From Bacteroidales bacterium (GTDB taxonomy: Bacteria; Bacteroidota; Bacteroidia; Bacteroidales; M50B96), in NCBI GenBank assembly GCA_018401015.1, contig JAGYLP010000002.1:1-64000 (forward strand): a DNA stretch of 64,000 nt, in the 5' to 3' direction. The translations under genes were made by a program, and so were the position numbers. The notes under the pieces were generated by a model. It ran no database searches. It was not told the DNA's origin and worked only from the letters and a program-made list of their open reading frames with translations. This document shows, piece by piece, positions 1-64,000 of this stretch; the stretch's first letter is position 1; each line of letters starts with the position of its first letter.

Positions 1-3000
1 CGACCCATACTCCTGCATCGAAGGTAGTTTCCTGATCGGCACAAATAGTCACATCAGCCCCTAAATCGACAACCGAAGCCGGATAAATACTCATTTCGAC
101 TGAACCACTTCCTTCGCAACCATTGTTGTCAACTACGGTAAGGCCATAAATTCCTGCTGTTGCCACGGTTATGGTTTGAGTCGTTTCAGCATTCGACCAG
201 AGGTAGGAGCTAAACATTCCTGCATCTAGTACAAAGTTGTCGCCATCGCAGATAGAGAAATTTGGTCCGAAATCAACCACCGGAAGGTCATTGAAAGTTA
301 CTTGAATATCGTCGGATCCGGGGCAACCTGTTTGGTCGGTCACGGTTACGGTATAAGTATTCGTAGTAGTAACCGTAATGGATGGTGTTGTTTCACCGGT
401 TGACCATTCATAGGTTTCAAATGCACCAGCATCGATGGCTAAACTTTCACCGAAACAAAGCGAGGTATCGGCAGGTAAGCTTACTGCAGCGCTTGCGGTA
501 ACAGTTAACTCAAATGTATCGGAACCAGAGCAACCATTCATGTCGGTAACAGTAACGCTGTAGAATCCGGCAGTGGTAATGTTAATTGATTGGGTGCTTT
601 CGCCGGTCGACCAATCATACGAAGTGAAAGATCCTGCATTCAGTTCATGAGAATAACCATTACAAATATTAATGGTTCCACCCAAATCAACAACGGGATT
701 TTCATTTACGGTAACGTTAACTGTTGCGGTTTCGGAACAGTTGTTCGCATTGGTAACGGTAACGGTGTAGATTCCGGTTTCGTCCACTACAATGCTTTGG
801 GTGTCTTCACCGGTTGACCAGCTATAGACTGCAAACGTTCCCGCATCGATTGTGTAAGTTTCTCCTTCGCAAATAGAAACGTCGGTAGGTAAGGAAAGAA
901 TAATTTCGGGTTCAATTGAAATTTCATCGCTTCCGCTACAGCCATTGATGTCGGTAACACTTACGGAGTAGGTGCCTGGAGCAGAAACGCTGATGCTGGA
1001 GGTCGTTTCGTTGGTCGACCATAAGTAGGTTTCAAATCCGGGCGCTTGTAAGGTAATACTGCTACCACTGCAAAGCAATTGGTCAGGTCCCAAATCAACG
1101 ACCGGATTAGCATTAACGGTTAATTCAAATTCATCGCTTCCTTCGCAACCATTTGAATCAGTTACGGTAACGGCGTAAATTCCGGTTTGATCGATCACTA
1201 AGGTTTGAGTCGTTTCACCGGTTGACCAACTGTAGCTACTAAATACACCTGCATCGAGGGTGAAGTTGCTGCCTTCGCAAATGCTGGCATCAGCTCCTAA
1301 ATCGACTACTGGAAGTGCGTTAACGGTAACAACCACTTCATCGCTGGCTTGGCAACCGTTTGCATCGGTAACAGTTAATCCATAATTTCCACCGGTAGTA
1401 ATAGTAATGTTAGCTGTGGTTTCTCCATTGCTCCATGCATAAGTGCTGTAGCTGCCACCTTCGAGTATGGCTGAACCACCTTCGCAGAAATCGAAATCGT
1501 TTCCTAACGAAAGCTCCAACTCGTATCCATCCACTACTTCATAGCTTGCTACCAAAGTATTGTTGAAGGCATCGGTTAAGGTTAACGAGTAGGTTCCGGC
1601 TGTTAGTAAGTCGATACTACTGGTGGTGGCTCCTGTATCCCAACTGTAGCCATAAGGAGCAATTCCTCCCGAAGCAACAACCGCAATGCTACCATCATTC
1701 CCGCCAAAACAAGTTACGTTTTGAATGGTCTCGTTCAAGGCTAGCGGATCGGGTTGAGTTAGGGTAAAACTTCCGGTAATTTCGCATCCATTTGCATCGC
1801 TTACAGTAAAGGAATAGGTTCCTGCAACGAGGTTTTCATTCAGAGCGGTGGTATTTCCATTCGACCAGGTGTAAACATAAGGACTTGTTCCTCCTGTGAC
1901 CATTAATTCGATAGAACCATCGTTTGCTCCATTCCCGGAAATATTGAAACTTCCATAGCTCGATAGCGTTTCGGTGTAAGCTAAGGCTGCAGCTGGCTCC
2001 GAAATATCAAAACTCTCGATTAATTCGCACAGGTTGTTGTCAGTAATCGTAACAACATAGTTTCCGGCTGCTATACCCGTTAAATCTTCGGTGGTAGCTC
2101 CATTCGACCAAGCATAGTTATAAGGAGTCGTTCCTCCGCTGATGCTTACATCGATGCTACCATCGTTGCCGCCAAAGCAATTCACATCCATGGTAATGCC
2201 GCTAGCAACGATTGCATCGGGTTGCAGTACATCAAAACTGAGGCTGATCGATGCTCCAGCGGCAGGAGGAGTGTAGGTGCCGATCATGTTGGCAATGGAG
2301 GAGATCCCATTGGTTACATACGTTCCAAGGTTCGGGAATCCTGTAGTCTCGTAGGTAGCTGTCATATCGACAATGGACCCATCGGTGCTTTTCCAGACTT
2401 TCCAGTTGAACGATTCATTGTTATCAAATCCATCTTTAATCGGGCTAGAGGTGTCGTCGCCCCAAGCTGTTACGGCAACATTACCTCCTGTGTATACGGT
2501 ATAACCTCCACAAACTAAATCCCCATTGGTATCGGTGAAGAAAGCTCCAATGTAATCGCCATTATCCAGTGAACTTCCATTTACTAAAACGTTGGCTGGT
2601 TGCACTAATATGGTGTGATTAATACCGGTATTTGTGTATGACCATGGAAGTACGCTGGCACCGGTGCTTTCCGAAATAGTGAGACTGTATGTGCCTGCAG
2701 CTATGCCGCTTAAGTCTTCGGTTGTTTCACCATTCGACCATTCGAAGGTATAAGAAGCTGTTCCGGAGGTGATCGTCACGTCGATACTTCCATCGTTGCC
2801 TCCAAAGCAGGAAACATTGGTGACAATTCCCTCTGCTTCGAGGTTACTGGGTTCGCTAAGTTCAAAACTCAAGAGAGTAGTACATCCGTTGGCATCGGTT
2901 ATGGTGAGATCGTAGATTCCTGCAGGAAGGTTGCTTAAATCTTCGGTTGTAGCTCCATTCGACCAGGCAAAGGTGTAAGGCGCTGTTCCTCCAACTACGG

Positions 3001-4177
3001 TAACATCAATGTTTCCGTCGCTGGCTCCATAGGCACTAACACCAAAACCGGAATAATCCGACATAGTGCCGGAACCGATAAGTTCTGCAGGCTCGGTAAT
3101 TTCGAATGTAAGGGTGTCGGAGTTTCCTGCACTGCTGCTTCCCGAAGAAGTACCAGTCATACTGGCAATGGCAGAAATTCCATTTGTTAAATAGGTTCCT
3201 TGATTGGGGAAGCCGACGGTTTGATAGGTCGCAACCATATCAATAATTTCGCCATTGGAACTTTTCCATACTTTCCACTTAAAGGCCTCTCCGTTGGCAA
3301 GACCATTATTCAAGCCAGATTCTGTACCCCAGGCAGTCATGGCATTGTTTACCGTACTATTATACTCTAGATATCCGGCACATTCCAAGTCGGGGCCGGC
3401 TCCCACAGTGTAGAAAACCCCAATATAATCGCCGGTAACGATGGGTGTTCCATCAACCGTGACTAAGCCCGGTTGGATGAGGATGGTGTGGTTGCTTCCG
3501 GTGTTGTAATAAGTCCAGTCCATAGTGGGAGGAGCGGCTAATGCATCGTTTACTGTTACGGTATAGGTACCGGGGCCAATATTGGTTAAATCTTCGGTAG
3601 TGGCACCGTTCGACCACAGGAAGCTGTAAGGAAGTTCTCCACCAATCACGGAAACGTCAATCGCGCCATCCATGGCATTAAAACAGCTTACGTTGGTGCT
3701 TACACCACTGGCATTGAAACTGATGGCAGGAGCAGTACCTGTCATCGTTGCTATAGCCGAAATACCATTGGTAACATAGGTTCCTAGATTAGGGAACCCT
3801 ACTGTTTGGTAGGTTGCAGTCATGTCGATGATAGCTCCATCGGCTGCGCGCCATACTTTCCACTTAAAGGCTTCTCCATTGGCCATCCCATTGTTCAGCC
3901 CCGATTCGGAACCCCAAACAGTTATCGCATTGTTAGCTGCACTGTTGTACTCCAATACACCGGCGCAAGCTAGATCCGGACCAGCTCCCACCGTGTAGAA
4001 TGCAGCTACATAGTCGCCGGTTACAATAGGAACTCCGCTGAGGGTAACGGTGCCTGGTTGAATCAGAACGGTGTGATTCATTCCGGTGTTGTTAAAGGTC
4101 CACGATGCTGGCTGACTCCACAAAAAGGCAGTGGAAGTGAGCACCGTAACCATAAGTAAGAATAGTTTTTGTCTCAT
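1..4177 (-). CDS. Giant secreted SprB/PKD-like repeat adhesin, N-terminal part (C-terminus off the left edge)
   Basis: An open frame runs from an ATG at 4177 to the window edge without a stop, giving 1392 codons. It starts with a signal peptide (MRQKLFLLMV... to about residue 22, ending near WSQ). Then come three copies of a roughly 124-residue module with conserved WTxxNTGxNHT, GDYIG and FKWKVW segments. These are mixed with six SprB-type repeats (NVSCFGGNDGSIDV...WSNGATTEDL) and followed by at least seven roughly 69-residue repeats (DLGAD..ICEG...YxWSTGETTQ...VTVTD.NGC). SprB-type repeats are known from the T9SS-secreted gliding adhesins of Flavobacterium, so export by T9SS and a surface role are likely. 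The T9SS sorting domain would be C-terminal and is not visible. Substrate and motility role cannot be read from the sequence. It is a single gene without neighbours in its direction. Confidence 0.85.
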   Translation of the reverse strand, partial: MRQKLFLLMVTVLTSTAFLWSQPASWTFNNTGMNHTVLIQPGTVTLSGVPIVTGDYVAAFYTVGAGPDLACAGVLEYNSAANNAITVWGSESGLNNGMANGEAFKWKVWRAADGAIIDMTATYQTVGFPNLGTYVTNGISAIATMTGTAPAISFNASGVSTNVSCFNAMDGAIDVSVIGGELPYSFLWSNGATTEDLTNIGPGTYTVTVNDALAAPPTMDWTYYNTGSNHTILIQPGLVTVDGTPIVTGDYIGVFYTVGAGPDLECAGYLEYNSTVNNAMTAWGTESGLNNGLANGEAFKWKVWKSSNGEIIDMVATYQTVGFPNQGTYLTNGISAIASMTGTSSGSSSAGNSDTLTFEITEPAELIGSGTMSDYSGFGVSAYGASDGNIDVTVVGGTAPYTFAWSNGATTEDLSNLPAGIYDLTITDANGCTTLLSFELSEPSNLEAEGIVTNVSCFGGNDGSIDVTITSGTASYTFEWSNGETTEDLSGIAAGTYSLTISESTGASVLPWSYTNTGINHTILVQPANVLVNGSSLDNGDYIGAFFTDTNGDLVCGGYTVYTGGNVAVTAWGDDTSSPIKDGFDNNESFNWKVWKSTDGSIVDMTATYETTGFPNLGTYVTNGISSIANMIGTYTPPAAGASISLSFDVLQPDAIVASGITMDVNCFGGNDGSIDVSISGGTTPYNYAWSNGATTEDLTGIAAGNYVVTITDNNLCELIESFDISEPAAALAYTETLSSYGSFNISGNGANDGSIELMVTGGTSPYVYTWSNGNTTALNENLVAGTYSFTVSDANGCEITGSFTLTQPDPLALNETIQNVTCFGGNDGSIAVVASGGIAPYGYSWDTGATTSSIDLLTAGTYSLTLTDAFNNTLVASYEVVDGYELELSLGNDFDFCEGGSAILEGGSYSTYAWSNGETTANITITTGGNYGLTVTDANGCQASDEVVVTVNALPVVDLGADASICEGSNFTLDAGVFSSYSWSTGETTQTLVIDQTGIYAVTVTDSNGCEGSDEFELTVNANPVVDLGPDQLLCSGSSITLQAPGFETYLWSTNETTSSISVSAPGTYSVSVTDINGCSGSDEISIEPEIILSLPTDVSICEGETYTIDAGTFAVYSWSTGEDTQSIVVDETGIYTVTVTNANNCSETATVNVTVNENPVVDLGGTINICNGYSHELNAGSFTSYDWSTGESTQSINITTAGFYSVTVTDMNGCSGSDTFELTVTASAAVSLPADTSLCFGESLAIDAGAFETYEWSTGETTPSITVTTTNTYTVTVTDQTGCPGSDDIQVTFNDLPVVDFGPNFSICDGDNFVLDAGMFSSYLWSNAETTQTITVATAGIYGLTVVDNNGCEGSGSVEMSIYPASVVDLGADVTICADQETTFDAGVWV
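75..1518 (-). repeat. Seven tandem ~207 bp repeats in the adhesin gene (~69-residue units)
   Basis: Seven in-frame units of about 203-209 bp follow one another, and part of an eighth continues to the left edge. Each unit encodes a DLGxD start, an ICEG cysteine, DAGxFxSYxWSTGETTQ, a VTVTD strand and an NGC cysteine. The tryptophan-centred segment recurs near 195, 392, 600, 807, 1010, 1216 and 1421. The two cysteines per unit could form a disulfide in an Ig-like or PKD-like beta sandwich; this is inference. The units have diverged at DNA level, so this is not a recent expansion. Confidence 0.85.
2276..2652 (-). repeat. Adhesin module A, copy 3 (more divergent)
   Basis: This is the third copy: WSYTNTGINHTILVQP, GDYIGAFFTDTNGD, VCGGYTVY, SFNWKVWKSTDG, YETTGFPN and YVTNGISSIANMIG. 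It again follows the end of a SprB unit, so module A is placed at the same point of the repeat scheme each time. The middle part (DDTSSPIKDGFDN) differs from copies 1 and 2. Confidence 0.7.
3149..3524 (-). repeat. Adhesin module A, copy 2
   Basis: This is the second copy: WTYYNTGSNHTILIQPG, GDYIGVFYTVG, ECAGYLEYN, ESGLNNGLANGEAFKWKVW, YQTVGFPN and YLTNGISAIA. It sits directly after a SprB-type unit (3545-3725). It is closer to copy 1 than to copy 3: both share the VGAGPDL block and the GLNNG block. Confidence 0.75.
3737..4104 (-). repeat. Adhesin module A, copy 1 (~123 residues, N-terminal)
   Basis: This is the first copy of a module directly after the signal peptide. It encodes WTFNNTGMNHTVLIQPG, GDYVAAFYT, a CAG segment, ESGLNNGMANGEAFKWKVW, TATYQTVGFPN and YVTNGISAIA. 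It shares near-identical blocks with copies at 3149-3524 and 2276-2652. I do not recognise the family. The invariant Trp and Gly-Asp-Tyr positions suggest a compact beta-rich domain. Confidence 0.75.
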
Positions 4178-4334
4178 TTTAAGTTAATTTATCGATTAGA
4201 ATAATGATTACTTCCTGGTTTAAAATCAATCAGTCATTTCTAAAAAACTGGATAATTGCTTCGTTTTGAAAAAGATATCTGCTGATTGTAAATTGCTAAT
4301 AATTAATTGATTGCCTTGTATATTCACAAGCTTT

Positions 4335-4342
4335 CAAATATA
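4335..4342 (-). promoter_or_regulatory. Candidate -7 box (TATATTTG) for the adhesin gene
   Basis: On the minus strand TATATTTG matches the Bacteroidota -7 consensus TAnnTTTG. No clean TTTG lies at the usual upstream spacing. Use of this box would leave a leader of about 150 nt before the ATG at 4177. The call rests on the -7 match alone. Confidence 0.35.
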
Positions 4343-4445
4343 AGTAAAAATCATCAGGGAAATAAAAGCTTATCCCATATAAATTAGCTAAAATTGAAAC
4401 AGGAATCGAGGATCACAAAAGGTACTTTGAAAACAGAAAGTAAAA

Positions 4446-4916
4446 ATGGAAGAATCTGAACTCATTTTACGCCAAGGAGAGCGTAAGGATATTGTCCAAA
4501 TAGCTAATTTTCAGGTTGAAATGGCATTGGAAACCGAGAATATGGTATTGAGTCCAATGGATGTCAGAAAGGGTGTTGGGAAATTCTTCGATGAACCGCA
4601 ATTAGGTTTTTATTTGGTGGCAGAAATAGATTCCACCATGGTCGCCTGCTTATTGGTTCAGAATGAATGGAGCGATTGGCGAAATCGAATGGTCTGGTGG
4701 ATCCATTCGGTATACGTTCACCCCGATTACCGGGAACAGGGAATCTTTCGGAAAATGTATGCTCACCTTAAGAAACAGGTGAAACATCGTGAGGATTTAG
4801 GAGGGTTGCGCTTATTTGTCGATCGTTCCAACCTGAGAGCTCAGGCTGTTTACCGATCCATCGGCATGCAAAACGATCACTACCTGCTTTATGAGTGGAT
4901 GCCTTATGACGAATAG
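4446..4916 (+). CDS. GNAT family N-acetyltransferase
   Basis: This 156-residue protein has the GNAT fold pattern: an N-terminal LILRQGERKDI strand and helix, a central WWIHSVYVHPDYREQGIF motif (residues about 84-101) and a C-terminal VDRSNLRAQAVYRSIGM segment (acetyl-CoA-dependent GNATs commonly have N..A...Y...GF there). The acetyl-CoA pyrophosphate loop reads REQGIF, so the last small residue of the usual Q/RxxGxG/A is a Phe. It is probably a cytoplasmic enzyme that transfers an acetyl group from acetyl-CoA to an amine; the substrate is unknown. It stands alone on the plus strand and converges with the gene ending at 4920. Confidence 0.85.
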   Translation: MEESELILRQGERKDIVQIANFQVEMALETENMVLSPMDVRKGVGKFFDEPQLGFYLVAEIDSTMVACLLVQNEWSDWRNRMVWWIHSVYVHPDYREQGIFRKMYAHLKKQVKHREDLGGLRLFVDRSNLRAQAVYRSIGMQNDHYLLYEWMPYDE

Positions 4917-4919
4917 ACC

Positions 4920-5378
4920 TTAGTACTTTTTGGACGATTGAATGGTTCCGTCTTCCTTGAAAATAATCCAGGTGCCGGATTTCTCTCCTTTCTCGTAAGT
5001 CATGTCGTAAAGGAGCTTACCTTGATCGTTCCAAATAAACCATTTCCCATCTTTTTGACCTTTTGTGTAATTCGCTTCAGCTATCTGAATACCCTTGCTG
5101 TTATAGGTCTTCCAGGTTCCGTCTTTTTCATTATCGGAAAAAGAACGTTCTTCGATAATGTTTCCTTCTTCGTTGTATAAAATGGTTGGTCCTTCTTTCT
5201 TCCCCTTGAGCAAGTTTAATTCTATCCGCTTGATCCCATCAGTATAAAACTCAATGTAAGTGCCTGAATATAAGGTGTTGTCTTCATTGTAATACAACCC
5301 ATCTTCCTTCTGGATTATTTGTCCAAAACTGATAGTTTGGGTAAGCAATAGCAGAAACAAAGCAAAAGCGTTGCGCAT
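4920..5378 (-). CDS. Exported MORN/YwqK-like repeat protein
   Basis: This 152-residue protein has a signal peptide (MRNAFALFLLLLTQTISFGQ) and then four or five short repeats of the type GxxxGxWxxYxxxGxxxxxxxYxxGxKxG (for example KDGTWKTYNSKG, KDGKWFIWNDQG and KSGTWIIFKEDG). These match the MORN-like repeat family often annotated as YwqK-family antitoxin. In Bacteroidota such proteins are mostly exported and have no proven toxin partner; none is seen here. It is probably periplasmic or outer-membrane associated; the function is unknown. A terminator of the next gene upstream separates the two transcripts. Confidence 0.75.
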   Translation of the reverse strand: MRNAFALFLLLLTQTISFGQIIQKEDGLYYNEDNTLYSGTYIEFYTDGIKRIELNLLKGKKEGPTILYNEEGNIIEERSFSDNEKDGTWKTYNSKGIQIAEANYTKGQKDGKWFIWNDQGKLLYDMTYEKGEKSGTWIIFKEDGTIQSSKKY

Positions 5379-5410
5379 ACCGGGAAAGTTTGAAAGTTGT
5401 TGGAAAAGAT

Positions 5411-5443
5411 AAAAAAAATAGCCGAAACAGTGTACGGCTATTT
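5411..5443 (-). terminator. Rho-independent terminator of the carboxypeptidase-regulatory-like gene
   Basis: A perfect 9-bp stem (AAATAGCCG with CGGCTATTT) and a 10-nt loop are followed on the minus strand by eight T. It lies about 25 bp after the stop at 5469. Confidence 0.85.
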
Positions 5444-5468
5444 AAGTATTTTCAATATGGGAATGTCT

Positions 5469-5840
5469 TTATTCGGCTACCGGAGAAATGGTCACTTTAA
5501 GGGTGTGATCTTTTTCCGGATTTAAATCGATATTTTTCAAAGTCGTTTGTTCGTAAGAAATGAAACTCGTTTCGAGATTGTATTTTCCGGGAGCTAAATT
5601 TTCATAGGTGAAGTTCCCTTCAAAATCAGTGTAGGTAACCAGGTCGGTTCCACAAACTTTTACCTTTACTCCAGCTAAGGCTTCGCCGGTTAATTCATCC
5701 ATGATTTTACCTTGCAAAGAACAAGTCACAGCATTAGCCGATTTTTCTTCTTTTTTCGTCTCATCAATGGTAGCACTGCTCGTAAAACTAATTCCGATAA
5801 GGAGGCTTAATACGAACAGACGGGCGAATAATGTTTTCAT
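5469..5840 (-). CDS. Exported carboxypeptidase-regulatory-like domain protein
   Basis: From the ATG at 5840 the protein has 123 residues. A signal peptide (MKTLFARLFVLSLLIGISF...) is followed by one CarboxypepD_reg-like beta-sandwich: LQGKIMDELTGEALAGVKVKV, TDFEGNFTYENLAPGKYNLE, FISYE. This domain is usually the N-terminal plug extension of TonB-dependent receptors; here it stands alone. The frame is open to 5885, but a -7 box at 5864-5871 would lie inside that longer version, and the signal peptide begins at 5840, so I chose 5840. Role unknown; periplasmic location is likely. Confidence 0.75.
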   Translation of the reverse strand: MKTLFARLFVLSLLIGISFTSSATIDETKKEEKSANAVTCSLQGKIMDELTGEALAGVKVKVCGTDLVTYTDFEGNFTYENLAPGKYNLETSFISYEQTTLKNIDLNPEKDHTLKVTISPVAE

Positions 5841-5863
5841 TTCAATGGTTTTAGATTCTGCGA

Positions 5864-5871
5864 CAAATGTA
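5864..5871 (-). promoter_or_regulatory. -7 box (TACATTTG) of the carboxypeptidase-regulatory-like gene
   Basis: On the minus strand TACATTTG is a full match to TAnnTTTG, 23 bp before the ATG at 5840. No good -33 box is seen. It argues for the 5840 start rather than 5885. Confidence 0.5.
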
Positions 5872-5941
5872 TGTCGCTCAACCAAGCCATGGATTAAGCA
5901 TAGCTTATTCCTATGTTAAGGAATTATTAAGGGCAGGGTGC

Positions 5942-5972
5942 AAAAAAAAGCCTGAGGATGAGTCAGGCTTTT
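5942..5972 (-). terminator. Terminator of the yceD-rpmF-plsX-fabH operon
   Basis: The stem AAAGCCTGA with TCAGGCTTT and a 7-nt loop is followed on the minus strand by a run of eight T. It lies 12 bp after the fabH stop. Confidence 0.9.
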
Positions 5973-5983
5973 CAAGATATTTT

Positions 5984-6982
5984 TTATTGGGAGTCGTAGC
6001 CCCATTTCAAATAAATACTTCCCCAGGTAAATCCTCCTCCGAATGCAGCAAGAATCAAATTATCTCCTTTGCTGAGTTGCTTTTCCCATTCCCAGATACA
6101 AAGCGGGATAGTTGCATTCGTGGTGTTACCGTATTTGGCAATGTTAATCATTACTTGCTCTTTTTTGATTCCCATACGACGCGCCGTTGCTTCGATAATT
6201 CGCATGTTTGCCTGATGGGGAACCAACCAGGAAATATCGTCGGAGGTGAGACCGTTCTTCTCCATAATTTCAACAGCTACATCGGCCATGTTGGAGACAG
6301 CGAATTTGAATACGGGTTGACCCTCCTGATACACATAATGTTCGCGTGCATCGACTGTTTCGTGCGACGCCGGTTTAACCGAACCTCCTGCTTTTTGATG
6401 CAGATAAACGCGTCCGGCTCCATCCGAAGCTAAAATGGAATCTTTGATTCCCAGTCCCTCTTCCGAAGGTTCGAGTAGTACAGCTCCTGCTGCATCGCCA
6501 AATAAGATGCAAGTAGTGCGGTCGGTATAATCTACGATCGACGACATTTTGTCGGCTCCTACCACTATCACTTTTTTATGTGATCCCGATTCGATGAATT
6601 TTGAGGCAGTTGCAAGAGCATATAAAAAGCCTGAACAGGCTGCATTCAAATCGAAACTAAAAGCATTCTTGATACCGCATTTATCGCTAATTATGTTCGC
6701 CGTTGCCGGAAACTGCATATCGGGAGTAACCGTTGCGCAAATGACCATGTCCACTTCTTCCGGCTTAGTGTTGGTTTTGGCAAGCAGCTTATTCACTGCA
6801 TCGGCTCCCATATCGGAAGTGCCCAGGCCCTCACCTTTCAGGATATGACGGGTATGAATTCCGGTTCTGGTCATAATCCACTCTTCGGTGGTATCGACCA
6901 TTTTTTCTAATTCTTTATTAGTGAGTTCGTATTCAGGTACTGAAGCTTCAATACCTCGAATCACGGCAGTTAATTTACTCAT
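5984..6982 (-). CDS. fabH: Beta-ketoacyl-ACP synthase III
   Basis: FabH condenses acetyl-CoA (or branched acyl-CoA) with malonyl-ACP to start type II fatty acid synthesis in the cytoplasm. The 332-residue protein has the family's usual length. It shows the catalytic Cys116 in [11 protein letters not shown], His256 in VPHQANMRI and Asn286 in YGNTTNA, plus the C-terminal GGGFTWGS loop. Its ATG overlaps the plsX stop by 4 bp (ATGA), so translation is coupled. It is the last gene of the operon and ends at the terminator at 5942-5972. Confidence 0.97.
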
Positions 6983-7920
6983 GATTGAAAAGTTTCGTTG
7001 ATTCTTTTTACAAATTGTGCGCGTGCAACCTCATAGGTTTGAAGAATCATATTTTTTATGGCAATCTCGTTCGAAATGCCATGTCCGATAACTACCGTAG
7101 CATTCACACCTAAAATGGGTGTTCCACCGTAGTTTTCGAAATTGAAGCGGTCGAAAAAGGAATCTTGTATTCCACGCTTGCGCATGGTGGCATAAAATCC
7201 TTCGGCCTGTTTCAGCACTACATTCCCGGTAAACCCATCGCAAACAATCACATCGGCTTTTGAATTCAATAATTCGTTGCCTTCGATGTTTCCAATAAAA
7301 TGGATGGATGAATTATTTTTCATCGCTTCATGACTGGTTTTAGCGAGAATGTTCCCTTTTTCTTCTTCGGAGCCTATGTTTAGTAAGCTCACACGTGGCT
7401 GGTCGATATGCAACACTTTCTCGGCATAGATGCTGCCTATGATCGCATATTGTAGTAGTACTTCCGGTTTGCAGTCGGCATTGATTCCCACATCCAACAA
7501 TACGGCTACTCCTCCATCTAGTTGAGGAATGGTAGCGCAAATTGCCGGGCGTAAAATACCGGGTACTACGTTTACGGTAAACATGGAACCGACCAGCATG
7601 GCTCCGGTGTTTCCTGCACTGGCAAATCCGTCGAGTTTGCCCTCCTTCAAAAGCTTAAAGCCCAAACCAATACTGGATTCGGGCTTTTTGGAAAATGCTT
7701 TTGCCGGGTGTTCTCCCATTTCAATTACTTCGCTTGTATGTATAAAGTCGAAGTCGGAAGGAGAAGCGCCTGATTCGGCTAGAATAGGAAGAATTTGGTC
7801 TTGATCGCCAATGAGAACTAATTGAACATCTGCAGGAAGATCGTTTTTCGCTAACACGGAACCTAAAGCAGTTGCGCGGGGAGCGAAATCTCCTCCCATG
7901 AGATCAATTCCAATTCTCAT
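6979..7920 (-). CDS. plsX: Phosphate acyltransferase PlsX
   Basis: PlsX makes acyl-phosphate from acyl-ACP for the PlsY step of glycerophospholipid synthesis. The 313-residue protein carries the family marks MGGDFAP near the N-terminus, [15 protein letters not shown] and [10 protein letters not shown]. It lies 11 bp after rpmF and overlaps fabH by 4 bp. Linkage of plsX to fabH and rpmF is conserved across bacteria. Confidence 0.97.
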
Positions 7921-7931
7921 GCAATTGAATA

Positions 7932-8123
7932 TTATAGTTTTTCGCCTTCTTCCATTACTACTTTACCTTTATAGTAAAGTTTACCTTCATACCAATGGGC
8001 GCGATGGTATAAGTGAGCTTCGCCGGTAGTCGGGTCGATTGCGATTTGAGGAATCTCAGCCTTGTAATGGGTTCTTCTCTTGTTTCGGCGCTGTTTCGAA
8101 ATTCGGTGTTTAGGATGTGCCAT
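7932..8123 (-). CDS. rpmF: 50S ribosomal protein L32 (bL32), zinc-free form
   Basis: This 63-residue basic protein starts [20 protein letters not shown], the usual bL32 N-terminus. The C-terminal half ([22 protein letters not shown]) has no cysteine, so the zinc ribbon of the C+ form is absent. It lies 23 bp after yceD and 11 bp before plsX, in the standard yceD-rpmF order. Confidence 0.95.
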
Positions 8124-8146
8124 GACGTTCTATTATTTTCTACTGT

Positions 8147-8689
8147 TTAATTGTTTTTCCATGCATTTTTTAAGGCATCCCACCGAGGGTCTGTTTCCCC
8201 CTCAGGTGAATCGGGTGCTAAGTATTCATCTAATTTTTCCAACATTTCCGGATCGCACGTCGGGTTGCCATCGGCATCGTCGGGATGAACCTTCCGGGGT
8301 GGTAGAGCTAATACAATGAACTCAAATACAAATTGAGCTACATTGATTTCGGTCTCGTGATGCGAAATAACCGGAACATCTTCTCCAATGTGTCGAGCGT
8401 CAGGAATCTCATCGCCTAATTTAATGACTAGGGATTCCTTGAAATCGAGCGGATAATCCATCTCGTCCAAACATCGATCGCACACTGTGCGAACAGTACC
8501 ATGAAAATGAAAATCCAAACTCATGTGACTGATTTGTCGGTCGAGGATTAAATCTACCCGCAGATTACCCGATTCTAATTCGGAATAATTGAAAAATTCA
8601 AAGAACTTCTGGTCAACCTGGAAGTCAAACGAATGGGCTCCAAGCCCCAATCCTTTAAAAGGAATCGTAAAATCTAATAACTTCTTCAC
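8147..8689 (-). CDS. yceD: YceD/DUF177 family protein
   Basis: This 180-residue acidic protein has the DUF177 core VRTVCDRCLDEMDYPL and a C-terminal cysteine in NPTCDPEMLEKL, then the WDALKNAWKNN end. YceD-family proteins sit next to rpmF in most bacteria and have been linked to 23S rRNA and L32 accumulation; the biochemical role in Bacteroidota is not established. It is the first gene of the operon, with a promoter at 8709-8737. Confidence 0.88.
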   Translation of the reverse strand: MKKLLDFTIPFKGLGLGAHSFDFQVDQKFFEFFNYSELESGNLRVDLILDRQISHMSLDFHFHGTVRTVCDRCLDEMDYPLDFKESLVIKLGDEIPDARHIGEDVPVISHHETEINVAQFVFEFIVLALPPRKVHPDDADGNPTCDPEMLEKLDEYLAPDSPEGETDPRWDALKNAWKNN

Positions 8690-8708
8690 CTGCCAAAAAA
8701 ATGTCGTG

Positions 8709-8737
8709 CAAAGGTAAAATATTTCTTTAAATCCAAA
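8709..8737 (-). promoter_or_regulatory. Promoter of the yceD-rpmF-plsX-fabH operon
   Basis: On the minus strand a -33 TTTG (8734-8737) is followed after 17 nt by the -7 box TACCTTTG (8709-8716). Transcription would start about 15 nt before the yceD ATG. Confidence 0.65.
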
Positions 8738-8768
8738 ATTAAATTTTCAAAGCCTGGTTTTAAGCTTT

Positions 8769-9974
8769 TTAAGCTTGTAAGCCAGCCTCTTTTCGCAACA
8801 TAATCCGAAAAGTAGTCCCCTCGCCTGGCGACGAACTCTTTACGAAGATTTTGCCTCCGTGATAGTTCTCCACAATTCGTTTCGATAAAGACAAACCTAA
8901 ACCCCAACCGCGTTTTTTAGTCGTAAATCCCGGATTGAAAATAGTCTTGTGTAGCGTCTTATGCAACCCTTTACCACTGTCGCTTATGTCGATGCAAAGG
9001 AAATCATCTGTATCCTCAAGCCGTAAATCGATCCGACCCTTCCCTTCCATCGCATCCATCGCATTCTTGCAAATGTTCTCTATAACCCACTCAAATAAGG
9101 CTTTATTCAACGGAATGAACCGTTCCATACTCTCGGCAAAATGCAAGTGATATGCAATATTGCTTGAGGTGCGGGTCTTTAAATAGCGAATGGATTGATA
9201 TAATATGTGAACAATGTTTTCCGATGCTAAAACGGGTGCTGAACCAATTTTCGAAAACCGTTCGGTAATGGTCTCAAGCCGGCTCACATCTTTTTGAATC
9301 TCCTGAACCATATCATCCTCTGGATTTTTGAGCTTCAAATATTCAATCCAAGCCAGGAGGGAGGAAATAGGAGTTCCCAACTGATGGGCAGTTTCTTTCG
9401 ACATGCCCAACCAAACCTGATTCTGCTCTGCCTTTCGGCTGGTACTAAAGGCATAATAGGCAATCAATACAAAAAGAAAAATGACGGCCAGCTGGACATA
9501 GGGATAATAAATAAGCTGTCGCAAAATCATTGAGTCTTTGTAGAAAATGTAATTCTTACGACCATCGATCATGGTAATTTCGATGGGCTCATTTTGTGAG
9601 CGCATTTGATTCAACTCGCGGTATAAGTATTCCTGATTCAACTGGTACTTTTCAGGACTTAAAAGGGCACTGTCGGTTTGAGACCGTTTGGGGTCAAGAT
9701 TACGAGCATACTGAATTTCAAATGCTTCGTTGGTTAGGATAACCGGTATCGTTGTGTTGTTGATGATTACTTCGGAGATGAAATTGATGTTCTCGTCTAA
9801 ATTGCTGCGAGACAATTCTCGAGTCGCTTTTGCCCATAACTCAACACTCTTACGCTCCTCGGCAGCTAACTTCCCCACGAGCGTGTTCGTGTAGTATAAA
9901 CTGCTCATTCCTATAAACACCGCCAAGGTGAGTAAGAATAATTTCCATTTTTGCTTGCGGGAGTATATGTTCAT
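8769..9974 (-). CDS. Membrane sensor histidine kinase (orphan)
   Basis: The 401-residue protein has two membrane segments (about residues 11-27 and 157-176) enclosing a periplasmic sensor region of about 130 residues with no recognisable domain. The cytoplasmic part has the phospho-acceptor His197 in KETAHQLGTP, an N box (NICKNAMDAM), a DSGKGL box and a GWGLGLSLSKRIVENYHGG box. No HAMP domain separates TM2 from the kinase core. No response regulator is encoded nearby, so the partner is elsewhere. It follows the AsmA-like gene by 75 bp on the same strand. Confidence 0.92.
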   Translation of the reverse strand: MNIYSRKQKWKLFLLTLAVFIGMSSLYYTNTLVGKLAAEERKSVELWAKATRELSRSNLDENINFISEVIINNTTIPVILTNEAFEIQYARNLDPKRSQTDSALLSPEKYQLNQEYLYRELNQMRSQNEPIEITMIDGRKNYIFYKDSMILRQLIYYPYVQLAVIFLFVLIAYYAFSTSRKAEQNQVWLGMSKETAHQLGTPISSLLAWIEYLKLKNPEDDMVQEIQKDVSRLETITERFSKIGSAPVLASENIVHILYQSIRYLKTRTSSNIAYHLHFAESMERFIPLNKALFEWVIENICKNAMDAMEGKGRIDLRLEDTDDFLCIDISDSGKGLHKTLHKTIFNPGFTTKKRGWGLGLSLSKRIVENYHGGKIFVKSSSPGEGTTFRIMLRKEAGLQA

Positions 9975-10049
9975 GGTTGATGCGATTATCCGAAAATCGA
10001 AACGAATGTAAACTTTTTAAATTGTTCTGATTTTAACCTTCCCCATTTC

Positions 10050-12560
10050 TTATTCCCATTCAATCCGATGCTTGCTCTTCGAAGCAGTTGTGTCGGAGGG
10101 AGTATCTTCGTTGCGCCTAAAGACATCCTTGATGCTTACCGGTTTCTTTGCTTCCTTTCCTGCTGCCTCTTCCTGCTTTAATGGAGGAGTAGCCTGAGGA
10201 CGCGTTGCGGAGAAAAATTCCTTACCATCGGGATCGAACTCAATACGGATGGCATCCGATGGTCCTTTGGCTCGCAAATAAACGTGACGGCGACCATGGC
10301 GTTCAGCATGTGAACCTTGTTCGCTTGCGTGTAGTTTACGTTTCTTCTTCGATAAAAGCTTGGATAAATATAAATCGATTCGAAAATCAACCTCGCCCGA
10401 TTCCCGATACTGACCACTTATATAAAAATCGGACAAACTTGATTCTATCAGCGTAGTTGGTAGTTGCAAGGTTTCATTCTCATAATAGATCTCAGTCCGG
10501 ATTTGACTAAACCGAATGTGCATTAATTCCTCCAAATCGATAAACCGCGACAAGGTTACCAACGGTTCGAAATCGAATAATTCCCCTTCGTGCAGGTTTA
10601 ATGTTGCCTTTACAACGGGATTTAGTGGGTTGAAGGGATGTTCGGGGCTGGCTTGGAAAGCGTAATCGATCCTTGCGGATAATTCGCCCAAAAGATTCGA
10701 ATGGGTGATGAAGGTTTGTCCAAAATTATTTGAACGATACAGGACTTCGTGCAAATCCACTTGATCTAATTGAAACGAAATAGTTCCTTCCATTCCCAGG
10801 TTAGACCCTTGTTTGACTAATCCCTTTCCACTCATGCTTCCTCGAAATCCATTCGCCTCCATCGAGTGGATATGAATTTTTCGGTAGGACGTGCCAGCAT
10901 CTAAATACAAATCGGTCAAGTGAACTTTATCGTAATCCAAACTGTCAATGCGAATCTCTATTCGACTCAGTAAGTTCGTAGGCAATCGAATGGGATGGTT
11001 GTCTGATGAGTCAGTCGAAAGATCCGACTCCGGGAATAATGTTGCTAAATCGATTTTTTTCGAATGAATCGTACCCGCTAATTCGTAGGTTTTTCCCTGA
11101 AATCCTTCTCTGTAATTGGAAAGGCGGAAATCTTCCAACTGGATGGGTGTTCTTTTAAATTCAACCATGCTTGTAGGCAGGCTTATAAATCCTGGTTTGA
11201 GTAGGAAGGTTAACTCGCTTCCTTTCAACTGATAATCGGGAAGGTGATAGGAAAGGAGCTTAACCGTGCCATCTATTTCTAAGGCGGCGAGGTTTACCTT
11301 ACTCTCTTTTTCCGTGTTCCATCCGGGATGTTTCAAGTGTAAATTACTACTCAATTCCTCAAAATTTAAGTCGAGGGAAGGAATCCATCCTGAAAGATCT
11401 TCGGGAGTGAGATTGGCCTCAAGCACAGCATCGAACCGCAGCGCCGATTGAATGGAAAACACTCCATTTAATCCAATGGTGCCGCCTTCTGTGCTCTCAC
11501 CTTTAAACTGTTCTAACTGAATCGTCACCTCTTTGGGGGTATTGTTCGCGACCGTTAAGCGGGCATTCCCTTTTTTCAGCCCGAATTCTTGTTCGGGAAG
11601 AAGAAATTCAAGTTTATTTAGGCTGATGTCTGCCGAATAAGAAAGTTTTTCCAACAGCATCTTAAAAGCAAAGCTGCCTGATACACCTGCTCTTACTTGG
11701 TACTGTTCCAGATTTTTTCGTGCCGATGATGGCAGGAGGGGCATGAGGGCGGTGCTTGGTGTTTCGCTCAATTGGATACTCCCCAATAGCTCTTCGGAGT
11801 CCGAGCGACGTTCTAACTTACCACTTAATTGCATGGTTCCCCAATGAATCGACTCCAGTACAATGGAAAGCTCATTGGGTGAAAAACGACCATAGCTGCT
11901 CAGATTAACTCGTTTTTCGTTGACCACATACCCTGTTTCGTTCCAGACCGAAGCATCCGTTAATTGGGCCTTTCCTGCGAAAGTAATCGTATCGGAATTT
12001 ACACGCAGGCTGAGTTTTAAACGTTCAACCTGGGTAGTGATTTCAATGGATTTTCCGCTTAAATACGAAACATTCACTTCGTGAAGTTGGATTTTTTTCA
12101 GATTCAATTCCAGAGTGCTACTATCCGATTGATGTTGCGGATTGAAAATGGAATAATTCCCCGAACTGTTTTCATCATCGACGAGGTGTAGATTCCCCTG
12201 CTCCAGACGAATCTCTTTCAGTTCATAATTCCCTTTAAGGAAATTGAATGCGTTAAACTCGAGGTATAATCGTTCCAGTTGGAGCAAAGGTTCTTGCTCT
12301 TGTTGAGACATAACCGCTGCGCTTGTTTCGGAGCCAGCAACCTGCAATTGAAGCAAAGCGACGGAAATGTCCGGGAAACGTTTCCAAATGGAAAGTTCAA
12401 CTTGATCGACCTGTATGGGTTTAAGGAAATAAGGCTGAAGCTCCGCAACAATTTGTTCGGAAAGAAAGTCTTCCTGCGTCGATAAGTAGTAACTAACTCC
12501 TACTAATGCAGAGATTCCAACAAAAATCAGAACAGCAAGGGCAATTGCAAGTCGTTTCAT
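10050..12560 (-). CDS. AsmA/TamB-like protein
   Basis: From the ATG at 12560 the protein has 836 residues. An N-terminal membrane anchor (MKRLAIALAVLIFVGISALVG) is followed by a long beta-rich periplasmic part. It has the AsmA pattern: an early FLKPIQVDQVELSIWKRFPDISVALLQLQV segment and a late 'SRFIDLEELMHIRFSQIRT' type segment before the C-terminal strand region. AsmA-like proteins are lipid-bridge or outer-membrane biogenesis factors; the role here is inferred from family only. The tail is charged and low-complexity (EEAAGKEAKKPVS). A TTG 18 bp upstream is a less likely start. It lies 50 bp after queA. Confidence 0.8.
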   Translation of the reverse strand: MKRLAIALAVLIFVGISALVGVSYYLSTQEDFLSEQIVAELQPYFLKPIQVDQVELSIWKRFPDISVALLQLQVAGSETSAAVMSQQEQEPLLQLERLYLEFNAFNFLKGNYELKEIRLEQGNLHLVDDENSSGNYSIFNPQHQSDSSTLELNLKKIQLHEVNVSYLSGKSIEITTQVERLKLSLRVNSDTITFAGKAQLTDASVWNETGYVVNEKRVNLSSYGRFSPNELSIVLESIHWGTMQLSGKLERRSDSEELLGSIQLSETPSTALMPLLPSSARKNLEQYQVRAGVSGSFAFKMLLEKLSYSADISLNKLEFLLPEQEFGLKKGNARLTVANNTPKEVTIQLEQFKGESTEGGTIGLNGVFSIQSALRFDAVLEANLTPEDLSGWIPSLDLNFEELSSNLHLKHPGWNTEKESKVNLAALEIDGTVKLLSYHLPDYQLKGSELTFLLKPGFISLPTSMVEFKRTPIQLEDFRLSNYREGFQGKTYELAGTIHSKKIDLATLFPESDLSTDSSDNHPIRLPTNLLSRIEIRIDSLDYDKVHLTDLYLDAGTSYRKIHIHSMEANGFRGSMSGKGLVKQGSNLGMEGTISFQLDQVDLHEVLYRSNNFGQTFITHSNLLGELSARIDYAFQASPEHPFNPLNPVVKATLNLHEGELFDFEPLVTLSRFIDLEELMHIRFSQIRTEIYYENETLQLPTTLIESSLSDFYISGQYRESGEVDFRIDLYLSKLLSKKKRKLHASEQGSHAERHGRRHVYLRAKGPSDAIRIEFDPDGKEFFSATRPQATPPLKQEEAAGKEAKKPVSIKDVFRRNEDTPSDTTASKSKHRIEWE

Positions 12561-12610
12561 GCTAGGGTTCCTCCACAATATTCAGTTGCAGGAAGACAAA
12601 CCGGGTCGAT

Positions 12611-13660
12611 TTACAAAATCAACATGGCATCGCCGTAGGTTCCGAATTTGTACTTCTCCTTAATGGCAACGTCGTAGGCTTTGAAAATATTATCGTAGCC
12701 GGCAAATGCCGATGCCATCATCAGTAAAGTGGAATAGGGCAGGTGGAAGTTGGTAATCATTCGATTTGGAACCTGAATTTGATAGGGAGGGAAAATGAAT
12801 TTATTGGTCCAACCAACATAGGGTTTTAATAAACCGGTGGTTGATACGCTGGTCTCGAGGGTTCGCAAAACCGTAGTGCCAACGGCACAAACATTTTTTT
12901 TGTTTGCTTTTGCTTGATTTACAATATCGGCAGCTTTCTCTTCGATGGTAATTTCTTCAGAATCCATTTTATGTTTGGTCAGGTCTTCGACATCGACGCT
13001 ACGAAAATTTCCTAGCCCAACATGCAGGGTAATCTCGGCAAAATCGATTCCTTTTATTTCGAGGCGTTTCATCAATTCGCGACTAAAATGCATACCGGCA
13101 GTAGGAGCAGCAACAGCACCCTCGTGCTTGGCATAAATGGTTTGGTAGCGTTCACGGTCTTCCGGTAAAACTTCCCGCTTGATAAACTTCGGAAGGGGTG
13201 TTTCGCCCAAATTATATAAGGTTTCTTTGAATTCTTCGTACGGACCGTCGTATAAAAAACGAAGGGTGCGTCCGCGAGAAGTGGTGTTGTCGATTACCTC
13301 GGCCACCAGGGATTCATCTTCGCCAAAATACAGCTTATTACCAATGCGGATTTTACGTGCCGGATCGACCAATACATCCCAAAGTCGTTGATCCTGATTC
13401 AGTTCACGTAATAAGAAAACTTCGATTTTAGCACCGGTTTTTTCTTTATTGCCATACAGTCTGGCGGGGAAAACCTTCGTATTATTAAATACCATTACAT
13501 CGTGTTCGTCGAAGTAATCAATCACATCTTTAAAAATGCGATGTTCAATTTCTCCGGTAGCGCGGTTCAAAACCAGTAGCCGCGATTCATCCCGGTTACT
13601 AGCAGGATGCAGAGAAATAAGTTCTTCCGGTAAATGATACTTAAATTGCGATAGTTTCAT
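12611..13660 (-). CDS. queA: S-adenosylmethionine:tRNA ribosyltransferase-isomerase
   Basis: QueA transfers and isomerises the ribose of SAM onto preQ1-modified tRNA to give epoxyqueuosine. The 349-residue length matches the family. Motifs seen: [46 protein letters not shown] and the C-terminal [19 protein letters not shown]. It is 30 bp downstream of truB; both act on tRNA. Confidence 0.97.
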
Positions 13661-13690
13661 CGGTAATTATTTTTAATGGATAGTTTAAAA

Positions 13691-14440
13691 TTATTGCTTT
13701 TCGTTTGCCTCAACGCTGGTTGGTTTCGGAAAAGATTCCTGCAGGAGCTCTTCCAATTGTTGTAGGCTGAGCGCATCGCTAAGGTTGAATTCGCCCGATG
13801 CCGTGCGTGTTAGCTTCGATAAGTAGGCGCCACAGCCTAAAGCTGCACCAAGATCGTTTGCCAGGGAACGAATGTAGGTTCCTTTCGAACAACGAATATC
13901 CAGATAAAGTTCCGGCGTTTCGAAGGATACCAGATTCAATTCATGGATATGTACCTGCACAGGTTCCAGCTGATGGTCGGAGCCTTTACGGGCAAGTTCG
14001 TAAGCGCGTTTCCCCTGTACTCGTTTAGCCGAGAAAAGCGGCGGCTGCTGAAAGATTGGACCCCGAAATTGGTTTAGGATTTCCTCAATCGTGCTTTTGG
14101 CGATGGATGTGGCATCTCCAGATTGCTCTGGTTTTGTTTCCAAATCGTACGAAGGAGTCGTTTCTCCCAATTGAAGTCGCGCTCGATAGGATTTATCGGC
14201 ATCGGTTTTTGTTTGCAGCAGTTTTGTTGCCTTTCCTACGGCTAACACCATCAGTCCTTCGGCCAGGGGATCCAGCGTGCCGGCATGCCCAACTTTGATG
14301 TTTTTCAAACGTGTGTAGCGATGCAACAAATGCTTGACTTTTTTCACTACATCGTACGACGACCATCCCCATGGTTTATCCAGAAGGAGAAAAACCCCCT
14401 CGAGTAATTGATCTTTACTTATTCCAGAATGGATAATCAT
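13691..14440 (-). CDS. truB: tRNA pseudouridine-55 synthase
   Basis: TruB makes pseudouridine 55 in the tRNA T-loop. From the ATG at 14440 it has 249 residues. Motifs: LLLDKPWGWSSYDVV, VGHAGTLDPLAEGLM with the catalytic Asp, SYRARLQLG, FSAKRVQGKRAYELARKG and CSKGTYIRSLANDLG. The frame is open to 14515, but that would overlap uppP by 59 bp and add a non-homologous leader, so 14440 (16 bp after uppP) is chosen. Confidence 0.95.
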   Translation of the reverse strand: MIIHSGISKDQLLEGVFLLLDKPWGWSSYDVVKKVKHLLHRYTRLKNIKVGHAGTLDPLAEGLMVLAVGKATKLLQTKTDADKSYRARLQLGETTPSYDLETKPEQSGDATSIAKSTIEEILNQFRGPIFQQPPLFSAKRVQGKRAYELARKGSDHQLEPVQVHIHELNLVSFETPELYLDIRCSKGTYIRSLANDLGAALGCGAYLSKLTRTASGEFNLSDALSLQQLEELLQESFPKPTSVEANEKQ

Positions 14441-14456
14441 ACGAGTTTCACGAGAA

Positions 14457-15248
14457 TTAGAAAAATAATTGCGAAGCAATGGCGATGCTACCCACCAATA
14501 AACAGTAAAGGGCAAAATAAATCAGTTTGCCTCTTTTAACGATGTTAATCATCCAGGTGCAAGCGAGGTAACCCACTACGAAAGAGCTGATAAACCCAAT
14601 GATAAGCGGGAGTGCTTCGATGGCTCCGGCTGCAGAAAAATCCTGGCTCATGATGTCGAGAAAATTGGCTCCCAGAATAGGCACTAGAACCATTAAAAAG
14701 GAAAACTCAGCTACTTGTTCTTTTTTATTTCCTAAAATAATACCTGTTGCGATAGTTGCTCCAGAACGCGAGATGCCCGGAATTACAGCAAGAGCCTGGG
14801 CAATTCCAATGATAAAAGCATCGAGGTAAGAAATGCTTCGTTCCTTGGATTTCGAAAAATAGGCAAAGCCTAAAAGCGTGGCTGTGAATACAAGCATCGA
14901 CCCTACCAAGAGCAAGTTACCTGTAAATAGAGCTTCGACTTCTTCTTTAAAGAACAGGCCTAAAGCAAGGACCGGAATCATGGATAGAGCAATTTTACCG
15001 GTGAAGCTCCACTCGTCGTTTTGCCGAAGTTGGGTGAGTCCTTTTAAAATGCGACCAATTTCCTTCCTGAACACAACGATGGTGCTGAGTACAGTGGCTC
15101 CGTGAACCACGACAGTAAAAGTCAGGTTATCTTGTTGTTCAATGCCCAACAATACTTTCCCTATCTCCAAATGACCACTCGAGCTAATAGGTAAGAACTC
15201 GGCCAATCCTTGCAGGATGCCTAAAATAAGCGCTTCAATCCATGTCAT
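14457..15248 (-). CDS. uppP: Undecaprenyl-diphosphate phosphatase
   Basis: UppP (BacA) dephosphorylates undecaprenyl diphosphate and so recycles the lipid carrier of peptidoglycan and O-antigen synthesis. The 263-residue integral membrane protein has the catalytic motifs LQGLAEFLPISSSGHL and PGISRSGATI and about eight membrane spans. It lies 3 bp after the DUF3098 gene. Confidence 0.97.
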   Translation of the reverse strand: MTWIEALILGILQGLAEFLPISSSGHLEIGKVLLGIEQQDNLTFTVVVHGATVLSTIVVFRKEIGRILKGLTQLRQNDEWSFTGKIALSMIPVLALGLFFKEEVEALFTGNLLLVGSMLVFTATLLGFAYFSKSKERSISYLDAFIIGIAQALAVIPGISRSGATIATGIILGNKKEQVAEFSFLMVLVPILGANFLDIMSQDFSAAGAIEALPLIIGFISSFVVGYLACTWMINIVKRGKLIYFALYCLLVGSIAIASQLFF

Positions 15249-15251
15249 GTC

Positions 15252-15512
15252 TTAGCCTTCTTGCTGCATGCTTTTGGGTTTACGCATAATGGCCCAGATC
15301 TCGAAAATAAAACCAAACAAGACAATGATTGGGGCAAGGGTTATACGGCGAAAGGAAAAAATCTCCTCGCTAAAAACGTTCGGGTCGTCGGAGCCTCCTC
15401 CGGCCATGAGAATAAATCCCACCACGATAATTAAGAAACCAATTGCCAAATAAAGATAATTCTCTTTAGGAATGGCAAATCCATTCAAAGCTGTTTCTTG
15501 TTTTGTAGCCAT
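15252..15512 (-). CDS. DUF3098 family small membrane protein
   Basis: The 86-residue protein has two membrane spans (about 20-38 and 57-75) separated by the loop GGGSDDPNVFSEEIFSFRR. DUF3098 proteins are Bacteroidota-specific and regularly lie between ftsX and uppP, as here (18 bp after ftsX, 3 bp before uppP). The function is unknown; the context suggests cell-envelope or division work. Confidence 0.88.
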   Translation of the reverse strand: MATKQETALNGFAIPKENYLYLAIGFLIIVVGFILMAGGGSDDPNVFSEEIFSFRRITLAPIIVLFGFIFEIWAIMRKPKSMQQEG

Positions 15513-15530
15513 ATTGTAAAACGTTAAATG

Positions 15531-16421
15531 TCAATTAAAAAGTTGATCGGTTTTCATTCGTAAATACTTGGTGCTCGCAAAATAAGCTGCTAAGAGCGAA
15601 AGGAGTATGCCTAACAAGATGATTCCGGCAAATAAAACCCCAATCAGTTCGTAGTCCTTAAAGCTAATAATCGCCGTAAATTCCGATTCAAGAGCTTTTA
15701 ATACAAAGCTTAGTAAGACAATCGCAACCAAAGAACCCAGAATCCCTTGACCCATACTTTGCAAAAGGAAGGGACGACGAATAAAACTATGAGTCGCTCC
15801 CACGAGCTTCATGGTATTGATTAGGAACCTGCGGGCGTAGATAGTCAGTCGAACAGTATTGTTAATTAAAACAATGGAAACCAGCATGAGCAAGGCGCTA
15901 AAAATCATTAGATAAACCGAAATTCGCTGGATGTTATTGTTTAACAAATCGACCAGATTCTCTTGGTAATACACTTCTTTGATTTGATCGTACTCAGCCA
16001 ACCGACTCTTAATCATCACTAAGCTGTCGGGGTTGGCATAATCGGCATAGAGTTTAACTTCGATCGATGCAAGCAGCGGATTGTATCCCAGGAAATCCAC
16101 AAAATTTTCGCCTAATGCTTCCTGAAATTCTTCGGCTGCACGCTCACGAGTTATGTAATCGGTACTCTTGATAAAGATGCTTGCATCCAAATCTTTTTGC
16201 AATCGAAAGCTGTCAATTTCTTTAATATTCTCGTTCAGGATGATAGAGAACCCGATGTTCTCTTTTACATAATTAGAAATTTTGCCTGCAAATAGGATCA
16301 TGGTACCTACTAAACCCAAGAGGAAGAGGACCAATGAAATGCTTATGACGGCAGTAAGTTGACTGCTCCTTAGCCGTTGCTTGATATGTTTGCTGGTTTT
16401 CTCCTTACTATTCAGACTCAT
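15531..16421 (-). CDS. ftsX: Cell division protein FtsX
   Basis: FtsX with the ATPase FtsE forms an ABC-type complex that regulates peptidoglycan hydrolases at the septum. The 296-residue protein has an N-terminal span (about residues 25-48), a periplasmic domain (about 50-165) and three C-terminal spans with the family's NTVRLTIYARR loop and RRPFLLQSMGQGILGS. ftsE is not in the window. It is the first gene of the operon ftsX-DUF3098-uppP-truB-queA. Confidence 0.92.
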   Translation of the reverse strand: MSLNSKEKTSKHIKQRLRSSQLTAVISISLVLFLLGLVGTMILFAGKISNYVKENIGFSIILNENIKEIDSFRLQKDLDASIFIKSTDYITRERAAEEFQEALGENFVDFLGYNPLLASIEVKLYADYANPDSLVMIKSRLAEYDQIKEVYYQENLVDLLNNNIQRISVYLMIFSALLMLVSIVLINNTVRLTIYARRFLINTMKLVGATHSFIRRPFLLQSMGQGILGSLVAIVLLSFVLKALESEFTAIISFKDYELIGVLFAGIILLGILLSLLAAYFASTKYLRMKTDQLFN

Positions 16422-16453
16422 ATTGGCTGATTCTCAAAAAGTTTGCGAATATA

Positions 16454-16461
16454 CAAATATA
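16454..16461 (-). promoter_or_regulatory. -7 box (TATATTTG) of the ftsX operon
   Basis: On the minus strand TATATTTG matches TAnnTTTG and lies 32 bp before the ftsX ATG. The best upstream element at the right distance is only TTTA. Confidence 0.5.
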
Positions 16462-16528
16462 TATGGCTTAAATGAAAAGTAAAGGGGCTAAGTTGTGGAA
16501 CCAAATGTCGGGGGTATGATTTTTTTCA

Positions 16529-16536
16529 TACTTTTG
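16529..16536 (+). promoter_or_regulatory. -7 box (TACTTTTG) of the universal stress protein operon
   Basis: TACTTTTG matches TAnnTTTG. It overlaps the right arm of a small hairpin (GTATGA, six T, TCATAC; 16514-16531). No -33 TTTG is evident. Transcription from it would start near 16542, leaving ATG 16538 outside the transcript and making ATG 16553 the start. Confidence 0.45.
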
Positions 16537-16552
16537 AATGAAATGGATTGCT

Positions 16553-17410
16553 ATGACTAAAATACTGGTAGCCACCGATTTTTCTGCCGATTCAATCAAT
16601 GCACTGGAACATGCTTTGGTCTGGGCGCATAAGCTTCAGGCTAATTTGCGGCTCTACCATGTCGTCAAATCTTCTAAGTTCGATCTGCCAGGATTCAATC
16701 CTGGAAATCAGGATCAGGCTCTCGAAGTAGCCAAAGAGGCCATGAAAGTCCTATTTCAAGAATACGTAAACAGTTATCAGGTTCCGGATAAAATCTTCGA
16801 CTATAAAGTGGAGGAAGGAAAAGTGTATCACCAAATCGTTCAGGAGGCTATCGGTTTCGATGCTTCGGTAGTCGTAATGGGAACTCATGGAACCAGCGGC
16901 TTCGAAGAATATTTCGCAGGAAGTAATTCATTCCGAGTGGTGAGCCGTGCTAGTAAACCGGTACTCACTATCCGCCTGGGTTTTCCCAAAGGTGCTCCGA
17001 AAACTATCGTTCTGCCTATCGATGTAACCACTCAAACCCGGCAGAAAGTGCCTCTTGTTGCCGAACTGGCGCACCTGTTCGAAGCAAAAGTCCATATCAT
17101 GGGTGTTCGCGAAACCGATACCCCGGAAGTTATTTATAAAGTTAATCAATACGTCGATCAGGTAGTCGAGTACCTCGAAGCAAGATCGATTGAACATGAC
17201 TGGGAAGTGAGAAAAGGGGGAAATATCACCAAAATCACCATCGAATTTGCAAAAGAAAAGGATGCCGATTTAATTTGCATCATGACAGAACAGACAGAAC
17301 GCCCGGAGAACCTTTGGCTAGGTACCTACGCTCAACAAATGATTAATCAGTCTCCCATTCCGGTCTTGAGCCTTCAACCACAAAACTTAACCGACCCAAA
17401 CCGCGTGTGA
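16553..17410 (+). CDS. Universal stress protein, tandem UspA domains
   Basis: This 285-residue cytoplasmic protein has two UspA domains: domain 1 starts MTKILVATDFSADS and ends GTHGTSGFEEYFAGSNSFRVV..KPVLTI; domain 2 (KTIVLPIDVT onward) ends NLWLGTYAQQMINQSPIPVLSL. Domain 1 keeps a G-x2-G-x9-G(S/N)-like ATP-binding pattern (GTHGTSG...GSNSFRV), while domain 2 lacks it. An in-frame ATG at 16538 is possible; the -7 box at 16529-16536 favours 16553. The stop overlaps the next start (GTGATGA), so it is coupled to the SPOR gene. Confidence 0.88.
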   Translation: MTKILVATDFSADSINALEHALVWAHKLQANLRLYHVVKSSKFDLPGFNPGNQDQALEVAKEAMKVLFQEYVNSYQVPDKIFDYKVEEGKVYHQIVQEAIGFDASVVVMGTHGTSGFEEYFAGSNSFRVVSRASKPVLTIRLGFPKGAPKTIVLPIDVTTQTRQKVPLVAELAHLFEAKVHIMGVRETDTPEVIYKVNQYVDQVVEYLEARSIEHDWEVRKGGNITKITIEFAKEKDADLICIMTEQTERPENLWLGTYAQQMINQSPIPVLSLQPQNLTDPNRV

Positions 17411-17994
17411 TGATAACCAAAACTGTCCATCCTTTCATCGTTAAAGCTACTCGTTCAATGCATCGTTCAAATCAGGCTTCGGGCCTATCATCCCTTCTTA
17501 GCACTATTTTTAAAATTAACATCCTGCTAGTGCTGTTTTTCGTAACCCCTGGCTACGCCCAAACGGAATTGCCCGACAGCCTCCAAATCTTTTCCATTAT
17601 TCAGGCAAATGATCCCTCTCCCTCGGGAAAGGTTGTTATCCATCAAGATCCACGACTGGACGAGATTACCTATAAACAACTGCGTACAAACTTGCAACGG
17701 AATGGTATTCCCGGATATCGAATTCAAATCTATTCCGGATCAGGAACCAACGCCCGCATGGAGGCCATGCGCCTGCAAAATAATTTCTCGAATCAGTTCC
17801 CATCTATCCCCAGCTATCTAGTTTACGAAGAACCCTATTTTAAACTTCGGGTTGGTAATTATCGCTCCAAATCCGATGGCTATAAAGCATTTAAAAAGAT
17901 ATCGGAGGTGTACCCTCAATGCTATTTCGTACTGGAAAAAAGTATGGACTATCCGGAGTTTAATCCTTCGGAAATATCGCTCTCAACCGAATAA
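17410..17994 (+). CDS. Exported SPOR-domain protein
   Basis: The 194-residue protein has an N-terminal signal or anchor segment (INILLVLFFVTPGYAQ) and a C-terminal SPOR domain (about residues 95-180: YRIQIYSGSGTNARMEAMRLQNN...KLRVGNYRSKSDGYKAFKKI). SPOR domains bind denuded peptidoglycan glycans, often at the septum. The start is an ATG sharing its A with the TGA of the stress-protein gene; a later Met at about residue 17 is possible. It is followed 11 bp later by the T9SS cargo gene, so it seems to belong to the same transcript. Confidence 0.83.
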   Translation: MITKTVHPFIVKATRSMHRSNQASGLSSLLSTIFKINILLVLFFVTPGYAQTELPDSLQIFSIIQANDPSPSGKVVIHQDPRLDEITYKQLRTNLQRNGIPGYRIQIYSGSGTNARMEAMRLQNNFSNQFPSIPSYLVYEEPYFKLRVGNYRSKSDGYKAFKKISEVYPQCYFVLEKSMDYPEFNPSEISLSTE

Positions 17995-18005
17995 AAACGA
18001 ACACT

Positions 18006-18773
18006 ATGAAATTAAAACTACACTCCTTTACAGCAAAATTTACCCTTCCGGGAATCCTTTTGTTCCTTTTCTCCTTCTGGCTTTTGCCAGCGGAAACCTA
18101 TGCACAATGTACGCCCGACCCTTCTTGTGTCGATACGGAACAACCGGGGCAAATTTGTCCGGAGGTTCTTCCCAATGGTTTGCTCAATACGTATTACGAA
18201 CAAGTGATTACGGTTATTCCGCCCGATAGTGCCGAAATTGCCGGGAATGTTATTTACCTCTCAGCAATTCAGCTCTCCTATATCAATAACCTGCCTCCGG
18301 GGCTAAACTACGAAGCCAACGTTGCCAATAGTATTTTTCCTGTAGGAGACAGCTATTGTGTTAAAGTATCCGGAACTCCTACTCAAGCTGGTAATTTCCA
18401 ACTAGCTATTGGCGTAATTCCCCATATCGGAGGCGTTCCTTTTGCCATCGGACTTACCGAGGATACTACGCTCAGTATTCAAATCGATGAAACCATGTCG
18501 GTCGCTAATCTAACCAAACCAGGTGAACGGTTCCGGGTTTCTCCTAATCCTTTCACCGATTTTGTTCAACTGCAGCACATTCCCACCTCTCAATCCGATT
18601 GGACCTTCGAGGTTTATAATGCTATCGGACAATGCATGCTTACAAAAAGGATTCCCGCCGGGCAAACACAAGCAACTGTTCAAATGGATAATGGTCTGCA
18701 GAAACAGCAGTTTTTATTCTATCGCTTAAAGTCTGAATCTACCCAGTATTCGGGGAAACTGATGCGCCGTTGA
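18006..18773 (+). CDS. Small secreted protein with T9SS type A sorting domain
   Basis: The 255-residue protein has a signal peptide ending near ETYAQ. A cysteine-bearing region follows (CTPDPSC, GQICPE, SYCVKV) with an Ig-like 'LPPGLNYE...GTPTQAGNFQLAI' pattern. A C-terminal domain from about residue 178 (VSPNPFTDFVQL...VYNAIGQ...QKQQFLFYRL...YSGKLMRR) matches T9SS type A sorting domains. The mature domain is unknown. Its position, translationally overlapping a TonB-dependent receptor gene (TTGA), suggests it handles the receptor's ligand at the surface; this is inference. Confidence 0.8.
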   Translation: MKLKLHSFTAKFTLPGILLFLFSFWLLPAETYAQCTPDPSCVDTEQPGQICPEVLPNGLLNTYYEQVITVIPPDSAEIAGNVIYLSAIQLSYINNLPPGLNYEANVANSIFPVGDSYCVKVSGTPTQAGNFQLAIGVIPHIGGVPFAIGLTEDTTLSIQIDETMSVANLTKPGERFRVSPNPFTDFVQLQHIPTSQSDWTFEVYNAIGQCMLTKRIPAGQTQATVQMDNGLQKQQFLFYRLKSESTQYSGKLMRR

Positions 18774-21046
18774 AGTTCATAGCTTATACTCTCCTCCTTT
18801 TTTTCCTGGCTTTTAGCTTAACGTCCTTAGGGCAAACTACTATGCTGAATGGTCGGGTTATCGAAAAGGGAGGTAAAATCCCGCTTACGGGAGTACATGT
18901 GTTTGTCGATTCGGAAACCGGCACGGTGACCGATGCCGATGGTCTTTTCGAACTGGTTTTGCCCTATGGCAACTATCAATTGCATGCGCGATTTATAGGG
19001 TATGAAGATTATCTTCTTAAACTGGATTGTTCCGCTCCCAATCAAGTGCTCGATATCGCGCTTAAGCCGGCAAACCAGCAATTATCCGATGTCGTGATTT
19101 CTGCCGGTAAGGCAACAAACCGGCGTTCCGATGTAGTGATCAGCATGGAAGTGATTAAGCCGGATTTGATTGAAATTGTTCCGGTTACCAACATGGAAGA
19201 GGCTATGCGAATTATTCCGGGTGTCAATGTAGCCGACGGGCAAGTTAGCATTCGGAGTGGAGCAGGGTATAGCTACGGAGCCGGAAGTCGGGTAATGGTG
19301 CTCTTCGATGGAATGCCCTTACTATCGGCCGATGCAGGCGACGTAAAATGGACCTTTCTCCCGCTCGAAAATCTAGAGCAAGTAGAGGTAATCAAAGGAG
19401 CCAGCTCATCGCTCTATGGAAGTAGTGCGTTGAATGGAATCATCCACTTTATTCCTGCCTGGCCAACACCTAATCCGGAAACAAAGCTCTCCTACATGCA
19501 GGGTTTTTACCTCGCTCCTGCTCGTAGCGAAACGCAGTGGTGGGGAAATGAAACGCTTACCTACCAGTCTCTTAGCTTGTCCGATTCCAGGCAAATCAAC
19601 CGAGTCGATCTCATCTCGGAACTCTCTTATTTCTCCGACGAAGGATATCGTACCTTTAATAACCAAGAGCGTTTGAATGCTCACGTCAAATTCCGCTATC
19701 GTCCCCAAAAAATTGAAGGATTGATGCTCGGTGCCGGTTTTCTGTTCTCTGATCAATCTTCACGAGAATTTTTTTTCTGGAAAAATGCTCAGGAAGGAAT
19801 CTTTCAGCAAGATTCAGCCAATGCAACCTTGACTCACTCTACCCGCTTTACGATCGACCCCTTCGTAAATTATCATTATCGGAATTGGCAGCATAGCTTG
19901 AAGGCCCGCCTTTTCTATAACCGAAACGATATTAGCGATAACTCCATGGACAACGAGTTCAACTCCGTGTTCATGGAATATTTGTCAACCCGAACATTTA
20001 AGCCAGGTACTCGGTGGGTGTCTGGCATTCATTTTACCAATGCGAATATTTTATCTCGTCTCTACGACAATCATCACAGTGCAAACCTTGCTTTCTTTTC
20101 TCAGTGGGAACAATTGTTTTTCGAACGGCTGCGGGTAACTGCCGGTCTTCGAGTAGAAATGTTTAAGCTCGACCGCGATCGGGAAATTTCTAATCCACTT
20201 GGTCGAATCGGAATCAATTATTTGCTTCTCCCCGGAGGAAACCTAAGAGCCTCCTTTGGTCAGGGTTTTAGATACCCTACGGTAGCTGAAAAATTTACCA
20301 GAACCCAACTGAGCGGATTGCTGGTTATGCCTAATCCTCACATTTTACCCGAATCGGGTTGGAATCTCGAAATTGGCTACCGACAGGAATTTCCGTTAGG
20401 ACAAGGTGCTGGTTATGTCGATGTTGCTGCTTTCCAAACTCAATACCATCAAATGATGGAGTATAGTTTTGGAGTAGTCGATTCGGTAACTTATTTGCCC
20501 ATCTACGATATCGCGCAAATGGGCTTTCATCCCCTCGGATTTCAATCGCAAAATGTAGGAGAAGCAAGAATCAATGGATTTGAAATAACTTCGGGTGCGA
20601 CCGGATCATGGGGAGATTTTTCCTGGCAAGGATTGGCCGGATATACCTACACACTTCCGGTCGATTTGAATACCGATTCCACCTATCTCGTCCAGAAATC
20701 CGATGAAACCTCCATCCTTAAGTACCGATTCAAACATGCAATCAACTTCAGCTCTCAATTATCCTTCCGAAGTTTCTCGCTAGGATATACCTTAGTTTAT
20801 AATAGCCACATCGAAGCCATTGATCGATTCTTTGAGTTAGGTCTCGTTTTACCCGGACTGGCGGAGTATCGCGATGAAAATAGACACGGCAATTTAATCA
20901 TGGACCTGAGTGCTAGTTATCGGTGGACAGATCGACTCGAGGTATCTGTTATTCTCAAAAACCTGGCTAATCGAGAATACATGATTCGGCCGGGTGACAT
21001 CGGTCCGCCTCGTAATCTCATGATAAAGGTGAGCGCTATGCTTTAA
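18770..21046 (+). CDS. TonB-dependent receptor (TTG start)
   Basis: The 758-residue outer-membrane receptor has a signal peptide (KFIAYTLLLFFLAFSLTSLGQ), a CarboxypepD_reg-like domain (residues about 25-105), a plug domain (VTNMEEAMRIIPGVNV...VEVIKGASSSLYGSSALNGII) and a 22-strand-type barrel ending NLMIKVSAML. Length and layout fit siderophore, haem or cobalamin receptors rather than SusC; the ligand is unknown. The start must be TTG at 18770, overlapping the upstream stop (TTGA): the first ATG (18842) lies beyond the signal peptide. Its stop overlaps the rsgA stop on the other strand by 4 bp. Confidence 0.92.
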   Translation: MKFIAYTLLLFFLAFSLTSLGQTTMLNGRVIEKGGKIPLTGVHVFVDSETGTVTDADGLFELVLPYGNYQLHARFIGYEDYLLKLDCSAPNQVLDIALKPANQQLSDVVISAGKATNRRSDVVISMEVIKPDLIEIVPVTNMEEAMRIIPGVNVADGQVSIRSGAGYSYGAGSRVMVLFDGMPLLSADAGDVKWTFLPLENLEQVEVIKGASSSLYGSSALNGIIHFIPAWPTPNPETKLSYMQGFYLAPARSETQWWGNETLTYQSLSLSDSRQINRVDLISELSYFSDEGYRTFNNQERLNAHVKFRYRPQKIEGLMLGAGFLFSDQSSREFFFWKNAQEGIFQQDSANATLTHSTRFTIDPFVNYHYRNWQHSLKARLFYNRNDISDNSMDNEFNSVFMEYLSTRTFKPGTRWVSGIHFTNANILSRLYDNHHSANLAFFSQWEQLFFERLRVTAGLRVEMFKLDRDREISNPLGRIGINYLLLPGGNLRASFGQGFRYPTVAEKFTRTQLSGLLVMPNPHILPESGWNLEIGYRQEFPLGQGAGYVDVAAFQTQYHQMMEYSFGVVDSVTYLPIYDIAQMGFHPLGFQSQNVGEARINGFEITSGATGSWGDFSWQGLAGYTYTLPVDLNTDSTYLVQKSDETSILKYRFKHAINFSSQLSFRSFSLGYTLVYNSHIEAIDRFFELGLVLPGLAEYRDENRHGNLIMDLSASYRWTDRLEVSVILKNLANREYMIRPGDIGPPRNLMIKVSAML

Positions 21047-21975
21047 TAAGCTTTTCGGTACTTGTCGTTGTCGTCGTAAAAAATCTTCAGGTAATTCTCG
21101 TAACGCAACACATGGATTTTGCCCTCTTCCACAGCGGCTCTTACCGCACAATTCGGTTCATGGGTGTGTGTGCAGTTATTGAACTGGCAACGACTGGAGT
21201 ACTGAAATATTTCCCTGAAAAAATGCCCGATCTCTTCCCGCTGGAAGTTATATACACCAAAGCCTTTAATGCCCGGTGTATCAATTAAATATCCGCCTTG
21301 TTCCAAGGGATACATTTGGGCAAAAGTTGTCGTATGCTTCCCCTTGGAATGATAGTGAGAGATGTGATCGGTTTTCAGTGTTAACCGCGAATCAATTGCA
21401 TTGGCTAAACTCGATTTGCCCACTCCGGAATTTCCCGTAAAGAGACAAATTTTGTCGCGCATCCGTCCTTTAATCCCTTCTAACGATTCCGCTTCGTATA
21501 TCGAACTTCTATGACAAGGATAACCCAATGGCTCGTAGATTGAGATCAATTCCTCCATCGCTTCGCGATCTTGCTCATCCATCCGATCCGTTTTATTGAT
21601 GATGATGTCGACCGGAATGCGATAAGCTTCGGCTGTTGCCAAAAAGCGGTCGATGAAACCGGGTGGGGTGCTGGGATGTGAAATGCTCAAAACCAGAAAG
21701 GCTAAATCGATATTCGCTGCCAGGATGTGTGTCTCTTTCGATAAATTGGAGGATTTCCGAATAATGTAATTCTTCCTCTCGTGGATTTCAGTAATTAACC
21801 CGGTTATTTCTCCTGCATCCAAACGGTAACTTACCCGATCGCCTACAGCAATCGGATTAGTGCTCCGTAATCCGGAAATTTTAAACTTCCCTTTGAACGC
21901 ACAATCGATTACTTCGCCTGCGCTGTTCAGCACTTTGTATCGATTACCCGTCGATTTTATTACAAGACCTTCCAC
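21043..21975 (-). CDS. rsgA: Ribosome small subunit GTPase RsgA
   Basis: RsgA is a circularly permuted GTPase that assists 30S maturation. In the 310-residue protein the G4 motif (INKTD) precedes the P-loop (GNSGVGKSS) and G3 (DTPGIKGFG), as expected for the permutation. An N-terminal OB-fold and a C-terminal zinc site (CQFNNCTHTHEPNC) are present. It converges with the receptor gene; the stops overlap by 4 bp, leaving no room for separate terminators. Confidence 0.96.
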   Translation of the reverse strand: MEGLVIKSTGNRYKVLNSAGEVIDCAFKGKFKISGLRSTNPIAVGDRVSYRLDAGEITGLITEIHERKNYIIRKSSNLSKETHILAANIDLAFLVLSISHPSTPPGFIDRFLATAEAYRIPVDIIINKTDRMDEQDREAMEELISIYEPLGYPCHRSSIYEAESLEGIKGRMRDKICLFTGNSGVGKSSLANAIDSRLTLKTDHISHYHSKGKHTTTFAQMYPLEQGGYLIDTPGIKGFGVYNFQREEIGHFFREIFQYSSRCQFNNCTHTHEPNCAVRAAVEEGKIHVLRYENYLKIFYDDNDKYRKAY

Positions 21976-22021
21976 GCAGTTTTTCTAAGAAATAAATCGA
22001 TTTTCTTGTTTTAGGCTGATG

Positions 22022-22052
22022 CTTGCCCGCTTGTTAATTGCTGTTACTTTTG
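22022..22052 (+). promoter_or_regulatory. Promoter of the exonuclease III gene
   Basis: CTTG (22022-22025) is followed after exactly 19 nt by TACTTTTG (22045-22052), a full -7 match. The leader would be about 40 nt. Confidence 0.6.
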
Positions 22053-22097
22053 TACAATTCAAAGCCTGCAAATATTTGAAAAAAACGATAATACCCA

Positions 22098-22862
22098 ATG
22101 AAAATAATTTCTTTTAATGTAAACGGAATTCGTGCTGCTATGTCGAAAGGCCTGGTTGAATGGTTAACAATGGAAAATCCCGATGTGCTTTGTCTTCAGG
22201 AAACCAAAGCTCAGCCTGAACAAATTGACTTAGATCCACTTAAAGAAGCCGGATACCACGCTTATTTTCACTCGGCCGTGAAGAAAGGATACTCCGGTGT
22301 CGCGATCTTAGCTAAAACAGCACCCGATCAACTGGTCATTGGGATGAATCATCCGGCCTACGATGCCGAAGGGCGAATTTTAAGAGCCGACTGGGGCGAT
22401 GTATCCGTGCTGTCTGCTTATTTCCCTTCTGGTTCTCAGGGAGATGAACGCCAGGCTTTTAAGATGCAGTTCCTAGCCGATTTCTTACCCTGGCTCACGG
22501 ATTTAAGAACAGAGCGCCCGCAACTCATCCTCTCCGGCGATTTAAATATTTGTCATAAACCAATCGATATCAATCACCCGGAAAAACATCAAAAATCCAG
22601 TGGGTTCTTACCCGATGAACGCGCTTGGATGGATGAACTGGAACGCTCCGGAATGGTGGATACTTTCCGCGTCTTCGACTCATCGTCACATAAATACTCC
22701 TGGTGGAGTTATCGTTCCGGGGCCAGACAAAAAAATCTAGGTTGGCGAATCGACTATCACTGGGCTTCCCAGAATCTTGTCGATAAACTCCTCTCAGCAG
22801 GGATTCTTTCCGATGTCAACTTTTCCGATCATTGCCCTGTTGTCCTGGAGTTAAAACCTTGA
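22098..22862 (+). CDS. xth: Exodeoxyribonuclease III / AP endonuclease
   Basis: This enzyme cuts DNA at abasic sites and trims 3' blocks in base-excision repair. The 254-residue protein has the endonuclease/exonuclease/phosphatase motifs in order: SFNVNGIRAA, LCLQETKAQ, SGDLNICH, WRIDYHWAS and FSDHCPVVLEL, with the metal-binding Glu and catalytic Asp/His. It has its own promoter. Confidence 0.96.
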   Translation: MKIISFNVNGIRAAMSKGLVEWLTMENPDVLCLQETKAQPEQIDLDPLKEAGYHAYFHSAVKKGYSGVAILAKTAPDQLVIGMNHPAYDAEGRILRADWGDVSVLSAYFPSGSQGDERQAFKMQFLADFLPWLTDLRTERPQLILSGDLNICHKPIDINHPEKHQKSSGFLPDERAWMDELERSGMVDTFRVFDSSSHKYSWWSYRSGARQKNLGWRIDYHWASQNLVDKLLSAGILSDVNFSDHCPVVLELKP

Positions 22863-22932
22863 TTCAGTATTTTTATTAAACCGGACAACTTATTCGCCCA
22901 ACAACTTGTCTTCCCAAAAATCCTAAAAGCGA

Positions 22933-23508
22933 ATGCTTGATGATCGACACTTTATCAAAGATTGCATCGAGAATAAGCCGGGAGCAATAGATCGCTTGTA
23001 TAAACGATATGCTCCGATGCTTTTTGGTATTTGTTTAAGGTATGCCGCATCAAATCAAGAAGCAGAAGACATTCTTCACGATGGATTTGTGAGAATTATG
23101 AAACACCTCCGTGAATTTCGAGGGGAAGGATCCTTCGAAGGTTGGTTGAAAAAAATTATGGTGAATACAGCAATTAATCAGTACAGAAAAAATCAGGCAG
23201 GGTTTGGAGTGGTCTCACTCGACGATTATCACCATGCTCCTTCGCACGAGGATGACCTCGTCGATCAAATCGCGGCTCAAGAACTTTTTGCACTGGTAAG
23301 CGCGATGCCCGAAGGATACCGACAAGTATTCAACCTGTTTGCAATCGAAGGATATCGTCATAAAGAAATTAGTGAAATGCTTGGAATTAGTGAAAGCACC
23401 TCCAAAACCCAATTCCTAAAAGCAAGAAAATACCTCATACAGCAGCTAATGCAGTTAAAGTCCATGGAAATGGATTCGTATAAATCTAAAAGGGATGCCC
23501 ACGAATGA
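22933..23508 (+). CDS. ECF-type RNA polymerase sigma factor
   Basis: The 191-residue protein has sigma region 2 (AIDRLYKRYAPMLFGICLRY...AEDILHDGFVRIMKHLREFRGEGSFEGWLKKIMVNTAINQYR) and region 4 (ALVSAMPEGYRQVFNLFAIEGYRHKEISEMLGISESTSKTQFLKARK). It lacks regions 1 and 3, as ECF factors do. The stop overlaps the next start by 4 bp (ATGA), so it is made together with the membrane protein at 23505, the likely anti-sigma partner. Confidence 0.93.
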   Translation: MLDDRHFIKDCIENKPGAIDRLYKRYAPMLFGICLRYAASNQEAEDILHDGFVRIMKHLREFRGEGSFEGWLKKIMVNTAINQYRKNQAGFGVVSLDDYHHAPSHEDDLVDQIAAQELFALVSAMPEGYRQVFNLFAIEGYRHKEISEMLGISESTSKTQFLKARKYLIQQLMQLKSMEMDSYKSKRDAHE

Positions 23509-25172
23509 AAGAAGATAAGGAGTGGCTGGGTAGGCTGAATGATAAGCTTGGAAGCATGGAGTTTAATCCTCCTGAACAGGTGCTGGCAAAACTTGAACGG
23601 GAATTTACTGTACCAAAAGAATCTGCTTCCTCATCATCATTCAAAACAAAGATATTTGTCGCCGGAGCACTTCTCCTTCTTGGGGTAGCGACTTATTTCT
23701 GGTGGCCTTCAACTACTCTTCAACCCTCTGAACCGACTGGCTCAATCGACTCTCAAAGTTCTCATAATCACAATTTGCCCCAATCAATCATTGTAGATAC
23801 TACCTCCAACGTATCGAATTTGCCTCCTACTGAGTCGAATGCGTCGACTGAACCATCTCACTATCCTAAAAATCTACGGCTAGCTCCTGCCTATGCCGGT
23901 AACGATACGGTAATCTGTGGAACAAGCTATCAATTAATGGCAGCTAAGCAAAACAAAAAGGCCAATGCTTATTGGAAAACGGACAATGCCGGGGTAAGTT
24001 TCCTATCCAAAACGGAGGACCTTCCACATCACGATCCCAATGCGATTATTCAGGTCGAAAATCCTGGTGAAGTAGTCCTTTATTGGGTAGAAGAGATGGG
24101 GGAAAATGTGGTAAGCGATCCGATTCGAATAGAATTTCGCTTGCTCACCGCTGAACCACTCGCCGATGAACGGCAGGTTTGCGGAATGGAATTGAAACTC
24201 CCAATCGATTTTGCTCAAGGACAGCTATGGGTTTCCTCACCGTTGAGCCTGGATACCTTAACGACCGGGGAATTGAGTGTTAAAAGCCAAATGCCGGGTG
24301 ATTTTTACCTATACCGTACCTTAGAAGATGGTACTTGCCTCCTAAAGGATTCGATGCAATTGAAATTTCTTGAGCTACCACTTGCTCAACTTCTACTTCC
24401 GCAGGCGCCGAAATGCTCGTATGACAAGGTGCTCATTCAAGCTTCTTATCATGCCGAAAATTATTATTCATGGAGCTTTGGTCGCCTCGAGACCAGTCAG
24501 TTTAATGAGTATTCCTACGAAGTGCAATGGCTCGAAAGGGCTCAGAAACCTACGGTTCACCTGGAGGTAACTAGTCCCAATGGATGCAAGTCTGTCGATA
24601 GCCTGCAGATCGATTTCCCCGAATCGATCGAGGCCTCCTTCGAAATGGCTCTCGAACAGGAATCCGCCCCCACCATGGCCTATTTTACCAATCGAACCAC
24701 CCTTGGCGGAAGAGAGGTTTCTTTAGATTCTTTCGAGTATCACTGGGAATTTGGCGACGGAGAAGGCTCGCATCTGGAACACCCCGACCACTTGTACAAG
24801 AATCCAGGAACCTACGCTGTTCAGTTAGTTGCCAAAAATCATGAGAATTGTGTGGATACCTTCCAATTGGAAGAGCTAAGTCTAATCACTGAGAATACTT
24901 TGGCCATTGCTAAGTTTTTTACGCCCAATGGCGACAATAAAAATGATGTCTTCGATTTTCAGGCCGATCACATCGATCAATTCATCGCTATCATTTTAAA
25001 TGCATCAGGTGAAAAGGTGTATCAATGGAGCAAAGGAGAACCCGGGTGGGATGGGACCTTGCCAGGTGGAAGTCCTGCTGCAGAAGGAAGTTACTACTAT
25101 GTGATTCGCGGTATCGACCAATTCGGAAATGCATTTGAAACTCCGGGATTGGTTTACCTCATCCGAAATTAA
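23505..25172 (+). CDS. Putative membrane anti-sigma factor with PKD and gliding-motility/T9SS-type C-terminal domains
   Basis: The 555-residue protein starts with about 48 cytoplasmic residues containing a short helical motif (WLGRLNDKLGSMEFNPPEQVLAKLE). This resembles the N-terminus of small Bacteroidota anti-sigma factors (xKLxxxExxPPxxVWxxI). One membrane span follows (about residues 50-67, IFVAGALLLLGVATYFWW) with no clear signal peptidase site after it. The periplasmic part has a Ser/Thr/Pro linker, Ig-like regions with cysteines, a PKD domain (YHWEFGDGEGSHLEHPDHLYKNPGTY) and an end (KFFTPNGDNKNDVF...GWDGT...GSYYYVIRG) matching the gliding-motility-associated C-terminal domain, a T9SS type B sorting signal. 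The overlap with the sigma gene supports an anti-sigma role; this is inference. The stop overlaps the Rieske-like gene's stop. Confidence 0.75.
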   Translation: MKEDKEWLGRLNDKLGSMEFNPPEQVLAKLEREFTVPKESASSSSFKTKIFVAGALLLLGVATYFWWPSTTLQPSEPTGSIDSQSSHNHNLPQSIIVDTTSNVSNLPPTESNASTEPSHYPKNLRLAPAYAGNDTVICGTSYQLMAAKQNKKANAYWKTDNAGVSFLSKTEDLPHHDPNAIIQVENPGEVVLYWVEEMGENVVSDPIRIEFRLLTAEPLADERQVCGMELKLPIDFAQGQLWVSSPLSLDTLTTGELSVKSQMPGDFYLYRTLEDGTCLLKDSMQLKFLELPLAQLLLPQAPKCSYDKVLIQASYHAENYYSWSFGRLETSQFNEYSYEVQWLERAQKPTVHLEVTSPNGCKSVDSLQIDFPESIEASFEMALEQESAPTMAYFTNRTTLGGREVSLDSFEYHWEFGDGEGSHLEHPDHLYKNPGTYAVQLVAKNHENCVDTFQLEELSLITENTLAIAKFFTPNGDNKNDVFDFQADHIDQFIAIILNASGEKVYQWSKGEPGWDGTLPGGSPAAEGSYYYVIRGIDQFGNAFETPGLVYLIRN

Positions 25173-25606
25173 TTATACACTCTCAAGGTATAGCCATCGA
25201 AATAGGTGCGATATCGTTTTAAAGGATAAGTGGCCACTCCTTCGCTGACAGATCCATCCAGTAATAGAAATTTTGTTCCACAACAGGCTGTATCGACTGC
25301 GAACAGTTTTGTTTCATCCACATACACCTTGCAGTTTTCATTTACATCGTGGGTACAAGTGCGATCGTAGGCAGCAAATTCATCTTGCGAAATTCGATAG
25401 ATAATGATGCCATTCACCCCACCGGTTACCGTAAGTGAATTCCCGGGAATGGTAAGCGAATTGAACTCCGGATCCATCAGCCTGATACTGAAATCGACAT
25501 AAACATTTGGGACAACCTGATGTGCTGAATCGCAGGCATTTAAGGTGAAAAGTATAAGCGAAATGCCAAGGATATACCGAATAAATTGGAAGGAAAAAGT
25601 TTTCAT
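25169..25606 (-). CDS. Rieske-like lipoprotein with an altered second metal box
   Basis: From the ATG at 25606 the protein has 145 residues: a lipoprotein signal (ILFTLNAC, lipobox Cys25), then a Rieske-like fold with box 1 CTHDVNENC (Cys84, His86, Cys92) and box 2 ACCGTKF (Cys108-Cys109). In classic Rieske proteins box 2 is CPCHGS; here the first Cys is Thr and the His ligand is Cys. A normal 2Fe-2S Rieske cluster is therefore doubtful. It is probably anchored in a membrane facing the periplasm. The frame is open to 25696, but the lipoprotein signal begins at 25606. Function unknown. Confidence 0.7.
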   Translation of the reverse strand: MKTFSFQFIRYILGISLILFTLNACDSAHQVVPNVYVDFSIRLMDPEFNSLTIPGNSLTVTGGVNGIIIYRISQDEFAAYDRTCTHDVNENCKVYVDETKLFAVDTACCGTKFLLLDGSVSEGVATYPLKRYRTYFDGYTLRVYN

Positions 25607-25717
25607 TCGGAAGGGTGTAAGAAACATGAAAAAAAGCTTAGTTTTAGTAATCTTAAATCTATTATTGTAACGCAATAAGGATTCAACTAGTATCAACCGC
25701 TAAAATACGATAAATAC

Positions 25718-26254
25718 ATGGCCGATTTCGACTTTAGTACGATTATTTACCTCCTGCTAATCGCGCTGGTATCCATATTTGGGAACCGAAAAAAGAAGCG
25801 TAAACTCGAAGAGCGCAAGCTTCAAAGAGAGCAAAATCCTTACAAGCAACCGGAGAAAGAGTCCGATTCGTTCTATTCTATCATCGAACAGCTCGAAAAA
25901 GACTGGTTGAAAGAAGAAGAACCTGCACCTGAAAGAAGGCAAGCAGCTTCCAATCAGTTTGTACGCGATGCGGCAATGCCCGATATCGAGGAATTTGAAG
26001 AAGAGAAAGCAAACATTCCCCCGGAAGAACAAAGCCTTGCGTCGGAATATGCCCAGTTCACGAAAGACAAAGAACAGAAATATGCGGATTATTTCGATGG
26101 CGAAGGTCGTGTTAAAATAGACCGAACCATCCATCAAGTAGTCACGGATAAGAAAAGGAAACCTGCTGCAAAAAAAGGGTTTAAAGGCTATAAAAACATC
26201 GATCTGCGACGAGCGGTCGTGTACAATGAAATCTTGAATCGACCACAGTTTTAA
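25718..26254 (+). CDS. Hypothetical membrane-anchored charged protein
   Basis: This 178-residue protein has one N-terminal membrane span (FSTIIYLLLIALVSIFG, residues about 6-22), followed by a strongly basic stretch (NRKKKRKLEERK) and a long Glu/Lys-rich cytoplasmic tail, probably helical. The C-terminus (KGYKNIDLRRAVVYNEILNRPQF) is the least low-complexity part and looks like a conserved end motif. I do not recognise a family. It is divergent from the Rieske-like gene and upstream of the receptor triad. Confidence 0.7.
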   Translation: MADFDFSTIIYLLLIALVSIFGNRKKKRKLEERKLQREQNPYKQPEKESDSFYSIIEQLEKDWLKEEEPAPERRQAASNQFVRDAAMPDIEEFEEEKANIPPEEQSLASEYAQFTKDKEQKYADYFDGEGRVKIDRTIHQVVTDKKRKPAAKKGFKGYKNIDLRRAVVYNEILNRPQF

Positions 26255-26314
26255 CTATGTTTTATAAGCATTTATCCGTGTTAAAAAATGTTATGGGTCG
26301 ATATGGATAATTGC

Positions 26315-26322
26315 TATATTTA
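26315..26322 (+). promoter_or_regulatory. Candidate -7 box (TATATTTA) of the receptor triad
   Basis: TATATTTA differs from TAnnTTTG at the last base. A TTATG at 26291-26295 sits at about the -33 position but is not a good match. The leader to the ATG at 26375 would be about 48 nt. Confidence 0.35.
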
Positions 26323-26374
26323 CGGCCGCTTAAGGTCAGATTAACTAAATATTAATATAAGTAAACGATACATT

Positions 26375-29300
26375 ATGCTACGAAATTTACTCTTTGTAGT
26401 TATCGCTCTTTTTTCGGTACAAGGCATGTTGGCTCAATCGGCCGGTACGCTTTTAGGAAAAGTTGTCGATAAAGATACCAAAGAACCTATTCCTTTCGCC
26501 AATGTGGTGGTCTTGAAAGATGGGGTTCAAATCATGGGAGCAAGTACCGATTTCGATGGGGAATATACCATTAAACCTATCGCAGCCGGTAAGTACACCA
26601 TTCAAGCTTCTTATGTCGGGTATAATTCCATTGTTCAGAATAATGTGTTAATCTCTGCTGATAAGATTACCTTCCTGAATCTGGATTTAAGTTCATCGAA
26701 TCAGAATATCGATGAAGTCGAAGTAATAGAGTATAAAGTTCCACTTATCTCGAAAGACCAGACGCAAAGTGGAGAAACCATTACCTCGGAACAAATCGAA
26801 AAAATGCCCGGTCGTTCGGCCGATGCAGTAGCAACAACCGTGGCTGGTGTATATTCCGAAGGGGGAGAAGTAGGTTCCATCCGGGGTGCTCGTTCAGGCG
26901 GTAACGTTACCTTTGTCGATGGGGTAAAAGTGATTGGATCATCCGCTCTGCCGCAGTCCGCCATTGCCGAAGTATCCGTAATTACCGGTGGTTTGCCAGC
27001 TAAGTTCGGCGATGCAACCGGTGGTATCGTGAATATTACCACCAAAGGACCAAGCAACAAACTCTTCGGTGGTATCGAATTGTTATCTTCGTCCTTAGTC
27101 GATACTTACGATTATAACCTGTTGGGCTTCAGTGTTTCGGGGCCAATATGGCAAAAAATCGATGCCAATAATCCCGACCAAAAAAATACCCTCCTGGGTT
27201 ATTTTATTTCAGGTGAGCTTTCTCTGACCAACAGCTCGAAAATCTCCACTCCCTTGTACCGTGCTACCGACACCGTACTGCAGTTCATCCGCGAAAATCC
27301 GCTCATCACTAACCCACAAGGATTTGGGGTGGTGCCGGCTGCTGTTTATCTCCGCGACGAACATTTCGAAACCTACGAAGAAACCTTTGGAACCCAAAGC
27401 TTCCGCGTAAACCTCGCTGGTAAACTCGACTTTAAACCGTCAAAAAACTCTAGCCTCGTACTGGGTGGTTCATTCGTTAACCAACGAAACGACAACTTTA
27501 GTATCTATCACGCTATGTTCAACGCCGATAACTTCTCGGAAACTTACTACACCAACTGGCGTGCTTACCTACGATATACTCAAAAGTTTGTCGACGATCC
27601 GGAATCCACCTCGCTCATTAAAAATGCTTACTACTCGCTCCAGTTCGACTACGAAACAACTTTCGGTAAAACCTGGCATGCACGCCACCAAGACAATGTA
27701 TTTGCCTATGGTCACTTTGGTCAGTTTACCACCTACATGCAGCCAACTTACAATGAGTTTGGCGTAGATAGCGTTACCGGTTTATCCGCCTGGCTGATGG
27801 ATAACTACCAGGATACCTTAGTTACCTATTCTCCGGGAACCTACAACCCCGATCTGGCTACCATTACACAAAATTATTACGAACTGAATCCTGATCCATT
27901 CTTTCAACGAAATACCGAGATTATCCAAAATTTAGGTGGATACATCAATGGGCAAAGCCTCAATCTCCTCAGTATTTACAATACTTTCGCCAGCCCTGGA
28001 TTGCCCACTACAGGAATCAGCGAATTTGCTAACGACCAGTTCCGTATCTCTGCAGCTGGTGCCGCCGATATAGGCCGTCATGAAATCTCGCTTGGTTTCG
28101 AATTTGAGCAACGGAGTTATGCTAGCTGGGGTACAATCAATACCGATCGTATCTGGGTTCTCGCCCGTGGTTTAATGAACAAACACATTTCCAACCTCGA
28201 TTTCTCCGACCCAATCTTACATTATCTTACCGATGAAAATGGGGAATATGTGCTCGACGATTTTGGCAACCGGGTATTCTCCGACACCATATCTTATAAT
28301 CGTCTCTACAGTCCCGCCGACCAAGCTCGATTCGATATCAAATTCCGTGATTACCTAGGTATTAATAAAGAATCGCTCGAATGGGTCGATATTGATAAGT
28401 ATGATCCGGCTGAACTAAGCCTCGATTATTTTAGTGCCGACGAACTGTTGAATGGTGGTAATGCTTATGTATCTTACCTCGGTTACGACGCTTATGGAAA
28501 TAAAATTGCTCGCGGAACCACCCTCGCCGATTTCTACACCGCTACCGACGAGGAAGGCTACTTCCTACGCCATCGCCCTGCTTTCCAACCGACTTATATT
28601 GCCGGTTATATTCAGGATAAATTTGCTTTCCGCGATTTAGTATTCAACGTCGGTGTGCGTGTCGATCGATTCGACGCCAACCAAATGGTGCTAAAAGATC
28701 CTTATACTTTATATGATGCCTATACCGTCGGCGATGTTCGAAACGGAGGAACACCTCAAACGCTTACGGGTGATATCCCACAAATCATGGGCAACGATTA
28801 TGTTGTTTATGTCGACAATGTAGCTGATCCAACATCCATTTTTGGATACCGGAATGGTGATACTTGGTACGATGCCAGTGGAACCGAGATTGATAACCCT
28901 ACCTTAATTAGTGCTGCCGATGGAGTTCAACCCTACTTGGTTAACCCTGGTGTGGATATGCAATCGCCCGACTACAATGTAAACATGTCGTTCGAAGATT
29001 ATAAACCACAGATTGTGGTCATGCCTCGTATCTCTTTCTCTTTCCCAATTTCCGACGTGGCTCTTTTCTTTGCTCACTACGATATTCTTTCAACTCGACC
29101 AGGTGGTATCGCTATCGATCCTATCGATTACATGTTTATGAAGGTTCGTGCTACCAACGATCGCATCATTACAAATCCAAACATGCGACCAGAGAAAACA
29201 ATCGACTACGAAGTAGGTTTCCAACAGGCGCTCGGGAATACCTCTGCTTTGAAACTTTCTGCTTTCTATCGTGAAATGCGCGATATGCAGCAGGTTATCA

Positions 29301-30055
29301 ATATCGTGGGTGCTTATCCGGTGTTCCGTTACCTTACTTATGGTAACATCGACTTTGGTACGGTCAAAGGTTTCTCTATTCAATACGATCTTCGACGTAC
29401 TGGTAATGTTTCTCTCCGTGCTGCTTATACCCTTCAGTTTGCGAACGGAACCGGTTCTGGCCCATCCGAAGGTATTAACCTCTTAAACTCGGGTCAGCCA
29501 AACTTGAGAACACTTATTCCTCTTTCATTCGACCAACGTCACGCTTTACTCGGAACACTCGATTTCCGATTCTTCGAAGGACGTGAATACAACGGTCCTA
29601 AATTATTTGGAATGGACATTCTCGAAAATTCTGGCTTCAACTTGGTATTGCGTACCGGTTCCGGATCACCATACACCAAGCGTTCAATCGTGGGTAATGT
29701 GGTAGAAGGTTCGATTAACGGTTCTCGTAAGCCCTGGAGAACCACCTTAGATCTTACGGTAGATAAAAGCTTTTTCGTTACCTTACGCAAAGGCTCCGAC
29801 AACGAACGGGTTTTACCTATTAATATTTACTTAGAAGTTTTCAACTTGTTGAATACAAAGAATATTATCAATGTATATTCTACCACTGGTAACCCAGATG
29901 ACGATGGCTACCTGGCTGCTGCTCAAAATCAACAGATTATTCAGTCGCAGTTCGACGAGATCTCTTACCGTAATTATTACACCATGGCTCTAGCAAATCC
30001 TGGCAACTTCAGTGCCCCGCGAACCATGCGTATCGGTCTTACCATTAGCTTCTAA
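26375..30055 (+). CDS. Large TonB-dependent receptor with carboxypeptidase-regulatory N-domain
   Basis: The 1226-residue outer-membrane protein has a signal peptide (MLRNLLFVVIALFSVQGMLAQ), a CarboxypepD_reg-like domain (GTLLGKVVDKDTKEPIPFANVVV...AGKYTIQASYVGYN), a plug (EQIEKMPGRSADAVATTVAGV...GGLPAKFGDATGGIVNITTKG) and a long barrel ending PRTMRIGLTISF. The length resembles SusC, but no SusD gene follows; instead two T9SS-type genes do (33 and 30 bp gaps). Ligand unknown. The N-terminal plug mentions no clear TonB box. Confidence 0.9.
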   Translation: MLRNLLFVVIALFSVQGMLAQSAGTLLGKVVDKDTKEPIPFANVVVLKDGVQIMGASTDFDGEYTIKPIAAGKYTIQASYVGYNSIVQNNVLISADKITFLNLDLSSSNQNIDEVEVIEYKVPLISKDQTQSGETITSEQIEKMPGRSADAVATTVAGVYSEGGEVGSIRGARSGGNVTFVDGVKVIGSSALPQSAIAEVSVITGGLPAKFGDATGGIVNITTKGPSNKLFGGIELLSSSLVDTYDYNLLGFSVSGPIWQKIDANNPDQKNTLLGYFISGELSLTNSSKISTPLYRATDTVLQFIRENPLITNPQGFGVVPAAVYLRDEHFETYEETFGTQSFRVNLAGKLDFKPSKNSSLVLGGSFVNQRNDNFSIYHAMFNADNFSETYYTNWRAYLRYTQKFVDDPESTSLIKNAYYSLQFDYETTFGKTWHARHQDNVFAYGHFGQFTTYMQPTYNEFGVDSVTGLSAWLMDNYQDTLVTYSPGTYNPDLATITQNYYELNPDPFFQRNTEIIQNLGGYINGQSLNLLSIYNTFASPGLPTTGISEFANDQFRISAAGAADIGRHEISLGFEFEQRSYASWGTINTDRIWVLARGLMNKHISNLDFSDPILHYLTDENGEYVLDDFGNRVFSDTISYNRLYSPADQARFDIKFRDYLGINKESLEWVDIDKYDPAELSLDYFSADELLNGGNAYVSYLGYDAYGNKIARGTTLADFYTATDEEGYFLRHRPAFQPTYIAGYIQDKFAFRDLVFNVGVRVDRFDANQMVLKDPYTLYDAYTVGDVRNGGTPQTLTGDIPQIMGNDYVVYVDNVADPTSIFGYRNGDTWYDASGTEIDNPTLISAADGVQPYLVNPGVDMQSPDYNVNMSFEDYKPQIVVMPRISFSFPISDVALFFAHYDILSTRPGGIAIDPIDYMFMKVRATNDRIITNPNMRPEKTIDYEVGFQQALGNTSALKLSAFYREMRDMQQVINIVGAYPVFRYLTYGNIDFGTVKGFSIQYDLRRTGNVSLRAAYTLQFANGTGSGPSEGINLLNSGQPNLRTLIPLSFDQRHALLGTLDFRFFEGREYNGPKLFGMDILENSGFNLVLRTGSGSPYTKRSIVGNVVEGSINGSRKPWRTTLDLTVDKSFFVTLRKGSDNERVLPINIYLEVFNLLNTKNIINVYSTTGNPDDDGYLAAAQNQQIIQSQFDEISYRNYYTMALANPGNFSAPRTMRIGLTISF

Positions 30056-30088
30056 TCTTTGAAAAATATTTAAAATCAAACATATCCA

Positions 30089-33000
30089 ATGAGAACTCAA
30101 AAAATTTTACTCTTTGCTGCCTTATTCCTGTTCTCGCTAACAGCTATGGCCGAAAAGAATATCGATTGGGTCCCTCCCAAAAAAACACTGAAATCGGCTT
30201 CCGGTATGGCTGCAGGCTGCGTCCCGGCAACAACTTCGACCGAGCTGGAGCTGAACAATGTACGTGCTCTCGTACATACTGGAGGTGACATGTGGTGGGA
30301 CTTGCAAGGATTGGCTCGCTACGAAGTCCCCAAAGATTCCCGAAAAACAGCTCTTTTCGCCGGATCAATCTGGATTGGTGGTACCGATGTGAATGGACAG
30401 CTCAAATTGGCTGCGGTTCAATTCCGTTCCGGTGGGGTCGACTACTGGCCCGGACCTCTAATTACTAGCGGACCGAACCGTGGTACAACCACCTCCGATG
30501 TTTGTCTCGCTTACGATAAACATTACAAAATTAACAGAAATCAAGTGGCAGAATTTCGGGCCTGGTTCAATGCAGACCCTGAAACGCGCGCTCAAGACTA
30601 TCCAGGCTATGTCATTCCTAATAGTATTCTCAACTGGCCGGCACATGGCGATGTCGCTGCCGGATACGATTATTACTTAGCTCCTTTTAAAGATGTCGAT
30701 GGCGATGGATTTTATGATCCTTATGCCGGTGATTATCCTTTCTACGATATCGACCAGGAATTACCTTGTGGTACTTCCCGCGAACAGCGGATCCCTCGTC
30801 TGTTTGGTGATGAAACCCTCTGGTGGGTATACAACGACCGAGGTAATGTGCACACCGAAACCAATGGTGATGCCATCGGTATGGAAATCCGAGCCCAAGC
30901 GTTTGCATTCTCTACGAACGACGAGCTAAACGATATGACTTTTTACAATTACGCTCTGATTAACCGATCTACCTACACCCTAATTGATACGTATTTCGGT
31001 GTTTGGACCGATGCCGATATGGGGTACGCTTTCGACGATTATGTGGGTTGTGATGTAAACCGTGGATTGGGTTACCTTTATAATGGTACTGCCATCGACG
31101 GAACAGGTCAGTTTAATGCCTACGGTGGTCCTTCGCCACCACCTCCAGCAGTAGGGGTCGACTTTTTCGAAGGTCCTTACCAGGATGCCGATGGTTTGGA
31201 TAACCCAAGTTCTTGGGTAGGTGGTGAGCTCATTTGCGACGGAAATATCATGAATGGAAATATCAACGGTCTGAACTTTGGCGATGGTATTATCGACAAT
31301 GAACGTTGGGGTATGCGCCGCTTTATTTTTTACAACAACGTTGCAGGACCAATGGGTAATCCAACCGATGCTTTCCAATATTACAACTACTTACGTGGAA
31401 TTTGGCTCGATGGTTCGCCGATGCTCTACGGTGGAACAGGACACCCATCCGACGCTTCTACCGGTACAGTTCAAACCGATTTTATGTTCCCATCGGCTAC
31501 CGACCCATGCGGTTGGGGGCAACAAGGTGTTGTGATGCCTTCGTGGGATGAAACGACCGAAGATAACCCACCAAACGACCGACGCTTTATTCAATCGGCT
31601 GGTCCATTCACGCTGGAGCCAGGTGCAGTTAACGATATTACGGTTGGTGTTGTTTGGGCGCGTGCTCAAGGTGGAACTCCTTATACCTCGGTAGAAGAAG
31701 TGAAAGTAGCCGACGACAAAGCTCAGTTACTTTTCGATAACTGCTTTAAAGTAGTCGATGGTCCCGATTCACCAGAATTAACGGTAATCGAACTCGATCG
31801 TCAGTTGGTATTCCATATCTTTAACCTGCCCTCCTCAAATAACTTCATGGAAGGCTATATCGAAAAGGACTTTACGATTGTCGATGTGGATGTCGATGGC
31901 GACGGAGAAGTTGATGAAGTAGATAAGTTTTACCGTTTTGAAGGATATCAGGTTTATCAGTTAAAAGATGCAACTGTTTCCGTAAGTGATATTGGCGACG
32001 CCGAAAAAGCTCGTCAAGTTTTCCAATGCGATGTTAAAAATGGCGTTACGCAATTGGTCAACTTCACTTGGAATCCTGAGATTAATGCTAACGTGCCAGA
32101 GGAAATGGTGAATGGTGTTGATGAAGGAATTCAGCATACCTTCACTTTAACCGAAGATGCTTTTGCACAACGAAACAGAACCTTGGTCAATCATAAGCGA
32201 TACTACTATTTGATTATCGCCTATGGTTACAACCAGTTCAAACCCTACGACCAAAACGATATCAACAACTATAATGGTCAAAAATTGCCTTACAAGGCAG
32301 GTCGTAAATCGGCTCTTGGCTCAATCAAGACCTACGAAGCAATTCCACATGTTCCGGAACCAGGCGATGGTGGAACCGTTGCTAATGCTGTTTACGGACA
32401 GGGCGTAGCTGTTACTCAAAAAGAAGGCTTTGGTTCCGGTACCAGTATCATCGATTTATCCCCAGAAACTAAAGACCAGATTATGGCTGGGGAACCTTGG
32501 AGAATCGATGATCGAACCTATGAACCAGGTCGTTCACCTATCACCCTGAAAGTTGTAGATCCTTTGAATATTCCCGAAGGTCGTTTCGCTTTAAAGTTTC
32601 ATCCCGATTCATCCGTTTATAATACCGGTGGTTACAAAGATTTCCGTTTAAATGAATCGCGTTGGTACATTTATCCGTTGGAGGGTGAGATCGAATTCGA
32701 TACCATTTGGTCCGATGCCTCCATTAATGTAGTGAACGAACAAGTTATTGCAGAACTCGGAATATCGGTTTCAGTGGAACAGAAAAACTTCCTCTTCCTA
32801 CCATCAGTAGATGATAAAGACGATCCGATTAATGCCGATCTGGAATATGAAATAGCCTATCCCGATCCAAATTCCCCATGGTTAACCTTCGTGACCGATG
32901 GCGACGACTTCAATGCCTTTAACTGGATTCGTTCCGGTACTCAAAGTAGCGAAGACGATGCTGAAAAGGTTTATAACGACTACCCAATTGGTTCGAATTT

Positions 33001-34270
33001 ATTCGACAAAGCGGAAGTTTTTGAATCCTTTGCAAACGGTCACTGGGCTCCTTATCTGGTAGCTTCACACCATGAATATGGTCCGGCAAAAAGTGGAACG
33101 CAAATCCCACTCAACTATTGGTATTTCTATCGAATGCCGAATGTGGACTTGGTACTTACTTCCGATAAAAGCAAGTGGACCCGTTCACCAGTGCTCGAAA
33201 CAGCCGAAAATGATAGTGTCGATACCGATGGCGATGGGGTAGCCGACGATGTGGTGCCTGCATTATTTGGCCAAGGAGACGCCTTTAAATTTGAGCTTCG
33301 TGATTCTCCTTCCATAGATAAAGACGGAACGTTTGCTTCAAGCAACGATCCTAGCGAAAACCCCGACGATCCGAACTATATTTCTGGTCGTGGAATGGGT
33401 TGGTTCCCCGGATATGCCATCGATATTGAAACAGGTCGTCGCTTGAATATTGTTTATGGCGAGGCTTCCGATTTGCCGGCTGAGAATGGTCGAGATATGA
33501 AATGGAATCCAACTTCGAACTACTTCACCACCTTTGGCGATATCCTTTTCGGTGGAAAGCATTTTATCTATATTGTTGGAAATAACTTCTTCCTGCGACC
33601 CAACGGAGTGGACACCAGTGTTTATATGCCAGCCTACGATGCAGGTAAATATTTCATGGGACTGATGCGCAACGAACTGAATCTGGGTGTTACTGTCGAT
33701 CAACCTCGAACTGCATTCCAAAATATTGCCTGGACTTCCATTCCAATGCTCACAGGGCTTGAGATGAATCGCAGTGTGGAGGATTTCCTGCAAGATGGCG
33801 ATATCTCCATCCAACTGCGTATGACATCCCCCATGAGAGCGGGTTATGGCGACTTTACAGTGATGAATCCTGAAAACGATAACTTCCCATCGTTTGAATT
33901 CGATACGTACGATATTAAAACCGATCGTGAATCAATGGAGACGGCTGTGGCTGCCCTTGATCTGATTAACGTAGTTCCTAATCCATACTACGGTTATTCA
34001 GAGTACGAAACAAATCAGCTCGATAACTTGATTAAAGTAACCAATCTGCCGAATCAATGTACCATTACCATCTATAATTCAAACGGTACACTTATCCGTC
34101 AGTTCCGGAAAGACAATAGTCTCAGCTATCAAGAATGGGATCTGAAGAATCAGTATGGAATTCCGATTGCCAGCGGGCTGTACATTATTCACGTAGATGC
34201 TTACGAGGTAGGAGAGAAAGTAATTAAATGGTTTGGTGCAATGCGCCCAATCGACTTAAATGCTTTTTAA
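30089..34270 (+). CDS. Very large exported protein with calcium-type repeats and FlgD-like C-terminal domain
   Basis: The 1393-residue protein has a signal peptide (ILLFAALFLFSLTAMAE). A long N-terminal region begins NNVRALVHTGGDMWWDLQG...IWIGGTDVNGQLKLAAVQF, a pattern common to a Bacteroidota family of unknown function. Several DxDGDG motifs (DVDGDGFYDPYAGD, DVDGDGEVDEVD, DTDGDGVADD) look like calcium-binding loops. The end (NLIKVTNLPNQCTITIYNSNGTLIRQFRKD...GIPIASGLYIIHVDAY) matches FlgD-Ig/T9SS-type C-terminal domains. It lies between a receptor and a PorV-family gene, so outer-membrane or surface display by T9SS is likely. Function unknown. Confidence 0.8.
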   Translation: MRTQKILLFAALFLFSLTAMAEKNIDWVPPKKTLKSASGMAAGCVPATTSTELELNNVRALVHTGGDMWWDLQGLARYEVPKDSRKTALFAGSIWIGGTDVNGQLKLAAVQFRSGGVDYWPGPLITSGPNRGTTTSDVCLAYDKHYKINRNQVAEFRAWFNADPETRAQDYPGYVIPNSILNWPAHGDVAAGYDYYLAPFKDVDGDGFYDPYAGDYPFYDIDQELPCGTSREQRIPRLFGDETLWWVYNDRGNVHTETNGDAIGMEIRAQAFAFSTNDELNDMTFYNYALINRSTYTLIDTYFGVWTDADMGYAFDDYVGCDVNRGLGYLYNGTAIDGTGQFNAYGGPSPPPPAVGVDFFEGPYQDADGLDNPSSWVGGELICDGNIMNGNINGLNFGDGIIDNERWGMRRFIFYNNVAGPMGNPTDAFQYYNYLRGIWLDGSPMLYGGTGHPSDASTGTVQTDFMFPSATDPCGWGQQGVVMPSWDETTEDNPPNDRRFIQSAGPFTLEPGAVNDITVGVVWARAQGGTPYTSVEEVKVADDKAQLLFDNCFKVVDGPDSPELTVIELDRQLVFHIFNLPSSNNFMEGYIEKDFTIVDVDVDGDGEVDEVDKFYRFEGYQVYQLKDATVSVSDIGDAEKARQVFQCDVKNGVTQLVNFTWNPEINANVPEEMVNGVDEGIQHTFTLTEDAFAQRNRTLVNHKRYYYLIIAYGYNQFKPYDQNDINNYNGQKLPYKAGRKSALGSIKTYEAIPHVPEPGDGGTVANAVYGQGVAVTQKEGFGSGTSIIDLSPETKDQIMAGEPWRIDDRTYEPGRSPITLKVVDPLNIPEGRFALKFHPDSSVYNTGGYKDFRLNESRWYIYPLEGEIEFDTIWSDASINVVNEQVIAELGISVSVEQKNFLFLPSVDDKDDPINADLEYEIAYPDPNSPWLTFVTDGDDFNAFNWIRSGTQSSEDDAEKVYNDYPIGSNLFDKAEVFESFANGHWAPYLVASHHEYGPAKSGTQIPLNYWYFYRMPNVDLVLTSDKSKWTRSPVLETAENDSVDTDGDGVADDVVPALFGQGDAFKFELRDSPSIDKDGTFASSNDPSENPDDPNYISGRGMGWFPGYAIDIETGRRLNIVYGEASDLPAENGRDMKWNPTSNYFTTFGDILFGGKHFIYIVGNNFFLRPNGVDTSVYMPAYDAGKYFMGLMRNELNLGVTVDQPRTAFQNIAWTSIPMLTGLEMNRSVEDFLQDGDISIQLRMTSPMRAGYGDFTVMNPENDNFPSFEFDTYDIKTDRESMETAVAALDLINVVPNPYYGYSEYETNQLDNLIKVTNLPNQCTITIYNSNGTLIRQFRKDNSLSYQEWDLKNQYGIPIASGLYIIHVDAYEVGEKVIKWFGAMRPIDLNAF

Positions 34271-34300
34271 TCGGATTGTTAAACATTAATTTTTACGATA

Positions 34301-35368
34301 ATGAACAAAACAGCTTATTATATTTCTCTCTTACTGCTAGGATGGGTAATGCTTACTCCCAAGTTGAGCTTTGCCGGTAATGAACAACGAGCCGGTGAAG
34401 CGGGCGCTTCCTACCTGCTAATTAATCCATGGGCTTCCAGCTCCGGATGGGGAGGTGCCAATACGGCTTTAGCCCGAGGGCACGAAGCAACCTTTTTAAA
34501 TGTATCTGGAACTGCTTTTATTCAAAGTACCGAACTCCTATTTACGCATACCAACTTGTTTGCCGGAGCCGACATCACGCTGAATTCATTCGGATTTAGT
34601 CAAAAAGCTGGCGAGTCAGGGGTAATTAGCATGTCTATCCAGTCTTTTAGTTATGGCGAAATCGATATCACCACGGTAGAGTTACCCGAAGGCGGTATCG
34701 GAACTTTTAGTCCTACTGCTTCGGTTATTTCACTTTCCTATGCAAAGGAATTCTCCAACAGTATCTATGGTGGACTTACAGTTAAAATTATCAACGAAGC
34801 CTTAGCGGATATTTCTGCTTCAGGTGTAGCCTTCGATGCAGGTATTCAGTATGTAACCGGATCCGAAGAACAAATACACTTTGGCATCTCCATGAAGAAT
34901 GTGGGTCCTACCATGCGTTTTCGCGGCGATGGACTCTCTTTCCGTGGAGTCGTTCCAGAAACAGAAGTGGATCTTACACTCGAACATCGCTCGGCCACAT
35001 TTGAATTACCTTCGCTTATCACCATTGGATTCGGCTACGATATCTTCCTCGAAAACGAAAGTAAATTCACTCCCGCAGTTACTTTTACTTCTAACTCGTT
35101 TACGCGTGATCAATTTAATTTCGGTGGAGAATATGTTTACCGTAATATTCTTTCACTCAGAGCCGGGTACATCTATGAAACAGGTTTAATCCCATTCATC
35201 GATTCGGAAGCAAGCAGTGCTACCGCTTTTACTGGACCTTCATTCGGGCTAAGTGTGATGATTCCGCTTAATAAAGAGAAAGGTCGTTATTTCTCCTTCG
35301 ACTATTCTTATCGCGATACCAATCCATTTATGGGAGTCCATTCTTTTGGCGCTCGGATTAGTTTGTAA
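34301..35368 (+). CDS. PorV/PorQ family outer-membrane protein
   Basis: The 355-residue protein has a signal peptide (LLLLGWVMLTPKLSFAG). It then has the PorV/PorQ pattern AGEAGASYLLINPWASSSGWGGANTALARG...FLNVSGTAFIQSTELLFTHTNLF and a 14-strand-type barrel ending GVHSFGARISL. PorV family members are T9SS outer-membrane shuttle proteins that hand cargo to the attachment complex. Third in the triad, 30 bp after the 1393-residue cargo candidate; a dedicated role for that cargo is inference. A promoter for the next gene overlaps its last codons. Confidence 0.85.
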   Translation: MNKTAYYISLLLLGWVMLTPKLSFAGNEQRAGEAGASYLLINPWASSSGWGGANTALARGHEATFLNVSGTAFIQSTELLFTHTNLFAGADITLNSFGFSQKAGESGVISMSIQSFSYGEIDITTVELPEGGIGTFSPTASVISLSYAKEFSNSIYGGLTVKIINEALADISASGVAFDAGIQYVTGSEEQIHFGISMKNVGPTMRFRGDGLSFRGVVPETEVDLTLEHRSATFELPSLITIGFGYDIFLENESKFTPAVTFTSNSFTRDQFNFGGEYVYRNILSLRAGYIYETGLIPFIDSEASSATAFTGPSFGLSVMIPLNKEKGRYFSFDYSYRDTNPFMGVHSFGARISL

Positions 35369-35392
35369 TTATCTGAAAACAAAATATCTTTG
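35362..35392 (+). promoter_or_regulatory. Strong consensus promoter upstream of greA
   Basis: TTTG (35362-35365) is followed after exactly 19 nt by TATCTTTG (35385-35392), a full match at the ideal distance. The -33 box overlaps the last sense codon of the PorV-family gene. The predicted start (about 35398) coincides with the first base of the next hairpin. Confidence 0.7.
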
Positions 35393-35397
35393 CAACG

Positions 35398-35426
35398 AAA
35401 AGAGTCCCTGGACGGGGATTCTTTTT
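35398..35426 (+). terminator. Terminator-like hairpin after the PorV-family gene
   Basis: The stem AAAAGAGTCCC with GGGATTCTTTT (one G-T pair) ends in TTTTT. It would terminate the receptor triad, yet it lies at the very start of the RNA made from the promoter at 35362-35392. Confidence 0.75.
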
Positions 35427-35455
35427 GTTTAATATCACCACTAAATTGAAACTGA

Positions 35456-35487
35456 CAAGCATAAGCACTTACGGGTGCTTATGCTTG
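35456..35487 (+). other. Perfect 13-bp hairpin in the greA leader
   Basis: CAAGCATAAGCAC and GTGCTTATGCTTG are perfectly complementary around a 6-nt loop (TTACGG). The sequence after it (TTATTAGCTATTT) is T-rich but not a clean run. It could be a second terminator, an RNA stability element or part of a small RNA that starts near 35398. Confidence 0.7.
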
Positions 35488-35524
35488 TTATTAGCTATTT
35501 CTAATATTTATTAATGGATTAGAT

Positions 35525-35998
35525 ATGAGTTCGAAATCTTACCTCACCGCCGAGGGCTTAAAAAAACTCAAAGCGGAATTGGAACAATTAAAAATGGTCG
35601 AGCGTCCCGCAATCAGCCGCCAAATTGCCGAAGCAAGGGAAAAAGGTGACTTGTCGGAAAATGCTGAATACGACGCTGCCAAAGAAGCTCAAGGTCTGCT
35701 CGAGCTTAAAATCCATAAGTTGGAAAATATTATTGCAAATGCCCGGCTTATCGATGAATCGCGAATCGATACCTCCACGGTACAGATTCTCAATAAAGTT
35801 CGTATTCGCAATTTGCAGAATCAAACCGAAATGGAATATATGATTGTTGCCGACAGCGAAGCCGACCTAAAAGCCGGAAAAATGGCTGTTGGTAGTCCTA
35901 TCGCAAAAGCCCTCCTTGGAAAGGAAGTCGGTGATACTGTGGAGGTGCAGGTGCCATCGGGGAAAATCAGTTTTGAAATCCTTACAATATCAATCTAG
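35525..35998 (+). CDS. greA: Transcription elongation factor GreA
   Basis: GreA inserts its coiled coil into RNA polymerase and stimulates cleavage of backtracked RNA. The 157-residue protein has the coiled-coil tip with the catalytic acidic pair (GDLSENAEYDAAKE, residues about 40-53) and the C-terminal FKBP-like domain (SPIAKALLGKEVGDTVEVQVPSG). HIT gene starts 2 bp after the stop, so the two are co-transcribed. Confidence 0.96.
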   Translation: MSSKSYLTAEGLKKLKAELEQLKMVERPAISRQIAEAREKGDLSENAEYDAAKEAQGLLELKIHKLENIIANARLIDESRIDTSTVQILNKVRIRNLQNQTEMEYMIVADSEADLKAGKMAVGSPIAKALLGKEVGDTVEVQVPSGKISFEILTISI

Positions 35999-36000
35999 TC

Positions 36001-36393
36001 ATGCCTAGCATCTTCTCGAAAATCATCCAAGGGGAAATACCATCCTATACCATTCTGGAAGACGAACAATTCTTCGCATTCCTCGACATCTCCCCGGTTA
36101 ACGAGGGGCATACCCTTGTGGTGCCAAAAGTGGAAATCGACTACATCTTCGACCTCGAGGATGAAAAACTGGCAGCCATGATGGCTTTTGCCAAAAAAGT
36201 GGCTCATGCCCTTAAGCTTAGCTTTGAGTGTAATCGAATTGGAGTTACTGTTATTGGACTCGAAGTTCCTCACGCTCATATCCATTTAATCCCGATTAAG
36301 CAAGAAGCCGATATGAGCTTTTCCAATCCTCGAAAATCTTTCAGTCCCGAGCAATTCAAAGAAATACAGACCAAAATAAAAGCGAACTTGTAA
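36001..36393 (+). CDS. HIT family nucleotide-binding protein
   Basis: The 130-residue protein starts MPSIFSKIIQGEIPSY and has FAFLDISPVNEGHTLVVPK. Its catalytic triad is HAHIHLIP (His-x-His-x-His), placing it in the HINT branch of nucleoside phosphoramidate hydrolases or transferases. The physiological substrate is unknown. It directly follows greA, and its stop abuts the stop of ruvC on the other strand. Confidence 0.93.
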   Translation: MPSIFSKIIQGEIPSYTILEDEQFFAFLDISPVNEGHTLVVPKVEIDYIFDLEDEKLAAMMAFAKKVAHALKLSFECNRIGVTVIGLEVPHAHIHLIPIKQEADMSFSNPRKSFSPEQFKEIQTKIKANL

Positions 36394-36960
36394 TTAGGAT
36401 TTTATTTTACCAGGATTCTTCTTGACAAAATCTTCCCAGTTTTTATAATTACCCTCCGAACGGAGGGTATTTTTTTGGTAGTAATGGCAGACAGCAACAG
36501 CCAAAGCATCGGTCGAATCCAGGTATTTGCTCTCAATCTCAAATTTCATAAATACTTCCAATAAGCGAGCAACCTCCTCCTTACTCGCATTCCCTTTGCC
36601 TGTAATAGCAAGCTTAATCTTGCGTGGAGCATATTCGAAGAGGGGCAGATTTTCCTGCAAACCTGCCGCCATTGCGGCTCCTTGAGCTCGCCCCAATTTT
36701 AACATCGATTGAATGTTCTTTCCATAGAAAGGCGCCTCTAAAGCTAGTTGGTTCGGCCTATATTGAAGAATCAATGCGTGGGTCTTTGCAAAAATCGTTT
36801 TTAGCTTTTGATAATGATCCCCTTCATGCGATAGATTAATTATTCCCATCGCAATTAACTTGGGTTTACGAGAAGAAGCTTCAATTACAGCATAACCCAT
36901 CCGGATGGTCCCCGGATCTATCCCTAAGATGATATCATGCTTCTTTTCCAATGATTCCAT
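36394..36960 (-). CDS. ruvC: Holliday junction resolvase RuvC
   Basis: RuvC cleaves Holliday junctions with RuvAB in recombination. In the 188-residue protein the acidic active-site residues are seen in GIDPGTIRMGYAV, LALEAPF and DSTDALAVAVCHYY, with the FYGKNIQSMLKLGRAQG loop. It starts 3 bp after the TPR gene and is likely on its transcript. Confidence 0.95.
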   Translation of the reverse strand: MESLEKKHDIILGIDPGTIRMGYAVIEASSRKPKLIAMGIINLSHEGDHYQKLKTIFAKTHALILQYRPNQLALEAPFYGKNIQSMLKLGRAQGAAMAAGLQENLPLFEYAPRKIKLAITGKGNASKEEVARLLEVFMKFEIESKYLDSTDALAVAVCHYYQKNTLRSEGNYKNWEDFVKKNPGKIKS

Positions 36961-36963
36961 GCT

Positions 36964-38871
36964 CTAGTTCGTTGGGGAAATCGCTTCGGGAACAACTTTT
37001 TCCCGAATGTTTCGGTAGCGCTTGCGCGCATCTACTGCATAAATACTCGATGGATAGCTAAGCAACAATTGCTCGAAAGCCCCCATCGCCGCAGATTCAT
37101 CCTTCAGGAATTCTTGTAACAGGATCCCTTTGCGATAGGATGCATCGTCGCCTAATAAATCCTTGGAATGAAATTCTAAAATACGATCCAGATAATGGAG
37201 TGATTGCTCGTAATCGCCCGCTTGCTCCGATAAAGCTGCTAACTGAAAAAGAGTCTCGTCAATCAGACCGGTCTCTCCATATTGATCTAAAAGAGATAAG
37301 TAAACTTGACGTGCACTATCCGTTTGATTCTTGTATTGATAAAAACTTCCTTTTGCATATTCCTTTAAACCTGCTTCGCTTGTTTCATCCTGAGTATTTT
37401 GACGAATCAGGTTTGCTAGATCGATCGCATCGTTCGAAATTAATTTAGAAGTGGATGCCTTCAGGATGTTTAATTGAGCTTCCGCCCATCGAAAATCGCC
37501 CGTAAAATAAGCTAAGCGCGCTTTTCGTAGCTTGGCTTCATGCCCCCATACATTGTTTTCATTTTCTTTCTCAACTTGTCCATATAAAATAGCCGCTTCC
37601 CAACGGTCGCGACGATACAAATGGATATCGGCCAATTCCAATTTCGCTCGTGCAAAATCGTCGGACGAAGTGCCACGTAATTCCAATACCGACTCTAAAT
37701 GCTGAATAGCTTCCTCGATTTTGTCGAGGTGGTAGGCTTGTAGAACAGCGTAGTCGATAATCGCTCCTGCCGTTTTCAAATTCTTCCCAAACTCCATGAA
37801 AAAGGCCTCGTACTTGACAGCTAAAGCTAAAGGATCTTGGTGCGCTGCATGTTTTCCTGCTCGTAATAAGGAAAAGGACAATTGCAGTAATTGCGCTTTC
37901 GATTCGTAATAATAGGTCGATCGGGGTGTTTTGTCAACCAGGTACTCAAACATCTCAGCCGCCTCTTCGAATTCATCATTTGCTCGCGCCATCCCGGCCA
38001 ATTGATAAATTCGAATACCATCCTCGTTTAAGCGTTTGTCTATACTCTGAGCAATCAAAAATGCATTTCTAAATTCTTTTTTTTGAGTGTAGAGCCATAC
38101 CAATAAGTCGGAAAGTGGAACGGAGCCCGGATTATTTTGCAGCTCAATAATGAGAGTCTCTCGAATCATTTCGTAAATATTATCTTGAACATCGACCCGC
38201 AACAAAGACTGAAGTCTGTTCTTGATGAATTGGACATTCTCGGTTCCTTCGCCCAACCACATCAGGTACTCTTTAATCATTAAATCATAACTGCGTGACA
38301 TCATGTAGGCATTCCCCAATTCATTTCGAAACATCGAGGCATTTCCCAAGAGTTGACGTCCCCTCTCATAGGTTCGAATAGCCCAGCTATACTCCCTACG
38401 TGCATTGAATCGTCCTGCCAGGTTCAAGATATGATTTCGGTTAGCATCTAATTTATCTAGGGCTTCTTCATAGGTCTTTTCACTTTTCTTCTCTTTACCC
38501 ATACGTTTATATGTATAGCCAAGGTCAACGTAGTAGCTCAAGTCGTTCCGGTCTTGCTTAATCGCCGACTTAATAACCGATTCTGCTTCCTCCAGCTCCT
38601 GAAGTTCCCATAAACAGTTAACATAAAACATGTAGTAAGATCTTACCTGTGAATTCTGCTCATGAAGCTGTTTGTAAATTACCGCCGCTTTGGCATATTC
38701 CTTATTTCGATAATACTCGTTGGCTAATTGAATGTCGGCCTGGGTAAAACGTACCTGACTGTGTAATGGCACCGGCATCAGGATCACAAGCAAAAGCACG
38801 ATGCGCAAGATTGAATTAACCTGCATCTGTTTGGGAAACCAGAATTGTTTATAGGATGAAATGATGTTCAT
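36964..38871 (-). CDS. Exported tetratricopeptide-repeat protein
   Basis: The 635-residue protein has an N-terminal signal (MQVNSILRIVLLLVILMPVPLHSQ) within a slightly longer start; ATG 38826 is an alternative that begins right at this signal. The rest is a chain of TPR helices (for example AEYAKAAVIYKQLHEQN-like, LSYYVDLGYTYKRMGKEKKSEKTYEEAL, and FLLHYPSSIYAVDARKRYR-like at the end). It is probably a periplasmic scaffold. Similar large TPR proteins occur near T9SS and outer-membrane assembly genes, but no specific role can be shown here. It precedes ruvC by 3 bp. Confidence 0.82.
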   Translation of the reverse strand: MNIISSYKQFWFPKQMQVNSILRIVLLLVILMPVPLHSQVRFTQADIQLANEYYRNKEYAKAAVIYKQLHEQNSQVRSYYMFYVNCLWELQELEEAESVIKSAIKQDRNDLSYYVDLGYTYKRMGKEKKSEKTYEEALDKLDANRNHILNLAGRFNARREYSWAIRTYERGRQLLGNASMFRNELGNAYMMSRSYDLMIKEYLMWLGEGTENVQFIKNRLQSLLRVDVQDNIYEMIRETLIIELQNNPGSVPLSDLLVWLYTQKKEFRNAFLIAQSIDKRLNEDGIRIYQLAGMARANDEFEEAAEMFEYLVDKTPRSTYYYESKAQLLQLSFSLLRAGKHAAHQDPLALAVKYEAFFMEFGKNLKTAGAIIDYAVLQAYHLDKIEEAIQHLESVLELRGTSSDDFARAKLELADIHLYRRDRWEAAILYGQVEKENENNVWGHEAKLRKARLAYFTGDFRWAEAQLNILKASTSKLISNDAIDLANLIRQNTQDETSEAGLKEYAKGSFYQYKNQTDSARQVYLSLLDQYGETGLIDETLFQLAALSEQAGDYEQSLHYLDRILEFHSKDLLGDDASYRKGILLQEFLKDESAAMGAFEQLLLSYPSSIYAVDARKRYRNIREKVVPEAISPTN

Positions 38872-38990
38872 GGGTGTTTTGATTCAGTAAGCGAAAGAAA
38901 GGAATTTTGTTCAAAATTCGTTTAAAATCCCAAACCATTCCGTAACGCTTATCGTATTTCAACTGGTTGTGCAGGTCGGACTATAAAGAA

Positions 38991-39022
38991 AAGAAAAAGC
39001 ACACCCTGGTGGATGTGCTTTT
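38991..39022 (-). terminator. Terminator of the EF-G paralogue gene
   Basis: AAAAGCACA and TGTGCTTTT form the stem, extended inward by a C-G pair, followed on the minus strand by TTCTTTTC. It lies about 30 bp after the stop at 39051. Confidence 0.8.
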
Positions 39023-39050
39023 GTATCGAAGTGTACTATTCGTTGAAAGG

Positions 39051-41210
39051 CTATTCTTCCTCGCCCTGCGAAGCTTCGTATTCTTTCAGTAACTTGTCTT
39101 GGATTTCTCCTGGTACCGGCTCATAGGCAGAAAAGGTCATGGTGTAGGTTGCTCTTCCGCTCGTTATGGAGCTTAATGCCGTAGAGTACTTGTTCATCTC
39201 AGCTAAAGGAACTGTGGCTTTAATCTTTTCAAAGCCGCTATCACTTTCCATTCCTTGAATCATTGCCCGTCGTCCCTGTAAGTCGGAAATAACATCTCCC
39301 ATGTAGTCAGCAGGTACGAGTACTTCTACATTATAAACTGGTTCAAGGATTTTAGGACCTGCATCTTTAAACGCTTGACGGAATGCATTCCGGCCGGCAA
39401 GTTTAAAGGATATTTCGTTGGAATCAACCGGGTGCATCTTACCATCGTAAACTGAAATGCGAATATCGCGGGCATACGATCCGGTAAGTGGACCTTCTTC
39501 CATCTTTTCCATAATTCCTTTCAAAATAGCTGGCATGAATCGAGCATCGATACTACCACCCACTATACAGTTATAGAATACTAATTTGCCTCCCCATTTC
39601 AATTCATGCTCTTCTTTTCCGCGAACAGAAACATTCAGTTCCTTGCCTGCAAACTTGTATTTAACCGGATCAGGAGTCCCTTCCACATGCGGCTCAATGA
39701 CCATATGTACTTCACCAAATTGACCGGAACCACCCGATTGTTTCTTATGTCGGTATGAAGACATAGCTGGTTTGGTAATCGTTTCCCGATAGGGAATTTT
39801 GGGAGCTAAAAACTCTGTTTCAATTTTATAAACATGATCTAAGTGCCATTTCAAAATATTCAAATGGTATTCGCCTTGACCAAAAACAATCACTTGCTTC
39901 AATTCTTTACTAAACTCAACGGTAATGGTTGGATCTTGCAAATGCATTTTGTTCAGCGCTTCAGCCATTTTTTCTTCGTCGCCTTCAGCAAGTGGTTTTA
40001 TAGCAGTGCGATACTTGGGTTCCGGGTAGCAAATCGATGGGAAGTACCAATCATTACCGGGAGCATTAAGGGTGTGGTTGGTCTTCGTGTTTTTAAGTTT
40101 TACAGTGGCTCCAATATCGCCGGCAAACATTTTAGCAACTTTCTGGCGGTTCTTACCAGCACTTACAAATAGTTGCGAAACGCGTTCCTTACCACTGTTG
40201 TTAATGTTGACTAAATCAGCACTCTCGCTGATGCAGCCTGATTGTACCCGGAAATAACTCACTTCACCAATGTGTGGTTCAATGGAGGTCTTAAATACAA
40301 AAATAGAAGCAGGTCCGGATGGATCAACCATTACCTCCTCCCCTTTGTCGTTTTGTTTTCCAGGAAGTTCGGTAGGAGAGGGGAAATTCAACGTAATGAA
40401 ATCTAAAATCCGATCTACTCCACGATTCATTTTGGCCGAAGCACAGAAAATAGGAAAGAAGGAACGGCTCGATAATCCGTCGCGAATTCCACGAGTCATT
40501 TCTTCATCGGTCAAACTTTCATTCTCGAAAAAGGATTCCATCAAGCTTTCATCACTTTCAGCTGCTTTCTCAACTAATTCGGTGTAGAGCTCTAATGCCC
40601 TATCGGCTTCCGAAGCGGGGATGTCCTCTATGGTTGCTTTGCCACTATCGTCCTTATAGGTATACATCTTTTGCGATACCACATCGATAATGGATTGGAA
40701 GTTAGCACCAGTTTCCAGAGGGTACTGCAGAAGAATCGCTTTTCCCCCAAATCGCTCCTTCAACGATTCAATGGTTTTTTCAAAATTGGCTTTGTCATGA
40801 TCCAAATGATTCACAACAAACATGAGTGGTTTTTGTAATCGTTCAGTATGACGACCTTGGATTTCGGTACCTACTTCAACACCGTTCTGAGCATTTACCA
40901 CCATTACTGCTAAATCGGATACGTGATAAGAGGTTATTGCTCCTCCTACGAAATCGTCTAATCCCGGATTATCAATAAAGTTGACTTTGGTATTGTTCCA
41001 TTCGGTATGCATCACAGTTGAGAATATTGAATTCTCATTCTCATGCTCAATTTCATTGAAGTCAGATACCGTGTTCTTGGATCCTACATCACCTCTGCGG
41101 TCAATTACTCCGCCCATGAACAACATACTTTCAGATAAGGTTGTTTTGCCGGAGCCTGAGTTACCTACCAGTGTGATATTTTTAATCTGATTACTCTCGT
41201 AAACTTTCAT
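39051..41210 (-). CDS. fusA2: Elongation factor G paralogue (EF-G2 type)
   Basis: The 719-residue protein has the full EF-G layout: GTP-binding domain, domains II, III, IV (SGGSGQFGEVHMVIEP, PVDSNEISFKLAGRNAF) and V (MGDVISDLQGRRAMIQGM, TSGRATYTMTFSAYEPVP). The GTPase motifs are altered compared with the canonical copy at 42790: P-loop GNSGSGKTT instead of AHIDAGKTT, switch II DNPGL (Leu84) instead of DTPGH, and G4 NHLD instead of NKMD. The His lost from switch II is the catalytic one in canonical EF-G. In Bacteroides an EF-G paralogue without GTPase activity (EF-G2) supports translation in starvation; this protein may be the same type. It has its own promoter and terminator. Confidence 0.9.
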   Translation of the reverse strand: MKVYESNQIKNITLVGNSGSGKTTLSESMLFMGGVIDRRGDVGSKNTVSDFNEIEHENENSIFSTVMHTEWNNTKVNFIDNPGLDDFVGGAITSYHVSDLAVMVVNAQNGVEVGTEIQGRHTERLQKPLMFVVNHLDHDKANFEKTIESLKERFGGKAILLQYPLETGANFQSIIDVVSQKMYTYKDDSGKATIEDIPASEADRALELYTELVEKAAESDESLMESFFENESLTDEEMTRGIRDGLSSRSFFPIFCASAKMNRGVDRILDFITLNFPSPTELPGKQNDKGEEVMVDPSGPASIFVFKTSIEPHIGEVSYFRVQSGCISESADLVNINNSGKERVSQLFVSAGKNRQKVAKMFAGDIGATVKLKNTKTNHTLNAPGNDWYFPSICYPEPKYRTAIKPLAEGDEEKMAEALNKMHLQDPTITVEFSKELKQVIVFGQGEYHLNILKWHLDHVYKIETEFLAPKIPYRETITKPAMSSYRHKKQSGGSGQFGEVHMVIEPHVEGTPDPVKYKFAGKELNVSVRGKEEHELKWGGKLVFYNCIVGGSIDARFMPAILKGIMEKMEEGPLTGSYARDIRISVYDGKMHPVDSNEISFKLAGRNAFRQAFKDAGPKILEPVYNVEVLVPADYMGDVISDLQGRRAMIQGMESDSGFEKIKATVPLAEMNKYSTALSSITSGRATYTMTFSAYEPVPGEIQDKLLKEYEASQGEEE

Positions 41211-41266
41211 ACTGATACTATTTAAATTTGATTGAAAAATAACTGATTACCTGTGTAAAAGGTGCT

Positions 41267-41297
41267 CAAAACTAAGAAATTTTTAATCATAGGCAAA
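41267..41297 (-). promoter_or_regulatory. Consensus promoter of the EF-G paralogue gene
   Basis: On the minus strand TTTG (41294-41297) and TAGTTTTG (41267-41274) are separated by exactly 19 nt. Both boxes match the Bacteroidota consensus. Leader about 50 nt. Confidence 0.75.
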
Positions 41298-41813
41298 CAA
41301 TTATATAAGGTACAAACCCCCATGCCAGGCTATTATACAACATCATTTCTAGGCTTTGGAATCGGCCCTTTTAGTATTCTTGGCTAAAGTCTTTTTTAAG
41401 GAGCTTAGGTAGATGTTCAATGGGGTCTGCGAATTCCTTCGAATTAAGTCTCAAATAACACCTAATATATAGGCTATTTTACCCTCCTACAATTTCTCAT
41501 GGATAGCCCGCGAAGATCGATGTTCCAAAGGAGGCATGGTAAACGTCCATCCAATCATGTGGAACTGAAAATTAAATCAGATCGATTTTGATTAAAACGA
41601 GGTGGGTTTCGTAAAAAAATGCTTGCTTTGCCCCCGCAAATTGAAAGCCAAAATTTGGCCTATTTTTAATGGTTGATCAGATTCAGTTTTTGACTTCCAT
41701 TTTTCAGCGAACAAAAAGAGAGCTTCTCTAAAATTGAAATTGAACGCAAAATCATCGTGGTATTGAGTTTTATTTCAGAGTGTTAGCTCTCTGGAAATTA
41801 TTTGGGGTTTCTT

Positions 41814-41843
41814 ATTGTTTTGAATAAAAATCCTTTATCTTTG
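41814..41843 (+). promoter_or_regulatory. Promoter of the ribosomal protein block (rpsL)
   Basis: ATTG (41814-41817) and the full -7 match TATCTTTG (41836-41843) are 18 nt apart. Leader about 42 nt to the rpsL ATG. It probably drives the str genes and perhaps much of the following block, since no terminator is seen before rplQ. Confidence 0.65.
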
Positions 41844-41891
41844 CACACCAATTTGTTAAAAAATTTTTGAAAAGTTTTTAAAAGCGGAATT

Positions 41892-42272
41892 ATGCCGACA
41901 ATTCAACAATTAGTAAGAAAAGGAAGAACAAAAATTGAGGATAAGAGTAAGTCTCCTGCCCTGGATTCTTGCCCTCAACGTCGTGGAGTTTGTCTTCGTG
42001 TTTACACAACGACTCCTAAAAAACCTAATTCGGCCATGCGTAAAGTGGCTCGTGTTCGCTTAACCAACCAGAAGGAAGTGAACGCTTATATCCCCGGAGA
42101 AGGTCATAATCTTCAGGAACACAGTATCGTACTCATTCGTGGAGGTCGTGTTAAAGATCTTCCAGGTGTAAGATATCACATCGTACGTGGTGCCCTTGAT
42201 ACTACCGGTGTTGAAGGTCGTACCCAACGGCGTTCCAAGTACGGAGCCAAACGTCCGAAACAGAAAAAATAA
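41892..42272 (+). CDS. rpsL: 30S ribosomal protein S12
   Basis: uS12 sits in the decoding centre of the small subunit. The 126-residue protein has the conserved [17 protein letters not shown] loop and [14 protein letters not shown]. Lysines are kept at both places where substitutions classically give streptomycin resistance (Lys43 of PKKPN and the Lys of RVKDLPG). It is the first gene of the block, 25 bp ahead of rpsG. Confidence 0.98.
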
Positions 42273-42297
42273 TAATGCCTAGCAAGCGAAATAAGAT

Positions 42298-42774
42298 ATG
42301 AGAAAAGCAAAACCAAAAAAACGAATCGTATTACCCGATTCTCGTTTTAATGACCAATTGGTTACCATGTTTGTGAATGATTTAATGGTAGATGGTAAAA
42401 AGAATACCGCTTTTAAAATCTTCTACGAAACCATGGACATGGTCGAAAAAAAGATGAAAGACAGCGAAGTTGCTCCACTCGATGTATGGAAGAAAGCGCT
42501 GGAAAATATTACTCCTGCAGTCGAAGTAAAATCTCGTCGTGTGGGTGGAGCTACTTTTCAGGTTCCTATGGAAATTCGTCCCGCTCGAAAACGTTCTATC
42601 AGTATCAAAAACTTGATCCTGTATGCAAGAAAACGTTCGGGTCGTAGCATGAGCGAAAAATTAGCTGCCGAAATTATAGCTGCCTACAATCAAGAAGGTG
42701 GGGCTTTCAAAAAGAAAGAAGATACCCATCGTATGGCTGAGGCAAACAAAGCATTTGCTCACTTTAGATTCTAG
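42298..42774 (+). CDS. rpsG: 30S ribosomal protein S7
   Basis: uS7 nucleates assembly of the 3' major domain of 16S rRNA and lines the E site. The 158-residue protein shows [41 protein letters not shown] and the C-terminal NKAFAHFRF. It lies between rpsL and fusA in the standard str order. Confidence 0.98.
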
Positions 42775-42789
42775 TCTGTAAAATATCCC

Positions 42790-44892
42790 ATGGCAATAGA
42801 TTTAAAACATACGCGTAATATTGGCATCATGGCCCACATCGATGCCGGTAAAACAACAACTACCGAACGTATCTTGTATTTCACCGGTAAAACTCACCGA
42901 CTAGGTGAGGTACACGATGGCGCTGCCACAATGGACTGGATGGTCCAGGAACAAGAACGCGGTATTACCATTACATCCGCTGCTACTACCACCTACTGGA
43001 ACTACGAAAACGATTCTTACCGTATTAATATTATCGACACCCCAGGGCACGTCGATTTTACGGTCGAAGTTGAACGGAGTCTCCGCGTTTTGGATGGTTC
43101 GGTGGCTGTATTCTGTGCTGTTGGTGGTGTAGAACCTCAATCGGAAACTGTTTGGCGTCAAGCCGATAAGTATAAAGTACCCCGTATCGCCTTCATTAAT
43201 AAAATGGACCGTACCGGAGCCGACTTTCACAGTGTGGTCTCCCAAATTCGTGAACGATTAAAAGCTAATCCAATTCCTATTCAACTTCCAATTGGTCAGG
43301 AAGATAGTTTTACAGGAGTTGTCGATTTGCTCGATAACAAAGCGATTATTTGGTACGAAGATGCTAAGGAGGGAACCAAATATAAAATCGAAGACGTACC
43401 TGCCGAAATGGTTGATGAAGTAGCGGAATATCGCGAAAAATTAGTCGAAGCAGTTGCTGAACACGATGATGCATTAATGGAACGTTTCTTCGACGATCCC
43501 GATTCAATTACTCCCGATGAATTACGTAGCGTAATCCGGAAAGCGACTATTCAAAGAACCATTATCCCGGTTATGTGTGGTGCTTCCTTTAAAAACAAAG
43601 GAATCCAACGCTTACTGGACGCTATTGTCGCATTCCTTCCCAGCCCTAAAGATATTGGTGCAATAGAGGGAATCAACCCAAATACCGACGAAAAAATCCT
43701 ACGTCATCCCGAAACCAGCGAGCCTTTTTCAGGTTTAGCATTTAAAATTGCTACCGACCCTTACGTTGGTCGTTTAGCTTTTATTCGGGTGTATAGCGGG
43801 GTCTTGGAAGCTGGTGCTCAGATTTTGAATGTTCGTACGGGGAAAAAAGAACGAATCACTCGCCTTTACCAAATGCATGCGAATAAGCAAATTCCCATGG
43901 AGCGTATCGAGGCCGGTGACATTGGAGCAGCTGTAGGATTTAAAGAATTACGCACCGGTGATTCGATTTGTGCGCTGGATAAACCAATCATGCTCGAATC
44001 AATAACTTTCCCAGAGCCTGTAATTGGGCTTGCAATTGAGCCAAAAACTCAGTCGGATATCGATCGTTTAGGAAATGCATTGAACAAGCTAGCCGAGGAG
44101 GATCCAACCTTCCAAGTTAAAACTGATCCCGATTCCGGTCAAACCGTTATCAGTGGAATGGGCGAACTGCACTTAGAGGTCCTGGTGGATCGCTTGAAGC
44201 GTGAATTCAACGTAGAGTGTAATCAGGGTGCACCCCAGGTGAACTACAAAGAAGCGTTAACTGGAACCGTTACCCACCGAGAAGTATTTAAGAAACAAAC
44301 CGGTGGTCGTGGTAAATTTGCCGATATCCAAGTGAAAATTTCACCTGCTGATAATGGTGTAGAAGGATTGCAATTTGTTAATGACATCAAAGGTGGTTCC
44401 ATTCCAAAAGAATATATTCCTTCCATCGAAAAAGGATTCCGCGAATCATTGGCTAATGGTCCTTTAGCAGGGTATCCGGTAGTGAATATGAAAGTGGTTC
44501 TTTTCGACGGCTCGTTCCACGCAGTCGATTCCGACCAACTCTCGTTCGAAATTGCTGCAAAACAAGCCTTCCGAAATGCTGCCATTAAGGCTTCTCCAGT
44601 CCTGATGGAGCCTATTATGTCCGACGAAGTGCTTACCCCGGAGGAATACATGGGCGATGTTATCAGTGACTTTAACAAACGTCGTGGACAGATTACCGGA
44701 ATGGAAGATAAAAACGGAGCCAAAGTTATTCGCGCGAAAGTGCCACTTTCCGAAAAATTCGGATACGTAACAGCATTACGAACGATTACTTCTGGTCGTG
44801 CAACTTCATCGATGGAATTCTCGCACTACGATCAGGTACCTGCCAGCCTTGCAGAGAAAATTGTAGATAAATCTAAAGGGAAAATATCATAA
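42790..44892 (+). CDS. fusA: Elongation factor G (canonical copy)
   Basis: EF-G is the translocase GTPase and also recycles ribosomes. The 700-residue protein has an intact P-loop (AHIDAGKTT), switch [10 protein letters not shown] with the catalytic His87, and G4 NKMD (residues 137-140). Domain IV ([29 protein letters not shown]) and domain V ([19 protein letters not shown]) are complete. It contrasts with the altered paralogue encoded 1.6 kb upstream. No tuf gene follows, as is common in Bacteroidota. Confidence 0.98.
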
Positions 44893-44904
44893 CAGATTAT
44901 TAAA

Positions 44905-45210
44905 ATGAGCCAAAAAATTCGGATTAAATTAAAATCGTACGATCACAGTTTGGTTGACAAATCGGCCGAAAAGATTGTAAAGACAGTAAAAGCTACCGGT
45001 GCTGTAGTTAGTGGTCCAATTCCATTGCCTACTCACAAGCGTATCTTCACTGTGTTACGAAGTCCTTTCGTAAATAAGAAATCACGGGAACAATTTGAGT
45101 TAGCTTCTTACAAACGTCTTTTAGACATTTACAGCTCGACTGCCAAAACGATCGACGCACTCATGAAGTTAGAATTGCCAAGTGGGGTAGAAGTAGAAAT
45201 TAAAGTTTGA
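44905..45210 (+). CDS. rpsJ: 30S ribosomal protein S10
   Basis: uS10 is a head protein of the small subunit and in other bacteria also the NusE antitermination factor. The 101-residue protein shows [21 protein letters not shown] and [29 protein letters not shown]. It begins 12 bp after fusA, joining the str and S10 sets directly. Confidence 0.98.
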
Positions 45211-45229
45211 TCATTAAATTAATAAAACA

Positions 45230-45850
45230 ATGCCAGGATTAATAGGGAAAAAAATAGGTATGACATCTATTTTCAGTGCCGAGGGTAAAAATATACCATG
45301 CACTGTTATCGAAGCTGGTCCATGTGTCGTTACACAAATTAAGACCAAAGAGAAGGATGGCTACGACGCGTTACAGATAGCGTACGAAGACAAAAGTGAA
45401 AAGAATTCCACGAAAGCATTAGTGGGCCATTTTGCAAAAGCTAACACTGCTCCTAAACGAAAAGTAGTTGAATTCGCGGGCTTGTACAGCGAGTTCAAAT
45501 TAGGCGAAGTATTAACCGTGGGCGAGATGCTCAAAACCGATCGTTGGGTTGATATTGTTGGTTATTCCAAAGGTAAAGGATTTCAAGGTGTTGTGAAACG
45601 TCATGGATTCCGTGGAGTTGGCGATGCTACACATGGTCAACACAACCGGCTCAGAGCTCCCGGTTCGTTGGGTGCTTCTTCTCATCCATCGCGAGTTTTT
45701 AAAGGAATGCGTATGGCTGGACAAACCGGTAACAAACGCGTTATGGTGGTAAACATCAGCATCGTAAAATTAATTCCTGAGAAAAACCTTCTTATTATTA
45801 AAGGATCTGTTCCCGGTCCCAATGGTTCATATTTAATAATCAATAAGTAA
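45230..45850 (+). CDS. rplC: 50S ribosomal protein L3
   Basis: uL3 lies near the peptidyl transferase centre and is an early assembly protein. The 206-residue protein has [13 protein letters not shown] at the start, [15 protein letters not shown] and the long loop [24 protein letters not shown]. It precedes rplD by 1 bp. Confidence 0.98.
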
Positions 45851-45851
45851 T

Positions 45852-46481
45852 ATGGAATTAGCAGTATACAACATAGCCGGTCAGGACACCGGGAGAAAAG
45901 TAACGCTGAACGAAGCGATTTTTGGCATCACTCCTAACGATCATGCAATCTACCTCGATGTTAAGCAATTCATGGCTAACCAACGTCAAGGAACTCATAA
46001 AGCGAAAGAACGTGGCGAGATTTCCGGAAGTACCCGAAAGTTGAAGAAACAGAAAGGGACCGGTACCGCTCGCGCAGGTAGTATTAAAAGTCCACTTTTC
46101 CGTGGAGGCGGACGTGTTTTTGGACCCCGTCCCCGCAATTATTCCTTCAAATTGAATAAGAAGGTAAAATTGCTCGCCAGAAAATCAGCATTATCTTACA
46201 AAGCTGCCAACCAACAAATTATTGTTCTGGAGGATTTCAATTTCGAAGCTCCCAAAACAAAGGAATTTGTAAGCATTCTGAACAACCTGAAGATCGCCGA
46301 AAAAAGATTACTCATGGTACTGGCTCAATCAAATAAAAGTATATATTTGTCGTCCAAGAATTTAAGCAAGAGTAAAGTCGCAACCGTCTCAGATTTAAAT
46401 ACTTATGAGATTTTGAAGGCGTCAACACTTGTTCTTGTCGAGAGTTCAATTGACCTTTTGGAGAAAAACTTTAATAATTAG
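45852..46481 (+). CDS. rplD: 50S ribosomal protein L4
   Basis: uL4 lines the exit tunnel; in enterobacteria it represses its own operon, not shown here. The 209-residue protein has [29 protein letters not shown] (tunnel loop) and [20 protein letters not shown]. It overlaps nothing and follows rplC by 1 bp. Confidence 0.98.
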
Positions 46482-46492
46482 GAGAGGCTGAA

Positions 46493-46783
46493 ATGAATAT
46501 TATTGTTAAACCGATTATCAGTGAAAAAATGACACGACTGAGTGAAAAACTCGGTTGTTATGCATTTGTAGTAGATCGATCAGCCAATAAATTGCAAATT
46601 AAAGAAGCTGTTGAGAGTATGTATGGTGTACAAGTCGAGGCTGTTAATACTATCATTCATGGTGGTAAGCGGAAGTCTCGATTTACCAAAACCGGAATTA
46701 TCGCCGGCAAAACAGCAACTTATAAGAAAGCATTAGTAACTCTGGCAAAAGGCGAAAACATAGACTTTTACAGCAACATATAG
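46493..46783 (+). CDS. rplW: 50S ribosomal protein L23
   Basis: uL23 sits at the tunnel exit and is the docking site for trigger factor and SRP. The 96-residue protein shows IIVKPIISEKMTRLSEK, FVVDRSANKLQIKEAVE and VEAVNTIIHGGKRK. A Shine-Dalgarno-like AGGAG lies about 12 bp before the ATG. Confidence 0.98.
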   Translation: MNIIVKPIISEKMTRLSEKLGCYAFVVDRSANKLQIKEAVESMYGVQVEAVNTIIHGGKRKSRFTKTGIIAGKTATYKKALVTLAKGENIDFYSNI

Positions 46784-46789
46784 TAGATT

Positions 46790-47614
46790 ATGGCTTTACG
46801 TAAATTAAAACCGATTACCCCGGGTCAACGACATAAGATAGTCGGTACATTTGAGGAAATTACCGCTAGTAAACCCGAAAAATCCCTGTTAGCTCCCATC
46901 AAAAAATCGGGTGGTAGAAATAACTCCGGACGAATGACTGTTCGTTATTTAGGGGGTGGACACAAAAGACGCTATCGGGTTATCGATTTCAAGCGTGAGA
47001 AAGACGGTATGAAAGCCGAGGTTCTTACGATTGAATACGATCCAAACCGTACTGCTCGTATCGCCTTAGTTCAATACGAAGATGGTGAGAAACGATACAT
47101 TGTTTCTCCTAATGGATTGAAAGTAGGTCAGATTATTGAATCTGGTGGCAATGTAGCCCCTGAAGTTGGGAATACATTGCCATTATCGGCCATTCCACTC
47201 GGAACAACGGTCCATAATATTGAGCTATATCCCGGTCAAGGAGCTATCATCGCTCGTAGCGCTGGATCATTCGCCCAACTTCTATCTCGCGAAGGAAAGT
47301 ATGCTTTAATCAAGATGCCTTCTAGTGAAATTCGACGCATTCTGGTTACTTGTCGTGCAACAGTAGGTACTGTATCTAATTCCGATCATCAACTGGAAGT
47401 AAGTGGTAAAGCTGGACGTAGCCGTTGGTTAGGTCGTCGTCCTCGAGTTCGTGGTGTTGTTATGAACCCCGTCGATCACCCAATGGGTGGTGGTGAAGGA
47501 CGTTCTTCAGGAGGTCATCCTCGCTCGAGAAAAGGTCTTCCAGCTAAAGGATTCAAAACTCGTAGCAAAACAAAAGCTTCGAATAAGTACATTGTAGAAA
47601 GACGTAAAAAATAA
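46790..47614 (+). CDS. rplB: 50S ribosomal protein L2
   Basis: uL2 supports subunit joining and the peptidyl transferase centre. The 274-residue protein has the SH3-like core ([19 protein letters not shown]), the [23 protein letters not shown] segment and the conserved His in [11 protein letters not shown]. It is 6 bp after rplW. Confidence 0.98.
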
Positions 47615-47632
47615 TTATAGAAGAGTTTCACT

Positions 47633-47902
47633 ATGAGCAGATCATTAAAAAAAGGTCCCTTTATCGATATCAAGCTGGAACGCAAGATTTTTAAGATGAA
47701 CGATTCAGGTAAAAAAACTGTGATTAAAACCTGGGCCAGAAGATCCATGATTTCGCCTGATTTCGTCGGACACACATTCGGCGTTCATAATGGCAATAAA
47801 TTTATTCCGGTTTATGTAACTGAAAACATGGTTGGACACAAACTGGGAGAATTTGCTCCTACGCGTACCTTCCGTGGTCATGCCGGTAATAAGAAGAAAT
47901 AA
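47633..47902 (+). CDS. rpsS: 30S ribosomal protein S19
   Basis: uS19 binds the head of the small subunit with S13. The 89-residue protein has [35 protein letters not shown] and [16 protein letters not shown]. Confidence 0.98.
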
Positions 47903-47944
47903 TACAAACTCACTATAAGCTATCAAGAAATAAATATTTATAAG

Positions 47945-48379
47945 ATGGGTGCAAGAAAACGAATAAGTGCTGAACGTAGGAAAGAAGCAAAGAAGACAAC
48001 TTACTTTGCCTCCTTGAGAAATAATCCTACTTCGCCCCGAAAAATGCGACTAGTAGCTGATATTATTCGCGGAAAAGAAGTAAACAATGCATTGAATATT
48101 CTTCGATTCAGCAAGAAAGAAGCTGCCGGTAAAATGGAAAAGCTTTTACTTTCTGCTATTAAGAACTGGGAAAACAAAAACGATGGCAGCCGGCTTGAAG
48201 ATAGTGCTCTGTTTGTGAGTGATGTATATGTTGATTCTGCGCGTGTTTTGAAGCGTCTGCGTACTGCTCCACAAGGTCGGGCACATCGTATTCGCAAGCG
48301 TTCCAACCACGTCACCTTGTATGTGAAAAGCGTCAATCCAGCTACCCAGCTCGAAACTGTTAACCAAACTGAAGAATAA
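47945..48379 (+). CDS. rplV: 50S ribosomal protein L22
   Basis: uL22 extends a hairpin into the exit tunnel. The 144-residue protein has [26 protein letters not shown] and the C-terminal loop [17 protein letters not shown]. Compared with the ~110-residue enterobacterial form it has an extra basic N-terminus ([17 protein letters not shown]) and a short acidic tail. Confidence 0.97.
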
Positions 48380-48384
48380 TATTC

Positions 48385-49077
48385 ATGGGACAAAAAGTTA
48401 ATCCAATTAGTAATAGATTAGGAATTATCCGCGGATGGGATTCCAATTGGTATGGTGGTCGTAACTACGCCGATAAGATAGTTGAAGATAATAAGATACG
48501 ACGCTACCTGAACGCACGTCTTGCCAAAGCTAGTATTTCTCGTATTATCATTGAGCGCACCCTAAAGTTAGTAACGGTTACTGTCCACACAGCTCGTCCT
48601 GGTATTATTATCGGTAAAGGCGGACAAGAAGTTGATAAGCTGAAGGAAGAGTTAAAGAAAATTACTAAGAAAGACGTACAAATCAACATCTATGAAATTA
48701 AGCGTCCGGAATTGGATGCTATAATCGTAGGAGGAAATATTGCCCGTCAGTTAGAAGGTCGTGTTGCCTACCGTCGTGCCATTAAAATGGCAATTGCATC
48801 TACCATGAGAATGGGAGCTGAAGGGATTAAAGTTCAGATTAGTGGTCGATTGAACGGTGCAGAGATGGCTCGTTCCGAAATGTATAAAGAGGGAAGAACC
48901 CCATTACACACTTTACGTGCCGACATTGACTATAGTTTATCGGAAGCCGATACTAAGGTTGGTAAAATTGGGATTAAAGTGTGGATTTGTAAGGGCGAAG
49001 TTTACGGGAAACGGGATTTAAGTCCTAATGTAGGCACCGCCGACTCTAAACCCGGATTTAAGAAAAGACGTAAATAA
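48385..49077 (+). CDS. rpsC: 30S ribosomal protein S3
   Basis: uS3 forms part of the mRNA entry channel with S4 and S5. The 230-residue protein has [21 protein letters not shown], the KH domain with [14 protein letters not shown], and [15 protein letters not shown]. It lies 5 bp after rplV. Confidence 0.98.
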
Positions 49078-49115
49078 TTAAGCCTCTGATTCGAGAGAAA
49101 TAAATATTCCGAACA

Positions 49116-49535
49116 ATGTTACAACCAAAGAAAACAAAATTTAGAAGGCATCAGAAAGGCCGAATGAAAGGAAACGCCCAGCGCGGGAATCAATTGGCCT
49201 TTGGTTCGTTTGGTATCAAAGTACTGGAGACCGTTTGGTTAACCGGCCGTCAAATCGAGGCAGCACGCCAGGCAGTAACCCGTCATATGAAAAGGGAAGG
49301 TCAAATTTGGATTCGAGTTTTTCCCGATAAGCCTATCACCAAAAAGCCTGCAGAGGTGCGGATGGGTAAAGGTAAAGGTGCTCCTGAAATGTTCGTAGCT
49401 CCTGTTACTCCTGGTCGCATTATTTTCGAAGCAGAAGGTGTACCCTTAGAAATTGCACGTGAGGCACTGCGTTTAGCAGCTCAGAAGCTTCCGGTCAAAA
49501 CCAAGTTTATTGTCCGAAACGATTACACCGAATAA
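49116..49535 (+). CDS. rplP: 50S ribosomal protein L16
   Basis: uL16 sits near the A-site tRNA elbow. The 139-residue protein shows [34 protein letters not shown] and [20 protein letters not shown]. Only 38 bp separate it from rpsC. Confidence 0.98.
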
Positions 49536-49551
49536 ATAATACCGTGTTAAG

Positions 49552-49758
49552 ATGAAGAATTCAGAAATCATTCAATTGTCTGATCAAGAGCTTCTAGAGC
49601 GTATAGAAGAAGAGGTAACTAATTACTCCAAAATGAGACTTAACCATACGATTACTCCGCTGGATAATACCTACAAAATTACGTATGCTAGAAAAACGAT
49701 CGCTCGACTCAAAACGGAGTGGCGAAAAAGAGAGTTACAACAGTCACTGAATAGTTAA
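49552..49758 (+). CDS. rpmC: 50S ribosomal protein L29
   Basis: uL29 is a two-helix protein near the tunnel exit. The 68-residue protein has IQLSDQELLERIEEEVTNYSKMRLNH and ARKTIARLKTEWRKRE. Slightly longer than the enterobacterial form. Confidence 0.96.
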   Translation: MKNSEIIQLSDQELLERIEEEVTNYSKMRLNHTITPLDNTYKITYARKTIARLKTEWRKRELQQSLNS

Positions 49759-49768
49759 GTAGCAAACA

Positions 49769-50029
49769 ATGGAAAATCAAAGAAACCTTAGAAAAGAATT
49801 TATTGGTGTAGTTGTAAGCGATAAGATGGATAAGTCTATCGTTATTGCCGTAAAACGTAAAGAGAAACACCCAATTTACGGTAAGTTCGTGAATAAGACT
49901 TCCAAGTTCATGGCCCATGATGAAAAGAACGACGGTCACATTGGAGATACCGTACGAATCATGGAAACGCGTCCTTTAAGTAAAAACAAGCGTTGGCGAT
50001 TAGTTGAAATAATTGAAAGAGCTAAATAA
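49769..50029 (+). CDS. rpsQ: 30S ribosomal protein S17
   Basis: uS17 is an OB-fold primary binder of 16S rRNA. The 86-residue protein has [32 protein letters not shown] and [20 protein letters not shown]. It ends 2 bp before rplN. Confidence 0.98.
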
Positions 50030-50031
50030 TC

Positions 50032-50400
50032 ATGATACAGCAAGAAACAAGGCTAAATGTAGCCGATAACAGTGGAGCCAAAGAGGTGTTATGTATCCGA
50101 GTACTGGGTGGAACCAAGCGTCGTTATGCCAGTATTGGTGATAAGATCGTGGTAACAGTAAAAAGTGCCATACCAGCCGGTGACATGAAGAAAGGAACTG
50201 TTACCAAGGCAGTTGTTGTGAGAACAAAAAAAGAAGTTAGACGAGCTGATGGATCCTATATCCGATTCGACGATAACGCCTGCGTACTGCTTAATCAGGC
50301 TGGCGAGATGAGAGGAACCCGTATTTTTGGGCCAGTAGCGCGTGAATTACGCGAAAAACAATTTATGAAAATTGTTTCATTAGCTCCTGAAGTGTTGTAA
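50032..50400 (+). CDS. rplN: 50S ribosomal protein L14
   Basis: uL14 contacts L19 and the ribosome interface. The 122-residue protein shows [38 protein letters not shown] and [14 protein letters not shown]. It is the standard length. Confidence 0.98.
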
Positions 50401-50419
50401 TTGTAAAGCATATCAAGTG

Positions 50420-50746
50420 ATGCAGAAGAAATTAAATATCAAAAAAGGTGACACGGTAATGGTTATTGCCGGCGAAAACAAAGGCCAGGAGGGTCGGATT
50501 TTAGAAGTGATTCGTAAAAACGACCGGGTGATAGTGGAAGGAGTAAATCTTGTTTCGCGTCATACCAAACCGAATGCCGCTAACCCACAAGGGGGGATTG
50601 TTAAGAAAGAAGCTTCCATCCACATTTCTAATGTGATGTTGGTTGATCCAGGAACCGGTAAACCTACCCGGGTCGGCCGCAAGTTGAACGAAACCTCGAA
50701 TAAATTGGTCCGTTACGCTAAAAAATCAGGAGAGGAGATTAAGTAA
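50420..50746 (+). CDS. rplX: 50S ribosomal protein L24
   Basis: uL24 is an assembly initiator with a KOW motif ([23 protein letters not shown]). The 108-residue protein starts at the ATG at 50420; a GTG 3 bp upstream is also in frame. Its stop overlaps the rplE start (TAATG), so translation is coupled. Confidence 0.97.
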
Positions 50747-51303
50747 TGAAATACACACCTAACTTCAAAACTAAATATCAACAGGAAATTATACCTGCGT
50801 TGATGGAGGAATTTAAGTACAATACGGTAATGCGTGTTCCTCACCTGGAGAAAATCATTATTAATCAAGGTATTGGAAACGCTATTTCCGACAAAAAGCT
50901 AATTGAAAGTGCTCAGAAAGAGCTTTCATTAATAGCCGGTCAAAAAGCGGTTCAGACAGTTTCCAAAAAGGATATCTCAAACTTCAAGTTGCGTAAAAAG
51001 ATGCCTATAGGTGTCATGGTTACCTTACGTCGCGAAAGAATGTATGAATTCCTGGAGCGACTTGTATCGGTGGCCTTGCCTCGAATCCGTGACTTCCGTG
51101 GGATCAACTATAAATTCGATGGAAAAGGAAACTATACCCTGGGTATCTCTGAGCAGATTATTTTCCCTGAAATAGAGATTGATAAAATCAACACCATTTT
51201 AGGTATGGATATCACCTTTGTAACCTCTGCACCGAACGATGAAGAAGGTTATGCATTACTCAGAGAATTTGGCTTACCATTCAAAAATATTAAAAGGAAT
51301 TAA
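50746..51303 (+). CDS. rplE: 50S ribosomal protein L5
   Basis: uL5 binds 5S rRNA. The 185-residue protein shows [37 protein letters not shown] and the C-terminal GITFVTSA-like [26 protein letters not shown]. It lies 3 bp before rpsN. Confidence 0.98.
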
Positions 51304-51306
51304 TTC

Positions 51307-51576
51307 ATGGCTAAAGAATCAATGAAGGCGCGTGAAGTGAAGCGCCAGAAACTAATCGAAAAATACGCCGAGAAGCGTGAACGCCTCAAAGCCGAAGGTG
51401 ATTTCAATGCATTGCAGCTTCTTCCGAAAAACTCCAATCCTATTCGATATCACAATCGTTGCAAATTGACCGGTCGTCCAAAAGGATATATGCGTCAGTT
51501 TGGTATTAGCCGGATTACCTTCCGTGAAATGGCCTCGGCCGGATTGATTCCCGGAGTTAAAAAAGCAAGTTGGTAA
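51307..51576 (+). CDS. rpsN: 30S ribosomal protein S14, zinc-free form
   Basis: uS14 completes the small-subunit head. The 89-residue protein is the long form: [52 protein letters not shown]. It has only one cysteine, so no CxxC zinc ribbon. Confidence 0.97.
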
Positions 51577-51598
51577 TATAAATAAATAGAATACAGTA

Positions 51599-51994
51599 AT
51601 GACAGATCCAATTGCAGACTATCTAACCAGAGTTAGAAATGCTATTCACGCAAAGCATAAGATAGTTGAAATACCCGCTTCGAATATTAAAAAAGATATT
51701 ACCAAAATTCTTTTCGATAAGGGGTATATTTTAAGCTATAAATTCATTGATGAAGGTCCTCAAGGAACCATCAAGATTGCGCTTAAGTACCATCCTAAAA
51801 CTAAAGTTTCGGCTATAAAATCGTTGCAACGTATTTCGACTCCCGGATTGAGACGATACGTTGGCACGGAAGAAATTCCTCGCGTTTTGAACGGTTTAGG
51901 TATTGCCATCATGAGTACTCCTAATGGTGTTATTACCGACAAAGAAGCCAGAACTCAGCACGTAGGTGGTGAAGTAATTTGTTACGTATATTAA
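51599..51994 (+). CDS. rpsH: 30S ribosomal protein S8
   Basis: uS8 binds helix 21 of 16S rRNA and in enterobacteria represses the spc operon. The 131-residue protein has [34 protein letters not shown] and [31 protein letters not shown]. Confidence 0.98.
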
Positions 51995-52011
51995 TTGAAG
52001 GAGGAATATAG

Positions 52012-52563
52012 ATGTCACGAATTGGAAAAGCCCCGATTAAGATACCTGCTAACGTTCAAGTCAACGTCGCTAAAAGTAAGGTAACCGTCAAAGGGCCATT
52101 GGGTCAGCTGGAGCAAGCTATTCACCCCGATATTACTGTAGAAATTGAAGAAAATGTAATCCATGTAACACGTCCTACCGATCATAAAAGACATCGTTCG
52201 ATGCATGGTCTGTACCGTTCTTTAATCAATAACATGGTTATTGGTGTTTCTGAAGGCTACACTGTTCAGCAAGAATTTGTTGGAGTAGGTTATAAAGCAG
52301 AAGCTAAAGGACAAATGCTCGAAATGTCTGTAGGATATAGTCATGACGTTCATTTTCTTATTCCTGGAGAGATTCAGATTGAAACGAAGACAGAACGTCG
52401 TTCGAATCCTATTCTTACCATGAAGAGTCACGATAAACAACTGCTAGGTGCAGTGGCTGCGAAAATTCGCTCACTCCGTCCACCAGAGCCCTACAAAGGT
52501 AAAGGTATTAAATTCGTGGGTGAAGAGTTACGTCGTAAAGCTGGTAAGAGCGCATCAAAATAA
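52012..52563 (+). CDS. rplF: 50S ribosomal protein L6
   Basis: uL6 is a late-assembly protein near the GTPase centre. The 183-residue protein has SRIGKAPIKIPANVQV, GPLGQLEQAIHPDI and PEPYKGKGIKFVGEELRRKAGKSASK. Unlike its neighbours it has a near-perfect Shine-Dalgarno (AAGGAGG, 51998-52004) seven bases before the ATG. Confidence 0.98.
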   Translation: MSRIGKAPIKIPANVQVNVAKSKVTVKGPLGQLEQAIHPDITVEIEENVIHVTRPTDHKRHRSMHGLYRSLINNMVIGVSEGYTVQQEFVGVGYKAEAKGQMLEMSVGYSHDVHFLIPGEIQIETKTERRSNPILTMKSHDKQLLGAVAAKIRSLRPPEPYKGKGIKFVGEELRRKAGKSASK

Positions 52564-52580
52564 TCTAAAATACTTGGAAT

Positions 52581-52940
52581 ATGTCTTTATCAAAATTAGA
52601 ACGAAGAATCAGAATAAAGAGACGTATCAGAAAGAGATTGTCCGGTTCAGCCGCAAAACCTCGTCTCTCTGTCTTTAGAAGCAATAAACAAATATCCGTT
52701 CAATTAATCGACGATTTAACCGGAAAGACTTTAATATCTGCATCCTCCTTACAAAAGGAAATTGCGGAGAAAAAAGAACTCAATAAAGTACAGCAAGCTG
52801 CCGAGGTTGGTAAATTAATTGCTGAGAAAGCTTTAAGTCAAAACATCGAAAACGTGGTCTTCGACCGGAATGGATTTTTATATCACGGACGCATTAAATC
52901 ATTAGCTGAAGCAGCCAGAAACGCTGGCCTCAAATTCTAA
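52581..52940 (+). CDS. rplR: 50S ribosomal protein L18
   Basis: uL18 binds 5S rRNA together with L5. The 119-residue protein shows [31 protein letters not shown] and [26 protein letters not shown]. Confidence 0.98.
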
Positions 52941-52947
52941 AAATATT

Positions 52948-53466
52948 ATGGCTGAAAATAAACTGAAACGAGTACGAAATACCGACTTAGATCTCAAAGA
53001 TCGTTTGGTGGCTATTAACCGTGTTACGAAGGTAACAAAAGGAGGACGGACCTTTTCTTTTAGTGCTATTGTAGTAGTAGGCGACGAGAACGGCATTATT
53101 GGTTGGGGAAGTGGCAAAGCGAATGAGGTTACTACCGCTATTTCTAAAGCCGTAGAAACTGCAAAGAAGAATTTAATTCGCGTGCCTGTTCTAAAAGGAA
53201 CTATTCCTCACGATCAGTATGCTCATTTCTGTGGAGCTCGCATCTATATCAAGCCTGCCTCGGAAGGTACTGGTGTAAAAGCTGGTGGTGCGATGCGAGC
53301 AGTATTGGAAAGTGCCGGTGTGAAAGACGTATTGGCCAAATCGAAGGGTTCTTCGAATGCTCATAACGTGGTGAAAGCTACCATCAAAGCGCTTACCGAA
53401 ATTCGCGATGCCTATACGGTAGCAGAACATCGTGGAGTAGATTTAGAAAAAGTATTTAAAGGCTAG
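52948..53466 (+). CDS. rpsE: 30S ribosomal protein S5
   Basis: uS5 shapes decoding accuracy and the mRNA entry channel. The 172-residue protein shows [41 protein letters not shown] and [34 protein letters not shown]. Confidence 0.98.
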
Positions 53467-53493
53467 CAGATAAGCTGCTTAAAAAATAGGATT

Positions 53494-53673
53494 ATGGCAA
53501 ACTGGAAATTAACCCAAGTAAAGAGCAAAATTGGTAGCACTAAGCGTCAAATTGCTACACTCGAAGCACTCGGGCTTAAAAAAATGCATCAAAGTGTCGT
53601 GGTTATTGCTAACGACCAGATAAAAGGAATGGTTACGAAAGTGAACCATCTGATCAAAGTAGAAGAAGTATAA
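53494..53673 (+). CDS. rpmD: 50S ribosomal protein L30
   Basis: This 59-residue protein (MANWKLTQVKSKIGSTKRQ...HQSVVVIAND...GMVTKVNHLIKVEEV) matches uL30, with the IGSTKRQIATLEALGLKK core. It sits between rpsE and rplO in the standard spc order. Confidence 0.97.
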   Translation: MANWKLTQVKSKIGSTKRQIATLEALGLKKMHQSVVVIANDQIKGMVTKVNHLIKVEEV

Positions 53674-53696
53674 TCATTTAAGAGGATATTTACGCG

Positions 53697-54143
53697 ATGG
53701 ATTTATCAAATTTAAAACCCGCAGCTGGTTCAACGAAAAGAGAAAAACGTATCGGACGTGGTGAAGGTTCCGGACATGGTGGTACTTCGACCAGAGGACA
53801 CAAGGGAGCCAAGTCTCGCTCGGGTTACTCTAAGAAGGTTGGTTTCGAAGGAGGTCAAATGCCTTTGCAACGAGTAGTTCCTAAGTTTGGCTTTAAAAAT
53901 ATTAACCGCAAAGAATTTAAAGGTATCAATCTGGAAGTCTTGCAAATGCTAGCCGATAAGAAGGGGCTAACTAAAATTGACAAGCAAGTTCTTTTCGAAG
54001 CCGGATTGATTCAGAAAAATATGCTTGTAAAGATTCTTGGCAACGGTACACTTACTACCAAATTAGAAGTTACGGCAGATGCATTTAGCAAGTCGGCTCA
54101 ACAAGCAATCGAAAGTTTACAAGGAACCGTTGTAAAACTGTAA
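53697..54143 (+). CDS. rplO: 50S ribosomal protein L15
   Basis: uL15 is an early 50S protein. The 148-residue protein shows DLSNLKPAAGSTKREKRIGRGEGSGHGGTSTRGHKGAKSRSG and FEGGQMPLQRVVPKFGF. It lies 4 bp before secY. Confidence 0.98.
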   Translation: MDLSNLKPAAGSTKREKRIGRGEGSGHGGTSTRGHKGAKSRSGYSKKVGFEGGQMPLQRVVPKFGFKNINRKEFKGINLEVLQMLADKKGLTKIDKQVLFEAGLIQKNMLVKILGNGTLTTKLEVTADAFSKSAQQAIESLQGTVVKL

Positions 54144-54147
54144 TTGA

Positions 54148-55485
54148 ATGAAAGCTTTTATTAATACGCTACGAAATATTTCAAAAATCGAGGATCTAAA
54201 GGCTCGATTGCTAACCACGCTTGGGCTGGTCTTGATTTATCGTCTGGGATCCTTCGTGGTTTTACCGGGGATTGATCCCAATCAACTCTCGGCTTTGCAA
54301 AACCAGGCCAGTGATGGGCTATTAGGATTAATCAATATGTTCTCAGGAGGTGCTTTTGGAAACGCCTCCATTTTTGCGTTGGGAATCATGCCATACATTA
54401 CGGCCTCTATTATTGTGCAGTTATTAGGTATGGCTATTCCATACTTTCAACGATTGCAGCGCGAAGGAGAAAGTGGTCGTAGAAAGATAAATCAATTTAC
54501 CCGTTACTTAACCGTAGGTGTTTTGTTCCTGCAAGGTCCTAGTTACATCACGAATTTAATGATGCAGCTTCCTGCCACAGCTTTTGTTTCCGATGGTACT
54601 TTCTTTTGGGTTAGTTCCATGGTAATCTTGACAGCAGGAACCATGTTTGTAATGTGGTTGGGTGAGCGTATTACTGATAAAGGAATTGGAAATGGTATCT
54701 CTCTCATCATTATGATTGGTATCATCGCTCAATTGCCCTTCGCTTTATTCGCAGAGTTTGGAGCACGATTATCGTCTGCAGGAGGTGGTTTGATCATGTT
54801 CATTGTCGAGATCGTCATCCTTTTCTTCGTATTCGTTGGTACAATTTTGCTGGTACAAGGTACACGACGTATTCCTGTTCAGTATGCTAAACGAATCGTG
54901 GGGAATAAGCAATACGGTGGTGTACGTCAGTACATTCCTCTTAAGGTGAATGCAGCTGGGGTAATGCCCATCATCTTTGCACAGGCAATAATGTTTATCC
55001 CGATGGCAATCGTTGGTTATGGATCAGAAAACATGGGTTGGTTTGCCACCTCATTTACCGATTTCACCGGCTTCTGGTATAACTTTGTATTTGCGCTACT
55101 GATTATCGCTTTTACCTATTTCTACACCGCTGTTACGGTTAATCCTACTCAGATGGCAGAAGATATGAAGCGAAATGGTGGATTTATTCCGGGAGTGAAG
55201 CCTGGTAAAAAGACCGTTGAGTTTCTGGATAACGTGATGGATCGCATTACCTTGCCTGGTTCAATTTTCTTAGCCTTGGTGGCTATCATGCCAGCCTTTG
55301 CCATGCTAGCCGGAATCAACGCTCAGTTCGCACAATTTTATGGTGGAACCAGCTTGCTAATCTTGGTGGGTGTTATCCTGGATACCCTACAACAAATTGA
55401 AAGTCATTTGCTCATGAGGCATTACGATGGCTTAATGAAAACAGGAAGAATTAAAGGTAGAGCCGGTTCAGCCGCCGCTATCTAA
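54148..55485 (+). CDS. secY: Preprotein translocase subunit SecY
   Basis: SecY is the channel of the Sec translocon in the inner membrane. The 445-residue protein has ten predicted spans, the plug region near SQNQASDGLLGLINMFSGGA-like residues, the conserved GIMPYITASIIVQLLG and LPGSIFLALVAIMPAF. It is placed after rplO as usual in the spc operon, so translocon supply is tied to ribosome supply. Confidence 0.98.
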   Translation: MKAFINTLRNISKIEDLKARLLTTLGLVLIYRLGSFVVLPGIDPNQLSALQNQASDGLLGLINMFSGGAFGNASIFALGIMPYITASIIVQLLGMAIPYFQRLQREGESGRRKINQFTRYLTVGVLFLQGPSYITNLMMQLPATAFVSDGTFFWVSSMVILTAGTMFVMWLGERITDKGIGNGISLIIMIGIIAQLPFALFAEFGARLSSAGGGLIMFIVEIVILFFVFVGTILLVQGTRRIPVQYAKRIVGNKQYGGVRQYIPLKVNAAGVMPIIFAQAIMFIPMAIVGYGSENMGWFATSFTDFTGFWYNFVFALLIIAFTYFYTAVTVNPTQMAEDMKRNGGFIPGVKPGKKTVEFLDNVMDRITLPGSIFLALVAIMPAFAMLAGINAQFAQFYGGTSLLILVGVILDTLQQIESHLLMRHYDGLMKTGRIKGRAGSAAAI

Positions 55486-55508
55486 CAAAATAAGGAATAC
55501 GTTCTTTG

Positions 55509-56285
55509 ATGATATTTTATAAAACGAGGGCAGAAATCGAGTTATTAAGGTTAAGCAATGAGTTAGTATCAAAAACCCATGCTGCCTTAGCACCCTATCT
55601 TCAACCGGGAGTCAAAACCATCGAGTTAGACCGAATTGCTGAGCAATTTATTCGCGATCATGGTGGAGTCCCGGGTTTTCTTCAGTACAACGGTTATCCG
55701 AATTCGCTTTGCATTTCGGTTAATCATCATGTAGTTCACGGAATTCCGGGAGACTATGAGCTGAAGGAAGGAGATTTGGTATCCATCGATTGTGGTGTTT
55801 TGATGAATGATTATTACGGCGATTCAGCCTATACCTATGGTATTGGTTCTATCGATCCTAAACATCAAAAGCTGATGGATGTAACCAAGGAGAGTCTCTA
55901 TTTGGGTATTGAGCAAGCGGTTGTCGGCAATCGAATTGGTGATATTTCGCACGCGATTCAAACCCACGCAGAATCGAATGGTTTTTCGGTTGTTCGTGAG
56001 CTGATAGGTCATGGTGTAGGCAAGGACTTGCATGAGAAACCAGAGGTTCCCAATTATGGGAAGCGCGGACGTGGTCCAAAGATTTTAGAGGGACTTGTTA
56101 TCGCAATTGAGCCCATGATTAACTTGGGGAAACGCGACATTGTTCAGTACAACGATGGATGGACGATTGGTACACGTGATAAGCTACCTTCCGCTCACTA
56201 TGAGCATACCATTGCCATTGTAGATGGTAAGCCACAAATATTATCGAGGTTCGATATCATAGAAGAAGTTTTAAATCAATTATAA
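55509..56285 (+). CDS. map: Methionine aminopeptidase, type I
   Basis: Map removes the N-terminal Met from new proteins. The 258-residue protein has the metal-binding residues in [19 protein letters not shown] (two Asp), [18 protein letters not shown] (His), AIEPMI (Glu) and the late HYEHTIAI region. The start is ATG 55509; a TTG 3 bp upstream is less likely. It follows secY by 23 bp and precedes infA by 2 bp. Confidence 0.97.
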
Positions 56286-56287
56286 TT

Positions 56288-56506
56288 ATGTCAAAACAGT
56301 CATCGATCGAGCAAGACGGAACCATCATTGAGGCATTAAGTAACGCCATGTTTCGAGTGGAGTTGGAGAATGGACATATTATTACGGCACATATTTCTGG
56401 TAAGATGCGTATGCACTACATAAAGATATTGCCAGGCGACCGAGTTAAAGTAGAGATGTCGCCTTATGATTTAACAAAAGGGAGAATATCATTCAGATAC
56501 AAATAA
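56288..56506 (+). CDS. infA: Translation initiation factor IF-1
   Basis: IF-1 occupies the A site of the 30S subunit during initiation. The 72-residue OB-fold protein shows [56 protein letters not shown]. It follows map by 2 bp. Confidence 0.98.
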
Positions 56507-56517
56507 AATTTTGACTA

Positions 56518-56634
56518 ATGAAAGTAAGAGCATCAGTAAAGAAGCGCAGCGAAGACTGCAAGATCGTAAAGCGGAAAGGACGCGTTTACGTGATAAACAA
56601 GAAGAATCCGAAGTTTAAACAACGTCAAGGATAA
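56518..56634 (+). CDS. rpmJ: 50S ribosomal protein L36, degenerate zinc ribbon
   Basis: This 38-residue protein ([38 protein letters not shown]) has the bL36 frame but only one cysteine (Cys14). The other zinc ligands of the C+ form are Ser11, Asn27 and Phe33. It lies 11 bp after infA. Confidence 0.96.
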
Positions 56635-56664
56635 ACGAATTACAATTAATAATAATCTTTCTTT

Positions 56665-57042
56665 ATGGCTAGAATAGTTGGTGTAGATTTACCCAAGGAG
56701 AAACGCGGAGTTATAGGATTAACTTACATTTATGGAATTGGTAGAAGTGCTGCCGCTTCAATTCTTAAAAAGGCAGGCGTGGATGAAAACATTAAAGTAA
56801 AGGACTGGACCGATGATCATCTCAACGAGATTCGTACCGTCATTAACAAGGAATTCAAGGTAGAGGGAGAACTTCGTTCCGAGACTCAAATGAACATTAA
56901 GCGATTAATGGATATTGGGTGCTACCGTGGAGTTCGTCATCGTATTGGTTTACCGGTCCGTGGACAGAGTACCAAGAACAATGCTCGTACTCGTAAGGGA
57001 AAGAAGAAAACTGTTGCAAATAAAAAGAAAGCTACTAAGTAG
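56665..57042 (+). CDS. rpsM: 30S ribosomal protein S13
   Basis: uS13 bridges the subunits at the head. The 125-residue protein shows [28 protein letters not shown] and [31 protein letters not shown]. First gene of the alpha set. Confidence 0.98.
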
Positions 57043-57055
57043 AAATTAACGTAAT

Positions 57056-57448
57056 ATGGCAAAGAAAAAAGTTTCCAGTGCTAAGAAAAGGGTTGTTATT
57101 GTAGAGCCAACCGGTAAAGCACATATTCAAGCTACCTTCAATAATGTTATTGTTTCTCTTACCAACAATGCCGGGCAAGTTATCTCTTGGTCGTCGGCCG
57201 GTAAAATGGGCTTCAAAGGCTCAAAGAAGAATACTCCTTATGCAGCGCAAACGGCAGCAGCCGACTGTTCTAAGGTAGCCTATGATTTAGGCTTACGCAA
57301 AGTAAAAGTTTATGTAAAAGGGCCTGGTGCCGGACGTGAGTCTGCCATCCGTACCATCCATAATGCAGGTATCGAAGTTACCGAGATTATCGATGTTACC
57401 CCTCTTCCACACAATGGATGTCGCCCGCCCAAACGTCGAAGAGTGTAG
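57056..57448 (+). CDS. rpsK: 30S ribosomal protein S11
   Basis: uS11 binds the platform near the anti-Shine-Dalgarno. The 130-residue protein shows [44 protein letters not shown] and [18 protein letters not shown]. Confidence 0.98.
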
Positions 57449-57490
57449 TTTTATTTGTACTGATTAGTTGATTAGAAAATACTTTGAATA

Positions 57491-58099
57491 ATGGCAAAAT
57501 ATATTGGACCAAAGAGTAAGATAGCCCGTAAGTTCGGTGAGCCTATTTATGGACCGGATAAAGTACTGGAAAAGAAAAATTATCCTCCAGGAATGCACGG
57601 AATGAACCGTAGAAGAAAGAAAAGCTCCGAGTACGGGATACAGTTAAAAGAGAAGCAGAAAGCTAAATACACTTATGGTGTATTAGAGAAGCAGTTCCGC
57701 AATCTCTTTGAAAAAGCAAGTCGCAGCAAAGGCATTACCGGGGAGGTACTGCTCCAGTTCCTTGAGTCCCGCTTAGATAATGTAGTGTTTCGCATTGGAT
57801 TAGCAAAGACTCGCTCCCAAGCTCGTCAGTTAGTTAATCATGGTCACATTACCGTTAATGGTCAGATGATGAACATTCCAAGTTACCTGGTTAAACCAGG
57901 AGAAACGATTGCTGTTCGTGAGCGTTCTAAATCCTTGGAAGTGATAAATGATTCAATCGGCTCCGGTCGTCATCGTTTGTACTCATGGATTGAGTGGGAT
58001 AGCACCAGTTTAACCGGCAAATTCCTGAATTTGCCTAATCGCGACGAGATTCCAGAAAATATCAAGGAACAGTTGATCGTCGAGTTGTATTCAAAGTAA
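57491..58099 (+). CDS. rpsD: 30S ribosomal protein S4
   Basis: uS4 nucleates 5'-domain assembly and in enterobacteria represses the alpha operon. The 202-residue protein has [36 protein letters not shown] and the S4 RNA-binding domain ([31 protein letters not shown]). No zinc cysteines are seen in the N-terminus. Confidence 0.98.
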
Positions 58100-58123
58100 T
58101 CTATTAATAGAAGCATTATTATT

Positions 58124-59116
58124 ATGGGAATATTAGCCTTTCAAAAACCCGATAAGGTCGTGATGATTGAATCGGATGAGGTACATGGTAAATTTGAATT
58201 TCGACCTTTAGAGCCTGGCTATGGTCTTACGGTAGGGAATGCTCTCCGTAGAATCCTGTTGTCATCGCTGGAGGGGCATGCCATTACTTATCTGAAAATC
58301 GAAGGCGTAGAGCACGAATTTTCTACCATTCCGGGTGTTATGGAAGATGTTACTGAGATGATTCTGAATATCAAGCAGGCTCGTTTCAGAAAAAAGAGCG
58401 ATGAGTTTGACGAAGAGAAAGTTCGTGTTACGATCAATGGTCAAACCAAGTTCACTGCCGGTGATATCGGTCGCTTCCTCACAGGCTTCGAAGTATTGAA
58501 TCCCGATTTGGTTATTTGTCATCTGGAAGAGGATGTGAAATTGCAAATAACCATGCATATTGGTAAAGGACGTGGTTATGTACCTGCCGAGGAAAATAAA
58601 CCCATCGATGCTGAGTTTGGCTTGATTCCTATCGATGCCATCTTTACTCCTATCCGTAACGTGAAATACGTTATCGAGAACTATCGTGTGGAGCAAAAAA
58701 CCGACTTTGAGAAGCTCATCATCGATATTGATACCGATGGATCTATTCATCCGAAAGATGCTTTGAAAGAAGCAGCAAAAATCTTAATCCAACACTTTAT
58801 GCTCTTTTCCGACGAGAAAATTACGCTCGATAGCGATGAGAAGCATGAAAACGAAGAGTTTGATGAAGAAATCCTTCACATGCGCCAGCTCCTTAAAACG
58901 AAACTGGCCGATATGGATCTTTCCGTTCGCGCTCTAAACTGCCTGAAAGCGGCCGATGTTGAAACACTGGGTGAACTAGTAACCTACAATAAGAATGACT
59001 TGTTGAAATTCAGAAACTTCGGTAAAAAATCGCTTACCGAACTCGATGAACTGCTGGATAATATGAGTCTGTCTTTTGGAATGGATATAGCCAAATATAA
59101 ATTAGACAAAGAATAA
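58124..59116 (+). CDS. rpoA: RNA polymerase alpha subunit
   Basis: The alpha dimer starts polymerase assembly; its C-terminal domain binds UP elements and activators. The 330-residue protein has the N-terminal domain ([43 protein letters not shown]) and the C-terminal domain ([46 protein letters not shown]). It lies between rpsD and rplQ. Confidence 0.98.
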
Positions 59117-59160
59117 GCATCAAACTCGTTTAAGAACATTAGAAAAAGATATATTGAGAG

Positions 59161-59772
59161 ATGAGACATCGTAAGAAATTCAATCACCTGGGAAGAACAA
59201 GTGCACATCGTAAAGCCATGCTGTCTAATATGGCGACTTCTCTAATTCTGCATAAAAGAATCAAAACGACCCTGGCTAAAGCTAAAGCACTCCGATTATT
59301 TGTAGAACCTATCATCACGAAATCCAAAGATGATTCTACTCATTCTCGTCGGGTAGTCTTCAGTATGTTAAAGAGCAAATTCGCGGTTAGTGAACTATTC
59401 CGCGAAATTTCTCCGAAAGTAGCTGATCGTCCGGGGGGGTATACCCGAATCATTAAAACTGGCTTCCGTCAAGGGGATGCTGCCGAAATGTGTATCATTG
59501 AATTGGTCGATTTCAACCTGAATTTACTCGATAGTAAAGGAGGTAAGAAAGCTACTAAAGGTCGTTCTCGTCGTGCTGGTCGTAAGAAATCGGGCGATAG
59601 TGCTCCCACCGCCAAAGTTGAAGCTTCAGTTGCATCGGCCCCGGCTGTTGAAGAAGCATCAGTAGAAAATGTTACTCCGGTAGCAGAAGTATCCAGTGAA
59701 ACTCCTGAGGTTTCCAATACTCCAGAACAAGAGAATGAAACTACTTCCGAAAATGAATCGAAAAAGGAATAA
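59161..59772 (+). CDS. rplQ: 50S ribosomal protein L17 with a long acidic tail
   Basis: bL17 lies near the tunnel exit. The first ~120 residues are canonical ([33 protein letters not shown]...[28 protein letters not shown]). The 203-residue total includes about 70 extra residues: a basic [13 protein letters not shown] stretch and then an Ala/Glu/Ser/Thr-rich acidic tail ([21 protein letters not shown]...). It ends the block at a strong terminator. Confidence 0.96.
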
Positions 59773-59792
59773 TATACTGAAATAATACGTTT

Positions 59793-59831
59793 AACGAGGG
59801 ATGAAGCTAACCATGCTTGATCCCTCGTTTT
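59793..59831 (+). terminator. Terminator of the ribosomal protein block
   Basis: A 15-bp stem with one mismatch (AACGAGGGAT-G-AAGC with GCTT-G-ATCCCTCGTT) and a loop of about 7 nt is followed by TTTT. It lies 20 bp after the rplQ stop. Confidence 0.88.
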
Positions 59832-59854
59832 GTATAAAGTATGATACTATTTAA

Positions 59855-61159
<1,305 letters not shown>

Positions 61160-61179
61160 CTGAAGTAGAATAGCTGTTT

Positions 61180-61244
61180 AAAAAGCTGTTTTAATTCTGC
61201 GGGGCAAGTCGTATTTTACCCGAAGAATCGAAACAGCTTTTTTT
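61180..61244 (+). terminator. Long terminator after eno, ending at the next start codon
   Basis: AAAAAGCTGTTT (61180-61191) pairs with AAACAGCTTTTT (61231-61242). The inner arms TTCTGCGGG and CCCGAAGAA add a second, imperfect helix. The T-run ends at 61244 and the fucosidase ATG begins at 61245. Confidence 0.8.
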
Positions 61245-62573
61245 ATGAATATACGTGCACGCTCCCTCCTTTTTGCCTTCGGATTTTTATTTTTGGTTTC
61301 CCCAGCGGAAGCTCAATCGCCTCAGAAAAGCGATTCGATAAGGGTCGATACAGCACGTATGCAATGGTTTAAGGACGCCAAGCTGGGTGTTTTCATTCAT
61401 TGGGGTATTTATGCTGTGAATGGCATTTCGGAAAGCTGGTCGTTTTATAATCACTACATTCCCCACGATGAGTACATGCAGCAGTTGGATGGTTTTACAG
61501 CCGAGAATTTTCGGCCGGAAGAATGGGCTTCGCTTATTGCTCAGAGTGGAGCAAAGTACACAGTTATTACTTCCAAACATCACGATGGAGTAGCCTTATG
61601 GGATACTCAGCAAAATCATTTTAGTGTGGTGAAAGATACTCCTGCAGGCCGCGATTTATTAACCGACTTTGCGGAAGCAATTCGACAGGAAGGCTTGAAA
61701 TTTGGGCTATACTATTCCCTTATAGACTGGAGCCATCCAGACTATCCGAATTTTACCCGAAATGAAAAGCGCTATGAGAATGACTCCGTTCGATGGGAAC
61801 GATTTACTCAGTTTAATCATGCGCAGATACACGAGATTAGCCAGCAGTTTAATCCCGATTTACTTTGGTTCGATGGCGACTGGGAGTTTAGTGCAGCCGA
61901 ATGGAAAGCATCGCAAATCAGAGCCGACCTGCTGAGTCGGAATCCGGCGGTTGTTTTGAACAACCGACTCCAGGGCTATGGCGATTATGCGACCCCGGAA
62001 AATGGTTTGCCGGTTTATCCTCCCGACGAACCTTACTGGGAACTATGCTTAACCATGAATGATAGTTGGGGTTATCAGCCGAACGACAAAGCCTACAAAT
62101 CGAGTAAACAGATTATCCGGATTTTTGCTGATTGTTTAGGGATGGGGGGTAATTTGTTACTGGATATTGGACCCGATGCCACGGGAGTTATTCCGCCGGA
62201 ACAGGTCAGTATTTTAAAGGACTTAGGTAGGTGGACCCATAAGCACGCGGAGGCTATTTACGGCACACATGCCGGGCTGCCAAAGGATTTGTATTATGGT
62301 CCGAGCACTTTGTCGGCCGACAGTACTATTTTGTATTTGTTTGTTGATGCGCACGCCGGCCGGGAAGTGATGTTAAAAGGTGTTCGCAATACCATTCATC
62401 GAGCTTGGGTCCTCGGTAACGGCACTCAATGTGAGGTAAAGACGCATTTAAAACCTTATTGGAGTAAGCAGCCGGGCCTGGTCTTTGTCGATTTGCCCGA
62501 ATCCAGTCTCGACGATCAGCTCACTGTATTAGCCCTTTTACTCGATGGCAAGCTAGCAATCAGTAAGGACTAG
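61245..62573 (+). CDS. GH29 alpha-L-fucosidase-like enzyme, exported
   Basis: The 442-residue protein has a signal peptide (SLLFAFGFLFLVSPAEAQS) and the GH29 fold: MQWFKDAKLGVFIHWGIYAVNGISESWSFY, YTVITSKHHDGVALWDT, KFGLYYSLIDW and LLWFDGDWEF, where the Asp of WFDGDW is the expected nucleophile. GH29 enzymes release alpha-L-fucose from glycans with retention. The acid/base residue cannot be placed with certainty. Its ATG follows directly on the eno terminator T-run, leaving no room for a normal leader. Confidence 0.87.
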   Translation: MNIRARSLLFAFGFLFLVSPAEAQSPQKSDSIRVDTARMQWFKDAKLGVFIHWGIYAVNGISESWSFYNHYIPHDEYMQQLDGFTAENFRPEEWASLIAQSGAKYTVITSKHHDGVALWDTQQNHFSVVKDTPAGRDLLTDFAEAIRQEGLKFGLYYSLIDWSHPDYPNFTRNEKRYENDSVRWERFTQFNHAQIHEISQQFNPDLLWFDGDWEFSAAEWKASQIRADLLSRNPAVVLNNRLQGYGDYATPENGLPVYPPDEPYWELCLTMNDSWGYQPNDKAYKSSKQIIRIFADCLGMGGNLLLDIGPDATGVIPPEQVSILKDLGRWTHKHAEAIYGTHAGLPKDLYYGPSTLSADSTILYLFVDAHAGREVMLKGVRNTIHRAWVLGNGTQCEVKTHLKPYWSKQPGLVFVDLPESSLDDQLTVLALLLDGKLAISKD

Positions 62574-62584
62574 CACCTACAAAA

Positions 62585-62616
62585 TTAAAACGCAGGACGG
62601 AAAGCGGCCTGCGTTA
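62585..62616 (-). terminator. Terminator of the flavodoxin gene
   Basis: AACGCAGG pairs with CCTGCGTT around an 11-nt loop, followed on the minus strand by TTTTAATTTTG. It lies about 35 bp after the flavodoxin stop and just after the fucosidase stop, so it may also serve that gene. Confidence 0.65.
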
Positions 62617-62648
62617 TAAGTATGCGTTTTAGATTAATTGGGAATCAG

Positions 62649-63170
62649 TTACAGCAGTTCTGGTTTGATTTGTTCTACCCAGGCGCTAACGCGCTCTTCG
62701 GTCAAATAATCTTCGAAATCTTCGTCGATTGGTAAGCCGATGAACGCTCCATCGATCAAGGCTTTGGAATCCTCGAAGGAGTAGCCTTCCGGGCTTACTT
62801 TGCCAATTAGAGTAGCCTTTGCATTGAGGAGTTTTTGAGCCAGAATTCCCATGTGGTCTACAAAGAACTGGGCATAGGTAACGCTGTCGCCAAGACCATA
62901 GATTGCCACTTTTTTATCGCTAAAATCGAATTCTTCCAGGCTCGGCATAAAGACATCCCAGTCGTTTTTAGTATGTTCTCCGTCCCAGGTTTCACGACCC
63001 AGGGTGGAAATGCCAAAAATGATGTTGTCGTATTTGCTCAGCGTTTCGGTAGTTGCTTCTTTCACAGGGATAAGATCGACGAATTCGTTGCCAATTTTTT
63101 CAGCAATCAATTTGCCGACACGATTGGTAGAACCTCCAATCGGGCCAAAAAACAATCCAATTTTGTTCAT
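62649..63170 (-). CDS. fldA: Flavodoxin (long-chain)
   Basis: Flavodoxin is a small FMN electron carrier that replaces ferredoxin under low iron or serves anaerobic enzymes. The 173-residue protein has the FMN phosphate loop ([19 protein letters not shown]), FGISTLGRETWDGEHTKNDW and YGLGDSVTYAQFFVDHMGILAQKL, and the length of the long-chain type. It is divergent from hydE, 146 bp away; an electron-transfer link is possible but not shown. Confidence 0.93.
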   Translation of the reverse strand: MNKIGLFFGPIGGSTNRVGKLIAEKIGNEFVDLIPVKEATTETLSKYDNIIFGISTLGRETWDGEHTKNDWDVFMPSLEEFDFSDKKVAIYGLGDSVTYAQFFVDHMGILAQKLLNAKATLIGKVSPEGYSFEDSKALIDGAFIGLPIDEDFEDYLTEERVSAWVEQIKPELL

Positions 63171-63316
63171 AGTAATTGATTAGGTGTTAACGATTATTAT
63201 TGCTGTAAATGTAAGCATAATTTTCCCCCAGAATCTACTCTCTTCGGGGCTTTTTTGAAATTTGTCAGGTTTTTTTAGACCGATTAGTCTTAGTTTTACG
63301 ATGGAAAAATCAGGCT

Positions 63317-64000
63317 ATGAACGATAAGGAATATTTCAACAAGAACGATTGGTCTCAAGCTGAAATTGAGACTTTATTAAACGCGAATGGTGCATCCATG
63401 CAGGAGCTTTTTCGATTAGGAGCTGCTGCACGAGATCATTTTTCCGGGCCAAAAGTTTATCTGCGAGGACTCATTGAGTATTCAAATCAATGTGGGAAAG
63501 ACTGTTTTTATTGTGGGATTAGAAAGAGTAACCGAAGGGTGCAGCGATATCAACTTAGCGAGGATGAAGTGTTAACGGCGGCGCGATACGCTTTGGAGGA
63601 GAATTACGCCTCGTTGGTTATTCAGTCGGGTGAATTAGAAAGTCCGGCGTTTACAGCAAGGATTACCCGATTACTTAAAGCCATTCGGGCTATGTCTGGG
63701 GGGAAGTTGGGCGTTACTTTATCGGTGGGAGAGCAAACACGCGAGGTTTACGAAGAGTGGTTCGAGGCAGGTGCTCATCGATACTTGTTACGGATTGAAT
63801 CGACTAATCCGGAGCTTTTTAGGAGGATTCATCCCGACAATGAGTTGCATCGATTTGAGCGAAGGATTGCTGCCTTGCACGATTTAAAGGCAGTTGGATA
63901 CCAAACCGGAACCGGAGTTATGATTGGCTTGCCGGGTCAGACGATGAGCGATTTAGCCCGGGATATTTTGTTTTTTAAGGAATTTGATGTTGATATGCTC
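63317..64000 (+). CDS. hydE: [FeFe]-hydrogenase maturation radical SAM protein HydE (5' part)
   Basis: 228 codons are visible before the right edge. The radical SAM cluster motif is CxxxCxxC at Cys59, Cys63 and Cys66 (QCGKDCFYCGI). Further HydE-type segments follow: LVIQSGE, LGVTLSVGEQTREVYEEWFEAGAHRYLLRIESTNP, LHRFERRIAALHDLKAVGYQTGTGVMIGLPGQT. HydE helps assemble the H-cluster of [FeFe] hydrogenase, so the organism probably makes or uses hydrogen. An ATG at 63301 is out of frame and ends after eight codons. The related biotin-synthase-like PylB is less likely. Confidence 0.88.
   Translation, partial: MNDKEYFNKNDWSQAEIETLLNANGASMQELFRLGAAARDHFSGPKVYLRGLIEYSNQCGKDCFYCGIRKSNRRVQRYQLSEDEVLTAARYALEENYASLVIQSGELESPAFTARITRLLKAIRAMSGGKLGVTLSVGEQTREVYEEWFEAGAHRYLLRIESTNPELFRRIHPDNELHRFERRIAALHDLKAVGYQTGTGVMIGLPGQTMSDLARDILFFKEFDVDML

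Follow-up and report, generated by a model that had tools for sequence, protein, structure and literature searches.

What does an ECF sigma factor gain from a partner that ends like a protein destined for T9SS secretion? The question is raised by two overlapping genes in a Bacteroidales genome, within a stretch of 64,000 nucleotides (contig JAGYLP010000002.1, positions 1 to 64,000; hereafter the window). Answering it involves the layout of the two proteins, the history of the partner's tail, and the genes that share the promoter pattern found in front of the sigma gene.

The sigma gene and its membrane-anchored partner

The first gene of the pair (22933..23508, +) encodes an ECF sigma factor of 191 aa, and its orthologues are found beside the same partner in other genomes. 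The domain search identifies sigma-70 regions 2 and 4 but not region 3 (Sigma70_r2, PF04542, at residues 22-88, E 1.6e-19; Sigma70_r4_2, PF08281, at residues 116-168, E 6e-14), and TIGR02937 scores 98.9 bits on the same ORF. The sigma stop overlaps the partner start by 4 bp (ATGA, 23505-23508), as the preliminary description of this DNA had reported, and both ORFs are confirmed. An exodeoxyribonuclease III-like gene lies upstream of the pair in the window and in genomes G071 and G087. On the opposite strand, 3′ of the partner (25169-25696, −), there is a small ORF that resembles a lipoprotein and carries a Rieske-like CTHD...CC pattern.

The partner gene (23505..25172, +) encodes 555 aa and is annotated as an anti-sigma factor with a T9SS-type tail from its ORF, its domain matches, an N-terminal HMM and an AlphaFold model. 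Residues 1-45 (23505..23639, +) form a cytoplasmic candidate sigma-binding segment with a PP..VL..I motif and two short helices, which the model places at residues 2-15 and 24-34. Hydropathy and the model agree on an inner-membrane helix at residues 46-65 (23640..23699, +), and this is followed by a probably disordered periplasmic tether at residues 66-187 (23700..24065, +), with pLDDT below 50 over most of 58-189 and beta domains beyond about residue 187. A PKD domain occupies residues 408-451 (24726..24857, +; PKD_4, PF18911, E 6e-11) and a T9SS type B-like C-terminal domain (CTD) residues 462-555 (24888..25169, +), where CHU_C (PF13585) matches at 468-536 with E 1.4e-13 and 51.2 bits (cut-off 27) and the TIGR04131 type B domain scores 36.6 bits (cut-off 35). 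Both the PKD domain and the gliding-motility-type CTD had been proposed from the letters of the sequence, and the profile searches agree on each. Although the model as a whole is modest (mean pLDDT 63.5), its PKD domain and CTD are confident. Foldseek finds its best matches, of a generic Ig kind, in Ig-type fragments of GhpA, a surface adhesin from Aureispira.

The preliminary description had also proposed one membrane span without a clear cleavage site, and a single helix at 46-65 is what the analysis finds. The conserved segment of about 45 residues ahead of this helix is present in related partners too and therefore does not fit a cleaved signal peptide; judged by hydropathy and conservation, an N-terminal Sec signal peptide of the cargo type is not evident in the partner. 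The cytoplasmic N-terminus had been likened to those of anti-sigma factors, and this likeness holds up in that its family is found beside ECF sigma factors across Bacteroidota. Given this N-terminal family, the conservation of the pair described below and the lack of an evident cleaved signal peptide, the sequence makes the partner very probably a membrane-anchored anti-sigma factor and a candidate sigma binder. The same assignment is favoured by the recurrence, before T9SS cargo genes, of the ECF-type promoter pattern found at the sigma gene.

Conservation of the pair and exchange of its tails

The expectation that other Bacteroidota would carry the same gene pair is borne out at 35 sigma loci from several families, at which the partner ends in CHU_C and has the same domain order. 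The loci were collected by searching for relatives, by scanning the order with a profile and from 80 related sigma factors of named genomes, and cultured Fluviicola chungangensis is among the carriers. The search of relatives places a full-length partner beside an orthologous sigma gene in two genomes of the same family as well as in members of others; since the order keeps the pair outside this family too, the two genes do not stand together by chance. The window's genome (G000) holds a second type B-tailed sigma/anti-sigma pair on contig C67 (L152 / L197; 6843-8757 of L197) with its own promoter-like site, GCAACC...GTCTAG, as well as further pairs with other, probably barrel-type, partners. 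Type A T9SS CTD tails, over the TIGR04183 cut-off, occur within the same sigma clade at L078:4526-6214 and L089:4500-6167. As a separate observation, a 417-aa ORF on contig C34 of the window's genome (L149 / L198; ~3606-4856 of L198) joins an ECF sigma factor to a C-terminal part with a predicted membrane helix and resembles the fusion of sigma and anti-sigma factor described for Dma3; the gene after it seems to encode a separate envelope protein.

Many sister sigma factors have a partner with the same N-terminus and helix that ends in an outer-membrane beta-barrel (PF13568). An HMM of the barrel-type N-termini detects 32 of 35 CTD-type N-termini with a median of 27 bits (shuffled sequences reach at most 8.6), and in the reverse search the CTD-type HMM detects all 27 of 27 barrel-type N-termini. 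The window's own N-terminal segment matches weakly, scoring 15.9 bits with a model of all partners without its family and 9.2 bits with one of the barrel-type partners only, and is tied to the common platform via L002, L003 and further relatives. One barrel-type partner, when modelled, runs from helices through a transmembrane segment and a tether to eight strands, and its nearest solved folds are OmpA/NspA/OmpX-like.

This plan is known from the Dma anti-sigma factors, in which an N-terminal anti-sigma domain is followed by one helix, a long disordered tether and an outer-membrane beta-barrel, with an ECF sigma gene adjacent; the group given for their partner sigma factors is ECF21 (PMC13088901). 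The window partner follows the same order of parts, with a candidate anti-sigma domain at the N-terminus, the single helix (46-65), the long tether (66-187) and the adjacent ECF sigma gene, whereas it carries PKD/Ig domains and a T9SS-type CTD in place of the barrel. Neither the domain search nor the model reveals a C-terminal outer-membrane beta-barrel in the window partner, which has PKD and CHU_C instead, and because this defining part is absent the protein would be a trans-envelope anti-sigma factor but not a member of Dma. The Dma plan is also seen in the barrel-tailed relatives of the window's protein, the likeness being one of plan.

A quick reconstruction of the CTD label on the sigma tree requires at least six changes, three of them forced by well-supported branches. 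In the CTD tree, built on a short domain and with some long branches, the fused CTDs are scattered in several groups between those of cargo, and a single clade is rejected (AU p 0.007). By sequence comparison, barrel and T9SS tails have been exchanged several times on one anti-sigma N-terminus.

The fused CTDs differ from those of cargo at one highly conserved spot. The Trp of the NRWG motif is present in 28 of 37 type B cargo CTDs and in none of the 35 fused anti-sigma CTDs (Fisher 1.7e-12, a value that assumes independent sequences although these are related), and the absence carries weight since it holds in groups that were fused separately. The window CTD reads NASG in place of NRWG, with Ser501 (25005..25007, +) in the alignment column of the Trp, and the rest of the domain is retained, including TPN.D, WDG and G.Y. 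NRWG is common in type B cargo and not strictly required; the Trp appears to have been lost after fusion. Because it is missing in every fused CTD, the tail is probably unlike an ordinary secreted CTD. A 2025 study of the SprB CTD reports that its secretion depends on each of five conserved type B motifs (PMC12618676), of which NRWG may be one; given this, the departure of the fused CTDs means that their engagement with T9SS is not assured. Compared with T9SS type B cargo (TIGR04131/CHU_C, e.g., SprB and PG1035), the window partner has a C-terminal domain of the same family but is held in the membrane and shows no evident cleaved signal peptide, has Ser501 at the Trp position and lacks an adjacent PorP/SprF gene in the window.

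The promoter pattern and candidate target genes

An ECF-type promoter candidate, ACAAC-N16-TTGTCTT, precedes the sigma gene at 22885..22912 (+), with a −35-like element at 22885-22889 and a −10-like element at 22906-22912, and autoregulation is probable on the strength of this site. Of 88 related sigma genes, 29 have the shorter pattern CAAC-N18-GTCT within 300 bp upstream, compared with 0.2 in shuffled sequences, and in most of them it lies about 50 bp before the sigma start. The window's clade has the pattern in the form RCAAC-N16-TTGTCTW, located just upstream of the sigma gene, and the sole exact match in the whole 2.88-Mb genome of the window is the one at the sigma gene itself.

The pattern was picked after the sigma promoters had been viewed, and 30 of its sites were read in six genomes. 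Five precede sigma genes and 12 precede genes for secreted proteins, where secreted means that a simple hydropathy rule predicts a signal peptide (one of the 12 after start correction; one match falling within an ORF was set aside). Nine of the 12 secreted targets have T9SS CTDs: eight are type A and over the cut-off, and one is type B, its 32.3 bits falling short of the cut-off of 35 while the CHU_C profile built in this analysis recognises it clearly. The reversed-pattern control gave 0/30 and the wrong-spacing control, run on four of the genomes, 0/9. Two small secreted proteins of similar make-up also stand behind the pattern (L238 in G055 and L209 in G003).

The type B target is a surface protein of ~1,940 residues in G003, with the site 189 bp upstream. 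Orthologues of this protein have one-mismatch sites 282 bp upstream in the window's own genome and 218 bp upstream in G001, and in all three genomes the site sits in otherwise poorly conserved sequence. The orthologue in G002 is without the site, and the sigma/anti-sigma pair was not found in G001, a genome that is 60% complete. One-mismatch matches in the window's genome number 50 against 53 in the control. Since the control does equally well, it is the footprint that supports the own-genome target, and the other one-mismatch sites of that genome were rejected as targets. A PorZ-like gene (L281) was likewise rejected, its one-mismatch site overlapping the coding start. Paralogous sigma factors have similar promoters, so the targets cannot be assigned to this sigma factor alone, and it may be this one rather than a paralogue that reads the RCAAC-N16-TTGTCTW promoters.

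A proposed role in T9SS cargo expression

SprA is encoded in 33 of the 34 genomes carrying the pair, the exception being 82% complete, and T9SS is present in 229 of 296 genomes of the phylum, a base rate too high for co-occurrence to discriminate and to be used as evidence. In one lineage (L110, L122, L130; ~6.05-7.11 kb) a PorP/SprF gene lies directly downstream of the CTD-tailed anti-sigma gene, ~200 bp off, and PorP-type barrels bind type B CTDs (PMC9143113). This adjacency was rejected as a general rule, as it is strict in that lineage, two others have the gene 2-3 genes away, and no PorP/SprF gene stands beside the pair in the window. Membership of the PorP/SprF gene in the regulon was rejected for the L110 group, where no common promoter precedes the gene. 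For Flavobacterium psychrophilum, an ECF/anti-sigma pair is among the T9SS-gene promoters listed (PMC9723704).

With somewhat better than even confidence, the pair is taken to consist of an autoregulated ECF sigma factor and a Dma-like trans-envelope anti-sigma factor, with a T9SS tail in exchange for the barrel, that together control T9SS cargo genes. The N-terminal domain would hold the sigma factor at the inner membrane, and by way of the single helix and the tether of ~120 residues the Ig/PKD domains and the CTD would reach across the periplasm. There the CTD would act as an unreleased decoy docked on an outer-membrane part of T9SS, with a PorP/SprF-type shuttle barrel and the SprA translocon as the likeliest candidates. 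Changed docking would free the sigma factor to transcribe its own operon and T9SS cargo genes, and cargo expression would thereby be coupled to the secretion machinery. Sigma binding, the docking partner and the direction of the signal are what we infer in this scheme. The tail may report on T9SS or on surface contact, the two possibilities raised in the preliminary description, or on gliding.

In the FlgM-FliA flagellar checkpoint, an anti-sigma factor is tied to the secretion machine whose cargo genes the sigma factor controls. FlgM is soluble and exported, whereas the window protein is membrane-anchored and its export is putative. A FlgM-like T9SS checkpoint, in which the decoy tail of the tethered anti-sigma factor reads the occupancy of the shuttle or translocon so that cargo is transcribed only when the machinery is ready, and which arose several times by barrel/T9SS-tail exchange, is a more tentative proposal that we regard as rather doubtful.

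It is unlikely that the CTD-derived domain has no T9SS role at all and belongs to an ordinary periplasmic Ig-like sensor of, e.g., envelope stress or cell-wall state. Such a sensor would accord with the complete absence of the NRWG Trp from the 35 fused CTDs, with the lack of a PorP/SprF neighbour in the window and with the other or unrecognised C-termini of many sister-sigma partners, but would leave the retention of TPN.D, WDG and G.Y, in a domain that still passes PF13585 and TIGR04131, unaccounted for; nor would a generic Ig domain explain why type B and type A T9SS tails have been recruited repeatedly, and the predicted targets are T9SS cargo. Lower still stands the probability of a dual-membrane-spanning surface sensor, its CTD exported via T9SS and its N-terminus cytoplasmic, from which surface contact or tension frees the sigma factor: the missing NRWG Trp, set beside the published need for five CTD motifs in SprB (PMC12618676), speaks against it, even if the long tether and folded domains, the resemblance of the PKD/Ig domains to solved GhpA adhesin fragments and the barrel-tailed relatives built to reach the outer membrane would suit it. 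That an unrelated T9SS cargo gene is co-translated with the sigma gene by chance is highly improbable and was rejected, for a CTD and PKD are typical of cargo but the sigma-linked N-terminal domain is conserved and common to barrel-type partners, an internal helix replaces the signal peptide and the pair is conserved across families.

The favoured reading, a T9SS-tailed anti-sigma factor, has a parallel in Porphyromonas gingivalis, where the T9SS-CTD protein PorA acts upstream of SigP, an ECF sigma factor controlling T9SS genes (PMC7712824). A T9SS-CTD protein acting upstream of an ECF sigma factor is also what is proposed for the window pair; PorA differs in being located on the cell surface and working via a two-component system (PorXY) rather than as an anti-sigma factor. 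No description of a T9SS-tailed anti-sigma architecture was found in the searches, which covered mainly open-access literature, and the architecture is best placed among the trans-envelope anti-sigma factors, as a variant with a T9SS tail.

How Bacteroidota tune the production of T9SS cargo to the state of T9SS is poorly understood, and PorXY-SigP is the best-studied route. An anti-sigma factor bearing a T9SS-type tail, combined with the promoter pattern of its sigma factor before cargo genes, would constitute a direct molecular link between the two, and the presence of the pair in cultured Fluviicola chungangensis offers a testable system. That barrel and CTD tails have been swapped repeatedly suggests that trans-envelope anti-sigma factors are a modular class that is wider than Dma.
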